From a virus: 38,628 nt of DNA. A program made the translations under genes and the position numbers. The stretch lies in IMG/VR virus record IMGVR_UViG_3300049729_000081, positions 1-38,628 of that record; one strand, 5' to 3'. How positions within the stretch are numbered: the first letter of the stretch is position 1; every line of letters starts with the position of its first letter. Positions 1 to 38,628 of this stretch are shown piece by piece. The notes under the pieces were generated by a model. It saw only the letters and a list, made by a program, of their open reading frames with translations. It was not told where the DNA came from and ran no database searches.

Positions 1-57
1 AATGAACCGGATCGCCCAGCTAATCGGGGTCCGAGAGCTGGCAAATAGGACTTTCAC
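1..57 (-). CDS. 5' end of papain-fold endopeptidase gene (duplicated copy)
   Basis: This is the first 19 codons of the gene described at 38112-38558, repeated because the circular sequence overlaps itself. The GTG start (bases 55-57) overlaps the TGA stop of the upstream holin gene as GTGA, which shows that the junction is continuous in the circular genome. Confidence 0.85.
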   Translation of the reverse strand, partial: MKVLFASSRTPISWAIRFI

Positions 58-127
58 TTGGGAACCTCTGCATGGAAAACGTCGCGCACGATGATGCCCC
101 ACAGGAGCAGGACACCAGAGAATGCGG
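1..127. repeat. Terminal duplication (left copy)
   Basis: Bases 1-127 are identical to 38502-38628. A perfect end-to-end overlap of 127 bases is what a de Bruijn assembler using k=127 leaves on a circular contig. It falls inside the lysis genes rather than next to the terminase. I therefore read it as assembly overlap of a circular or circularly permuted genome, not as a biological terminal repeat. Confidence 0.95.
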
Positions 128-266
128 ACTTGAACGTGTCGAGCTGGCTACTCGGGATCGTTTTGAATGCCAGGCACCCAACCATGAATCCCAGAAGGAT
201 CGTCGCGCCCGCCCCCAGCCACACAGACGGGCGGATCGACGCCAGGGTGTTCCAGAACGATCCCAT
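54..266 (-). CDS. Putative holin (two membrane segments)
   Basis: A 70-residue protein beginning MGSFWNTLA. Two hydrophobic segments are visible, VWLGAGATILLGFMVGCLAF and SGVLLLWGIIV, separated by a short polar loop; the C-terminus is charged. Size and topology fit a small two-pass holin that would permeabilise the inner membrane at lysis. I chose the ATG at 266 because GGAG lies 9 bases upstream; an in-frame GTG at 305 has no ribosome site. The stop overlaps the GTG start of the papain-fold enzyme (GTGA), so the two are probably translationally coupled. The neighbours are all lysis-type genes. The family is not recognised from sequence, so the holin call rests on topology and context. Confidence 0.6.
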   Translation of the reverse strand: MGSFWNTLASIRPSVWLGAGATILLGFMVGCLAFKTIPSSQLDTFKSAFSGVLLLWGIIVRDVFHAEVPK

Positions 267-315
267 ATTGGTCGTCTCCATAGGGGTTGCAGATGGGGCA
301 GTCACGTCCGCACAC

Positions 316-573
316 TCAGCTTTTGGGTTCCAGGGCGGAAACGGCCGCCTGGAGGGCCGCCACGATGGGGGCGCTGTCGGTGATGGCGAGTTTCAGGAAG
401 GTTTCGGCTGCGGTCAGGGCCACGATGGCGTTGGTGATGACCAGACTGCCGGCCGTATTGGAGGCTTCCAGCGCGGTTTTGACGGCGCCAACCTCGGTCA
501 GCAGCGCGTTGAGTTCGGTTTCGGTCTTGGCGGCGAAACCTTCGATACCGGCGAAAAAGGAAGAAACGGACAT
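316..573 (-). CDS. Alanine-rich helical protein of unknown function
   Basis: An 85-residue protein starting MSVSSFFAGIEGF at the ATG at 573, with a strong AGGAG ribosome site 7 bases upstream. It is rich in Ala, Thr and Leu and looks almost fully helical (repeated ALTAAETFL-like stretches). It has no Cys and no clear membrane span. It lies between the L,D-transpeptidase-like enzyme and the holin, so it belongs to the lysis operon. A role as lysis accessory or small structural protein is possible; I do not recognise the family. Confidence 0.7.
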   Translation of the reverse strand: MSVSSFFAGIEGFAAKTETELNALLTEVGAVKTALEASNTAGSLVITNAIVALTAAETFLKLAITDSAPIVAALQAAVSALEPKS

Positions 574-584
574 TGGAACTCCTG

Positions 585-968
585 CTATTCGACTACGTGG
601 AGACGGGTCTCGCCAGACGCGGCAATCGCGTTGCGAGCGACCCGGAAAAGGACAATGCATCCTTCCGAGTCGGTAGGCGGTTCGGAACCATCTCCACCAT
701 GGAAAAAGAATCCGTCGCGCCCGAACATTTCATTGGAGGCGTCGGGGGTTAGGCGGCAGACGAAGGGGCCGAGTTTGGCATCACCCGGGCCGTATGCCTT
801 CCCGTCCTGCCAGATCCCAAGGGTGTAGAACCCCTGCGGAAGCGGGCCGATCATATGGATATGCTGCATATCCGGGTTATTCAGCCCGACGCCTTTACCC
901 GCATGGCCGGTATACTTCTGCTCATTGGGCATAGTGAGCACACCGGTTGATTGCGAGTATGACAGCAT
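585..968 (-). CDS. DUF2778/Tlde1-like L,D-transpeptidase-fold enzyme, candidate endolysin
   Basis: A 127-residue protein. The layout matches the DUF2778 / Tlde1 group of peptidoglycan-acting enzymes: a GPLPQGFY turn (residues 41-48), a His at 90 in the FFFHGG motif, and S-E-G-C at 101-104 giving the probable nucleophile Cys104. Members cut or exchange peptidoglycan cross-links in the periplasm. No signal peptide is visible, so release would need the holin. The ATG at 968 has AGAGG just upstream and late promoter A (982-991) 13 bases before it, so this is the first gene of the lysis unit. The enzyme family is inferred from the motif; the endolysin role is inferred from position. Confidence 0.65.
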   Translation of the reverse strand: MLSYSQSTGVLTMPNEQKYTGHAGKGVGLNNPDMQHIHMIGPLPQGFYTLGIWQDGKAYGPGDAKLGPFVCRLTPDASNEMFGRDGFFFHGGDGSEPPTDSEGCIVLFRVARNAIAASGETRLHVVE

Positions 969-981
969 GGTTCCCTCTGAT

Positions 982-991
982 TATATTATAG
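982..991 (-). promoter_or_regulatory. Late promoter A (CTATAATATA)
   Basis: On the minus strand the bases read CCTATAATATAATCAGAGG, ending 13 bases before the DUF2778 start codon. No TTGACA-like box is found 16-18 bases upstream. The stop codon of the upstream gene (TAA) is embedded in the motif. It is one of six exact copies of the 10-mer, each at the head of a late gene group. Confidence 0.6.
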
Positions 992-1291
992 GTTTCCGAG
1001 GGAAGTGGTCCCGGACGTGACCACGTTGGAGGTCCCGCCGCTCGGCATAGGGGCGCTCTGGGTTGCGCCACCGAGGCCCACGGCCTTGATCCCGGAATGG
1101 ACCTGTCCCCGGATCTTCTTCGGCTTGGTCTGCTCATGAATGGCGGGCGCCTGGACAGCGTTAGGGATGAACGCTCCGGCCGCATTGCCGGATTCTGCAG
1201 CTGGGATGAATGGCGTTGATGGAGCATTGCCAAACTGGGCGGTGAAAGCCTGCTGGTGGACTGCTGGGGCGTGCATCCAGGGCTGAATCAT
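986..1291 (-). CDS. Small Pro/Ala/Gly-rich protein of unknown function
   Basis: A 101-residue protein. The first half is rich in Ala, Pro, Asn and Gln; the second half has a basic patch (KPKKIRGQ) and a Gly/Ser/Thr-rich tail, a composition seen in disordered virion-associated proteins. Its ATG overlaps the stop of the large ejection protein as ATGA, so it is the last gene of the ejection operon. Its own stop codon lies inside late promoter A. Function unknown. Confidence 0.65.
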   Translation of the reverse strand: MIQPWMHAPAVHQQAFTAQFGNAPSTPFIPAAESGNAAGAFIPNAVQAPAIHEQTKPKKIRGQVHSGIKAVGLGGATQSAPMPSGGTSNVVTSGTTSLGNL

Positions 1292-4023
1292 GGTTTGATT
1301 CCTAATGCTCCGCTCATTGAGCGGTATGGAGTTCCCGGCTTGAGCATTTCGTATTCAGCCATGCTGGTGGGCCGTGCGATGGCGAGGGGTGAACCATCCT
1401 TGATGACGAATGACATCCTTGAGGCGGGCGGGTAAATAGGGCCATTGAGTCGCCCCGTTGCCTGCTGGTAGGGTGGCAGCGTCGGGGTTTGGGGGCTCAG
1501 GGCAGTCGGGCCACCTAGTGGCGTAGGCGGGCGATATTCTGGGGCTGGCGTCATACCTCGCGTAGCCAGACCAGTGGATGCGCCACGGGGATACATCCCA
1601 AGTGTAGGCTGCTCGTAGGGCAACGCCTGGGGCGGCTGGGTGGGGACGGTCGAGCTGTCAGACAGCGTCGGGCGGCTGGGGGGAATCGCCATCGGGGCCG
1701 GCGCAGAGGGGGAAGCGGGCGGCAAGGTGTAAGCCGAAAGGTCCGGGCTAAACAGCCTGGGCACCCGGGCCGCATTCATGGCCTTGTCCACGATCCCGCC
1801 CACGGCTGCGTCCGCCTTGGATAGGATTCCGTTGCTTGAAATGACCTTGCCCACCGAAGCGGCATTGAGCGCCTGGTTCAGGTTGGACTGGTAGCCGGCC
1901 CGGGGGGTGTTTCGAATGAGGTTCGACAGCCCTGAGATGGTATGGTCGTCGCCGAAAGCCGTTGCGAGCTGGTCAGACCGGTTCTCCAGGTACCGGGAAA
2001 TACTGGGCAGGTTCACGGCCTGGAAGTTTTTCATCCGAGACGCGCCGTCTTCAGAACGCCCGATCATTTCAGCCCGGACAGCGGCCTGCCCCTTGGAGTC
2101 GAGTGAACCGAACATACGGGCGAACTGGTCCGGGCTGGCATCTGTGAACAGAGGCCGAACCGCCAAGTCTGCATCTTTGCCGTTCATGATGTCGCTGATA
2201 CCGCTGTCAGGGTCAACGAATGGCAGCGTGTTCTTTTTGAACCAGTCGCTCCCCTTGTTCATCGCGGCCAGCCCTTCCGGGTCATTCCCGATCCCTTTGA
2301 GGGCAAAGGCATCAGCCGCGTCATCCAGTTGGTTCTTCACCTGGAACAGCGCACGGGCCGCAGTTCGGTTCCCCGATGCCTTTAGATCCTCGATCTTGTC
2401 CTCCATGCCAGAAACCAGCCCCTTAGCTCCCCGATAAGAAAGATCCGTGTTTGGGCTGGACAGCTTCTTCTGGTACCCGCTCAGAAGGGTATCGATATCC
2501 GGGTTAACTTCGCCGTTTTCGGCAATGCCGCTCTTGGCCTGGGCAATGGCTGAGGCTGGGTCAATAGATGTTACCGGGACCTGCGTGCCGTCCACAGCGA
2601 CTCGCGCTCCGAAGGCATACGGGTCCTTTGCCCTGAGTCCATCCAGGTAATCCGAAAATGAATTGGTGATCGCACTTCCAATTTGGCGGTTCTTCCAGTA
2701 CTGGCCCTTGAGACTGGCTTGAATGATCTTCGGGTTCGTGTCGGCATTGTCCATCAGCCCCTTGACATAGTTCGCGCCCCTGTCACCACTGGCAGCAGCT
2801 TCGCTTACCGAGGGCGTCAGCGAGTGCAGCGGGTCAACGTCAGGGTTCAGAGGCTTGCCAGTGGGCGGGACGCCATTGGAAGGTGCATCCGATTCATAGG
2901 GCAGCGCCGCCGCCGCCTTGTCGTATTCTCCCTGCCTATCCATGAGTGCCTGGCGCAACTGTGCCCCCTGGCGTGCACGCATGGCATTGACGGTCTTATC
3001 TCCCTCCATGGACTGCTCTAGGGTCCTCACACCCGGGTCCTGGGAAATATCCCCCAAGGACAGGTCCACGCCATGCTCTTTCGCACTGGCGACCGTGAGC
3101 CGCTGGATGGTTGCCTTGGCTGCGTCAGCATCCGGCCCGATGCCCTGGGAAATGCGCTGAATCTCGGGAATGGTCTGCCCCTGGAACTGTGGGGGGGCCG
3201 AGGCCATGACATCGCTGGTCCCCTCGCCGCTGAGGATTTCAGCGGGAAGATCCCGCTTGGCCCCGGTGATCCAGTCGCCTAGCTTGGCTTTCGTGGCCGT
3301 GGCAGCGTTGCGGACAGCCCCGGGTGCGCCTTCGATGGCAGCGCCGACTCCGCCGATGGCCCCGCCAGCCAGCGCCCCACCCTGGATGTTGGAGGCTAGG
3401 TTCTGAGCGTAGGTCTGGCCCTGGGGGACCGGAGAAGTGACCGCGTTCTGTGCGCCATAGAGTGCCCCGCCCACCACGCCACGGGCCGCCTGTGTGGCTG
3501 CATTGGTCAGGTAGCCGAGGCCCTGGGGGATATAGGCACCAAGCTTTCCGATGGCAGAGTTGAGCCCTGATGCCTCACCTAGCGCCACCTGGGGGATGGT
3601 TGCGCCGGCCGTGCGGATTGCATCGCCCACGCCGCCTAGGTCGTATCCGTGCTGGCTGGTTGGAAGTCCAAGAGCCTGGGGCGCACCAGAAACCAATTCG
3701 TTCCCGTAGGACTGGAGATTATTGGCCGTTTGCGCTGCGCCCTGAGCCCCAGGAAGCCCCGTGTGGCCGTATGCCTGTAATGCCGCCTGCGCGGGAGCAG
3801 TGAGCCCCAGGAGCCCCAGAGACGACACGCGGTTGAGCATCGCAGTAGACCGGTCCCACATGGACGGCGCGGGCTTCTGACTCTGCCCATAGGGGGTTCC
3901 ATGGGCCGCTGCGCCCACGTCATTGGACTGGGGTTGCGCAACCGGAGTCGCAAACGAGTAATCGTCTGTGATCGGTCCCGCTTTTGAGGTTACGGGCGTG
4001 GCAAAGGAATAGTCATCGGGCAT
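1288..4023 (-). CDS. Large internal virion / DNA ejection protein (P22 gp16 position)
   Basis: A 911-residue protein in the position of P22 gp16, the last of the three ejection proteins (gp7, gp20, gp16) that leave the capsid and help DNA cross the cell envelope. The N-terminus carries a direct repeat of DDYSFATPV (about residues 3-11 and 20-28). Residues 70-260 are Ala/Gly-rich with weakly hydrophobic helices, the middle is helical and charged, and the last 170 residues are Pro-rich. P22 gp16 is 609 residues, so this is much longer. I see no lysozyme motif. The start overlaps the preceding stop as TGATG. Function rests on synteny and composition, not on a recognised domain. Confidence 0.65.
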   Translation of the reverse strand: MPDDYSFATPVTSKAGPITDDYSFATPVAQPQSNDVGAAAHGTPYGQSQKPAPSMWDRSTAMLNRVSSLGLLGLTAPAQAALQAYGHTGLPGAQGAAQTANNLQSYGNELVSGAPQALGLPTSQHGYDLGGVGDAIRTAGATIPQVALGEASGLNSAIGKLGAYIPQGLGYLTNAATQAARGVVGGALYGAQNAVTSPVPQGQTYAQNLASNIQGGALAGGAIGGVGAAIEGAPGAVRNAATATKAKLGDWITGAKRDLPAEILSGEGTSDVMASAPPQFQGQTIPEIQRISQGIGPDADAAKATIQRLTVASAKEHGVDLSLGDISQDPGVRTLEQSMEGDKTVNAMRARQGAQLRQALMDRQGEYDKAAAALPYESDAPSNGVPPTGKPLNPDVDPLHSLTPSVSEAAASGDRGANYVKGLMDNADTNPKIIQASLKGQYWKNRQIGSAITNSFSDYLDGLRAKDPYAFGARVAVDGTQVPVTSIDPASAIAQAKSGIAENGEVNPDIDTLLSGYQKKLSSPNTDLSYRGAKGLVSGMEDKIEDLKASGNRTAARALFQVKNQLDDAADAFALKGIGNDPEGLAAMNKGSDWFKKNTLPFVDPDSGISDIMNGKDADLAVRPLFTDASPDQFARMFGSLDSKGQAAVRAEMIGRSEDGASRMKNFQAVNLPSISRYLENRSDQLATAFGDDHTISGLSNLIRNTPRAGYQSNLNQALNAASVGKVISSNGILSKADAAVGGIVDKAMNAARVPRLFSPDLSAYTLPPASPSAPAPMAIPPSRPTLSDSSTVPTQPPQALPYEQPTLGMYPRGASTGLATRGMTPAPEYRPPTPLGGPTALSPQTPTLPPYQQATGRLNGPIYPPASRMSFVIKDGSPLAIARPTSMAEYEMLKPGTPYRSMSGALGIKP

Positions 4024-5936
4024 CAGCGCACGTATTCCTTTCCGTCAGTGCCCCGGAAGTGGGTTCCCGGGGATAGTTTAAGGGCAGCTGCCGCGCCCAA
4101 GGTGGGGAGCTGCCCCGTGGCAGGTGCAGGGGTAGAAGATTTAGAAGCAAGAGAAATACGCCCCTGAACATTCCCGATCTGGTCTTGCAAGGAGTCATGA
4201 CGATTCGCCATATCCTGCTTGAGAATCTTTGCTACCGCCAAGGTCTGACCCATGGTTGCGGATTCAGGGTTGAATGCCTGAATCTCATGTCGGGCAGAGT
4301 CCGAAAGGGTCCCGGAAAGACTCGGGTTATTGGTCACCTTGGCGATTTCAGTGGTCGCAACTTGGCGGGCAGCATTGACAGCCGCCTGATCCGTGTTGCC
4401 GAGGATACTATAGTTGATCTTGCGAAGTGGCTGGTTGAGAAGCGGGGAACCGGTGTCCACGATGTTCTGAGCCGACTTGATGAACAGGTCCAGATTCTTG
4501 CCGGCCGTATTCTCGAATGCCGAGACGGTATCCAGAGACTTTTGAAGACCCTTCAAAGACCCGGTGTCGGCCCCATAGTTTGCCTTTGCAGAAGCCAGAG
4601 CAGTCGAGTCAACGCCATACTTGGAGGCCTCCCGGTTCATGACCGCTACCCGGGCAGCAACGCCAGCCTGCCCCATTCCCATGCTCGGGAGATTCCCGGT
4701 CGTGTGATACATGTCAGCCGCACGTTCCAGAGCTTCAGGGGTCACAGCGGACCCAGTGCTAGCTGCCTGGGCTTTCTGGGCCTCGATCTGGTTGCGCTGA
4801 TTGGTAAGGTATTCCTCTGCCTTATTGTGGCGACCGGCTTCATTGGCCGTCTGCTGTTCAATCCCTTCCTTCTGTTGGTTGATGGTCGAGTTGATCTTGT
4901 CGAACTGCGCCTTTTCGCGCTCCGCTACCGTGGATGCCTGGGCCTCAAAATCCTTGAGTTGGGCCATGCCTGTCTTGTCGGCAGGGTCATAGGTGGCCGG
5001 CAAGAACCCACTGGTGTTGATCCCCTCCTGCTGGGCCTGCTGGATGAGGCCGGCATAGGCCTGTGGCTTCATGGACTCAGGAAGCGACTCAAAGGCGGCA
5101 ATGTGGCCGGCGAGGGTGGCGTGCTGGAGAACCAACTGTTTTTGTTTGGTCTGTTCGCTCTGGAGGTCTGCGTCTGTCCACTGTTTGACCAGGCCGTTGG
5201 CCAGATCGCTTCGTGCGCCGCCAGGATCATCAGGGCCGGCGCTGGGCCGGTTGGGGTCCATGAGATACTTGAGGATGCCAACGCGGTCCAGCGAGAACGC
5301 CCCGGCCTGTCCATTCGGACCCTTGGCCGCGTAGGTCTGCTGCGCGTTGAACGTGGGCGAGTCGCCAACCGCCATAGAGGTATCCTGGAGGTTATGCGCC
5401 CCGGTCACTTTCTGAAGCTCTGGGTGGTCCAGGATGGCCGGCCCGTTCGTGGGCGACAGCGGGGCATACGCCTTGTCCGCCGCAGCCGGAAGGGGCTGCT
5501 GGGGGGCCTGGGAAGGGGCAGACTGCGCACGATACGAGTTGGCATCCTGGGGGAGCATCGAGCCGAGCGAACCAAGGCCCTGCTGCTGGGGGCCGGTCTG
5601 CTGGGCCGACTGGGCCTGCTGCTGGGGTTGGGCCTGCTGGGCCGACTGGGCCTGCTGCTGGGGTTGGGCCTGCTGGGCCGACTGGGCCTGCTGCTGGGGT
5701 TGGGCCTGCTGAGGCTGGACTACGTTGGACTGCGCAGGTTGCCAGGATGAATTACCCTGAGTGGCTTTCAGGGTAATGGCTGCATCCAGGGCAGTCTTGG
5801 CATCCATGGCCTGTTTGGCCTGCACTCCTTGAGTAAGAGCGTTGGTGTAGGCTGCATTCGCAGTCATATACCCGGTCTGGGCACTCTGGACGCCATTCTC
5901 AAGCGATGGCATCGGTGAAGTAAGGGTTACCGGCAT
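4023..5936 (-). CDS. Internal virion / DNA ejection protein (P22 gp20 position)
   Basis: A 637-residue protein in the P22 gp20 position. Residues about 60-115 are Gln-rich, with three 12-residue repeats of the form QAQPQQQAQSAQ. The middle (about 330-400) is a long charged helical region with coiled-coil character, and the C-terminal half is Ala/Ser-rich. The ATG at 5936 follows a good AGAGG site. P22 gp20 is 471 residues and acts after adsorption with gp7 and gp16. Assigned by order and composition; the Gln-rich repeat is probably a flexible tether. Confidence 0.6.
   Translation of the reverse strand: MPVTLTSPMPSLENGVQSAQTGYMTANAAYTNALTQGVQAKQAMDAKTALDAAITLKATQGNSSWQPAQSNVVQPQQAQPQQQAQSAQQAQPQQQAQSAQQAQPQQQAQSAQQTGPQQQGLGSLGSMLPQDANSYRAQSAPSQAPQQPLPAAADKAYAPLSPTNGPAILDHPELQKVTGAHNLQDTSMAVGDSPTFNAQQTYAAKGPNGQAGAFSLDRVGILKYLMDPNRPSAGPDDPGGARSDLANGLVKQWTDADLQSEQTKQKQLVLQHATLAGHIAAFESLPESMKPQAYAGLIQQAQQEGINTSGFLPATYDPADKTGMAQLKDFEAQASTVAEREKAQFDKINSTINQQKEGIEQQTANEAGRHNKAEEYLTNQRNQIEAQKAQAASTGSAVTPEALERAADMYHTTGNLPSMGMGQAGVAARVAVMNREASKYGVDSTALASAKANYGADTGSLKGLQKSLDTVSAFENTAGKNLDLFIKSAQNIVDTGSPLLNQPLRKINYSILGNTDQAAVNAARQVATTEIAKVTNNPSLSGTLSDSARHEIQAFNPESATMGQTLAVAKILKQDMANRHDSLQDQIGNVQGRISLASKSSTPAPATGQLPTLGAAAALKLSPGTHFRGTDGKEYVR
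5605..5712 (-). repeat. 36-bp tandem repeat, three copies, inside the gp20-like gene
   Basis: Units begin at 5605, 5641 and 5677 and are nearly identical over 36 bases. Being a multiple of three, copies can be gained or lost without breaking the frame; each encodes a 12-residue Gln/Ala-rich unit. Confidence 0.85.
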
Positions 5937-5945
5937 TGATTACCT

Positions 5946-6632
5946 CTAAGATGAGAACATGCCCATAAGACTGCTGAGACCAGAACCGGAATATCCCGTT
6001 GATTGGCCGCTGAGTCCATTCATAGTATCGGTAACGCCACCCTCGATTGCCGCCGCCTTGTCCTGGGCCTCCTGCCCCTTGCTGTTGCCGTTCCCGACAA
6101 GGTAATTGCCCAGGGTGCTGGAATACTGGCTACCAAGAGCGCCAAGGCCCTGCGTGGCCGTATCGCCTCGGTTGGCGATCCCGGAAAGCTGGTTGTAGTT
6201 CTGGTTCTGGTTGTTGGTGAAATTCGTATACGCCTGCTGGTAGCCGTTATTGGCCTGCTGCTCGGCGTAATTGCTCAGGGACTTTTGAGTCCCGCCACTG
6301 AGCGCCCCGCCACGAACCGAGTTGGAATTGTTGATGGCCGACAATCCCTGCTGCATGTCGAACTGGTAGCCCGGGGAATTGTGGAAGTCCGAGGTGGTGA
6401 AGGCCCGGCCAAGGGAACCATTCTGGCCAGTGTCTGCGCTCAGCTCGGCGGACGCCTTGTTCCCGGCCTGGATGTAGGGTTGGTAATTGGCAGAGTTGGT
6501 GTTATAGACATTGCTGGCGTTGTTCTCGGCCGAGTCATAGCCAGCGGTTCGCTCATTCCCGGCCGTGACAGCCGCCTGGGATCCGATGATGCCATTGGTA
6601 ATCCCGCCCACTGCCTGACCGATACCGCTCAT
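5946..6632 (-). CDS. DNA ejection protein, P22 gp7-like
   Basis: A 228-residue protein; P22 gp7 is 229. It shows the pattern of gp7-type DNA transfer proteins: a Gly/Ile-rich N-terminus (MSGIGQAVGGITNGIIGSQA), then YQPYIQAGNKA near residue 55, a PGYQFDMQQGL segment near 90, and LSNYAEQQANNGYQQAY near 130. Members are packed in the head and injected with the DNA. I chose the ATG at 6632 because GGAG lies 6 bases upstream; an ATG at 6638 would sit directly on that site. It heads the ejection operon behind late promoter B. Confidence 0.75.
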   Translation of the reverse strand: MSGIGQAVGGITNGIIGSQAAVTAGNERTAGYDSAENNASNVYNTNSANYQPYIQAGNKASAELSADTGQNGSLGRAFTTSDFHNSPGYQFDMQQGLSAINNSNSVRGGALSGGTQKSLSNYAEQQANNGYQQAYTNFTNNQNQNYNQLSGIANRGDTATQGLGALGSQYSSTLGNYLVGNGNSKGQEAQDKAAAIEGGVTDTMNGLSGQSTGYSGSGLSSLMGMFSS

Positions 6633-6644
6633 TGACATCTCCAC

Positions 6645-6654
6645 TATATTATAG
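6645..6654 (-). promoter_or_regulatory. Late promoter B (CTATAATATA)
   Basis: The minus strand reads AACCTATAATATAGTGGAG, ending 12 bases before the gp7-like start codon. The TAA stop of the upstream GNAT-like gene lies within the motif. A TGGACC that partly resembles a -35 box lies 18 bases upstream, but the other copies lack a comparable element. Confidence 0.6.
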
Positions 6655-7101
6655 GTTTACTGCCTTGAACAGGTCCATTTGATGCAGTATGCCGTCTTTC
6701 AGCCATGGTTTCGTGCGTGAACCACACTTGGAAAACCCAACCCGAGTCAAGAATCGGGCCGCAAGGCTGTTTCCTTCGACGCATGGGGCCAGGATTTCCC
6801 GGTAGGGCGTATTCTCCCAAATCCAATGCAGGCATTCTTGACCGATCTTGTCTGTTTTCCCATAGGCGCACGGGAGAAAAGCAATGTGGGACTCGCACCG
6901 GGTGTCCGTCTGCCGAATCGTGACCACGATGCCAAGGAACTGCTCCCCCTCGTAGCAGGCGATGTAATTGATCTCATGCCGGATTTGGGGTTTCCATGTG
7001 AACCGCTCAAGGTGGGACTCAAACGCCCACGGCAAATTGTTCGGCGCAAGGATGGCCTCCCGAATGAGGCCCACGTCCTGGGTTAGCCGGAAGTCGAACA
7101 T
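6649..7101 (-). CDS. GNAT-fold protein, P22 gp14 position (DUF2824-like)
   Basis: A 150-residue protein with the features of a GNAT N-acyltransferase: a central IGVV-type strand (FLGIVVTIRQ, about residues 54-63), then EGNSLAARFLTRVGF near 109-123, the usual C-terminal helix-strand motif of the fold. In P22-like phages a protein of this kind (gp14, DUF2824 as I recall) sits between the tail needle and gp7 and is required for head assembly; the position here is the same. Whether it binds acetyl-CoA is unclear. Its stop codon lies inside late promoter B and its start overlaps by one base the stop of the neighbour. Confidence 0.65.
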   Translation of the reverse strand: MFDFRLTQDVGLIREAILAPNNLPWAFESHLERFTWKPQIRHEINYIACYEGEQFLGIVVTIRQTDTRCESHIAFLPCAYGKTDKIGQECLHWIWENTPYREILAPCVEGNSLAARFLTRVGFSKCGSRTKPWLKDGILHQMDLFKAVNL

Positions 7102-7445
7102 CAGGAGAACTGGATCCCGGAGATATTCGCGTTGATGCTCTGGCCGCTGCCGGCGCTTCCCCAGATTTGATCTCCAGGATGCAGAATATGATTCACGAGT
7201 TCCTGGGCGTTGTAGCTGCCGTTGGAGTTGACCGCCTGCCCGGAAACCACTTGGGTACCGACCGCAGGGGTTCCGCCTGCCGGGACATAGTGAAGGGTCG
7301 CGTTGGACGATGCCCCGCTCGTATTGGTCAGGGTGGCCGCGCTGATCTTAATGTATGAGTTCGCTGGGCAGGTATAGAGCAGCTTTGCGGCCGTGGTGAG
7401 CTGGGTTGCCGCCATGTGGACAGGACTGGTGGTGGTGAGGGCCAT
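7101..7445 (-). CDS. Small beta-rich virion-module protein
   Basis: A 114-residue protein, Thr/Ser/Gly-rich, with alternating hydrophobic residues. The sequence KLLYTCPANSYIKISAATL followed by NTSGASSNATLHYVPAGGTP resembles a recurring family of small beta-sandwich proteins in phage tail modules. It lies between the gp10-like protein and the gp14-like protein, where P22 has its tail needle gene 26, but it lacks the coiled coil of a needle. Probably a tail accessory or tip protein; uncertain. Confidence 0.6.
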   Translation of the reverse strand: MALTTTSPVHMAATQLTTAAKLLYTCPANSYIKISAATLTNTSGASSNATLHYVPAGGTPAVGTQVVSGQAVNSNGSYNAQELVNHILHPGDQIWGSAGSGQSINANISGIQFS

Positions 7446-7453
7446 ATGGCCTC

Positions 7454-7639
7454 CTAGGAGTTGTGCAGGAGCAGTTGGGCAACGGTCGTGTCAACCGTGC
7501 CCACTGCCGCCGCCTGCTGGGTCACGACCGTGTTCACAGTCGGGACCATCTGTTTATCAAAAAATTGTCTCCATTCATGGGTAAGGTTGCCGTCTGCATC
7601 CACAATCTTGGTCGTGGGAGGCGGGGTTCTGATCGTCAT
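7454..7639 (-). CDS. Small conserved-type tail-module protein
   Basis: A 61-residue protein starting MTIRTPPPTTKIVDADGNLT. The PPPxxKIVDxDGxLTxEWRxFF pattern is common in very short proteins downstream of phage tail hubs. Its ATG overlaps the stop of the gp10-like gene (ATGA), implying coupled translation. Function unknown. Confidence 0.6.
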   Translation of the reverse strand: MTIRTPPPTTKIVDADGNLTHEWRQFFDKQMVPTVNTVVTQQAAAVGTVDTTVAQLLLHNS

Positions 7640-10600
7640 GAGTCACCTACCTTTGCTTCAATTTCGGCGCCGATTGGGTCGAATTTGACGGGGTCGTTAC
7701 ATGTGACGCGGAATACCCGATCTCGGGACATTCCGAGCCGGCGCCAGATAGCCCGTGCCCCGCGTGCGCCGATGGCCCCTAGTGAGACCTGGCGCTCCGG
7801 GCAGAACGTGTGACCCCCATCATCCGAATAGCTCAGGCCCACCTGGGGGTTAGTCCCGATGGTCTGGTAGATCGGGGTTGCCTCGTTGTATGAGAACGAG
7901 GCCGCGAATTCGGTCGGCCCGAGGCTTGGCTCATTGACTGTAATAGTCGCGGAGATGGTTGCGGCAGGAATCGAAACCGTGGGAATGGACAAATCCTTGA
8001 GCGTGCCCTTGACGGTCCCCGATACAGCCCCGAAAGGAGCCACGTTGAACGATACGGAACCCGACTGGGGGAAGAATGTACAGAAGTCCTGGACCGTTGC
8101 GCTCGAAGTGGTCAGATATTGGCTCGGAAGGGTCGTTCCAGTCGCAACAGATTCTATCTGTGCGCCCCACACCCCAATTGAGGATTTTCCATCTCCAGGA
8201 GAGTCATAGTCCCCTGCTACGGTATACTTTTTAATGCTCAACGAGGCGGTCCCGGTATCCAATGACCCATTTGGTTTTACCCCACCACCTTCCAGGACGA
8301 GCAAAGAGCATCTATAGACTCCATTCCCCACATTTTCAATATGGCCAATTCCGGTTATGTCTGTCCCCGCAACTAGGTCAAAAACATTAAAGGCATTTTG
8401 GGACGGTGTCCCAATCCCTAATTGGAGGTAGCGACCAGTAGCCCCGGCCCTCCCATAGCAGGAAAATCGAGTATACTGGGGGTAGGTAATTGGGTAAGTC
8501 GTTGAAACCTTGTGGAGCCCAACCGTCGAATCTTCCGTTAGCATCGTCCCCTGATACGATCCGTCTGGGGTTGCGACGGTGTTTGGGCCATTGGTGAGGG
8601 ATTCATTCAAGCAAACAATGTCGTATAGTGACATAGTCGTGGCTGTCGTCACTGAATTCAGAGTTATAGTGACATAAAGCGTGGTAAGATCCTGGATGTT
8701 CATATATATACTGTCGAAAGTCCCAGACGCTAGGAGCCCGATATTGGCCAGTGTTTGGTAACCGTTCCCATCCCAGGCGGCGGATAGCGTTGCGCCCGCC
8801 GAATAGCCCCATGAGGCGGCGAATAGGCCCGACACATTCAGAGTCCCGGTGAAACTCCCGCCGCCGAACCCTGAATAGGTGATCGATCCAGAAGTGAGCG
8901 TCCCGCTTCCCGTGATCGATGCAGTCGCCGCGCTTCCGCTGGTGGATACCGTCAGCCCGGTAGCGGAATAGGCATTCGCCGGGTTCGTTACCGTTAAATT
9001 GCTGGTCGTGCTGGTCGTCGGCCGAGAGGCGGTGGTGGCAGCAGTGTAGGTAACGTCCTGCCACCCGCCGCCCACAGCGTTAGCGCCTACGGATGACCAG
9101 ATCCCGGCATAGTTGAAATCATATGAGGACTGACAAAGGTTTTCATAGAAGGCGGGGAAGATGGCTGGACTAAACGTCCCTCTCCAGTCGGTGACCGAGA
9201 TAGAGAAGGACGAAACGGATTCGGAATAGAAGTTTGGGATTGGGAAAGTCGTCTGGGTCCCATTCCCAGTCCCGAAATTGGTGTATGTTTGGGTCAGGGC
9301 GCCAGGGGTAACGGTCACAGTCCCGTCCGCTGTGTTCGTGGTGTAGACACCCGACCACTGGCCCGTTGAGGTCAGGGTCACGGCACCCGTGGGGAGCGCG
9401 GGGAGCCCATCATTGCCGATCAGAGTGTAAATGGGGCCATTGCCCTGGACGAGCACCCCAGAGGCCGTCTGCGCGGTGCTGGCGGTGGGGGAATAGCCGA
9501 CCAAGACAGAGGTCCCGGTGCCATCAAGGCCAACGCCAGCCTCAATATCCAACTGGAATGACCCGTAATAGACGCGCTTCAGGCTTCCGCTCATGTGCGG
9601 GGAAGTGCGGATACGCCGGATCGGTTGGCCGTTCAGAGTGTAGACCGAATTATCCAGGGAATACAGGTTCCCCGACTGGTAGTCTCCGCACAGGTGGATG
9701 GTCCCGGTGCCCGCGATGAACACATTGCAGTGGACTTCGACCAGATCGCGGCTCCATGTGCCATTGCCGAAATACTGGCGCTCGCTCCACATCTGGGAAA
9801 TCACGTCGTAGCACCAGGTGGAAGCGGAGCCCGGGACGTTTAAGCAATAGAAGGAGTGGCCGCCGTCCTGGTAGGTCCATGCGGTCGCCCCGCTGATGTC
9901 CCCCACTGACTGGAGCCAGTCTTCCACTGCATGATTCGAGATACGCACGCCACGGTAGCCAAACGCCATGGCGACCTGGGCATACCCACGGTCATCATTC
10001 GTGGTCCAAATCAACTGGCCGGCGACCTGGGCGATGCTAGCCGGCGCAAAGCAACCACCTTCCGCGAGTGCCCCAGGGATCTGCTGGAACACGTTAGAAC
10101 CGCTGGACCCGCCAGTGTTCTGCCAAACGCTCAAGGTCCGCTGGCTGAAGATCCAGACGATATCATGGTCAGATATCACCCGGGAAATCGAATCCGAGCC
10201 GAGATTGACGTTGATTACGTTCGCAGCGTTGATATTGAGCGGATCCGAGGCGTAGTATGCGGAAATTGTTCCCGGCTTGGCGAACAGGAAGAAGCCGTCC
10301 TGGAAGGTTACGAAGGCAGACCCGGCATAGCCCGAGCTGGTGTAGAAGGTGGCGGTCCCGGTCCCGAGGCCAACGCCAGTCGCCACGAATTCAGTCCCGA
10401 TGTTGTTGTTTGCAGCCCCGCAGGCCGTGAAATCGGTCGTGCCGATGGTCAGGATGGTATAGAGACTCCCGACAACAAGGGAACCGGCCGCAACCGTCAG
10501 CGACGAGGGCCCCATCTGGTAGACGTTGGTCGTGCCTTCCTCGAACACCAGCCCGGTGTCCGAGCCGTCCACCACCACCACTTGATTGATGAGGCCGGTA

Positions 10601-10959
10601 TTCGCAATGCCGTTGTAGTAGTTCGGGACGCCATCCTTGATCGACACCGGGCCGGTGGTGGTCTGCAAGATCCCGATGAGGGTATGCGACCACACGCCGG
10701 CTGAAACGGTGAGGTTGTAGAGCCCGTTGCCGGCAACGGCATAAATGAAGCCGTTTGCCGTGAAGTAGACAGCGCGGATCGGGGTTTTGGGCAGCGTATG
10801 CAGGAGGACTTGGCCCGGCACGGAGCAGAGCATGGCCACTTCTTGCTCTTTCCCGGTGCCAAGCTCGTCCTTTTCGGGGAAAAGGTTCACCGTGCGCTGT
10901 GACTCATAGTTGAGGGTCCGCAGCGTGTACGAGGGCCCAATCATCCCTTTCAGCTTCAA
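7636..10959 (-). CDS. Packaged-DNA stabilisation protein, P22 gp10-like, with a large insertion
   Basis: A 1107-residue protein. Residues 1 to about 510 match the P22 gp10 tail-hub family (PF11134): an N-terminus with NLFPEK, repeated beta-propeller-like strands, and FRT/ISNHAVEDWL and WSERQYFG motifs. The last ~80 residues are the family's usual end: SYSDDGGHTF, RAIWRRLGMSRDRVFRV and a DPVKF stretch. Between them (about 560-980) sits a long Ser/Thr/Gly-rich insertion ending in a jelly-roll-like module (SCYGRAGATGRYLQLGIG, GVWGAQIES) usually seen on phage fibres and capsid decorations. P22 gp10 is 472 residues. It closes the portal vertex after packaging. The ATG at 10959 begins MKLKGMIGPSY. 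Confidence 0.85.
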   Translation of the reverse strand: MKLKGMIGPSYTLRTLNYESQRTVNLFPEKDELGTGKEQEVAMLCSVPGQVLLHTLPKTPIRAVYFTANGFIYAVAGNGLYNLTVSAGVWSHTLIGILQTTTGPVSIKDGVPNYYNGIANTGLINQVVVVDGSDTGLVFEEGTTNVYQMGPSSLTVAAGSLVVGSLYTILTIGTTDFTACGAANNNIGTEFVATGVGLGTGTATFYTSSGYAGSAFVTFQDGFFLFAKPGTISAYYASDPLNINAANVINVNLGSDSISRVISDHDIVWIFSQRTLSVWQNTGGSSGSNVFQQIPGALAEGGCFAPASIAQVAGQLIWTTNDDRGYAQVAMAFGYRGVRISNHAVEDWLQSVGDISGATAWTYQDGGHSFYCLNVPGSASTWCYDVISQMWSERQYFGNGTWSRDLVEVHCNVFIAGTGTIHLCGDYQSGNLYSLDNSVYTLNGQPIRRIRTSPHMSGSLKRVYYGSFQLDIEAGVGLDGTGTSVLVGYSPTASTAQTASGVLVQGNGPIYTLIGNDGLPALPTGAVTLTSTGQWSGVYTTNTADGTVTVTPGALTQTYTNFGTGNGTQTTFPIPNFYSESVSSFSISVTDWRGTFSPAIFPAFYENLCQSSYDFNYAGIWSSVGANAVGGGWQDVTYTAATTASRPTTSTTSNLTVTNPANAYSATGLTVSTSGSAATASITGSGTLTSGSITYSGFGGGSFTGTLNVSGLFAASWGYSAGATLSAAWDGNGYQTLANIGLLASGTFDSIYMNIQDLTTLYVTITLNSVTTATTMSLYDIVCLNESLTNGPNTVATPDGSYQGTMLTEDSTVGLHKVSTTYPITYPQYTRFSCYGRAGATGRYLQLGIGTPSQNAFNVFDLVAGTDITGIGHIENVGNGVYRCSLLVLEGGGVKPNGSLDTGTASLSIKKYTVAGDYDSPGDGKSSIGVWGAQIESVATGTTLPSQYLTTSSATVQDFCTFFPQSGSVSFNVAPFGAVSGTVKGTLKDLSIPTVSIPAATISATITVNEPSLGPTEFAASFSYNEATPIYQTIGTNPQVGLSYSDDGGHTFCPERQVSLGAIGARGARAIWRRLGMSRDRVFRVTCNDPVKFDPIGAEIEAKVGDS

Positions 10960-10970
10960 GTTGTTTCCCC

Positions 10971-11141
10971 TTAATACTTATGGATTCCCTTGACGTTAGC
11001 CTTGCGCATAATCGCGGCATCGGCTTTCAGGTCGGCCTTGGAGCCTTCCTTAACGCCCTTGGCTTTGTCCGCCTTGTCATCGGCGCGCTTCACGGATTCG
11101 GGAGCGCCTTTGGGAATACCGATCTCTTTCTCTTTCTTCAT
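10971..11141 (-). CDS. Lys-rich small protein
   Basis: A 56-residue highly charged protein (MKKEKEIGIPKGAPESVKR...), rich in Lys, Asp and Ala, and probably disordered or a single helix. AGGTGG precedes the ATG. It lies between the gp4-like and gp10-like genes next to the DUF6496-like protein and shares its basic character and KY C-terminus. Possibly a virion-internal DNA-binding peptide; not recognised. Confidence 0.65.
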   Translation of the reverse strand: MKKEKEIGIPKGAPESVKRADDKADKAKGVKEGSKADLKADAAIMRKANVKGIHKY

Positions 11142-11149
11142 TTCACCAC

Positions 11150-11293
11150 CTAGTATTTGCGGATCTTGCCCTTAGCTCGATCCTGGGTTGAAAGTGCGAT
11201 TGCCACGGCCTGCTTCTGCGGCCGTCCTGCTTTGACCTCAGTTTTGATGTTCTTCGACACGGCAGCTTTCGATGGAGACTTAATGAGTGGCAT
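11150..11293 (-). CDS. DUF6496-like small basic phage protein
   Basis: A 47-residue protein beginning MPLIKSPSKAAVSKNIKTE, followed by KAGRPQKQAVAIALS. This KSPSK...SKNIKTE...GxPQKQAxAIAL pattern is a very widespread small phage protein (DUF6496 as I recall) of unknown function, commonly located among head-tail genes. A strong AGGAG site lies upstream of the ATG at 11293. Confidence 0.8.
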   Translation of the reverse strand: MPLIKSPSKAAVSKNIKTEVKAGRPQKQAVAIALSTQDRAKGKIRKY

Positions 11294-11301
11294 GTCCTCT
11301 C

Positions 11302-12249
11302 CTAGATGGAAGTCCTGCCGTGGGAAATAAGCTCGATGTTGTCCCCGCGCCCGCTAAACAGCGATCCGTATTTGATGCTGGGGATTTCGTTGTTGATATT
11401 GTTGATGGCCTTGCGTGCAGCCTGGGCGGAACGGAGCAGATCAGGCGAAACGGACGCGCCGGGGAACCGCAGGGCCAGTTCAAGCGCAAGACACTTCTTC
11501 AGCGCGTCGTTGTATCCCATGGGTACTTCGACGTTGTTGGTGAGCCCCGACAGCGCCCCTAGTTGATCCCAGGCATACAGGATGGCGTTACACGCGCTGG
11601 CCGGGATTGGCCAGAAGTTCAGCGTCATGTAGGGAAAGCCAAGATCGTTGTAGCACTGGAGCGGATAGGTCGATTGCGTCCATTTGACCGGGATCCCTTG
11701 CCAGTCCTCAAGCGGGATGAACCGCATGGGGAGTTCCACCGGCTGAGAGGTTGCCGAGGGATACTGGACCGAAATGCGCTCGATCTTGGAGGGCCGCAGG
11801 ATGTTCCAGTTGTAATTGGGGATGCTGGGCGAACCGCCCGCCAGGCACAGGCCCATATATTCCTGAGCGATGGCCCCGCAGTTGGCACTGAGGACGTAGG
11901 ACGTGCCGGACCCGCTTATGATGGTCACGTTGGGCGGGATGCCTTCGCCAAGGATGGCGGTCCCGGGCGCGATGGTCTGCGCCACAGCCAGGGTTAGGGC
12001 GGTCCCTGAAATGGAGGCTAGAAACTGATTGGTCGCACCCACGGTGTATTGTTGGGTCCCCGGCACAAACGGAACGGTATAGGCCGTCACGGCGTAAACC
12101 ATGAGATTCAGGTTGTTCCAGCTATCGATCATGTCATTCAGAACAGCCAGCCCGGTCTGATACTCGTTTGCCGTCAGCGGAGACGTGCCGTCAAAGACGC
12201 CGATCATGCCATAGGCATCCTCGATGATCTTCTGGGCGGTGATGATCAT
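11302..12249 (-). CDS. Head-to-tail adaptor, P22 gp4-like
   Basis: A 315-residue protein. The N-terminal helices (TAQKIIEDAYGMIGV, LAVLNDMIDSWN) and the late segment PMGYNDALKKCLALELALRF are typical of the P22 gp4 tail accessory factor (PF11650), the first ring to bind the portal after packaging. P22 gp4 is 166 residues; this one carries an extra beta-rich stretch at about residues 75-130 (TIAPGTAILGEGIPPNVTI), an insertion common in larger relatives. The ATG overlaps the stop of the 89-residue protein as ATGA. Confidence 0.8.
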   Translation of the reverse strand: MIITAQKIIEDAYGMIGVFDGTSPLTANEYQTGLAVLNDMIDSWNNLNLMVYAVTAYTVPFVPGTQQYTVGATNQFLASISGTALTLAVAQTIAPGTAILGEGIPPNVTIISGSGTSYVLSANCGAIAQEYMGLCLAGGSPSIPNYNWNILRPSKIERISVQYPSATSQPVELPMRFIPLEDWQGIPVKWTQSTYPLQCYNDLGFPYMTLNFWPIPASACNAILYAWDQLGALSGLTNNVEVPMGYNDALKKCLALELALRFPGASVSPDLLRSAQAARKAINNINNEIPSIKYGSLFSGRGDNIELISHGRTSI

Positions 12250-12515
12250 TCATGCACCTGCTTGGGCCGGCCCGGACCACGCTTGGCCTGCAATTGCTCA
12301 ATCAGGATGTCCTTCTCCACCACCTGGAGTTTCAGCGCGACGATCTCTTGCCGCAGCTTCCGGCAGGAGGGGCACTTCTCTTTCACGATGGCCCTGGGTC
12401 CGGTGAACGGCTCGGTTTCCCACTCGTCCTTATCCACAAGCGAGTCCAGAAACTCTTGCGAGGGGCAGATAAACGAGTTACCTCCCGGGTGATGCAACCA
12501 GCGCGGAAAATCCAT
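12246..12515 (-). CDS. Small CxxC protein with coiled coil
   Basis: An 89-residue protein. The N-terminus (MDFPRWLHHPGGNSFICPSQEF) resembles small head-module proteins that carry a W-H-P motif. A CPSCRKL motif near residue 48 is followed by a roughly 25-residue coiled coil (EIVALKLQVVEKDILIEQL) and a basic end. It is the first gene behind late promoter C. Function unknown. Confidence 0.65.
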   Translation of the reverse strand: MDFPRWLHHPGGNSFICPSQEFLDSLVDKDEWETEPFTGPRAIVKEKCPSCRKLRQEIVALKLQVVEKDILIEQLQAKRGPGRPKQVHE

Positions 12516-12529
12516 CGTATACCTCTAGT

Positions 12530-12539
12530 TATATTATAG
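12530..12539 (-). promoter_or_regulatory. Late promoter C (CTATAATATA)
   Basis: The minus strand reads AACCTATAATATAACTAGAGG, ending 14 bases before the ATG at 12515. The position 17 bases upstream is CATACT, not a -35 box. It drives the gp4/gp10 tail-adaptor group and lies directly after the hairpin at 12543-12573. Confidence 0.6.
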
Positions 12540-12542
12540 GTT

Positions 12543-12573
12543 CGGGCCGCCCGATAGTATGCTGGGCGGCCCG
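12543..12573 (-). terminator. Perfect 10-bp GC-rich hairpin between head and tail units
   Basis: CGGGCCGCCC (12543-12552) pairs perfectly with 12564-12573 around an 11-base loop. It follows the decoration-type gene and precedes late promoter C on the minus strand. No T run follows in either direction, so it may attenuate transcription or protect the 3' end of the coat mRNA rather than act as a full intrinsic terminator. Confidence 0.55.
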
Positions 12574-12593
12574 TGGTGGTTTAGTGCTGTGGA

Positions 12594-13940
12594 CTAGGCG
12601 CCAGCGATGAAGCCGGTGGCGACCAGGGCGGTGCGGATGGCGGTAACGAGGTTCGCCATGCCGACGACGAGCTGAGAACCGAACTGCTTGATCCAGGTCC
12701 CGGCGGTCAGCGCCAGATTCGGAGAGTAGACGATGCTGTAGACCTCAGTGGGCGGCACGATGGCGGCGGCGTTGATGTTCATGAAGTTGATCGCCAGGGT
12801 GTTGGTCGCGCTCACACGGACGCCGGCGATGACGATGCCAGGGGTCAGGGTGGGCTTGTTGATACCAACGAAGGTGCCCGCGATCAGGTTGGGCACGGTG
12901 AAGGTCTGCTCGGCCGAGGTATTCGCAGCGACCGAAATCGGCGCGATGCTGGCGGTCTGAACGGTCGCGGCGGGGAGCTGGTTGTGCCGGATGATCTCGA
13001 ACTGCATCATCTCAGCGGTGGGGGTGACACTGCCGGCCGTGGGATTGACGTAGGTCACGGCGATGTTGCCGGCGCTGGAAACCCGGCTGGAGCAGACGCC
13101 CACGCCAGCGTTCAGGGTGGGTTTGGAGCTTCCCACGATGATGTCATCAGCCAGCACCTGGGTAGCGGTGAGAGTGTTTTCCTGGGTGGTGATGGTGCTG
13201 ACCGCAGTAGCGACGGCCGGGACGCCGATCTCCAGGACCGGGCCGACAACGCCCAGGCCATTGGTAGCGAAGAACTGGTAGACCTCACCAGCGGTCGGGG
13301 TGATCGGGGCGGCGGTGAAGTTGACGAAGCTGATCGCCACCTGGTTGTTGCCCACGACGCGGGCATTATGGATGCCGAGGCCAACCTGCGTAGTGGGTTT
13401 ATTGACGAAGACCACCTGGCCGGGGAAGACGCCGGTAACGGTGAAGATCTGCTCGGCAGTAGTGGCAGCGGCAACAGCCGCAGGGGTCAGGGTGGCGGTG
13501 AGCTGAAGGGCCGCCGAGACGGTCACGAACTGGCACACTTCCGAGGCCGGCACGATGGCCGAACCGGTGTTGTTGCCGTAGCCCATCTGGATGGTATTGG
13601 CGGCGGAAACGCGACCGGACAGGACCGCAAGGCCAGCCTGACCAGTCAACTTGTTGTGGGGAATCAGCATGTCGGTAGCCAGGGCGCCCGTCAGGGTGAG
13701 CTGACGTTCACCCGTGGTATTGGCCGTGACGGTGGTCACGGTGCCTTCGGTCAGGCTATAGGCGGTGCCGTTGCCGACTGCACCGTTGATGGGGAACTGG
13801 GCCTGATTGGGGCCGGAGGTCTGCGGCGCACCGAAAGCCCCGTAGAACCCCACATAATCGGCCGGGCCGAAGCCGATGGTCGGATTGGGGGCAACGGTGG
13901 TGTCCAGAGGGTCATTCGTCTGGTAAGGGGTCGAAACCAT
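12594..13940 (-). CDS. Four-repeat beta-rich capsid decoration / minor head protein
   Basis: A 448-residue protein directly downstream of coat. After about 60 N-terminal residues come four tandem repeats of ~85-90 residues, each with an (E/Q)xFTV strand, a short V.INKPT-like turn, a G-V/I...ARV strand, an N-x-A-I-x-FVN strand and a P(T/A)xEVYQF strand. Each repeat is probably an Ig-like beta-sandwich. The C-terminus ends in a 30-residue helix. A highly expressed protein next to the coat gene with repeated beta domains fits a capsid decoration or head-spike role. P22 itself has no counterpart here. Assigned by context; not identified by name. Confidence 0.55.
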   Translation of the reverse strand: MVSTPYQTNDPLDTTVAPNPTIGFGPADYVGFYGAFGAPQTSGPNQAQFPINGAVGNGTAYSLTEGTVTTVTANTTGERQLTLTGALATDMLIPHNKLTGQAGLAVLSGRVSAANTIQMGYGNNTGSAIVPASEVCQFVTVSAALQLTATLTPAAVAAATTAEQIFTVTGVFPGQVVFVNKPTTQVGLGIHNARVVGNNQVAISFVNFTAAPITPTAGEVYQFFATNGLGVVGPVLEIGVPAVATAVSTITTQENTLTATQVLADDIIVGSSKPTLNAGVGVCSSRVSSAGNIAVTYVNPTAGSVTPTAEMMQFEIIRHNQLPAATVQTASIAPISVAANTSAEQTFTVPNLIAGTFVGINKPTLTPGIVIAGVRVSATNTLAINFMNINAAAIVPPTEVYSIVYSPNLALTAGTWIKQFGSQLVVGMANLVTAIRTALVATGFIAGA

Positions 13941-13965
13941 TTTCTGTGTCTCCTATGGGGTTGGT

Positions 13966-15240
13966 TTACTGAACAACGACAGTGGCAAAGCCCTGGCGCA
14001 GGGTGTTGGCGCCCCACAGGACATCGAGGCGGAAAAGGATCTTGTCATTCACACCGTCATACCAGAACAGCGAGCGGCAGCGCAGGCCGGACATATCATC
14101 CTTCATGCGGCTGGAGCTGATCGCGGCGCCGGCACCACCCATGCCCGAGGTGTCCTTCAGATCGGCGAGGCCGAGGGCGAAGGCATCTTCGTGGAAAACG
14201 AGGGACTGCTTGACGATCTGGCCAGTGCCAGTAGCCAGGGCCAGGGCAGGGGTCACACCCCAGGGATAGAGCGCAGCGCCAGCCACAGGCAGCGCGTTGA
14301 CGTTCTGGAGAGGACCGGTGAGGCGCAGTGCAGGGGAGAAGGTCAGCAAGCTGCCAACCTGGGATTCCACCACGAAGTGTTTGAGTTCAGCCTGCACACC
14401 CTTGCCGCTGGGGTTGACGGCATTGACGCCCGCGATGGTGAAATGTTCGCCCGGGTTGAACGCGCCGGTCATGCCAGACAGCACGATGGAGTTGCCGCCG
14501 TCCGAGGCGCCCGAAGCATACAGGATGGTGCCGGACCAGGTGCCGAGGGTAAGGGAGGGGGCGTTGGCGGTGCTGTAGAAGTCCACGCCACCAGCGTTGC
14601 CCATGGAGCCGTTGCGGTACTGTTCGCTGATTTCCTTGGTGGGGAGCAGCAGGCCGGTCAAGCCCTGGAACAGCCCGGCGTTCATGTGGGGGTTGAGCAT
14701 ACCGCTGACCCGCTCATCGGTATGGGCCGCGCTCTGGGTCTGCGCGTAGGCGTAGCCGTCAACGAACGGCTGCAGGGTGGTGACCGGAGTTCCCGGGACA
14801 CCGATCCACTGGTTGAGGCCCTGCCCGGCAAGCGGGTTGGCGAGGGTGATGGCCGCGTTGGGCATCATGGTGCTGATGATCCCGGCGTCGATCTGCTGCC
14901 AGAGGGTGGCCGCGAGAGGATCGCTGACGTTGCGCTGGAACTCGTCCACGTTCAGGGCCAGTTCTTTGCTGGTCAGCTCAATGTCGCACCCACCCTGGGC
15001 CAACTGGAGGGGCACATAGGTGTCGTTGTAGCCGCCAGGATTGGCGGTAGGGCCGGAACGGTAGGCGTAGAAGCCGGGCACGCGGATGTTGAGCGTGTCG
15101 CCGATCCGGAAGCTCTGCGCCCAGTCACCATCCCAACGGCGGGCAACGCGGCTCGCCATCTTCAGGTTGTTGCGCACGCTCCGCAGGGACGTTGCGGTGA
15201 TCATGCTGACGTTGTTAAAGAGATTGCTCGAAGCAACCAT
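13966..15240 (-). CDS. Major capsid protein, P22 coat (gp5)-like
   Basis: A 424-residue protein with the hallmarks of the P22 coat family (PF11651): NVSMITATSLRSVRNNLKMASRV at the N-terminus, RIGDTLNIRVPGFY near residue 45, CDIELTSKELALNVDEFQ near 85, a GEHFTIAGVNAVNP segment near 265 (the inserted-domain region), and a C-terminal LRCRSLFWYDGVN. P22 coat is 430 residues. It forms the T=7-type shell with the scaffold. A strong AAGGAG site precedes the ATG. No late promoter motif lies directly upstream; it is read from promoter D through the scaffold gene. Confidence 0.9.
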   Translation of the reverse strand: MVASSNLFNNVSMITATSLRSVRNNLKMASRVARRWDGDWAQSFRIGDTLNIRVPGFYAYRSGPTANPGGYNDTYVPLQLAQGGCDIELTSKELALNVDEFQRNVSDPLAATLWQQIDAGIISTMMPNAAITLANPLAGQGLNQWIGVPGTPVTTLQPFVDGYAYAQTQSAAHTDERVSGMLNPHMNAGLFQGLTGLLLPTKEISEQYRNGSMGNAGGVDFYSTANAPSLTLGTWSGTILYASGASDGGNSIVLSGMTGAFNPGEHFTIAGVNAVNPSGKGVQAELKHFVVESQVGSLLTFSPALRLTGPLQNVNALPVAGAALYPWGVTPALALATGTGQIVKQSLVFHEDAFALGLADLKDTSGMGGAGAAISSSRMKDDMSGLRCRSLFWYDGVNDKILFRLDVLWGANTLRQGFATVVVQ

Positions 15241-15251
15241 TATTGAACTCC

Positions 15252-16067
15252 TTAGTACTCGGTGAACTCATGGGGAGTGGCCCGCGTCCCAGGAATGGTC
15301 TTGACTGGGGCGATGGGGGCCGGAAGGGTTGGTTTCTTGACTGGCGTTTCGGCCCTGGGGGCCGGGGTGGGAGCAGGAGCGGTCAACTTGGCCTCGATTT
15401 TTCCAATTGCCTTGGCGGTCTGGAGGGGCGAAAGGCGGGCGATGCTGATTGCCTCGTCCTGGTGGGCCAACAGGTAGTGCCAGAGGTCCGCACCGGCTTC
15501 CGAATCCCTGATCAGGCTTACGACCGTGGGATTCGCGGTGGGGGTGCCCTGGGCGTCCAGAGCGTTGGCAGACTCGATCAGTTCAGGCAGTTCAGGGTGA
15601 GCAGCGATGATGGCTTTCTGCTTAGCCTGGAACTCCACAGCCTTGGTCCGCTGGTCTCGCTCCCAGAGTTTCAGATCGACCTTGTAATCGATCGGATCCT
15701 CATAGGCGGCGGGGTCAGGGGGCGCAGTCGAGTCCATGATCTGGGCCTGGGGCTGCGGGACGTTCTGCTTCTGCTGGGAAAGAGCGGCGACTTGGCCCTT
15801 GAGCCGTTCGCGTTCCTTGACGAGATCCGCGATGCGCTTCTCAGCGGCACGGCTCCGTTTGTGTTCATCCGCTTCCGGCGCGGCCTCCCCTTCCGGGGTT
15901 TCGGGAGTCTCGGCAGCGGCGAGCGCGGCATCTTCCGCCACTTCGGGTGCTTCCACTTCCACGGGAACTACTTCGGGTTCAGGGGTTGCTGGAGTCTCTG
16001 AGGTTTCGACTACCGGAGTAGCCGCAGCGGTCAAAAAGGCATTAAAATCTTGCACGTCATCTGGCAT
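15252..16067 (-). CDS. Scaffolding protein
   Basis: A 271-residue acidic protein. It has a Glu/Ala/Pro-rich first 75 residues, a helical central part (HKRSRAAEKRIADLVKERERLK, then LKLWERDQRTKAVEFQAKQKA), and a basic Pro-rich tail. Its composition, its size (P22 gp8 is 303) and its place between portal and coat identify it as the internal scaffold that directs procapsid assembly and leaves before DNA packaging. It lies behind late promoter D with an unusually long 50-base leader that is similar to the leader before TerS. Confidence 0.8.
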   Translation of the reverse strand: MPDDVQDFNAFLTAAATPVVETSETPATPEPEVVPVEVEAPEVAEDAALAAAETPETPEGEAAPEADEHKRSRAAEKRIADLVKERERLKGQVAALSQQKQNVPQPQAQIMDSTAPPDPAAYEDPIDYKVDLKLWERDQRTKAVEFQAKQKAIIAAHPELPELIESANALDAQGTPTANPTVVSLIRDSEAGADLWHYLLAHQDEAISIARLSPLQTAKAIGKIEAKLTAPAPTPAPRAETPVKKPTLPAPIAPVKTIPGTRATPHEFTEY

Positions 16068-16117
16068 GGATCACTCCAAGGTGTATGGGCGGTGTTTAAA
16101 GGGTCACGGTCCCTATA

Positions 16118-16127
16118 TATATTATAG
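16118..16127 (-). promoter_or_regulatory. Late promoter D (CTATAATATA) with extended leader
   Basis: The minus strand reads CTATAATATATATAGGGACC and continues GTGACCC before the scaffold gene, 50 bases to the ATG at 16067. There is no -35-like sequence 17 bases upstream. The extension GGGACCGTGACCC is shared, with one substitution, by promoter F. Confidence 0.6.
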
Positions 16128-16128
16128 T

Positions 16129-18270
16129 TCAGGAATTCCCGGGTAGGATTGGCGCTATCTGATCTCCAGGTTCATTATATTCGGGAGGCTGCGCAGCCTG
16201 GGCGACGGCCGCCTTGTGGACCTCCATGTCCTTGCCCAGAACATGCTTCTGGATGTTGATGATTGCTTCGTGATGCTGCTGGTTGTGCAGCTTCAATTCC
16301 TCGACCTGGGCCTGGAGCAGGGTCTTATTGCTGTCGTGCTGCATCTGGGCCGCGCTGCGCCTGATTTCCGTGTCGTTGTCGAGTTGGGCAATCGCAAGCT
16401 TGGTCTTTTCGCTGGCCTGCACCTTGTCCGCAAGCTGGGTCTCAAGCTGAAGCTGCTGTGTGAGTTTCTGGCACATGGCCTGATACTCGGAAAGCTGCTG
16501 CTGGAGGGCCTGCGGGTCGGGGCCTTTCTTCGGGGGCTGGAGGTTGGCCGGCAGGGCCTTCTCAAGTCGTTCAGCAAGAGGCTTGGCAATCGGGGAGTCC
16601 AGAAGCGATGCGAGGATGTCCCCGGCGAGGCCCATGAGTTGGGGGTCCTTCGACGCGAGCTGGAACAGGATGTCCCGCTCCTGCTCGCGCTGCGTCTGGT
16701 AGCTCGGGCCAGATTCCACGACCAGACCGTATTCACCAGTCGTCAGGTCGTAGATTTTCTTGATGCCTTCTTCGTTGGCCTCGTTGATCTCGTCCTCGGC
16801 GCCGGTCCCGTTGATGGTGACCAGGCTATTTTTCTTGTCGATGGACATGATCGCCATGACCTGCTTCTCTTTCAGCACCTTGGGGATCAGGTCCACAATC
16901 TGCCTGGAGCTGGCACGGATGGCCCTGGTCAGGTTGTCGCTGAAATGGTAATTGGCGATGCTGCCGGCCTTCTGGATGGCCTTGATGGCCAGGCCAGACT
17001 GGTCGTTGGCCATCTTGTTGCCCATGGTGGGGTCAAACATCGAGTTGGTGGCCTTGATGTCATTCTCGATGCTATTGGACACCTCTAACATGCCTTGGAT
17101 GGGCGCTTCCTGGATGTTCCGGGTTGGCGCAGCCAGGGGGTTATTCATGTCATCGTATGATTCATAGGTCAAATATGCCTTATTGGTCATATTGGCCTCT
17201 GCCCAATCGTCTTTCATGTCGCCGACGAACCCAGCCGGCCCGATCCAGGGGGTTTTGGGCGCCGCTGCGATCATTTCGATGATGCTGGTCTTCACCACGT
17301 TGAGCATCATCTGCTCTTCTTTGCTGTTCCTGACCAGGCCGGCATAGATGCGCTGGCCGGCAACCATCAGGGGGTCACCGAACACCGGTATAATGGGGAT
17401 GCTGGAGCCCACCCACTCGGTTTCCTCCAGTATCTCGATGCCATTGATCTTATACCACTTGATTTTGGGCACGACACAGGACCGTTCGTCGTCAATATAC
17501 TGCACTTCGCCAGCGTCCAGTTCGTCCTTATACTTCACTTCGCCGGTATGGCTCAGGTGGACGAGCGTCCGGGTCTCGTATTCCTTGACAAAATACTCCG
17601 CGACGACACAGGCCCGCTTTTCAGTGTCAAACCAGTCAGGAAGCCGGTTATTGAGCCCAAGCCACCCCTGGTAATCGCGGCCAGCCATCTCCGAGTCTTT
17701 ATACTCGCGCTTATACTGGTCCTCGGTCACATAGTTGATGATGAAGGCATACTCGATATCGCTGCCGTCCAGCGCCTTATACGTGGGGTCGATGAACACC
17801 TGAAACGGATTGTTGATCGAGTCGATACGGATTCTCTGATTGAACGACTTCTCTTTGTATTCGGTCAGAATGCGCCAGAAGCCTATGCCAGAGCGCACAG
17901 CCCACTCGAACGCTTCGTCATAGGCCATATCCGCGCTCGATTCAGTCTCAATCTGGCGGATGATGCCTTCCATGACGTTCGCGGTGTCCTCGTTTGCCGC
18001 GTTGTTCGTGGGGTGGATTGAGGCCGCAGGGCGGTTCTCGCGTTGGGCGTTGGTAATCTGCTTGACTTGTGCGTTGAGTCGATCAGCCGCCAAAGTCGGC
18101 CTCCCCAACCGCTGGTCTCGCACGCCCTGGGGCCATTGGTTATCGGGAGAACAGAAGTCAACGTCAGCCTGGCTGAGTTGATACTGCTTCTCCCATGCTT
18201 TCTTGGCTGCGCGGAATCGTTCTTGGGTTTCGTCCATAAAGGACCTGGACTCAGACTCGCCTTCCGACAT
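16129..18270 (-). CDS. Portal protein, P22 gp1-like
   Basis: A 713-residue protein; P22 portal is 725. Family features (PF16510): RFRAAKKAWEKQY near residue 18, then DNQWPQGVRDQRLGRPTL, NRPAASIHPTNN, and a long C-terminal coiled-coil barrel helix (about 590-690, with ADKVQASEKTKLAIAQLDND). It forms the 12-subunit ring through which DNA is packed by the terminase and to which gp4 and gp10 bind. The ATG at 18270 lies 16 bases after late promoter E, with GAGG in the leader. Confidence 0.9.
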   Translation of the reverse strand: MSEGESESRSFMDETQERFRAAKKAWEKQYQLSQADVDFCSPDNQWPQGVRDQRLGRPTLAADRLNAQVKQITNAQRENRPAASIHPTNNAANEDTANVMEGIIRQIETESSADMAYDEAFEWAVRSGIGFWRILTEYKEKSFNQRIRIDSINNPFQVFIDPTYKALDGSDIEYAFIINYVTEDQYKREYKDSEMAGRDYQGWLGLNNRLPDWFDTEKRACVVAEYFVKEYETRTLVHLSHTGEVKYKDELDAGEVQYIDDERSCVVPKIKWYKINGIEILEETEWVGSSIPIIPVFGDPLMVAGQRIYAGLVRNSKEEQMMLNVVKTSIIEMIAAAPKTPWIGPAGFVGDMKDDWAEANMTNKAYLTYESYDDMNNPLAAPTRNIQEAPIQGMLEVSNSIENDIKATNSMFDPTMGNKMANDQSGLAIKAIQKAGSIANYHFSDNLTRAIRASSRQIVDLIPKVLKEKQVMAIMSIDKKNSLVTINGTGAEDEINEANEEGIKKIYDLTTGEYGLVVESGPSYQTQREQERDILFQLASKDPQLMGLAGDILASLLDSPIAKPLAERLEKALPANLQPPKKGPDPQALQQQLSEYQAMCQKLTQQLQLETQLADKVQASEKTKLAIAQLDNDTEIRRSAAQMQHDSNKTLLQAQVEELKLHNQQHHEAIINIQKHVLGKDMEVHKAAVAQAAQPPEYNEPGDQIAPILPGNS

Positions 18271-18286
18271 ATTGACCTACCTCAAT

Positions 18287-18296
18287 TATATTATAG
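18287..18296 (-). promoter_or_regulatory. Late promoter E (CTATAATATA)
   Basis: The minus strand reads TACCTATAATATAATTGAGG, 16 bases before the portal start. The bases 17 upstream are TGTGTC, so no -35 box. It is needed to reach portal because the antisense cassette at 18311-19257 separates portal from the terminase genes. Confidence 0.6.
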
Positions 18297-18310
18297 GTAA
18301 ACATTTTCCC

Positions 18311-18339
18311 TTGACACAGTATGTGGGCTGACCGATGAT
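18311..18339 (+). promoter_or_regulatory. Sigma70-type promoter of the antisense cassette
   Basis: A perfect TTGACA (18311-18316), a 17-base spacer, and GATGAT (18334-18339; four of six matches to TATAAT). Start of transcription would be near 18346. It points rightward, against all surrounding late genes, and differs from the late promoters in having a clear -35 box. Confidence 0.5.
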
Positions 18340-18351
18340 TACCCCGTTGGA

Positions 18352-18446
18352 GTTGAGCCCAACCTTATCCCTCACATCTCGCCATCCTGCCTATCCGTCC
18401 AGTTTGCCCATTCATTGGGGCTCAACCAAACAGGAGATAGGCAGGA
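18352..18446 (+). promoter_or_regulatory. Leader with two interlocking stems (pseudoknot-like)
   Basis: Four segments are complementary in the order A-B-A'-B': GTTGAGCCC (18352-18360) with GGGCTCAAC (18418-18426), 9 bp, and TCCTGCCTATC (18385-18395) with GATAGGCAGGA (18436-18446), 11 bp. All pairs are exact. This crossing order allows an H-type pseudoknot or two exclusive folds. Segment B' lies next to the ribosome site of the gene at 18462. It could be a translation switch; no known riboswitch class is recognised. Confidence 0.5.
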
Positions 18447-18461
18447 CCTTTGGAGTCCACC

Positions 18462-18869
18462 GTGGAAATCACCATCAAAGAACTGCGCCAAGTCATTGGG
18501 CTGGCCGATAGTGAAGCCGTTTTCGCCGCCCTGAATGCCAGCGAATTCCCCAGCGTAAAGGAACTCAAGGACGCATACGAAGAAAAACAAGCGGAACCAG
18601 CAGCTAAGCCACGGACCCCGTTCGAGGTCGGGAAGGCCTACCTCATCCGCACCGTGACCATGGCATGGACCGGGCGCGTGACCGCCATCTATCCCGAATT
18701 CCTCACCATGGAAGACGGCGCCTGGATCGCTGATACCGGCCGCTATCATGAGGCCATCGCGCAAGGCGTGTTCAGCGAGGTCGAGCCGGCCGGCAATGTC
18801 ATCATCGGAATCGGGTCCATCGTGGACGCCATCGAATGGAAGCACGATCTCCCCATGAAGGCCAAGTGA
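18462..18869 (+). CDS. Conserved-type phage protein of unknown function, antisense to late genes
   Basis: A 135-residue protein. The C-terminal half has a pattern I recognise from many phages: YLIRTVTMAWTGRVTAI, then MEDGAWIADTGRYHEA, FSEVEP, and GSIVDAIEWKHDLP. The N-terminal 45 residues are helical (TIKELRQVIGLADSEAV). No function is known for the family. I chose GTG at 18462 because GGAG lies 7 bases upstream; a TTG at 18450 is an in-frame alternative. It is the only plus-strand gene within 25 kb of minus-strand genes and has its own promoter, leader and terminator, so it behaves as an independent cassette. Its stop overlaps the next ATG as TGATG. Confidence 0.8.
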   Translation: MEITIKELRQVIGLADSEAVFAALNASEFPSVKELKDAYEEKQAEPAAKPRTPFEVGKAYLIRTVTMAWTGRVTAIYPEFLTMEDGAWIADTGRYHEAIAQGVFSEVEPAGNVIIGIGSIVDAIEWKHDLPMKAK

Positions 18870-19081
18870 TGAACGCCGCAGTGAGAAGGACCGGGTATGT
18901 AATGGTGCGGTCGCGGTCGGGGTCGCGGTCGTGGTCGCGGTCGGGGTCGCGGTCGTGGTCGCGGTCGGGGTCGCGGTCGGGGTCGTGGTCGCGGTCGCGG
19001 TCGGGGTCGCGGTCGTGGTCGGGGTCGGGGTCGTGGTCGTGGTCGCGGTCGCGGTCGGGGTCGGGGTCGGGGTCGTGGTAG
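18869..19081 (+). CDS. Possible coupled Ser-(Arg/Gly/Trp) dipeptide-repeat peptide
   Basis: The ATG at 18869 overlaps the stop of the preceding gene (TGATG). After MNAAVRRTGYVMV the frame becomes a run of Ser alternating with Arg, Gly or Trp, 70 residues in all, ending at a TAG created by the only irregular repeat unit (GGTAGT at 19077). Without that substitution it would run to 19213. Whether it is translated is uncertain. I recall related phages having a dipeptide-repeat ORF at this same place, which favours a real product, but I cannot verify that here. Confidence 0.35.
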   Translation: MNAAVRRTGYVMVRSRSGSRSWSRSGSRSWSRSGSRSGSWSRSRSGSRSWSGSGSWSWSRSRSGSGSGSW

Positions 19082-19208
19082 TGGTCGGGGTCGGGGTCGG
19101 GGTCGTGGTCGTGGTCGCGGTCGCGGTCGGGGTCGGGGTCGGGGTCGTGGTCGTGGTCGGGGTCGGGGTCGGGGTCGTGGTCGTGGTCGCGGTCGCGGTC
19201 GGGGTCGC
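18909..19208 (+). repeat. Hexanucleotide array, 50 units of GGTCGN
   Basis: Exactly 50 units stay in phase with no indel. 49 are GGTCGN with N being C, G or T; one is GGTAGT (19077). Only the sixth base varies. From about 19020 the varying bases form a higher-order pattern (three G, two T, then two C or none). In the frame of the upstream gene the unit reads CGN-GGT, Arg-Gly, with the variable base silent. GGGG runs may also allow G-quadruplexes. Confidence 0.95.
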
Positions 19209-19234
19209 TCTAAGCAAAAACAGGGAATACAAGG

Positions 19235-19257
19235 TGCCCCATTCGTGGGGCATTTTA
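19235..19257 (+). terminator. Intrinsic terminator closing the antisense cassette
   Basis: TGCCCC (19235-19240), a 6-base loop, GGGGCA (19247-19252), then TTTT. On the plus strand it ends the promoter-gene-repeat unit before it can run into the terminase gene. The last bases overlap the terminase stop codon. Confidence 0.7.
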
Positions 19258-20589
19258 TGTCATCCAGGCGTTTGGGCTGGACCGGCGCGGCCTATCGTCG
19301 GCAGGTTTCTTGGGTGCCTTGGTTAGCGCGGGGAAAAGCTCGGTAAGCAACCAGACCAAAGCATCTGCCCGGTTGGGTGATCCCTGACCCAGATACCCAT
19401 TGGTGGTGAACCCGGCCAGCTCTTCTTCCATCTCGGGGAAATACCCTACGTGCGATACCTTCCCGCTTTCGTAGAGGGCGCTGATTGGCTCGGCCCGCAC
19501 TACCTTGCCACGGCTCGCGCTCACAGCCTTGTAGTGCGTTCTGGGCCGCGCCGTCTGAATAGTAAATCGGACCATCTCCCCGCCGAAATTGGACTCACCG
19601 ATGATAGCGTCTGCTTCATGGCGGTCGAAGGCGCTGGTGGCCACCTTTCCCCATGTCGCCGGACCGGCCTTGACGGTTAGATCCTCCAGGATATAGGCCC
19701 GCCCATCCGTGCCGAGTCCACCCACCATGATACCGATGGCGTCGTTATCCGCATTGTCGGTATCACCGGCTCCACTTGGGTCCACGGCGACAAGCACACG
19801 CACCAAGTCAGGGATCTCGCTGCCTGTGACGCGCCATTTGTCGATGTCCGTCTCATTAAACAAGGAATTCGGGTTTTCGTCAGACCATTCCCCCCGAAGG
19901 AACCTTTTCTGTTGTCTCGCGCCGAGACCATTCAAAGTCTTGATGTAGGTATCGGAAAGATTCACCAGGTTATCCGCTGGGTTCATCTGGAAATAGGCGT
20001 AATCATCCGGTGATTCCAGTTTTACTTTGGTATCAGGGTCTAGGTGCTGGTGGAACATCTTATAGCCCCAGTGACCCTTGCCTGTGGGGTTCAGATCGTA
20101 ATACATCCGAACAGGCATGGGCCGCTTTACGCCGTCGATCTCCTGGTCCACCTTCTGCGCCAGGCGGGTCACGGCCATATTCCGGGACTCAAAGGGAATC
20201 TGACTGATTTCATTGAGATAGATGGTCACGAACTCACGGCCGAGGATCTTTTCCACCCGGGCCTTGTCATCCAGTCCACCGAACCATATCTCCGAGCCAT
20301 TGGGCAGCAGAGCCATCCAGTCCGTCTTGTTCAGGTCGTAGGGCACATCCGGGAAGCACGTGGCCATGACCTTCGGAAACGTGTCCTGGATGATGCTAGC
20401 CTTCACATGGCTGAACCGGAACCGCAGAATGCAGTGCCGGCTATTCTTCGCCTTGATGGCTCGCATAACCACGGCACGGACCAGAAGGTAGGTTTTGCCA
20501 GAGCGCGATCCGCCCTCAAGCATGATATGGGTGGCATTGCTAGCGAGGACCTTCTGCTGCGCCTTGGTCTGGGCCGGAGTGAGGCTCAC
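19255..20589 (-). CDS. Terminase large subunit
   Basis: A 444-residue packaging motor. The ATPase domain has Walker A GGSRSGKT (residues 26-33) and a hydrophobic strand ending in the acidic pair of FVTIYLNEIS (about 117-126). The nuclease domain has VAVDPSGAGDTDNADNDAIG (about 268-287) carrying the metal-binding Asp residues. It resembles phage terminases of the Terminase_6/PBSX type. It acts with the upstream small subunit (ATGA overlap) to cut concatemers and pump DNA through the portal. Unlike P22, the gene is separated from portal by an antisense cassette. Confidence 0.9.
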   Translation of the reverse strand: MSLTPAQTKAQQKVLASNATHIMLEGGSRSGKTYLLVRAVVMRAIKAKNSRHCILRFRFSHVKASIIQDTFPKVMATCFPDVPYDLNKTDWMALLPNGSEIWFGGLDDKARVEKILGREFVTIYLNEISQIPFESRNMAVTRLAQKVDQEIDGVKRPMPVRMYYDLNPTGKGHWGYKMFHQHLDPDTKVKLESPDDYAYFQMNPADNLVNLSDTYIKTLNGLGARQQKRFLRGEWSDENPNSLFNETDIDKWRVTGSEIPDLVRVLVAVDPSGAGDTDNADNDAIGIMVGGLGTDGRAYILEDLTVKAGPATWGKVATSAFDRHEADAIIGESNFGGEMVRFTIQTARPRTHYKAVSASRGKVVRAEPISALYESGKVSHVGYFPEMEEELAGFTTNGYLGQGSPNRADALVWLLTELFPALTKAPKKPADDRPRRSSPNAWMT

Positions 20590-20903
20590 AGGAGTTCATC
20601 CTCTGGGGTTGACCGCACAATCAGCGCGCCGCCGTCCCTACCCGTTAGCTCAGTCCTAGCCAGCTTGGGGACACCGAATTCCAGCAAGGCTGTGAACGCT
20701 GCGAGTGCCCCCTTGGGGTCCGTCTCGGCGACTGCCTCAAGCCATCCCTGCACCGAGGGGGCATTACCGTCCAGCAGTTCTTGAATGACTTCCCTGGCTT
20801 TGGTTGTCACTTTGTTAGGTTTGCCCTTCCTTGAACCCCCACTATTTGCCACTTTGGGAGTCCCTTTGGGGGGTCCTGGCCTTTTTCGATTGCTGGAGTC
20901 CAA
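20586..20903 (-). CDS. Terminase small subunit (probable)
   Basis: A 105-residue protein starting with TTG (AGGAG 6 bases upstream). The N-terminus has a Gly/Pro/Lys-rich GPPKGTPK...GGSRKGKPNKVTTKAREVI motif typical of many small terminase-like proteins, followed by helices. Its stop overlaps the start of the large terminase. It would recognise the packaging site. It is the first gene of the late region, behind promoter F and a 40-base leader similar to that of scaffold. Confidence 0.75.
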   Translation of the reverse strand: MDSSNRKRPGPPKGTPKVANSGGSRKGKPNKVTTKAREVIQELLDGNAPSVQGWLEAVAETDPKGALAAFTALLEFGVPKLARTELTGRDGGALIVRSTPEDELL

Positions 20904-20943
20904 CGCTCGCTCCTCAGTGTTTTTAGTGGGTCACAGTCCCATA

Positions 20944-20953
20944 TATATTATAG
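20944..20953 (-). promoter_or_regulatory. Late promoter F (CTATAATATA) with extended leader
   Basis: The minus strand reads GATCTATAATATATATGGG, followed by ACTGTGACCC, 40 bases before the TerS start. The TAA stop of the sigma-like gene lies inside it. Its extended leader matches that of promoter D almost base for base. A weak TAGACG lies 18 bases upstream. Confidence 0.6.
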
Positions 20954-21271
20954 ATCGCCGAACATACTAGCGTCTAGTTGATCTAGCCTGCTGGTATACC
21001 GCAGGTCCCGTCGATTATACGTCTTCCGGGCGAATATGAGGTATGTGTTGATCCAGCTCCAGAGCTTGACGCCCTTGGCTGGGTCGTATCGGTGGATCGC
21101 GAGGACCAAATGCAGGTAGTATTCCGACTCCAGGTCTTCCGGGTCGCGCACGGTTGATTCAGGCATCTTCATGCGGGCCACCACGCAGGGCATGGCGTAT
21201 TCAATGCAGGCGTCGATCCCTACGCCCTTCAGGATGGCTTGTGCGGTGGCCTCATTAAAGTAGCAGGCCAT
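20948..21271 (-). CDS. Minimal sigma factor (region 2 only), candidate late-gene sigma
   Basis: A 107-residue protein. Residues 43-64 (DPEDLESEYYLHLVLAIHRYDP) match sigma region 2.2, the clamp that binds the RNA polymerase beta' subunit. Residues 67-88 (GVKLWSWINTYLIFARKTYNRR) match regions 2.3-2.4, with aromatic W71, W73, Y77 and F80 where sigma factors melt and read the -10 element. There is no room for regions 3 or 4, so a -35 box could not be read. T4 gp55 (185 residues) is a comparable late sigma that recognises TATAAATA. The gene is the last of the early leftward operon, and its stop codon lies in late promoter F. Family call from motif; role inferred. Confidence 0.7.
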   Translation of the reverse strand: MACYFNEATAQAILKGVGIDACIEYAMPCVVARMKMPESTVRDPEDLESEYYLHLVLAIHRYDPAKGVKLWSWINTYLIFARKTYNRRDLRYTSRLDQLDASMFGDL

Positions 21272-21627
21272 CAGAAGTGTATCCTACAGCCGACTGCCGC
21301 GTTGCGCTGGTTGACGACGATCTCAAACCCGATGGTTGCGCCCTGCCATGCGTTGCGATAGGGTCCCGGCAGCACCATGGAGATCAGCGGGTGCGCGATG
21401 AGCCAGCCGGCGAAATACATATTCAGGTTGGCTCGCTTCGGGTGGGCGCCCATGATCTTCTGGTCGATCCCACAGATGGACGGCGCGTTGGTCATCTGTG
21501 CCCATTCGCCGGCCAATCCCGCCTCGCTGGCTACCTCCAGGATGGTGTCGGTGGTGGTCCATTGGGTGGATGCCGCGAGGGGCAGGCAGGCTATGGCTAG
21601 GATGAATAGGAGGTATCTCATCATCAT
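21271..21627 (-). CDS. Exported or membrane small phage protein
   Basis: A 118-residue protein (from the first of three consecutive ATGs at 21627). The N-terminus is a signal peptide or membrane anchor (MRYLLFILAIACLPLAAS), followed by TQWTTTDTILEVASEAG, MGAHPKRANLNMYFAGWL and a hydrophobic LISMVLPGPYR segment. This W-T-x-x-D-T...HP...N-x-YF pattern occurs in small phage proteins of unknown function, often near DNA metabolism genes. The starts overlap the stop of the zinc-ribbon gene. It may be an envelope-acting or superinfection-related protein; that is inference. Confidence 0.6.
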   Translation of the reverse strand: MMMRYLLFILAIACLPLAASTQWTTTDTILEVASEAGLAGEWAQMTNAPSICGIDQKIMGAHPKRANLNMYFAGWLIAHPLISMVLPGPYRNAWQGATIGFEIVVNQRNAAVGCRIHF

Positions 21628-21857
21628 AGCCGAATCGACGTGTTGCCGTGCCCAGCAGCGCACTTGGCCCGCTCGGCGTCGATCATGTCGATTGCGCGAG
21701 CGTTGCCCATGTAAACCGCACTGGGGGCGTGGATCTGGCGCCTGAACGATTCCTTCCCGCACGCCGGGCAGTCGCGGAATTCGGAGTTCTGCCCCTGGGA
21801 TTCGATCAGGTCATTGTCGGAGTGGCCGCAGAGGATGCAAACCCTGTCATTTAGCAC
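21624..21857 (-). CDS. Zinc-ribbon mini-protein
   Basis: A 77-residue protein with CILCGHSDNDLI and FRDCPACGKESF: two CxxC pairs 22 residues apart, forming a probable zinc ribbon. The C-terminal part is helical (ARAIDMIDAERAKCAAG). I use the GTG at 21857 because GGGGG lies 6 bases upstream; an ATG at 21887 would lengthen the overlap with ninB. Possible nucleic-acid or polymerase binding. Position next to the sigma-like gene makes a transcription role conceivable but unproven. Confidence 0.6.
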   Translation of the reverse strand: MLNDRVCILCGHSDNDLIESQGQNSEFRDCPACGKESFRRQIHAPSAVYMGNARAIDMIDAERAKCAAGHGNTSIRL

Positions 21858-22269
21858 GATATGCCCCCATGGGTTCCGCATCCTCAATCAAGGTGATTCC
21901 GAGTTCCGATGCCGCGAATTGTTCTACCCTCATAGTATACGCTGAAAATTCCGAAATGTTTAACTTTGCGCTACTTTCTGACATTGTTTGGCCGTTCGGC
22001 ATGTCGATGCAGCCGATAAACCGGCGTTTGAAAAGTTCATGCCATACCTCGGCCGAGTATTGCCGGCCCTCTACCCAGCCTTCTTCGGCCACCTGGTTGA
22101 GCAGGCGCCAGTAATACCGATTCGCTTGGCTGGATCGCTTCGCCTTGGCATCAGTGATCTCCACATGCATTGGAGCACCGCGCTGGGCCATCGACCCCCA
22201 GTTGGATTGGATGAACTGGCTCAAAAATGACGCGTGGCGTCCTTCAAGGATGTTAAAGCTACGTCTCAC
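21847..22269 (-). CDS. ninB: NinB-family recombination mediator
   Basis: A 140-residue protein matching NinB / lambda Orf (PF05772): RSSQANRYYWRLLNQVAEEGW (about 46-66), YSAEVWHELFKRRF, SAKLNISEFSAYTMRVEQFAASELG. In lambda this protein binds single-stranded DNA and SSB and can replace RecFOR in loading recombinases. It sits downstream of the helicase gene in a chain of overlapping reading frames (ATGA with its upstream neighbour), so it belongs to the replication-recombination operon. Confidence 0.9.
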   Translation of the reverse strand: MRRSFNILEGRHASFLSQFIQSNWGSMAQRGAPMHVEITDAKAKRSSQANRYYWRLLNQVAEEGWVEGRQYSAEVWHELFKRRFIGCIDMPNGQTMSESSAKLNISEFSAYTMRVEQFAASELGITLIEDAEPMGAYRAK

Positions 22270-22529
22270 CGGATTACCTCCTTCCGCGTCTCCTGGGCCT
22301 TGCTACCTCGTCGTAGCGCCCATTCCTTGCCCATCTTCTCGGTGACATCCATGATGGCCCACTCGATAAACCTGGGGATGCCCAGCTCGTGGAGTTCCAT
22401 CGAGCCGGATTTGCGGTAGTAGAGCAGGTGGTTTCTCCGGTCGATCCGCACGATTTCCCGGGTGGGGCCGCCCGTGCCGAGAAACACGCATCCCTGCTCC
22501 AGGTCGACAGGCTTGATCTTCATGCTCAT
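22266..22529 (-). CDS. Small protein of unknown function
   Basis: An 87-residue protein, beginning MSMKIKPVDLEQGCVFLGTGG. A compact beta-rich first half (REIVRIDRRNHLLYYRKSG) is followed by a helical, charged end. It overlaps both neighbours (TAATG with the helicase, ATGA with ninB). GGAGG lies 10 bases upstream. Function not recognised. Confidence 0.65.
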   Translation of the reverse strand: MSMKIKPVDLEQGCVFLGTGGPTREIVRIDRRNHLLYYRKSGSMELHELGIPRFIEWAIMDVTEKMGKEWALRRGSKAQETRKEVIR

Positions 22530-23893
22530 TATGAAAAATCCTCCGTGAGGTAGGAAAGTGGGGCAGGGTTGGCAAACCCGGAATCTTCCGAGGTCTGCCG
22601 TTCGAGTTCGATGTAGCGGGTGATTTCAGGCTTGAAACTGAGGGGGAGTGTCATGCAGGGCCCTGACCGATGCTTGGCTATGATGAGATCGGTATTCGTC
22701 TGGGTCATGTTCCGGTGAATGAAGATCACCATGTCTGCGTCCTGCTCAATGCAACCGGAGTCCCGCAGGTCCGAAAGCTGGGGACGGCCGGCCTGGCGCT
22801 TCTCTACCTCGCGGTTGAGCTGGGATAGCAAAACCACGGGGACGTGGCGATCCTTGGCCAGCAGTTTCAGGGAGCGCGTGATATCCCCGATGCGGACTGT
22901 TTCGCTCTGCCCTTTGACGCTGGCCACGCTGGTCAGGAGCTGGAGGTAGTCGATCACCAGCAGGTCTAGTTTCCCGTGCCTGCCGATAATCCGGTCAACC
23001 TGGGCGCAGATTTCGGGGACGGTGATCTTTGCCCGATCCGAGACATGCAGCGGAAGCTCGTCAACCTCCATTTTCCCCTGGGCGAACAGGCTGAAGGATT
23101 CCTGGTCGTGTTCCTCGATCATCTTCCGGGTGTCCACGCCGCTCTTGTCGGACACCAGCCGGTTCCAGAGTTCTTCCTTGGGCATTTCCAGGGAGAAGAA
23201 TGCGGCTCGTTTCCCGTTCATCCCGGCCCGCAGGAGCCAATTCATCGCCAGGGCCGATTTACCGATGCCTGGGCGGGCCGCCAGGACGATCAACTGCCCA
23301 GGCTGGAGCCCATGGGTCAGACCATTGAATCGGGGCCACCCGTGAAGCCTGGTGCCCATTACGGAGCGTCCCTCGACTTTGTCCAGCATTTCGGCCAGGG
23401 CATCGTCGCTGAAATTGGCAACAGCCTCGATGTTCCCCTTGTCGCTGCTCTGGGCCATGGCGGAAAGGCTGGCGGACGCCTCGGCGACCACCTCAAGCGG
23501 GTCTGTATCGGCCGCCGTCTTGAGGATCCGATACCCGATGGCCTGGAGTTCCCGCTGTTTCCGGGCCGTCTGGAGGTAGCGGATCAACACTTCCGGCCGG
23601 CCTACTTCCTCGGCCTCCAGGATGGAATGGAGCCCAATAATGTCCCCCACGATGTTGAGCGTCCCTTGAATGGCGAGCCGGTCCCGAAGGGTCAGGGAGT
23701 TAATTTCCTCGCCTTCGGTCACCAGGGACCGCAGCGCCACAAAAACGGCCCGGTGGGATGGGACCAGGAAATCATGGTCCTGGAGGGTGGGAACTAGAAC
23801 CGCGGCCGCATGTTCGGCACCTGGGGCGCAGAGGGTGGCGATTGTGGATCGTTCGGCTTCGGGGTTTTCGGGGACAGGGATAGGATTGCTCAT
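22529..23893 (-). CDS. dnaB: Replicative DNA helicase (DnaB type)
   Basis: A 454-residue protein with the two DnaB domains. The N-terminal helical domain begins at NPEAERSTIATL. The C-terminal RecA-like ATPase has Walker A RPGIGKSALA (about 202-211), FFSLEMPKEEL (H1a), LLVIDYLQLL (Walker B) and QLNREVEKR...LSDLRDSGCIEQDAD (H3-H4). It unwinds DNA at the phage fork as a hexamer. I prefer the ATG at 23893 (MSNPIPVPENPEAE), the usual DnaB N-terminus; an ATG at 23938 would overlap the radical SAM gene by 41 bases. Confidence 0.92.
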   Translation of the reverse strand: MSNPIPVPENPEAERSTIATLCAPGAEHAAAVLVPTLQDHDFLVPSHRAVFVALRSLVTEGEEINSLTLRDRLAIQGTLNIVGDIIGLHSILEAEEVGRPEVLIRYLQTARKQRELQAIGYRILKTAADTDPLEVVAEASASLSAMAQSSDKGNIEAVANFSDDALAEMLDKVEGRSVMGTRLHGWPRFNGLTHGLQPGQLIVLAARPGIGKSALAMNWLLRAGMNGKRAAFFSLEMPKEELWNRLVSDKSGVDTRKMIEEHDQESFSLFAQGKMEVDELPLHVSDRAKITVPEICAQVDRIIGRHGKLDLLVIDYLQLLTSVASVKGQSETVRIGDITRSLKLLAKDRHVPVVLLSQLNREVEKRQAGRPQLSDLRDSGCIEQDADMVIFIHRNMTQTNTDLIIAKHRSGPCMTLPLSFKPEITRYIELERQTSEDSGFANPAPLSYLTEDFS

Positions 23894-23897
23894 AGTT

Positions 23898-24782
23898 TTA
23901 GCATCCGCTGGATGAGCCACAGCCACGGGGACTGCCATAGCTAGCGGAGTATTCTGAGATGATGGTGGTAAGCCGGCGCTTAGGCTTGGGGTCTAGCACC
24001 ATAGGCACTTTCCCCTGCCAGTCCACAGTGACAGAGCAATCTTGCTGGATAATGGATTCGTAAATGCCACCCATGTCAAGCGATGGTTCCAGGGTGGCTC
24101 GTTTCCAGTTGACTTTGTGCCCTTGGATGGTCTGGTACACGGTTGCATAAGTCGGGCAGGTTTGGACATCATCCACCGGATATTTCGTCGTGTAGAACTG
24201 TTCCGCACTGGATGGGGCCATGTCCCCATGCTCAAGCCGAAAACTACTGCATTTCGCCCCAATTATCTTGGCATATTCAATCATTCCTGAGATGAACCCC
24301 ACTTCGCAATTAGCCTTTATGACCGTGTTTATGGTGGTATCCACCCCGAAGACTCGCCAGAGGCTACGGATGGGTTGCTCGATCTGATCCGTGGTGGGGA
24401 TTGTCTTGCTCTTGAAGATGGTGGCGTTCTCTGCATCAGAGAAGGAATGGCGGGATAGGTTAAGATGGTCCACTGTGGCCCCAATCAGACCGGGGAAGTG
24501 CCCTCCAAGCCCAGTTCCGTTGGTGGTCAACACGACCTTCTTCCATCGGTTCCGGTCAATGCTGGTCAGCACCCCGGCAAGGAGCGGAGAAAGAGTGGGC
24601 TCCCCTCCGGTGATGCTGATCTGGTCGAATTCCAGGGGCAGGGATGAAAGCACCCGACGCAGAGTGACGAGGTACCCATCCATCACCTTAGCGTTCCGGT
24701 CCCAGAAGCAGAAATCGCAATGGGCGTTGCAGGGGCCGGGTAGGATGATTGAAAGATTCGGGTTGTTGACTAAGAGTTTCAT
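23898..24782 (-). CDS. Radical SAM enzyme of unknown substrate
   Basis: A 294-residue protein. The cluster-binding motif is C18-x3-C22-x2-C25 (GPCNAHCDFCFW), followed by the SAM-binding ITGGEPTL (57-64), LTTNGTGL and HLNLSRHSF, all standard for the radical SAM core. The C-terminal part has scattered Cys (AKCSSF, TCPTYA, QQDCSV) and ends RGCGSSSGC. It is not the QueE type, which has a longer Cys spacing. The second of two ATGs (24782) has GGAGG at a proper distance. It lies between the replication initiator and the helicase, an unusual place. It might modify a base, a protein or a small molecule; no partner enzyme is visible. Confidence 0.85.
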   Translation of the reverse strand: MKLLVNNPNLSIILPGPCNAHCDFCFWDRNAKVMDGYLVTLRRVLSSLPLEFDQISITGGEPTLSPLLAGVLTSIDRNRWKKVVLTTNGTGLGGHFPGLIGATVDHLNLSRHSFSDAENATIFKSKTIPTTDQIEQPIRSLWRVFGVDTTINTVIKANCEVGFISGMIEYAKIIGAKCSSFRLEHGDMAPSSAEQFYTTKYPVDDVQTCPTYATVYQTIQGHKVNWKRATLEPSLDMGGIYESIIQQDCSVTVDWQGKVPMVLDPKPKRRLTTIISEYSASYGSPRGCGSSSGC

Positions 24783-25573
24783 CATGCCTCCAGTAAGATT
24801 GGTTGCTGCTGTTTGGCCCTGGCTTGGCGATTCCAAAGCGCATGGGCGTATGCGTACCAGTGGGCGCCGCCCTTTTGATCCTGCTCCCGGCCGAAGAAGT
24901 AATGAGATGCCTTGACCCACTCTGGGGAAGTTCGGAGATATTCAGTCCAGGCGCCGATGGCCAGATCAGGGGTGAGCCAGTCGTTTTCCTTGAAGCATGT
25001 CGAAAGGCGCTCAAGGAGAATGGCCGGATTGATCTTGATTGCTCTCCCTTGGGGGTCGGTTTCTGGAGAAGCCTTGGCGATTCCCCGGGCGGCTTCCTTG
25101 ACCTCGTCTGGGAATGCTGGGGGCTCCTTCTTCGGCTTCTTCTTGGAAGTAGCGATAGCTACTTCTCGGTCCTTTGGTCCTTGGTCCCTTCCTTGATCCC
25201 CCGACGATAGTTCGCGAGTATTCGCGAGGATTCGCGAGGATTCGTCGAATGGTGGTATTTTTGACTGGCTTGGTTTGTCTATCTTCTGGTGACTCAACCA
25301 GTTACAGATTTGGATATAGGAATCCGAACCATGGCTATAGCGGGAAATACAACCCTCAACCTGGAGTTCCTCAAGCCACCCATCAACCATAGTTTTAGCG
25401 TCGTCGTCATAGGGGAAAAGAAGGCTCGCGAGCATTCGCGAATTCCCGCGAAGCCTCCCCGAATCGTCAGCGAGGGTCCAAAGCATGATGAATGTGAGAC
25501 GAGCATCCCTGGAAACTCGGCCCATAGATTCAGACTGGGGAAACTCTGGCTTGATGGTTCGGATTCTAGCCAT
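24782..25573 (-). CDS. Replication initiator (phage O-like winged-helix protein)
   Basis: A 263-residue protein starting MARIRTIKPEFPQSESMGRVSRDARLTF, the signature opening of a large family of phage replication initiators with an N-terminal winged helix (residues 1-105: LWTLADDSGRLRGN, LEELQVEGCISRY, QICNWLSHQKIDKPS). The linker (about 110-160) is charged and encoded partly by tandem repeats. The C-terminal helical domain (LLERLSTCFKENDWLTPDLA, YFFGREQDQKG) would contact the helicase. Like lambda O it carries iteron-like repeats inside its own gene and lies upstream of the helicase gene. Confidence 0.8.
   Translation of the reverse strand: MARIRTIKPEFPQSESMGRVSRDARLTFIMLWTLADDSGRLRGNSRMLASLLFPYDDDAKTMVDGWLEELQVEGCISRYSHGSDSYIQICNWLSHQKIDKPSQSKIPPFDESSRILANTRELSSGDQGRDQGPKDREVAIATSKKKPKKEPPAFPDEVKEAARGIAKASPETDPQGRAIKINPAILLERLSTCFKENDWLTPDLAIGAWTEYLRTSPEWVKASHYFFGREQDQKGGAHWYAYAHALWNRQARAKQQQPILLEA
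25211..25454 (-). repeat. Two iteron clusters, candidate replication origin
   Basis: Cluster 1 (25211-25240): three direct 10-base units, TTCGCGAGTA, TTCGCGAGGA, TTCGCGAGGA. Cluster 2 (25425-25454): CTCGCGAGCA, TTCGCGAATT, CCCGCGAAGC. The CGCGA core recurs at exact 10-base spacing, one helical turn, three times in each cluster. The 184 bases between are less GC-rich than the surroundings. The layout resembles lambda ori inside gene O; the origin role is inferred. Confidence 0.55.
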
Positions 25574-25782
25574 TACCCCACCTGGGGGTAATTCTTGGCG
25601 ATCTGGTCAAGTCGATAGGCAACCATTCGGAGCACGGGAGCCAGATCGGGCGTCAGCAGTAGCGGAGTGTCCCCATCTGTAATGAGTTCAACCTTGTCGC
25701 CGTAAACTTCGATCCACCCTACATCATAGCCAAGTCCATATCTTTCCATGTTGGGGACAGTATTTTCATTCCTCTTAGCCAT
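25573..25782 (-). CDS. Small protein of unknown function, first gene of the replication operon
   Basis: A 69-residue protein, MAKRNENTVPNMERYGLG followed by an acidic beta-rich stretch (WIEVYGDKVELITDG) and a helix (LAPVLRMVAYRLDQI). Its stop overlaps the initiator start as TAATG. It is preceded by the structured leader at 25801-25898 and promoter at 25910-25938. Function unknown. Confidence 0.65.
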   Translation of the reverse strand: MAKRNENTVPNMERYGLGYDVGWIEVYGDKVELITDGDTPLLLTPDLAPVLRMVAYRLDQIAKNYPQVG

Positions 25783-25800
25783 AGCATTGTCCTAGCGGTT

Positions 25801-25898
25801 TCCCACCCTTCCTCTGATCGGTTGCACTTGCCCGCACTGGGCAACGACGAGAGATAGGGTGGGATGGGGGAGAAATGATGGATAATCCAGGTGCAACC
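25801..25898 (-). promoter_or_regulatory. Structured leader of the early leftward transcript (crossing stems)
   Basis: Exact complementary pairs are seen: 25801-25809 with 25856-25864 (TCCCACCCT/AGGGTGGGA, 9 bp), 25820-25827 with 25891-25898 (GGTTGCAC/GTGCAACC, 8 bp), and a nested hairpin 25828-25833 with 25839-25844 (TTGCCC/GGGCAA, 5-base loop). The first two stems cross, a pseudoknot order. The region starts within a few bases of the predicted transcription start and ends about 20 bases before the first start codon. It may be a cis-acting antitermination or translation element. Confidence 0.55.
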
Positions 25899-25909
25899 CT
25901 GATACTTAT

Positions 25910-25938
25910 ATTATATCCCTATGCCGGTTTGGCGTCAA
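25910..25938 (-). promoter_or_regulatory. Early leftward promoter, sigma70 type
   Basis: On the minus strand TTGACG (25933-25938), a 17-base spacer and TATAAT (25910-25915): near-consensus for host sigma70. It shares the TATAATATA core with the late promoters but has G rather than C before it and a real -35 box. It would drive the replication operon down to the sigma-like gene. Confidence 0.75.
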
Positions 25939-26113
25939 GCACTTGCTGGGGTTCGCCGGCCAACCTGGACGCGCTTTGCAGCTTTGACTTTGCGGCCAAA
26001 AGGTCTGTTACGGCGCGGTTTACCAGCGCCCTGGCAGTTCCATCCGGGACTTCGAGCGCGGACGCCTGAACGGTGATCTGGGCCACGATGAGGGAAGCTT
26101 CCCGACAATTCAT
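25919..26113 (-). CDS. Small helical protein of unknown function
   Basis: A 64-residue Ala-rich helical protein (MNCREASLIVAQITVQASALEVPDG, then RALVNRAVTDLLAAKSKLQ). The ATG overlaps the stop of the beta-helix protein (ATGA). Its 3' end overlaps the -35 region of the early promoter. Not recognised. Confidence 0.6.
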   Translation of the reverse strand: MNCREASLIVAQITVQASALEVPDGTARALVNRAVTDLLAAKSKLQSASRLAGEPQQVLDAKPA

Positions 26114-26745
26114 GATTTTGCCTTAAACCGGCCCTTGGCGTCTCGAATTGGAACATTCTTGGTGCCGAATTTCGCCTTGAGCCAGTCCGCGCACAGCGCC
26201 AGGATCATCCCATATTCCTCGATCTGACTCGGCGTATATCCCTGCGCCTTACCGATGGATTTGTAATGGGCCTGCCACTGGGCCACCGAATAGCGCTGGC
26301 ATCCGATCTGAATCTCGGTGTGGGTGCATGTGGTAACACCGTGTTTGGTTCCACTGATAAACAGGGGCGAGAAAGTCCAGGCATCGCCGAAGACCCGGGC
26401 ATCGCCGGAGACCCGGGCATTGTCGGAGACCCGGGCATTGCCGGAGACCCGGGCATTGCCGGAGACCCAGGCATTGCCGAAGACCTGGGCATCGCCGGAG
26501 ACCCGGGCATTGCCGAAGACCTGGGCATCGCCGGAGACCCGGGCATTGCCGGAGACCCGGGCATTGTCGGAGACCCGGGCATCGCCGTAGACCCAGGCAT
26601 TGCCGAAGATCATCCCTTCGATGGTTGCGGTCGCAGCAACGTGTGCGGTGTTCTCGATCCAGCCGCCGCCCTTTGAGTGCCGATGCCACTCCCCACGGAC
26701 CAAGGGGCCGAGTTTGGCCTGCAATTCTTTGAATGTGATGCTCAT
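26110..26745 (-). CDS. Left-handed beta-helix (hexapeptide-repeat) phage protein
   Basis: A 211-residue protein. Residues about 35-130 are near-identical six-residue steps of the form (N/D)ARVSG or (N/D)AQVFG, the pattern of a left-handed beta-helix, encoded by tandem 18-base repeats. After it comes a conserved-looking domain: SPLFISGTKHGVTTC, HTEIQIGCQRYSVAQWQAHY, GYTPSQIEEYG. I have seen this repeat-plus-domain arrangement in other phages with no known role. The fold also occurs in acyltransferases, but no catalytic His is evident. GGAGG precedes the ATG. It overlaps RusA as ATGA. Confidence 0.8.
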   Translation of the reverse strand: MSITFKELQAKLGPLVRGEWHRHSKGGGWIENTAHVAATATIEGMIFGNAWVYGDARVSDNARVSGNARVSGDAQVFGNARVSGDAQVFGNAWVSGNARVSGNARVSDNARVSGDARVFGDAWTFSPLFISGTKHGVTTCTHTEIQIGCQRYSVAQWQAHYKSIGKAQGYTPSQIEEYGMILALCADWLKAKFGTKNVPIRDAKGRFKAKS

Positions 26746-27101
26746 ATATCCTCCAGGATAATGGTTGTTGACGGGTAAATTTTGCGGGATACAACCTGCG
26801 GCAAGGCGATTAATTCCAGGTGGGTGTCATCGTCGTCAACGATAAGGCGCTCGGCTTTAATGGCGTCGATCAGGGCCTTAAATCCGCCGATGAGATTGTC
26901 TCGGTCCAGCCGGCCGCGTCCAGTGCGCTCGATGGATACGCGGCGCTTCCCCGTTGCCACGGGGATCTGGGCCTGACGGTTCAGGGCCGAGCGCAACGAC
27001 CAAGCGATCTTCTCTTTCTCTCGCCGAACCCATGACCAATGCTGCCCCTGCGTCTGATTCAGGCTCATGGTGGCGAAGGGAAGGTTGATGGTCCATTTCA
27101 T
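26742..27101 (-). CDS. rusA: RusA-type Holliday junction resolvase
   Basis: A 119-residue protein; E. coli RusA is 120. It shows the metal-binding motif RLDRDNLIGGFKALIDAI (D66 and D68 within residues 64-82), then ERLIVDDDDTHLEL (residues 84-97) with the third Asp cluster. RusA dimers cut four-way junctions symmetrically, resolving recombination and packaging intermediates. The ATG at 27101 (MKWTINLPF) has AGGA upstream and matches the family N-terminus. It sits after the methyltransferase fragment. Confidence 0.88.
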   Translation of the reverse strand: MKWTINLPFATMSLNQTQGQHWSWVRREKEKIAWSLRSALNRQAQIPVATGKRRVSIERTGRGRLDRDNLIGGFKALIDAIKAERLIVDDDDTHLELIALPQVVSRKIYPSTTIILEDI

Positions 27102-27102
27102 G

Positions 27103-27246
27103 CTAGGCCGTCCTTTCTTCGCATGAGGGTGCGCCATGCGAGGCAAGCTCGACGGCGCAGACGGGCACATGGCCGAGAAGGAGTCCGCCGAGGATGCCTC
27201 CACCGGCTCCGGCGAAGAGATGCAGTTCACGAAGTGGAACATTCAC
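27103..27246 (-). pseudogene. Truncated cytosine-5 DNA methyltransferase N-terminus
   Basis: A 47-residue frame starting at GTG (27246), which overlaps the upstream stop as GTGA. It reads ELHLFAGAGGGILGGLLLG, the SAM-binding motif I of C5 methyltransferases, almost the same as residues 3-21 of the enzyme at 32786, then ends two bases before rusA. Everything after motif I is missing, including the catalytic PCQ motif. It is probably a recombination or deletion remnant, though the ribosome site (AGGAAGG) and coupling are intact so a peptide may still be made. Confidence 0.65.
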
Positions 27247-27770
27247 GCCCCCTTCCTGCCCAACACCTTCTTGATTGCCCCCATGAATGGGAGTTCGGTT
27301 TTCCCATCTCGCATGATTTCCCACGTTCGTACAACGTAGGCGATGTCGGAGAGCTTGGATTCGACGGCAGTAGCGAGACGATATACCGCTGCCGTGTCTT
27401 CTTTGGCCTCCTGCACCTTGCGGGCGTAGACCTGCACCCGGTCCTTGGCCTCCGCCTTGAGCCGGGCCACTTCCGCCATGGCTTCCCGCAGCTCGGCCTC
27501 GGTGCAGTGGAGTTCGTCAGGGGAGATGGTTTCGGTGTCAGTGGAAGGGGCGAGCGCGATCTCGTTCGGACAAAAATACAACCCATCGGGGTAATCCGGG
27601 AGGAACGCCACTAATATCAGAGCAAGAGATGGGTTGGGGTGGCTAAGGACGGTCCCCGTGCTACCAACGACCATCTCACCGTAACCACAGTGCGGCAACG
27701 CGATTACCCGGTCCCCCGCCTTGAACGGCGCGGCCTTCGTAAACTTGCCCTTGGAATCGCGGTTGGTCAT
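27243..27770 (-). CDS. Early protein with beta domain and coiled coil, unknown function
   Basis: A 175-residue protein starting MTNRDSKGKFTKAAPFKAGDRV at the ATG at 27770 (AGGAG upstream). Residues 15-70 look like a small KOW/SH3-type beta barrel (FKAGDRVIALPHCGYGEMVVGSTGTV). Residues 85-140 form a long charged coiled coil (CTEAELREAMAEVARLKAEAKDRVQ). The end is basic. It overlaps both neighbours (ATGA, GTGA). Function not recognised. Confidence 0.65.
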   Translation of the reverse strand: MTNRDSKGKFTKAAPFKAGDRVIALPHCGYGEMVVGSTGTVLSHPNPSLALILVAFLPDYPDGLYFCPNEIALAPSTDTETISPDELHCTEAELREAMAEVARLKAEAKDRVQVYARKVQEAKEDTAAVYRLATAVESKLSDIAYVVRTWEIMRDGKTELPFMGAIKKVLGRKGA

Positions 27771-27973
27771 TTCTGCTCCTGTGTAGGTTGTGCGGAGACG
27801 TTTCGCGCCCCCGCTGGGTGGTGGTGGAGGGTGTATTGATGCAGTGCTTCGCGCTCGTCCGGGGTTGGGGGCGTATGTTCCAGGATCCAGCATTGCCATT
27901 GGGCCGGAGACATGAAGGCGAACCGGATTAGCAGGCGGTCCACAATGGGGTTCCAATGATAATTGGCTACCAT
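27767..27973 (-). CDS. Small Trp/His-rich protein of unknown function
   Basis: A 68-residue protein, MVANYHWNPIVDRLLIRFAFM..., with a hydrophobic N-terminal half and a polar His/Pro/Gln tail. Its ATG overlaps the end of the 25-residue membrane peptide and its stop overlaps the next start as ATGA. Probably expressed as part of the chain; role unknown. Confidence 0.55.
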   Translation of the reverse strand: MVANYHWNPIVDRLLIRFAFMSPAQWQCWILEHTPPTPDEREALHQYTLHHHPAGARNVSAQPTQEQK

Positions 27974-28044
27974 TGGAGGATGAGGATGGCGAGCGTCGCG
28001 CCGGCCATGAAGCCGAGGAACAACGCGCCAAAGACGGTTTTCAT
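27967..28044 (-). CDS. 25-residue single-span membrane micropeptide
   Basis: It reads MKTVFGALFLGFMAGATLAI then LILQW. A strong GGAGG site lies 7 bases before the ATG at 28044. The whole peptide is one hydrophobic helix with a single Lys near the N-terminus. It overlaps the next start codon. It may act as a toxin-like, holin-regulating or superinfection-blocking peptide; this is inference from topology only. Confidence 0.55.
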   Translation of the reverse strand: MKTVFGALFLGFMAGATLAILILQW

Positions 28045-28074
28045 GGGATGCCTCCGTAAATTGATGTGTTAGGG

Positions 28075-28311
28075 TTACTTCCTGCCGGTTTTTGCCTTGT
28101 CAACCCGATGCAGCACGGGCTTAATCCTAATGATCTCGGAAGACAAGATGATGTTATCGCAAGCCGCTTGGATGGCGTCAGCCACCCCAACACTCGGACG
28201 TTGCCGACCCGCGAAAATCCTATACAGGTATTGGGTTGCGATGGCCGCACGTTGCGCGACATCCTCACCCGTCATCCCTGCGTCCTGGAGCCGTGCAGTG
28301 TATCTGTTCAT
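28075..28311 (-). CDS. Cro/CI-like helix-turn-helix regulator
   Basis: A 78-residue protein from the ATG at 28311. Residues 3-55 (YTARLQDAGMTGEDVAQRAAIATQYLYRIFAGRQRPSV) follow the XRE/lambda repressor helix-turn-helix pattern, with the recognition helix around TQYLYRIFAG. The end is basic. A GTG at 28365 would add 18 residues but has no ribosome site; an AGGAGG lies oddly far (16 bases) upstream of the ATG. It is divergent from the rightward early genes, so it likely represses one or both control-region promoters. Whether it acts as a prophage repressor or as a Cro-like switch in a lytic phage cannot be told. Confidence 0.7.
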   Translation of the reverse strand: MNRYTARLQDAGMTGEDVAQRAAIATQYLYRIFAGRQRPSVGVADAIQAACDNIILSSEIIRIKPVLHRVDKAKTGRK

Positions 28312-28477
28312 AGCCCCAAAGTAATACCTCCTGGGTAGTGTGGCAAGGACTTCTTTTGCAGACACTTGAGATAAAATATCAACATGACATACTGTATTTA
28401 CGATTGGTCCATGAATACCTTAGGGCATATTGTGATAGCTTGTAAAATAAAGGCAAGTTGATCTTTACATCGTCTGC
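28312..28477. promoter_or_regulatory. Divergent control region
   Basis: AT-rich gap between the HTH regulator (minus) and the rightward genes. A TAAAAT (28443-28448) with a weak TTAGGG 17 bases upstream is a candidate rightward -10 box. TGTAAA (28441-28446) and TTTACA (28464-28469) form a short inverted repeat that could be an operator half-site pair. No convincing leftward -35 box is seen. Assignments are tentative. Confidence 0.4.
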
Positions 28478-28675
28478 ATGACACGTTCTCTGCCCAAAAA
28501 AAGTTCAGATATTTTTCAAAAAGGCTTGACCGGGGATACCAGGGAGGTATTATTAACCAAGCAAGCTAACCACCACTCCCCGATCCTTGAAAACCTGCCA
28601 GCGATCTTAGGTCCAGCGCGGGAATACCTTAACGATGATGGAGACCCATCCGCCCTCTCATGGACGGATGCATAA
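28478..28675 (+). CDS. Possible small early protein
   Basis: A 65-residue frame (MTRSLPKKSSDIFQKGLTGD...) with a basic N-terminus and acidic C-terminus. It fills the space between the candidate rightward promoter and the pentapeptide-repeat gene and ends 21 bases before that start. There is no good ribosome site, and base composition is more AT-rich than neighbouring genes, so it may be an untranslated leader. Confidence 0.35.
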   Translation: MTRSLPKKSSDIFQKGLTGDTREVLLTKQANHHSPILENLPAILGPAREYLNDDGDPSALSWTDA

Positions 28676-28696
28676 CCACCACCCAAGGAGATAGCA

Positions 28697-29407
28697 ATGA
28701 TGAAGTGCTATACGCCCGAAGAACTGGCGGAAGTACTCCGCCTCCATGCCCTCTGGAAGAACGATGCCGAAGGCGGAAGCCGGGCCGACCTGCGCCGGGC
28801 CGACCTGAGCGGGGCCAACCTGATCGGGGCCGACCTGCGCGACGCCAACCTGATCGGGGCCGACCTGCGCGGGGCCGACCTGAGCGGGGCCGAACTGCGC
28901 GACGCCAACCTGATCGGGGCCGACCTGAGCGGGGCCGAACTGCGCGACGCCAACCTGATCGGGGCCGACCTGCGCCGGGCCGACCTGAGCGGGGCCAACC
29001 TGAGCGGGGCCGAACTGCGCGACGCCAACCTGATCGGGGCCGACCTGCGCCGGGCCGACCTGAGCGGGGCCAACCTGAGCGGGGCCAACCTGAGCTGGGC
29101 CGAACTGCGCGACGCCAACCTGATCGGGGCCAACCTGTGCGGCGCCAACGGAATCAACATCATCCAGGTGGGTCCCATCGGATCCCGCCGCGCCACCACC
29201 ACCTATTGGATCGACGAGGACCGCGTGGCGTGCGGCTGCTGGCGCGACTACCAGGGTGGATCCCTGGAGGATTTTGCGGTCCGCGTCCACCAGGAGCATG
29301 CAAACAACCCCCGCTTCCTTGCCGAATACAACGCAGCCATCGCGCAGTTCCGCGTGGCTCGAGAGTACGCGGCCGCACTCAAACCCAGCAAGCAAGAAGA
29401 GGTGTGA
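28697..29407 (+). CDS. Pentapeptide-repeat protein
   Basis: A 236-residue protein. Residues about 29-150 are some 24 pentapeptide repeats of the A(D/N)LxG type ([20 protein letters not shown]), forming a right-handed square beta-helix; residues 1-28 are a helical cap and 150-236 a mixed domain ([30 protein letters not shown]). Some pentapeptide proteins mimic DNA and inhibit gyrase; most have no known role. A strong AAGGAG site precedes the ATG. It is the first clear gene of the rightward early operon, which fits a host-takeover role, but this is inference. Confidence 0.85.
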
Positions 29408-29409
29408 CA

Positions 29410-29733
29410 ATGGGAATCACCCGATACGTCGCAAAGATCGATGCATACACGGATTTCGGCCAGACGCCCCCCAAAGACGGCCTGGCCCTGATGGTCTACG
29501 CCCACGTGGCGGACTGCTGCGGGTTCGATTGGCGCTGGGTTGAGGATTGCCAGGTGGACGTGCTGAATCACCTGGTCCTCACCGGCGAGCTGCCACAGGG
29601 AAACCAAGACGTGATCGCCCTGAAGTTGGAAGCGCTGAAACAGGCGCTCGTCAAGATCCTCGACAACGCCAGCCTGATCCCGGACATCAACGCGGAAGTG
29701 GATGCGTTGACGGGTGAAGATGCCCCGTTCTGA
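29410..29733 (+). CDS. Small protein of unknown function
   Basis: A 107-residue protein starting MGITRYVAKIDAYTDFGQTP, acidic and mainly helical (LKLEALKQALVKILDNA). AGAGGTG lies just upstream, spanning the end of the pentapeptide gene. Two adjacent Cys (ADCCGFDW) are notable. No family recognised. Confidence 0.65.
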   Translation: MGITRYVAKIDAYTDFGQTPPKDGLALMVYAHVADCCGFDWRWVEDCQVDVLNHLVLTGELPQGNQDVIALKLEALKQALVKILDNASLIPDINAEVDALTGEDAPF

Positions 29734-29746
29734 ATAGGTAGTCAAC

Positions 29747-29965
29747 ATGACACCGATTCAGGAAGCAGCCGAATCGCTCGCAGAACGTCTCATGATCTGG
29801 CACCGACTCGCCCAGCAATGCTACGAACGCGGCGAAGAAGGCGAATGGATCGATCTTCGGGACATGTGGAACCCGGCAGATCAGGGAGCCATCGACAAAT
29901 TCATGGAGGCCAAGGCCAGAGCACAGGGCCTCCGTCCGCTATTTCATGGAGGGAAACGATCATGA
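29747..29965 (+). CDS. Small acidic helical protein
   Basis: A 72-residue protein (MTPIQEAAESLAERLMIWHRLAQ...), helical, with a basic end. It overlaps the ERF gene as ATGA, indicating coupled expression with the recombination genes. Function unknown. Confidence 0.65.
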   Translation: MTPIQEAAESLAERLMIWHRLAQQCYERGEEGEWIDLRDMWNPADQGAIDKFMEAKARAQGLRPLFHGGKRS

Positions 29966-30750
29966 ACGAATTGCCATTTGAGGAGGGAGCAAACGCTCTT
30001 GACCTCACGCCGCAGACGGTACACCCGATGCCGATTGCCGCGCCCCAGCAGGCCCCGACGCCCATGATGCTGCTCCAAATGGCCATGAGCCAGAACGCGG
30101 ACTTGGACAAGCTCGCCAAACTCATGGACCTTCAGGACCGGTGGGAAGCCAACGAAGCGCGGAAGGCATTCAACGCCGCCTTCGCCGGATTCAAGGCTGA
30201 GGCGATCCAGATCGTCAAAAACATAAGCGTCACGGATGGACCGCTCAAGGGCAAGAAATATGCGGATCTCTATGCCGTGGTTGACGCCGTGACCCCCGCC
30301 TTGTCGAAGCATGGCCTCCACCATTCGTGGAAGTTGACCAAGGACGAGAAAGACTGGCTGGAGGTAACCTGCTACATCAAGCACAACCTCGGCCACTGCG
30401 AAACGGCGAGCATGGGCGGACCCCCGGACGCGGGGGGGGCCAAAAGTGCGATTCAGGCGCGGGCCAGCTCCAAGAGCTACCTGGAGCGATACACCCTGCT
30501 CGGCATCACGGGGCTGGCGTCATGTGATGGGGACAGCGACGGACGAGCTGATGCCGGGAAGGCCTTTGGCATGGCCGAGGATGCCTTCCAGGGACACCTA
30601 AAGGCCATGCGCGAGGCCAAAGACACGGCTGGGCTCCAAGCGGTGTTCACCGCCGCATGGAAGGCCGCCGGCAACGACAAACCCACCAAGGACGCGCTGC
30701 TCAAGGTCAAGGAAGAGTGCAAAGCCAAGACGATGGGAGGCGGGAAATGA
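29962..30750 (+). CDS. erf: ERF-family single-strand annealing protein
   Basis: A 262-residue protein. ERF core (about 65-190): WEANEARKAFNAAFAGFKAEA, KYADLYAVVDAVTPALSKHGL, KSAIQARASSKSYLERYTLLGITGL. ERF proteins form rings on single-stranded DNA and anneal complementary strands; P22 Erf is the type member, which suits the P22-like head genes. The C-terminal part is helical. The ATG overlaps the upstream stop (ATGA) behind GGAGGG. It works with the exonuclease encoded immediately downstream. Confidence 0.88.
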   Translation: MNELPFEEGANALDLTPQTVHPMPIAAPQQAPTPMMLLQMAMSQNADLDKLAKLMDLQDRWEANEARKAFNAAFAGFKAEAIQIVKNISVTDGPLKGKKYADLYAVVDAVTPALSKHGLHHSWKLTKDEKDWLEVTCYIKHNLGHCETASMGGPPDAGGAKSAIQARASSKSYLERYTLLGITGLASCDGDSDGRADAGKAFGMAEDAFQGHLKAMREAKDTAGLQAVFTAAWKAAGNDKPTKDALLKVKEECKAKTMGGGK

Positions 30751-31451
30751 TCGGCATCATCACGTGCGAGCAGGGCAGCGCCGAATGGAAGGCGTGCCGG
30801 GCCGGCCGCATCACCGGGAGTCGCATGGCGGCGGTCCTGGACCGCACCAAGAAGGGCGAGGATGGGTCCAAGCGCCGAGACCTAAAGGCCACCATTCTGG
30901 CCGAGACTCTGACCGGAGAACCGGAGCCCGAGGGCTTCGTCAGCTACGAGATGCGCTGGGGGACAGAAACGGAGCCACTGGCCCGGGCCGAATACGAGGT
31001 CCGCACCGGGCACATGGTAGACCAGGTGGGATTCATCCTTCACCCCATCTATCTTCGGTTTGGCGTGTCGCCCGATGGAATCGTCAACCCGACCGCAACG
31101 GCTGAAGGGATCAACAGCATTGAGGGCATGGTGGAGATCAAGTGCCCAAAGACGGCAACCCATCTTGGCTACATGCTGGCCGGCGTGGTTCCCGAGGCCT
31201 ACGAGCCACAGATGATGTGGGAGATGGCCAACACGGACGCCCAATGGTGCGACTTCGTGAGCTACGATCCGCGACTGCCGGAACACCTCCAGTTTTTCAC
31301 GAAGCGCCTCATGCGCGACAGCACACGGATCTCCGAACTGGAGCGTGAGGCCATGACGTTCCTGGCAGAGGTTGACGCCCTGCGAGAGAAACTCCCGACC
31401 GCGCCGATCCCCGCCGATCTGGCCGATGCCTACGCTAGGAACCCGGCATGA
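30747..31451 (+). CDS. YqaJ / lambda-type exonuclease
   Basis: A 234-residue protein. Motifs: QGSAEWKACRAGRITGS (9-25), RWGTETEPLARAEYE, FGVSPDGI (metal-binding Asp), and VEIKCP (the E-x-K of the PD-(D/E)XK fold). It would digest one strand of duplex ends and hand the 3' strand to the ERF protein, a Red-like pair for recombination and concatemer formation. The start overlaps the erf stop as ATGA. Confidence 0.88.
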   Translation: MIGIITCEQGSAEWKACRAGRITGSRMAAVLDRTKKGEDGSKRRDLKATILAETLTGEPEPEGFVSYEMRWGTETEPLARAEYEVRTGHMVDQVGFILHPIYLRFGVSPDGIVNPTATAEGINSIEGMVEIKCPKTATHLGYMLAGVVPEAYEPQMMWEMANTDAQWCDFVSYDPRLPEHLQFFTKRLMRDSTRISELEREAMTFLAEVDALREKLPTAPIPADLADAYARNPA

Positions 31452-31696
31452 CGCGCCCCCGGATCACTCCCACCGGAAGGCACACCTGGGCCGTGTTCGA
31501 CGGCCGGCCAGAATTCCCCCACGCCCAGAGATGCACACGCTGCGATGGCGAGGGCGGTTGGGATGCCATCCCTTGGGGGGCGCAGAGCAAAGATGCGACC
31601 TACCACTGGACGGAATGCCCGGTGTGCCAGGGAAAGCGCGAGTTCCCCAGCCAGATGGCCCGGTGCGTCGGTCGCCACGTTCTGGCGCCGGCATGA
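31448..31696 (+). CDS. Small zinc-finger protein
   Basis: An 82-residue protein with CTRCDGEGGW and CPVCQGKREF: paired CxxCxG motifs like one repeat of a DnaJ zinc finger. The N-terminus is basic (MTRPRITPTGRHTW). Coupled to both neighbours by ATGA overlaps. Likely a DNA- or protein-binding accessory to the recombination genes; unproven. Confidence 0.65.
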   Translation: MTRPRITPTGRHTWAVFDGRPEFPHAQRCTRCDGEGGWDAIPWGAQSKDATYHWTECPVCQGKREFPSQMARCVGRHVLAPA

Positions 31697-32025
31697 GGCA
31701 CAAGCCCACTCCCGATGAGATCCAACACATGGGCCGCGTCAAATCGCTCCCATGCATCGTATGCGAGATGCGCGGGGAGGTGCAGACGAGCGTGACAGAC
31801 TGCCATCACATTCACCGCGACCCCGGAACAGGGCAACCCATTGGCGGAAGCCAGCGGGCCAGCCATTACGCCACGTTGCCTCTGTGCCAAAAAAATCATC
31901 ATTGGAATTCCGCGAACGTTCACATGGGTTCCCGAGAATTCGAGTCCCGCTATGGTAACGAACTGGATTTGCTGCGGCTCACATACGAGCGGCTAGGGGT
32001 CCCTTACCCATGGAGCAGACCATGA
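31693..32025 (+). CDS. Ref-like HNH-family nuclease
   Basis: A 110-residue protein. HMGRVKSLPCIVCEMRG near the N-terminus, then DCHHIHRDPGTG and YATLPLCQKNHHWN follow the phage P1 Ref / RecA-dependent nuclease pattern (CxxC...HHI...LCxxxHH), an HNH-type metal site. Ref cuts within RecA-formed D-loops. Placed right after the annealing and exonuclease genes, so a recombination role is likely. The 5' ATG overlaps the upstream stop. Confidence 0.78.
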   Translation: MRHKPTPDEIQHMGRVKSLPCIVCEMRGEVQTSVTDCHHIHRDPGTGQPIGGSQRASHYATLPLCQKNHHWNSANVHMGSREFESRYGNELDLLRLTYERLGVPYPWSRP

Positions 32026-32285
32026 CCCAACTGAGTCCCGAAGCAAATCGCCTGCTGATGCAGAAATGCCATAACGAACGCCGTGCTGCGCAAAAGTGCA
32101 TTTTGTGCGGATGCTTCCTCAGGGCGAAAGGATTTGACATCTGCTGGGAATGCCGGAAGCGGAAGAACCTGAACCGAAAAAAGAAGATGGGACTAGCCCC
32201 GAATATTTCGGTTTGGGAAACGCTGGATGATGGACTTGGAAGGGCCATAATGGAAGCAGACCACGACCTTTCCAGAACGATCTAG
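32022..32285 (+). CDS. Small basic zinc-ribbon protein
   Basis: An 87-residue protein with CILCGCFLRAKGFDICWECRK: a CxxC pair, then a second CxxC, and a strongly basic stretch (RKRKNLNRKKK). It probably binds nucleic acid. The ATG at 32022 follows GGAG and overlaps the upstream stop as ATGA; an earlier in-frame ATG at 32010 is less likely. Confidence 0.65.
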   Translation: MTQLSPEANRLLMQKCHNERRAAQKCILCGCFLRAKGFDICWECRKRKNLNRKKKMGLAPNISVWETLDDGLGRAIMEADHDLSRTI

Positions 32286-32436
32286 ATTCCGATGATTATG
32301 CAAGATCGGAACCACAAAGCCCAGCGCCCGCGCGGTCCGCGACCAAAGCCTGAGCGCACCAACGGTAATGAATTATTTAACATGCAACATCTGTCCACTC
32401 GCCGGAACCCCGGCCACGCCCTGGAGAAAGGAACCC

Positions 32437-32745
32437 ATGAACGACTCCGAAGACCTGACCCTTTACCGAGAACTCGGGACTCCCGAGCAACTGGCTCGCG
32501 CCACGGATGCCGTAGATGAGGCTCGGCAACTCCGCGCCCGGGTCGCGGAACTGGAAACCCAGCTACAGAAAACCCGTAACTCCTGGGCCGTCCAGCAGGA
32601 TCTCTTGCAGGACGCCTGCAATGCCCATGCTCAGGCGGCCCACGACCGGGACCACTGCCGGGCGGTGCTGGTGCAGATCAAGGATGCCGTGTTGGAAGAT
32701 TCCACCATCGGCATCGTCAACCTCATCAACGAAACCATCAAGTAG
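32437..32745 (+). CDS. Coiled-coil small protein
   Basis: A 102-residue protein (MNDSEDLTLYRELG...). A central coiled coil (VDEARQLRARVAELETQLQKTRNSW) covers about residues 25-50 and the remainder is helical. I use the ATG at 32437, with AAAGGA upstream and the TGTCCA repeat 40 bases before; an in-frame ATG at 32368 would add a segment with CNIC but lacks a ribosome site. Function unknown. Confidence 0.65.
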   Translation: MNDSEDLTLYRELGTPEQLARATDAVDEARQLRARVAELETQLQKTRNSWAVQQDLLQDACNAHAQAAHDRDHCRAVLVQIKDAVLEDSTIGIVNLINETIK

Positions 32746-32785
32746 CACCTGTCCAAATCCGTGAACCAACCAACCACGAGGAACG

Positions 32786-33872
32786 ATGAATGAGCTGGCT
32801 CTTTTCGCAGGCGCTGGTGGAGGCATTCTCGGAGGCAAGCTCCTTGGATGGCGAACCGTGTGCGCCGTTGAGCGTGATGCCTACGCTGCACAAGTTCTGG
32901 CGCAACGACAAAACGATGGAATTCTCGAAGCTTTCCCAATTTGGTCTGACGTGTGCAGTTTTGACGGAAGACCATGGCGAGGAATTGTTGACATCATTTC
33001 TGGCGGTTTCCCTTGCCAGGACATCAGCGCAGCCGGCCGAGGGGAGGGGATCGACGGGGCCAAGTCTGGACTCTGGTCTGAATTTGCACGGATCATTGGC
33101 GAGGTTCGACCTCGATTCGTCTTCGTGGAAAACTCCTCAATGCTCACTCATCGAGGGCTGGGACGAGTTCTCGGAGACCTGGCCCGCCTGGGGTTCGATG
33201 CGGAATGGTGTGTCCTGGGGGCGGACGATGCCGGAGCTCCCCACATCCGAAAGCGGATCTGGATCTTGGCCCACTCCAACGGTGAACGGGAACTACAACC
33301 GGAAGGGTCTTTCCTCGCAGTCGGGGGACGGGCTGGCAACGGCAGTGGCAAACTTCCCGACTCCGACGGCCACGAACACCAAGGCCAACCACATGAGGAG
33401 TGCGGGCCGACCGTCCCGGTCCTACTTCCCGTCCCCGATGGCTTCGGACTGCGAGGCCCGGGGTGGGCACCGCGGGAACCTCGACACCCTGACCAGCTTC
33501 ACCAAGGCGTTCCCGACGCCCTGCGCCCGAGACTTCCGCAGCCCAAACCTGAAGCCCTACTCCGAGCGGGGGGGGCAAGAAAGGGGAACAACTCGTGAAC
33601 TTCATCGCGCACTTTCCAACACCCCGAGCCGGATCCAGCAACGGTGGCGGAACCGGCTTAGACGGTGGCTCGAATGCCAGGCGAGCTCTGGCCAGGGACC
33701 ATGGGGAGGTCGAAGCGAAAGCCCTTCTTGGTGGGCAACTGAACCCGCCCTGGGTCGAGTGGCTCATGGGGTGGCCCATCGGGTGGACCGACTTAAAGCA
33801 ATCGGGAACGGACAGGTTCCAGCAGTGGTCCGACTCGCATTCCAAACCCTCTACCGCCGCCTAATCGGCTGA
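32786..33872 (+). CDS. DNA cytosine-5 methyltransferase, interrupted at a G(8) tract
   Basis: The frame from 32786 has C5-methyltransferase motif I (LFAGAGGGILGG, 6-17), motif IV with catalytic Cys77 in SGGFPCQDIS, motif VI as VENSS (114-118) and motif VIII RIWILAH. It then stops at 33598, 23 bases after eight Gs (33568-33575), without motifs IX-X. The other end, GRVAHGVAHRVDRLKAIGNG then QVPAVV (motif X), lies in the +1 frame up to 33872. With seven Gs the two parts join into one roughly 361-residue enzyme. So the gene is either off by slippage (phase variation), a base-call error, or recently broken. It would protect phage DNA from host restriction. Confidence 0.8.
32790..33872 (+). CDS. 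Overlapping reading frame with FPTP repeats (dual coding with the methyltransferase)
   Basis: A 360-codon frame starting four bases inside the methyltransferase start and open through the whole gene. It has five (W/F/Y)P(T/S)P motifs about 20-40 residues apart (SWPTPTVNGN, NFPTPTATN, YFPSPMASD, AFPTPCARD, and HFPTPRAG in the continuation). With seven instead of eight Gs it would end in GGQLNPPWVEWLMGWPIGW then TDLK (33724-33798), a C-terminus I recognise from phage methyltransferase-associated proteins. The same one-base change therefore repairs both frames. It may be a real overlapping gene or a shadow conserved because of the enzyme; I lean to real for the 3' half. Confidence 0.5.
   Translation: MSWLFSQALVEAFSEASSLDGEPCAPLSVMPTLHKFWRNDKTMEFSKLSQFGLTCAVLTEDHGEELLTSFLAVSLARTSAQPAEGRGSTGPSLDSGLNLHGSLARFDLDSSSWKTPQCSLIEGWDEFSETWPAWGSMRNGVSWGRTMPELPTSESGSGSWPTPTVNGNYNRKGLSSQSGDGLATAVANFPTPTATNTKANHMRSAGRPSRSYFPSPMASDCEARGGHRGNLDTLTSFTKAFPTPCARDFRSPNLKPYSERGGQERGTTRELHRALSNTPSRIQQRWRNRLRRWLECQASSGQGPWGGRSESPSWWATEPALGRVAHGVAHRVDRLKAIGNGQVPAVVRLAFQTLYRRLIG
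33568..33575 (+). repeat. Poly-G(8) slippage tract
   Basis: Eight consecutive Gs inside the methyltransferase gene. Homopolymer G tracts of this length are typical contingency loci in bacterial and phage methyltransferases. Length seven restores the methyltransferase frame and that of the overlapping frame. Confidence 0.8.
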
Positions 33873-33895
33873 TGTCCAAATGGAGGAACCCAGTC

Positions 33896-34084
33896 ATGGG
33901 AATCCAGTATTTCGTAATGCTCGACAACCAGGACGGGAAACTCATCCAGCCCCTTTTGGACGAGGACGGGATGGATGTAGCCCTGTTCGACACCGAGCAC
34001 GATGCCCGCGAAGCCGCCCAGGCGAATGCCGTGGGGTCGCACTTCGGCTACGAGATCTTCGAGCGCGGCAACGGCAACCTGTAA
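33896..34084 (+). CDS. Small protein of unknown function
   Basis: A 62-residue acidic protein (MGIQYFVMLDNQDGKLIQP...). TGGAGGAACCC precedes the ATG. An in-frame ATG at 33872, inside the TGTCCA repeat and overlapping the previous stop (TGATG), would add eight residues. Predicted alpha-beta, with no motif recognised. Confidence 0.6.
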   Translation: MGIQYFVMLDNQDGKLIQPLLDEDGMDVALFDTEHDAREAAQANAVGSHFGYEIFERGNGNL

Positions 34085-34133
34085 CCGAATGTCCATCTGC
34101 CAGACCCTTCCGGCCCACCTTCAAGGAGCGCCT

Positions 34134-34556
34134 ATGCGCCTGTTCCTCGACACCGAGTTCAACGAATTCAAGGGGCCGCTGATCTCCATGGCACTGTTCC
34201 CCGAATCCGGCCTTCCCTTCTACGAGTCCCTGGGATGCGAGAACCCCGGCCCCTGGGTTGCCGAGCATGTCATGCCGATCATTAACAGGGAGCCCGTCAC
34301 CCTGGCCAACTTCCAGGCCTACCTCCAGCACTTCCTGGCCCAGTGGGACGAAGTGACCATCGTGGCTGACTGGCACGAAGACATTATCCATTTCTGCGAG
34401 GCGCTGACTACCGGCCCTGGCCAGCGGATCAACACCCCCACACTCAACTTCCAGATCCGGCGCGACCTCGACACCGTGCCTTCCGCCATCCCCCACAACG
34501 CACTGGCAGACGCCAAGGCCATGCTCCAGAGCGCCTTCGCCAACGTCAGCCGTTGA
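34134..34556 (+). CDS. DEDD-type 3'-5' exonuclease-like protein
   Basis: A 140-residue protein beginning MRLFLDTEFNEF (the D-x-E of Exo I). VTIVADWHEDIIHF (about 78-91) supplies the second Asp, and PHNALADAKAM near the C-terminus fits the H...D of motif Exo III. Together they match the DnaQ/RNase T superfamily, here in a very short form. It could trim DNA or RNA ends. AAGGAG precedes the ATG and a TGTCCA repeat lies upstream. Confidence 0.72.
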   Translation: MRLFLDTEFNEFKGPLISMALFPESGLPFYESLGCENPGPWVAEHVMPIINREPVTLANFQAYLQHFLAQWDEVTIVADWHEDIIHFCEALTTGPGQRINTPTLNFQIRRDLDTVPSAIPHNALADAKAMLQSAFANVSR

Positions 34557-34594
34557 TCTTGTCCAGGCGCAACCCGCGCCAGAAGGGAGCCCCC

Positions 34595-34780
34595 GTGGCA
34601 AACGTTCAAGCCGAATGGGTGATCGAACTGAACTGCGAGTGCCCGTCCTGCAAAAAGGATGTGGACCTGACGGTGACGGACGATTTCTGGGACGGGCTCC
34701 AACCCGCCGAGGATCGGAAGGACATGGAAGCCGTCTGTCCCGAGTGCGGGCATGAATTCATCGTCGATTGCGTCTACTGA
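34595..34780 (+). CDS. Zinc-ribbon mini-protein
   Basis: A 61-residue protein from a GTG start with AAGGGAGCCCCC upstream. Two CxxC pairs, CECPSCKKD and AVCPECGHEF, flank an acidic loop, giving a standard zinc ribbon. No family name assigned. It lies among other tiny genes that carry TGTCCA leaders. Confidence 0.6.
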   Translation: MANVQAEWVIELNCECPSCKKDVDLTVTDDFWDGLQPAEDRKDMEAVCPECGHEFIVDCVY

Positions 34781-34818
34781 AGCACCTGTCCAGGCGCAGC
34801 CCTGGAGGAAGGAACCAC

Positions 34819-35025
34819 ATGGATAGCCAAACGTTCGTAGACACGGTGGTCTACTGCGCATCTCTCATTGTGCGGGTCCACGACCAGCCGATCCTTGCCT
34901 CCACCCTGCTGAATGAATCTGGGGTGCTGGACCAGCCAGAGGAAATGCGCCGGTCGGCTGAATACGACCTTGCCCCTCTCCGTGCCGCCAGGCTCATCCC
35001 CGCCAGCATCATCGGGCGCGAGTAG
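34819..35025 (+). CDS. Small helical protein of unknown function
   Basis: A 68-residue protein (MDSQTFVDTVVYCASLIVRVHDQ...), helical and acidic, with AGGAAGG upstream of the ATG and a CACCTGTCCA repeat before it. Not recognised. Confidence 0.55.
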   Translation: MDSQTFVDTVVYCASLIVRVHDQPILASTLLNESGVLDQPEEMRRSAEYDLAPLRAARLIPASIIGRE

Positions 35026-35049
35026 CGCCTGTCCATTCCGAGGAACCCC

Positions 35050-35421
35050 ATGGAAATCTACTACCGCATGGCAGACCGACTCATGTATGAGGGCGGAGAG
35101 ATCAAGATCGAACTGGAGAAATTCCAGGTGGTCAAGCGCACCCCCAAGGGCGCATGGATCATCCCTCATGCGGAACCCGGCTGGTGGCAGTCTCCCAACC
35201 CCAAGAAGCGGTTCGTCCTGGACGGGGACGGGCGGCGGTATGCCTACCCCACGGTGGACGCCGCTCACAAGTCCTATCTGCGCCGGAAGGTGGTCCAGAT
35301 CAGTCGGCTGGAGGACCAGATGCTGGTCGCCAATGTGGCCCTGAAAGTCGCATCGGCCCCTGATTTCGAGCCCAACAAAACCTACGTGGACGATTCTCTC
35401 CGCAAGTTCACCAGCTACTGA
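35050..35421 (+). CDS. Basic small protein of unknown function
   Basis: A 123-residue protein, MEIYYRMADRLMYEGGEIKI..., with a beta-rich first half containing WIIPHAEPGWWQSPNPKKRF (about 36-55) and then a Lys/Arg helix (AAHKSYLRRKVVQIS). GAGGAACCCC precedes the ATG. The first half looks like a fold displaying a conserved Trp pair. Function unknown. Confidence 0.6.
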   Translation: MEIYYRMADRLMYEGGEIKIELEKFQVVKRTPKGAWIIPHAEPGWWQSPNPKKRFVLDGDGRRYAYPTVDAAHKSYLRRKVVQISRLEDQMLVANVALKVASAPDFEPNKTYVDDSLRKFTSY

Positions 35422-35444
35422 AACGCACCTGTCCAGGAGGCCCC

Positions 35445-35582
35445 ATGGCCCGCAATGAGAAGTGGTGGCGGATCTACCGCCGAACGCGCCGGGATACCCC
35501 CGCCGAGCGCCGCCGGGTTGCGTGGTGCTGGCGGCATATTTACAGATCTGACGCCTGGTTCGATTTCATCCACCCCGATTAA
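35445..35582 (+). CDS. Arg/Trp-rich mini-protein
   Basis: A 45-residue protein, MARNEKWWRIYRRTRRDTPA followed by ERRRVAWCWRHIY. It is very basic and aromatic. GGAGG lies 6 bases before the ATG, and the TGTCCA repeat directly abuts that ribosome site. It could bind nucleic acid or membranes. Not recognised. Confidence 0.55.
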   Translation: MARNEKWWRIYRRTRRDTPAERRRVAWCWRHIYRSDAWFDFIHPD

Positions 35583-35609
35583 TGAATATCCAAAAGGGAG
35601 AACCCCGCT

Positions 35610-35882
35610 ATGGACCTGATCCTGCACCTGAAGGGCGAGTTTTTCGACCAGATTAAGGCCGGAACGAAAACCGTTGAATACCGGCTCGTCAAGCCTTACT
35701 GGCACAACCGTCTGATCGGACGATTCTACGACCGGATCATCCTGGCACGGGCCTACCCCAAACTCGACGACCCAGACCTGACGCTCATCCGGCCATGGCG
35801 TGGCGCCGGCCGCGCAAGAATCACCCATCCCCATTTCGGGCCCAACCCGGTCGATGTCTACGCGATCCCGGTCCACCCGTAA
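35610..35882 (+). CDS. ASCH-domain protein
   Basis: A 90-residue protein: MDLILHLKGEFFDQIKAGTK, TVEYRLVKPYWHNRL, then RIILARAYP and RPWRGAGRARITHPHFG. The hydrophobic strand, KxGxKTxEYR motif and length fit the ASCH (ASC-1 homology) superfamily, related to PUA domains and thought to bind RNA. It is the last rightward gene and faces the tailspike gene head-on. Confidence 0.78.
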   Translation: MDLILHLKGEFFDQIKAGTKTVEYRLVKPYWHNRLIGRFYDRIILARAYPKLDDPDLTLIRPWRGAGRARITHPHFGPNPVDVYAIPVHP

Positions 35883-35971
35883 CCGAATGTCCAGTCGGTC
35901 TTGGACGGCGGCGGCGTGGAGTTCTGCGGGGGTGGGAATCACGATAGGTTGTTCCTTGCGGTCCTTGCGCA

Positions 35972-37921
35972 TCAGTTCTTCGTGTAGCCGAATATCTTGC
36001 CCTCGATCTCCACCACGAAATCAACGGACGACGCAGTGGTACTAGTGTAATTGTACTGGATGAGCAGGTTGGTACCGGACGCTACGAAGGTGATGACGCT
36101 GGTTGCGACCGTTCGAAGTTCATTCCCAGACGCCAGGACTAAAGTCCCTCCATTGTTGGCCACCACGCACTCCCGAGTGTGGGCGAACGCAACATTTCCA
36201 GGCTCTGTCCCGTTTGCTGTGATCTTCACCCGGCCACCCTGGTAAGCAGCAATTGGAACGGTCATGACCGTTGTCGCTACGTTGTTGCAACTCTTGGATG
36301 TGTGCAGGAGCATGTGTTCGCCTAGCTCGTGGGTGATCGTCAGGGATCCGGCGATAATCCGCTTGAATTGAAGGTAGCCGTCCTGGGCGCCCCCGGTGAC
36401 GTTATTGACCATGAGTCCGATCTGGGCGTAAAAGGCGTTCGCGTCTTCCCAAGTGACCACGGGGTTCATGAGGCTACCTGCAGCGGGGGCGAGATCTCGG
36501 TAGACGTGGCCACCTCCATAGAGGGAAAGGGCACCTTCGTAACCGCTGACTCGCTGGCTCGCAGACCCGGCAAACCCAGTCCAGGTGCAGGTTCCGATTC
36601 CCCGGACCGTGCAGGCATTCCCGATCGTGATCCCAAATACCGTGGTGCTGGAATTTTCGATGTCACAGTGCAGCATCAGGACGTCTGAATTCTGGTCGAT
36701 ATTGAACCCGCGCCCAGTGTATCCAGTCCCCGCGGGTTGCCATCCTTCGGCTGTGGCGTTGATGAGGCACACTTGGCTGTTATAAATCTCATATTGACAA
36801 CCTCGGAATGTATTGATGACGGTGGTTGTCACCTGGTCCGAGGGGCCCGTCCCAGCTAGGCGCACAGTCCCATCCGGGCATTCGCACCGCTCGAAATAAA
36901 TATGTTGCGAACCCCAACTATTACCGGGGTCAGTGTCGATTAGAATTCCATATCCTTTGAGCGGAGTAATCCCTGAAATCCGCACATTCCGAAGAGTTGA
37001 CAGCCAGCAACCCTCCAGATAGATACCGATAACAGCAGCTCCGGTAGTCCCTGCTCCGTTGATGGAAATGTTTTCGATGGTCAGGTTTAAAATATCCTGG
37101 CCGAAGATCGCTGTGCCAGTTCCGGAGTAGGTAAGCACAACGCCTTGATTTTGCGTGGATACATAGGGCTGGGATTCTCCCAGTAGTTCCATGAACTGAT
37201 AAACCGTAAGCCCCGTGGTCCCCAGGTTGTAGACTCCTTGAGGAAAGCATACCCGACCGCCCCCTCTGGCATGCACGGCGTTAATCGCAGCCTGGATGGA
37301 TGCAGCATCGTTAGTGGTGCCATTTCCCGTGGCGCCGAAATCCTTGACGCTAATTGAGTCTAGATTTTTTGAATGTTGGGTTCTCCCAACACTACCTGCC
37401 ATATTGCTATTATTACCGATAAGTGAACTACCGTCGCTACCAGCAGTAATAGAAGAAAATGACTGTAGCGCGACTCCTACTGTATTTGTTGGATAGCTCT
37501 GCCCAAATGAATATCCAACAAGCCCGGCACCAGGTAGGGATGCAAGGGATGTTCCGCTGACGGTATTGATCCGCAGGTTGTCAACCGGGTAATCCGGCTG
37601 CTGGACGCCGAGCGCGTCGGTCAGATTGACCTTGTAGGCGTTGTTGGAGAACCAAACCTGGGCCTTCCCGTATTGGTCAAGGATTACCGGGTTCGGGTTT
37701 GGGTAAAGCAGAGTCGCATCCGTGAACGTCGCCAGCGGGACATTCGTGCCGGCGTAATAGGTATAGAGCATCCCCCCAGCCAAAGGCTGCCCGTTGTTGT
37801 CGAATTCCACATAGAGTGGATTCGTCATCAGGGTGGCGGACGGAGCTGCCGCGAACGAGGCCGTAGCCAAGTAGAGCGCCGCAACCAGCAGCGCCCCAAA
37901 TCGGATCATTTTTTTAAGCAT
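35972..37921 (-). CDS. Tailspike with N-terminal signal-like segment and pectate-lyase-type beta-helix
   Basis: A 649-residue protein. Residues 1-26 (MLKKMIRFGALLVAALYLAT then ASFAAA) look like a cleavable signal peptide. Residues 33-115 (NPLYVEFDNNGQPLAGGMLYTY..., VILDQYGKAQVWF) form a P22-tailspike-like head-binding domain. A beta-helix begins at KDFGATGNGTTNDAASIQAA (about 193-212) with the usual GRVCFPQGVYNLG coil and runs to about 500. The C-terminal 130 residues are a beta-rich trimer end. It would bind or cut host surface polysaccharide. GGAAAGG supports the first ATG at 37921. It is coupled to the 62-residue membrane protein (stop and start overlap). Confidence 0.82.
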   Translation of the reverse strand: MLKKMIRFGALLVAALYLATASFAAAPSATLMTNPLYVEFDNNGQPLAGGMLYTYYAGTNVPLATFTDATLLYPNPNPVILDQYGKAQVWFSNNAYKVNLTDALGVQQPDYPVDNLRINTVSGTSLASLPGAGLVGYSFGQSYPTNTVGVALQSFSSITAGSDGSSLIGNNSNMAGSVGRTQHSKNLDSISVKDFGATGNGTTNDAASIQAAINAVHARGGGRVCFPQGVYNLGTTGLTVYQFMELLGESQPYVSTQNQGVVLTYSGTGTAIFGQDILNLTIENISINGAGTTGAAVIGIYLEGCWLSTLRNVRISGITPLKGYGILIDTDPGNSWGSQHIYFERCECPDGTVRLAGTGPSDQVTTTVINTFRGCQYEIYNSQVCLINATAEGWQPAGTGYTGRGFNIDQNSDVLMLHCDIENSSTTVFGITIGNACTVRGIGTCTWTGFAGSASQRVSGYEGALSLYGGGHVYRDLAPAAGSLMNPVVTWEDANAFYAQIGLMVNNVTGGAQDGYLQFKRIIAGSLTITHELGEHMLLHTSKSCNNVATTVMTVPIAAYQGGRVKITANGTEPGNVAFAHTRECVVANNGGTLVLASGNELRTVATSVITFVASGTNLLIQYNYTSTTASSVDFVVEIEGKIFGYTKN

Positions 37922-38109
37922 TAGACGGCCTTTCCGTAACGGACTTCCGATTCCAGCGCGACCAACCTTTCGTTGTATGCCCGCTGATCTTTGACGAATT
38001 CCTTGAAATCCGTGCGCACGCCCCGGACGAGGTTTACCAGCACCCCCAGGAAAAGGATGATGATGCTTCCGATTACGCCTAGGAGGGCTTGAGCTACGGA
38101 GATTTCCAC
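37921..38109 (-). CDS. Small membrane protein of the lysis cassette
   Basis: A 62-residue protein with one N-terminal membrane helix (ALLGVIGSIIILFLGVLVNLV) followed by a charged helix (RTDFKEFVKDQRAYNERLVALESEV). One span plus a coiled coil resembles a short inner-membrane spanin or a XhlA-type holin accessory. It lies two bases downstream of the papain-fold enzyme. Role not certain; it could also be the holin. Confidence 0.6.
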   Translation of the reverse strand: MEISVAQALLGVIGSIIILFLGVLVNLVRGVRTDFKEFVKDQRAYNERLVALESEVRYGKAV

Positions 38110-38111
38110 GA

Positions 38112-38558
38112 TTAGCCTTTCAGCTTTGGCAGCACCTTACCCGGCATCTGCCAGATATGCTGAGGGGTTATTCGGTTGATTGCATCATTGCGGAACCACG
38201 GGGAGAGGCCCTTTTCGCGGGCCATGGCGACCAGTTCGGAGCACCACCATTGCCCCGTGTGTGCCCAGTTGCGGTGGAACACGAAGCCGAACAGGGCGGA
38301 CCAATCGTAGGCGTGCCCGACCTGGGACCGCGCCCACTTAGTGGCCTCACCGGGCATATGACAGGGAACATCCACGGCCACCACGGTTCCGTTGTCCCGC
38401 AAGAATTCATCAAGGCTCACTTCTCTGACTTTCGGGAAGCGGGCCTCGATGACTGTCCCATCGGTAGTCAGGAGTGCCGTATGGGAGAATTTCGACCAGG
38501 TAATGAACCGGATCGCCCAGCTAATCGGGGTCCGAGAGCTGGCAAATAGGACTTTCAC
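38112..38558 (-). CDS. Permuted papain-fold (NlpC/P60-like) endopeptidase
   Basis: A 148-residue protein from the GTG at 38558 (AGAGG upstream; GTGA overlap with the holin stop across the circle junction). H26 in WSKFSHTALL, E38 and C106 in GQWWCSELVAMA give the His-before-Cys order of the permuted papain group (YiiX/YebB, DUF830 type). Such enzymes cut amide bonds in peptidoglycan or lipids. An in-frame ATG at 38603 would extend into the holin gene and has no support. With the DUF2778-like enzyme this gives two candidate wall-active enzymes in one cassette. Confidence 0.75.
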   Translation of the reverse strand: MKVLFASSRTPISWAIRFITWSKFSHTALLTTDGTVIEARFPKVREVSLDEFLRDNGTVVAVDVPCHMPGEATKWARSQVGHAYDWSALFGFVFHRNWAHTGQWWCSELVAMAREKGLSPWFRNDAINRITPQHIWQMPGKVLPKLKG

Positions 38559-38628
38559 TTGGGAACCTCTGCATGGAAAACGTCGCGCACGATGATGCCC
38601 CACAGGAGCAGGACACCAGAGAATGCGG
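38502..38628. repeat. Terminal duplication (right copy)
   Basis: Identical to bases 1-127; see the left copy. The holin gene continues from this copy into base 128 onward of the window when the circle is closed. Confidence 0.95.

Follow-up and report, generated by a model that had tools for sequence, protein, structure and literature searches.

A hexamer following stop codons as a candidate seam for gene-cassette exchange in a phage array

Does a six-base repeat that recurs between the small genes of a phage array mark where each gene starts, act as a signal in the RNA, or form a seam at which genes are exchanged? The window, the whole stretch of 38,628 nucleotides analysed here (IMG/VR record IMGVR_UViG_3300049729_000081), carries TGTCCA on its + strand at 32392, 32750, 33873, 34090, 34560, 34787, 35030, 35430 and 35888, with one variant copy, TATCCA, at 35587 (+). 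The ten-copy repeat announced in a preliminary description is real, lies in the array spaces and occurs on the coding strand only: within the array, 510 intergenic bases carry nine TGTCCA on the + strand and none on the - strand, where either strand should have 0.136 by chance (Poisson P 4e-14). The + strand count is far above the chance frequency that might have explained it, and the 3,176 coding bases hold none. TGTCCA is the most widespread hexamer among the array spaces (9/10; the runner-up reaches 5/10), and over the whole window it stays at chance level (25 found, 20.6 expected). Its reported absence from the genes at 28.7-32.3 kb was borne out on the + strand, with a single copy on the - strand. 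The array (32392-35893, + strand) and its surroundings are laid out as follows.

28075-28365: HTH repressor-like gene
28526..28553, + strand: best sigma-70-like promoter before the operon, TTGACC-16-TATTAT, a consensus match only
29962-30750, + strand: ERF single-strand annealing protein gene, just upstream of the array
30747-31451, + strand: YqaJ/lambda-exo-type exonuclease gene, just upstream of the array
31693-32025, + strand: Ref-like RecA-dependent nuclease gene, just upstream of the array
32392..32436, + strand: opening element, TGTCCA with type-1 linker CTCGCCGGAACCCCGGC...GGAGAAAGGAACCC, preceding the gene at 32437
32437..32745, + strand: cassette gene, 102 aa, coiled-coil-like
32750..32785, + strand: TGTCCA with linker AATCCGTGAACC.., a type also found in G014 and G005 and truncated in G017
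32786..33864, + strand: cytosine-5 DNA methyltransferase, divided between ORFs 32786-33598 and 33595-33864, which overlap
33873..33895, + strand: TGTCCA with short linker AATGGAGGAACCCAGTC
33896..34084, + strand: cassette gene, 62 aa, no assigned function
34090..34133, + strand: TGTCCA with linker TCTGCCAGACCC...AAGGAGCGCCT; a related linker precedes the G016 homologue
34134..34556, + strand: cassette gene, 140 aa, RNase H-like/exonuclease family (phrog_2259)
34560..34594, + strand: TGTCCA with hairpin linker GGCGC-AACCC-GCGCC
34595..34780, + strand: cassette gene, 61 aa, zinc-ribbon-like (below curated cut-offs)
34787..34818, + strand: TGTCCA with hairpin linker (TCCAGG..CCTGGA)
34819..35025, + strand: cassette gene, 68 aa, no assigned function
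35030..35049, + strand: TGTCCA with short linker TTCCGAGGAACCCC
35050..35421, + strand: cassette gene, 123 aa, phrog_13631, no assigned function
35430..35444, + strand: TGTCCA with the shortest linker, GGAGGCCCC
35445..35582, + strand: cassette gene, 45 aa, no assigned function
35587..35609, + strand: variant TATCCA with linker AAAGGGAGAACCCCGCT
35610..35882, + strand: cassette gene, 90 aa, ASCH-like (phrog_625)
35888..35893, + strand: closing TGTCCA past the last stop, with no downstream gene on the + strand

The first methyltransferase ORF matches PF00145 (7.7e-31) and the second (33595-33864) the C-terminal half of phrog_1008; the window also holds a borderline match to NinB. Most copies of the hexamer do sit between genes just after a stop, as first described, with two exceptions: the copy at 32392 has no neighbouring gene's stop before it and opens the array ~106 bp past the last upstream gene, and the copy at 35888 follows the last array gene with no same-strand gene downstream. 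Over this phage and the six related arrays introduced below, TGTCCA lies 0-10 nt past the stop codon (mean 3.5, sd 2.3) and 5-43 nt before the next start (mean 23, sd 10). Because the stop distance is tight whereas the start distance varies widely, the hexamer is stop-associated and not start-associated, and the initial framing by analogy with the start-associated sequences (SAS) of cluster K mycobacteriophages is not supported. The SAS is a 13-bp sequence, GGGATAGGAGCCC, that includes AGGAG, overlaps the Shine-Dalgarno sequence and lies 3-7 bp before the start; it is short and asymmetric and occurs in 11-19 intergenic copies of one orientation in the non-structural half of the genome, before varied gene families (PMC3203893). 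The array hexamer is likewise asymmetric, in one orientation, intergenic, confined to the non-structural region and placed before different gene families, but it is a 6-mer tied to the preceding stop and outside the ribosome site, is common to unrelated phages and acts as a mosaic junction. The SAS 13-mer itself, allowing up to three mismatches, has 15 sites in the window against 18 by chance, and no 17-bp imperfect inverted repeat of the ESAS kind (which accompanies about half of the SAS copies) is common to the left flanks, which are gene ends.

The linkers between hexamer and gene are G/A-rich, partly alike and always lead to a ribosome site. The similar ribosome site of the preliminary description survives as AGGAAC in five of the ten spaces, but the linkers fall into several distinct types and not one, and the literal GAGGAACCCC-ATG occurs only once, at the 35030 copy, besides near-copies. 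Linkers and genes associate loosely: the type-1 linker (TGTCCACTCGCCGGAAC..CCGGC) is present in 7/7 array phages ahead of non-homologous genes, and homologous genes carry different linkers (G005_29669/G014_53379 and G008_12588/G017_35157). Throughout the array phages the six letters are kept near-perfectly beside these very variable linkers. A promoter at each gene was considered and rejected, as no sigma-70-like one was found on the + strand and the gap between hexamer and ATG is just 9 nt at 35430.

Six further IMG/VR phages (G005, G008, G014, G015, G016 and G017) contain the same kind of array. In motif searches over viral contigs a hairpin-linker pattern was successful; the patterns TGTCCA-N-GGAGGAACCCATG and CACCTGTCCAGGAGGM gave chance matches apart from G005. 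A P22-like set of virion genes and portal family is common to the window phage, G005 and G008 and is not that of G014-G017, and blastp found no gene common to all seven. No array was present in the examined stretches of the P22-like relatives G012 and G013 and contigs L058-L060. GTDB genomes gave 14 matches to the hairpin-linker pattern, none in an array, and no portal relative, so that the host was not found; annotated phages and plasmids gave no linker match. Relatives of single array genes outside the array phages lack the hexamer, which is thus a property of the array rather than of its genes.

Several lines of evidence strongly support the proposal, made at the outset, that the hexamer is a seam at which cassettes are gained and shuffled. 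Flanks on its two sides are in linkage equilibrium: the Mantel correlation of left with right flanks across the hexamer is -0.014 (p 0.64), compared with 0.17 and 0.13 (p 0.0005) within either side. In the 45 pairs whose right flanks are at least 90% identical, left-flank identity is 0.343, against 0.348 over all pairs. Similarity steps on or off at the hexamer: 43 element pairs that are alike downstream (+10..+21) show roughly background identity directly upstream and 12 pairs alike upstream drop toward background past it. Whole genes follow the same rule. The 140-aa phrog_2259 cassette recurs in G016 and the 123-aa gene in the arrays of G017 (82% DNA identity) and G014, each among other neighbours, and G005 contains a duplicated cassette (90% over 231 bp) that starts with TGTCCA and ends with TGTCCATCCTCGG. 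Such sequence traces, in which shared and duplicated cassettes are bounded by hexamers, strongly support reading the hexamer as a mosaic junction where phages have swapped genes. Linkage equilibrium is expected wherever reshuffled genes meet; it confines the exchange to the stretch from stop to linker but is not in itself proof of a crossover within the six bases. Contig G003, a close relative, is 94% identical to the window up to the first hexamer; the next base differs, and the contig ends there.

The most reasonable explanation, which we hold with moderate confidence, is that the array is a modular series of single-gene cassettes exchanged at a 6-bp seam. The array would sit in an early or accessory operon behind recombination genes, each cassette consisting of a linker with its ribosome site, a short ORF, a stop codon, 0-10 nt and TGTCCA. 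Cassettes would be strung head to tail through TGTCCA. No other part of the junction is as well conserved, and the hexamer would serve as the exchange point both between phages and within one phage. Exchange is probably by ordinary phage or host recombination under selection; the agents may be ERF, RecT, YqaJ, Ref and NinB (annealing and associated recombination) and/or recombination by the host, using the hexamer together with any homology between linkers, and selection would retain those recombinants in which a gene's end is followed by the start of another whose ribosome site is intact. Six base pairs are far too short alone for known homologous or annealing recombination, so linkers would have to help or something else to act. 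A further point against this reading is that shared genes in G017 also meet at junctions without the hexamer (34056 and 34442). With linkers this variable, the near-perfect retention of six letters suggests that something recognises the hexamer itself or that exchange constantly renews it.

In favour of this reading, recombination genes adjoin most arrays; over the array phages, ERF, RecT, YqaJ, Ref-like, NinB, Xer and PD-(D/E)XK genes are placed next to an array or at another site of the phage that carries it. Against it, in G008 ERF/YqaJ genes are present without adjoining the array, and G015 has PD-(D/E)XK/SNF2 candidates only, downstream. G017 has an Xer-like tyrosine recombinase directly ahead of its array. 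The nin genes of lambda mostly overlap as ATGA, and we know of no lambdoid phage with a fixed 6-bp word after each stop. The array resembles the lambdoid nin region in having small accessory genes behind recombination genes. Lambdoid phages exchange DNA at gene boundaries by Rad52-like recombinases, helped by orf/NinB (PMC3945230), and the window, with ERF, YqaJ, a Ref-like gene and a borderline NinB, resembles them also in its mosaic boundary, here at the hexamer. How tailed phages reshuffle their genes is stated there as an open question (PMC3945230), and it has long been debated whether single accessory genes are reshuffled unbroken via boundary homology or by random joining and selection. 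The present boundary is defined to six bases, is repeated about ten times per genome, accompanies recombination genes in the same genome and is common to phages of different virion lineages, which makes it a directly testable case; the hexamer could also help to locate accessory genes, possibly of counter-defence function, in phages without a culture, and to group phages with a common gene pool.

Promoter early stem-loops (PeSLs) combine an early promoter with a terminator stem-loop, and gene shuffling at them was reportedly set out in Arbiol 2010 and Comeau 2014. In T4-like phages these conserved intergenic elements are thought to mediate the shuffling of small early genes, according to a passage of PMC4503421. 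Like them, the array element precedes non-homologous genes at shuffled positions; unlike them, it has no sigma-70-like + strand promoter or general stem-loop and consists of hexamer and variable linkers only.

An explanation at the RNA level is possible, though we think it unlikely: UGUCCA behind stops would aid termination and re-initiation or be a cleavage site that separates cistrons, and the seam would be a by-product of selecting functional junctions. The tight spacing to the stop and not the start, six letters that stay exact while the linkers vary greatly, the restriction to the coding strand and the ribosome site at the end of every linker are all consistent with this, as is an array interior in which no sigma-70-like consensus promoter was found on the + strand (a phage-specific type would escape such a search). 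However, the recombination genes that directly precede the array in its operon manage without the hexamer, as do homologues of two array genes in other phages. RNA structure is not in excess at the array junctions, which tend, if at all, toward less structure than the coding DNA of the array, hairpins being formed by some linker types only. Terminators at the array elements are at chance level, and Rfam gave no match in the window and nothing relevant in pieces of two relatives. Nor does an RNA signal predict a hexamer-bounded duplication or a final hexamer without a downstream gene.

Could TGTCCA instead be the word that a dedicated activity, of a kind not yet described and encoded by phage or host, recognises in order to join cassettes, with cutting or joining at the hexamer or right next to it? 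We regard this as doubtful; if true, unrelated phages of one host group would take their single-gene cassettes from one pool through an integron-like system without attC sites. In integron arrays the cassettes lack promoters, lie on one strand and have a recombination site just past each stop codon. The array cassettes are likewise on one strand, without a sigma-70-like + strand promoter, and have a candidate site past the stop, yet this site is 6 bp and not a folded 57-141 bp, and has no attC core pair (RYYYAAC/GTTRRRY). That a site-specific recombinase or nicking enzyme of phage or host moves the cassettes by recognising TGTCCA or its surroundings, as in a minimal integron, is rather improbable, even though the orientation of the hexamer, its post-stop position, one site per cassette with opening and closing sites, cassettes common to phages of different lineages and the Xer-like enzyme of G017 are what such a system would display. 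Against it, the seven phages have no recombinase in common, the G017 enzyme scores 87, far below the integron-integrase cut-off of 265, and neither IntI integrase beside the array nor any other tyrosine recombinase could be recognised in the proteins examined from the window, a subset of the ORFs; no GTTRRRY core lies within 80 bp of any window hexamer, and the flanks vary too much to be classical arm sites.

Sites at which a bound repressor halts transcription, as do stoperators in cluster A mycobacteriophages, which are also short, asymmetric, intergenic and singly oriented, are very improbable in spite of the HTH repressor-like gene at 28075-28365, as stoperators are genome-wide 13-mer repressor sites whereas the hexamer is array-confined, with no copy in the control region (28366-28696), no excess elsewhere, unconserved flanks and a distribution over phages of different lineages; the L5-type 13-mer GGTGGMTGTCAAG is at chance level in the window. 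Finally, a by-product of chance or ribosome-site bias, which the G/A-rich, partly similar linkers might have suggested, is refuted by the Poisson value above, by the position of TGTCCA outside the ribosome site and 5-43 nt from the start codon, and by an unbiased ranking of all hexamers that follow ORF stops in all fetched loci, in which TGTCCA comes first in the seven array phages and only there.

The 38.6-kb IMG/VR record represents a P22-like podovirus: the PHROGs matched by its portal, scaffold and large terminase are P22-type or related. Its rightward-reading gene block extends from 28.7 to 35.9 kb; the first half encodes an ERF annealing protein, a YqaJ/lambda-exonuclease-type nuclease and a Ref-like RecA-dependent nuclease, and the second half consists of ten short ORFs (gene calls are our own). 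Features of the region are as follows.

28075-28365, minus strand: HTH repressor-like gene
28366-28696: divergent control region between that gene and the rightward operon, holding the region's best sigma-70-like promoter at 28526-28553
28697-29407: opening gene of the operon, which encodes a pentapeptide-repeat protein and contains a 15-bp repeat in its DNA; hexamer absent
32346-32378: CGCACCAACGGTAATGAATTATTT, upstream of the first hexamer
32786-33864: cytosine-5 DNA methyltransferase encoded by a pair of overlapping ORFs, one of 270 aa and one of 89 aa with a GTG start at 33595, which correspond to the N-terminal and the C-terminal half of known phage enzymes; this may be a natural split, a frameshift or a mosaic joint

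The spaces of the second half hold nine copies of TGTCCA and one TATCCA, all on the coding strand, against an expectation of 0.136 TGTCCA in the 510 array intergenic bases (Poisson 4e-14). The coding strand of the first half has none, and over the whole window TGTCCA is at chance frequency. An unbiased scan of all fetched loci ranked it first among hexamers behind ORF stops, in array phages only.

For the array region the closest relative is G003, whose last kilobase is 94% identical; it stops one base past the first hexamer, and that base differs from the window's. Two portal relatives, G005 (69%) and G008 (48%), each carry ten hexamers, those of G005 on a single strand and likewise after stop codons, and share with the window a longer element, TGTCCACTCGCCGGAAC..CCGGC. 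Scanning with this element yielded four further array phages (G014-G017), which have no relative of the window portal; blastp detected no gene shared by every one of the seven. Since each of the four was found by one element, the other elements of its array are independent evidence. The comparison set is only seven arrays. Four of them were obtained by scanning with a single linker type, and arrays lacking this linker were missed.

At 39 junctions with a called ORF the hexamer follows the stop codon by 0-10 nt (mean 3.5, sd 2.3; junctions above 20 nt excluded by construction), whereas the next start codon lies 5-43 nt beyond it (mean 23, sd 10). As the first distance varies so much less, it is with the end of the preceding gene that the hexamer is associated. 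The final hexamer of the window array comes after the last gene, with no gene start behind it. In a minority of junctions TATCCA, TTTCCA, TTCCCA or TGTTCA takes the same position. The downstream linkers form a limited set, every one ending in a ribosome site.

Linker types following the hexamer
CTCGCCGG..CCGGC (type 1)
GGCGC/GGATCGCCCTGGAGG
AATCCGTGAACC
TCCTCGGAAGGAGG
TTCCTTCACCCCTTC
AAAGGAGGAAACC
GGAGCxTGACC

Non-homologous genes are preceded by identical linker types, and homologous genes by different ones (G005_29669/G014_53379; G008_12588/G017_35157). The pentapeptide genes of G014 and G015 lie within arrays, after type-1 linkers.

The arrays are mosaics jointed at the hexamer. When element pairs are picked by similarity at +10 to +21, they match fully over the hexamer and are near background directly upstream; pairs picked at -22 to -11 are alike until the hexamer and fall toward background after it. 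Left and right likeness are uncorrelated across 59 elements (Mantel r -0.014, p 0.64), while adjacent 12-base windows within one side do correlate (r 0.17 and 0.13, p 0.0005). G005 holds one cassette in two copies, 90% alike over 231 bp from TGTCCA to within TGTCCATCCTCGG, with unrelated neighbours on either side. The window's 34134 cassette recurs in G016 flanked by other genes, with homology from hexamer to stop; homologues of this gene and of the ASCH-like gene in array-less phages have the hexamer at neither end. On its left side the seam module can extend into coding sequence: several unlike genes end in the same codons directly before the hexamer (...CCAGGCCACGGCCTGA, a PTQATA-like C terminus; oriented coordinates G014 52917, G015 30342 and 31526, G017 35157, G005 32939), and an inverted repeat spans their stop codon. 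The sequence at 32346-32378 recurs upstream of the first hexamer of G016, otherwise a different phage (85% over 33 bp), and is a possible common array entry region.

Recombination genes adjoin the arrays or occur elsewhere in the same genome.

Recombination genes of the seven array phages
Window: ERF, YqaJ, Ref-like; NinB relative with borderline Pfam score
G005: RecT, Ref-like
G008: NinB, directly upstream of the array
G014: ERF, YqaJ, NinB relative
G015: DUF2800 nuclease, SNF2 helicase
G016: Ref-like; NinB relative by blastp only
G017: DUF3799 nuclease, two tyrosine recombinases; NinB relative by blastp only

Rad52-like phage recombinases including ERF recombine diverged sequences with a contribution from orf (NinB), and traces of homology are left at the mosaic borders (PMC3945230). 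We infer that such proteins probably exchange cassettes at hexamer-plus-linker homology, with selection for intact gene starts sorting the products. The hexamer alone, at six bases, is too short for these recombinases and its letters are better kept than the linkers, which together make it plausible that something reads it. Such a reader could act at the RNA level, which we regard as a minor possibility, or be a dedicated joining enzyme, which is improbable. The searches, in which part of the window's ORFs were compared with family libraries, turned up neither an integron integrase nor an attC core nor a recombinase common to the seven phages.

No description of the TGTCCA element was found in the open papers searched. 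The nearest described shuffling elements are the PeSLs of T4-like phages, which carry promoter and terminator; none of either was seen at the window array. The nearest described repeats, the SAS of cluster K, overlap the ribosome site (PMC3203893), whereas the hexamer differs in sequence and position and does not lie over that site. Stoperators are a very unlikely match: their sequence is at chance in the window and the hexamer is absent from the control region.

G016 and G008 share an ORF-less cassette (contig pieces L114:2855-2990 and L085, the latter on the minus strand of the G008 record at about 37600-37700) that runs from a hexamer through GGATG...CATCC ends and a T-run to a second hexamer, degenerate in G016; it has no Rfam match or significant fold and is possibly a small RNA or terminator. 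In the G005 array, a gene for a Gly/Tyr/Asp-repeat protein (L051:4295-4618, minus strand) is followed within 40 bp by a strong terminator-like hairpin and then directly by TGTCCA.

Follow-up and report, generated by a model that had tools for sequence, protein, structure and literature searches.

A nearly complete gene overlap in phages and plasmids probably encodes both subunits of a split C5-cytosine DNA methyltransferase

The window that we analyzed is a stretch of 38,628 nucleotides of viral DNA (IMG/VR record IMGVR_UViG_3300049729_000081). Two reading frames on its plus strand begin four nucleotides apart, at 32786 (frame A) and 32790 (frame B), in the sequence ATGAATGAG. A putative Shine-Dalgarno-like motif (GAGGA, 32778–32782, +) is shared by both start codons, and such a motif lies upstream of the paired starts in nearly all relatives. 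Frame A, whose N-terminus is MNELALFAGAGGGILGG, encodes a protein that we call alpha, with motifs I–VIII of the C5-cytosine methyltransferases (32786–33598, +; PF00145, phrog_363). It has 270 codons in the window, where it is cut off past a run of G nucleotides. A first-pass annotation of this DNA had described a +1 frame that starts four bases inside the enzyme and is open for 360 codons, and this is correct: the frame B ORF at 32790–33872 (+) has 360 codons without interruption. Ahead of the G run, it encodes most of a protein that we call beta (32790–33567, +), which begins MSWLFSQALVE and contains (W/F)P(T/S)P repeats. Frame B residues 65–234 match PHROG_1008 (E = 4.5e-22), and the part of beta ahead of the run is conserved across about 200 loci.

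The G run (G8, 33568–33575, +) is the point where both proteins change frame. The tail of beta continues in frame C (33576–33864, +), with a fifth PTP motif and the C-terminus, and ends at a TAA stop codon (33862–33864). The proper end of the frame B protein, LNPPWVEWLMGWPIGWTDLKQSGTDRFQQW, is read in frame C. This tail includes a motif IX-like sequence, LNPPWVEWLMGWPIGWTDL (33739–33795, +, frame C), which aligns with EWMMGWPAGWVT of fused enzymes. The tail of alpha is in frame B (33723–33872, +; phrog_32758, phrog_363); it contains motif X (IGNGQVP) and ends at a TGA stop codon (33870–33872). The enzyme's motif X region, DRLKAIGNGQVPAVVRLAF, lies at about 33783–33848, within the last ~50 residues of the frame B ORF. 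Because the alpha tail enters frame B and the beta tail enters frame C at the same G8 run, one indel breaks both proteins, and neither subunit is intact in the window copy as read. The first-pass annotation had also reported that removing one base would repair both frames and would give the +1 frame an ending familiar from phage proteins. Both points stand: this lone run parts the halves of both proteins, and the familiar ending, LNPPWVEWLMGWPIGWTDLK, sits beyond it in frame C (33739–33795). The five PTP motifs attributed to the +1 frame need a correction. Four (W/F)P(T/S)P motifs do precede the run, but the fifth (HFPTPRAG) lies past it in frame C, so the count of five is correct only for the joined product.

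The neighboring genes encode an Erf-like annealing protein and a RecE-like exonuclease (a phage recombination module). We did not recognize a restriction enzyme gene adjoining the locus, and Rfam had no match there. Elsewhere in the window, a relic of a second methyltransferase 5' end (27144–27229, −) is 73% identical over 86 bases. It sits at the start of the ORF of a RusA-like gene (26742–27242), whose N-terminal extension reads a B-like frame. Also, a tandem repeat (ARVSGNARVSG...) at 26205–26745 lacks stops in several frames, on either strand, and would encode a frame-degenerate repeat protein.

Alpha has the motifs of the catalytic half of a C5-cytosine DNA methyltransferase: motif I, the PCQ loop, motif VI (which reads ENS where a form like ENV is expected), and the RxR of motif VIII. 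It matches PF00145 with E = 7.7e-31, over positions 4–166 of the 324 in the profile, and HMM matches end after motif VIII. Among 54 relatives, residues F7, G9, P76, C77, Q78, E115, N116, R155, and R157 are invariant, as are G247, N248, G249, Q250, and V251 of motif X. (We considered whether L057, L065, and L072 had lost motif I and rejected this, as the motif starts 14 residues later in these proteins.) AlphaFold modeled the large domain and a C-terminal motif X helix with confidence, while most of residues 184–247 were below a pLDDT of 50. Foldseek matches to M.HhaI and M.HaeIII covered only about 172 of 327 residues (on the length of M.HhaI). We found no recognition domain or motif IX in the alpha chain, whose middle is unconstrained and unmodeled, so alpha does not have the makeup of a single-chain enzyme.

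The second half of beta is homologous to the region that alpha lacks. In Babsiella gp54, Jabberwocky gp4, and Phinally gp5, one ORF encodes the catalytic motifs, LPTP repeats, EWMMxxPAG(W/H)V, and then motif X; such single-chain actinophage enzymes have motifs I–VIII, PTP repeats, EWMMGWPAGW, and motif X in a single frame. We used hhalign to compare 104 B proteins to single-chain enzymes (a template of only 3 sequences) and obtained a probability of 95.9 and E = 5.7e-9 over B columns 157–246. This alignment pairs the PTP repeats and the VEWLMGWP end of B with the stretch just before motif X of the fused enzymes. The PTP repeats are of low complexity, so the score may be partly compositional, but the motif IX end is not. 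The (W/F)PTP-repeat, recognition-domain-like region lies at 33267–33567 (+) and is constrained in frame B only. Farther along, LNPxWVEWLMGWP fits both the place and the pattern of motif IX (compare LTPRECARLMG of E. coli Dcm). Thus motif IX is in B and motif X (KAIGNGQVP) is in A. Given this distribution of motifs, the hhalign result, the unmodeled middle of A, and its coverage of only half of M.HhaI, A looks like the large domain of such an enzyme and B looks like the small domain. The first-pass annotation had not gone this far: by its sequence, the +1 protein is recognizable as the target-recognition and motif IX half of the same enzyme family.

Other comparisons with B said less. AlphaFold, given B and 104 relatives, yielded no confident fold (pLDDT 52.5); this fits a domain that needs a partner, and a disordered protein would give the same result. 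A search of PDB sequences with B gave nothing credible, and there was no match in Pfam or NCBIfam. A profile comparison with three classical single-chain methyltransferases was set aside because the alignment was too divergent. The N-terminal half of B, which is overprinted on the catalytic domain, has no counterpart that we could see in the single-chain enzymes and is absent from Camperdownii gp75; our guess is that it has a docking role.

Two-chain C5-cytosine methyltransferases have precedents. In M.EcoHK31I, the beta frame overlaps alpha out of frame. In the phage locus, in contrast, beta starts 4 nt after alpha, the overlap is almost complete, and no adjacent restriction enzyme gene is recognized. 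According to PMC3404938, M.EcoHK31I (YGGCCR) consists of two polypeptides; the large subunit has motifs I–VIII and X, while motif IX belongs to the small one. The phage locus divides its motifs in the same way; the likeness is one of motif distribution. The recognition domain of M.EcoHK31I was predicted to be in alpha, whereas in the phage locus only beta is constrained in that region. PMC3404938 also describes M.AquI, which is active as two chains and, like the phage locus, has its split after motif VIII, ahead of the recognition region. M.AquI alpha has motifs I–VIII, and its beta has the rest of the recognition region along with motifs IX and X, whereas the motif X of the phage locus is in alpha. 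Actinophages have single-chain enzymes as well as paired genes. Babsiella gp54, Jabberwocky gp4, and Phinally gp5 share the catalytic motifs, PTP repeats, EWMMxxPAG, and motif X with the phage locus, but all in one frame and without the N-terminal half of beta. Several hundred actinophage records, mostly from mycobacteriophages, contain a relative of B, and among the pairs listed, Camperdownii gp76/gp75 for example, the A-type gene comes first and the B-type gene overlaps it by about 180 bp; both are called methylases. The mycobacteriophage gp76/gp75 pair has the AquI-like arrangement. PHROGs has B (PHROG_1008) and A (PHROG_363) as separate families, both labeled DNA methyltransferase, and does not note the overlap. 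Our searches of open-access papers gave no account of dual coding in this family. The EcoHK31I/EaeI system did not turn up in our plasmid searches. Separately, V. cholerae plasmid pW7G encodes a single-chain C5-cytosine methyltransferase (L261, 1204–2448) in which motif X precedes motif IX (LNPVFAERMLGYP near the C-terminus), so it looks like a natural circular permutation.

Selection is not uniform along the overlap. The catalytic half shows constraint in both frames. For enzymes with 90–95% amino acid identity, there were 0.128 third-position differences per codon in this part of the overlap and 0.282 in single-frame ORFs that flank the locus in the same contigs. Third positions accounted for 54% of all differences in the overlap versus 75% in the flanking genes. 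Also, if the codons are shuffled while preserving the enzyme, the identity of B drops in 23 of 29 independent pairs (unbiased set, z = 4.8). The middle third shows clear constraint in frame B only. At 90–95% nucleotide identity, amino acid identity in this region is 0.70 for A and 0.93 for B, and differences concentrate at the third position of B (0.29, versus 0.05 and 0.05 at the other two). In the tail region, both frames are constrained. Apart from the middle third, there is purifying selection in both frames over the overlap, as expected of an overprinted gene.

Could frame B nevertheless be an accidental open frame, or a gene-calling artifact, that is conserved only via the enzyme? G+C-rich DNA does tend towards an open +1 frame. 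For instance, in the Shinella locus (L258, 69% GC), shuffling gave P = 0.55, so the open frame is uninformative by itself. For the window alone, shuffling predicts 2.0 stops in frame B and there are none (P = 0.043), so the case for dual coding rests on the relatives. Searching IMG/VR with B yielded 80 loci, and searching it with A, which is blind to B, yielded 80 more, partly shared with the first set. Both frames are open to recognizable C-terminal motifs in at least 62 of 65 distinct complete loci from the search with B. Both are open in at least 70/77 such loci from the search with A and in at least 63/76 from a third search, which covered bacterial genomes. As some full-length variants are thrown out by the motif filter, all three counts are minima. 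Among 67 relatives, which came mainly from the search with B, we saw 32 stops in frame B, while synonymous-codon shuffles of frame A predict 274. Most of the 32 sit in the ragged few codons past B's own stop; L039 has the one clear internal stop. AT-rich cases argue against chance as well: in shorter versions of the pair from a plasmid of Bacteroides fragilis (38% GC) and a plasmid of the archaeon Methanomethylovorans (41% GC), 0 of 2,000 shuffles were as open in each, which excludes an open B by chance. The start of B is also preserved. Asn-2 of the enzyme is encoded by AAT in all 193 of the loci that have asparagine there, while elsewhere in the same genes AAT accounts for just 169 of 696 asparagine codons (76% are AAC). 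This choice of codon preserves B's ATG. The start peptide of B, M(S/T)WLFSxAL, is retained in L057, L072, L065, L121, L123, L139, and L154 over unrelated enzyme residues (frame A reads MNDMAIQQSTNGG and similar), and in L139 it is encoded even beyond a stop in A. Together with the wobble pattern of the middle region, these results refute an accidental open frame as the explanation for the family, and we give it almost no weight for this locus. Dual coding, on the evidence of these sequence comparisons, holds strongly. The first-pass annotation had proposed a dual-coding gene of about 1 kb and had named two tests of it, namely constraint on the enzyme's synonymous sites and stops in the +1 frame of relatives; both have now been run, and neither counts against the proposal.

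If frame B is a gene, it might still encode a protein that lies outside the enzyme, such as one that counters restriction or acts in regulation and overprints a methyltransferase that is complete by itself. The N-terminal half of B lacks a counterpart in single-chain enzymes, and B alone has no known fold, as might be expected in that case. However, alpha has neither a constrained recognition region nor a motif IX of its own, whereas both are present in B, in the right order, and B aligns with the corresponding part of the fused enzymes. Actinophages also carry B-type ORFs adjoining A-type ORFs. We consider a role outside the enzyme to be unlikely. Instead, the locus is very probably a naturally split C5-cytosine DNA methyltransferase that is expressed from one transcript, with both subunits overprinted.

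Given the frame shift at the G run, another possibility is that the functional product is the +1 ORF as read, with 360 codons that join the head of B to the motif X tail of alpha. This ORF is uninterrupted, and the nearest relative (L003) has the same arrangement, with 11 G at the same site, in the same phase modulo 3 as the window's 8. Before the run, the wobble pattern of the middle region follows frame B. Past the run, the two sequences have 11 differences, of which 9 fall on frame C third positions (P = 0.0014 for random placement), and this is our basis for placing the beta tail in that frame. These cause just 1 amino acid change in the tail of B versus 8 in the tail of alpha. So, as these viruses diverged, selection acted on B as read first in frame B and then, past the run, in frame C. 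Also, nearly all relatives lack the shift. A functional 360-codon product is thus very improbable.

Since selection tracks beta across the run, the run might be slipped over, be phase-variable, be a recent break, or be an assembly error. We lean towards the run being, in both contigs, a sequencing or assembly artifact or else a mutation that inactivated the gene recently. Homopolymers are error-prone, and other isolated copies (L145, L150, L169, and also L039) are broken without homopolymers. On the other hand, the two contigs, whose +1 proteins are 78% identical, carry runs of 8 and 11, lengths that agree modulo 3. Because the nearest relative shares the shift, repair of both frames by one change may point to slippage or phase variation rather than to damage alone. 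It is possible, but doubtful, that this one run switches or slips both overprinted subunits together, by transcriptional, ribosomal, or replication slippage. If so, the switch would overlie an ancient, widespread, and almost fully overlapped pair of methyltransferase genes.

Returning to the split enzyme, we infer how it might work. From a single Shine-Dalgarno sequence, ribosomes would begin at one or the other of the start codons, which lie 4 nt apart (NTGAATGAG), and both subunits would thus be made from the same mRNA. Alpha would contribute the large domain, with SAM binding, the PCQ catalytic loop, motifs I–VIII, an unconstrained linker, and motif X. Beta would contribute an N-terminal half that is encoded over the catalytic domain, the (W/F)PTP-repeat target-recognition region, and motif IX. 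Beta would be responsible for sequence recognition and alpha for the chemistry, and the two would assemble into an active heterodimer for site-specific methylation of phage DNA. The purpose is probably protection from host restriction, which is a likely use given the neighboring recombination genes (Erf-like and RecE-like).

Judging from the sequences, many bacteria have phages, prophages, or plasmids with the overprinted pair, and at least one archaeal plasmid has it too. We did not see a standalone B without A, only some decayed A frames (L184, L222, L228, L232, and L233). Full-length pairs are present in contigs from Pseudomonas, Acinetobacter, enterobacteria, Leptospira, Nitrosomonas, Verrucomicrobia, and Anaerolineales. 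Annotations include just one protein of the pair, which may be either A or B. In a P. aeruginosa plasmid (L259, 1439–2125), RefSeq lists the beta frame alone, naming it a hypothetical protein, and has no gene in the enzyme frame. The pair is intact in a prophage of E. coli PT62 (L176). A prophage copy in E. coli PCP07014 (L177, 3001–3762) is a RefSeq pseudogene, in which neighboring changes stop both frames at one spot. In L169 (3001–4300), the methyltransferase seems to have taken in an HNH-like reading frame, in the third frame, and both subunits are displaced.

Out-of-frame overlaps of near 1 kb in which both products are conserved are rare in prokaryotic genomes, and this family is a large natural data set on two proteins that share one DNA sequence. 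If the locus does encode a split enzyme, then a recombinant test with just the annotated frame would leave out the recognition subunit, and tools for targeted methylation could draw on the family for a naturally split methyltransferase.
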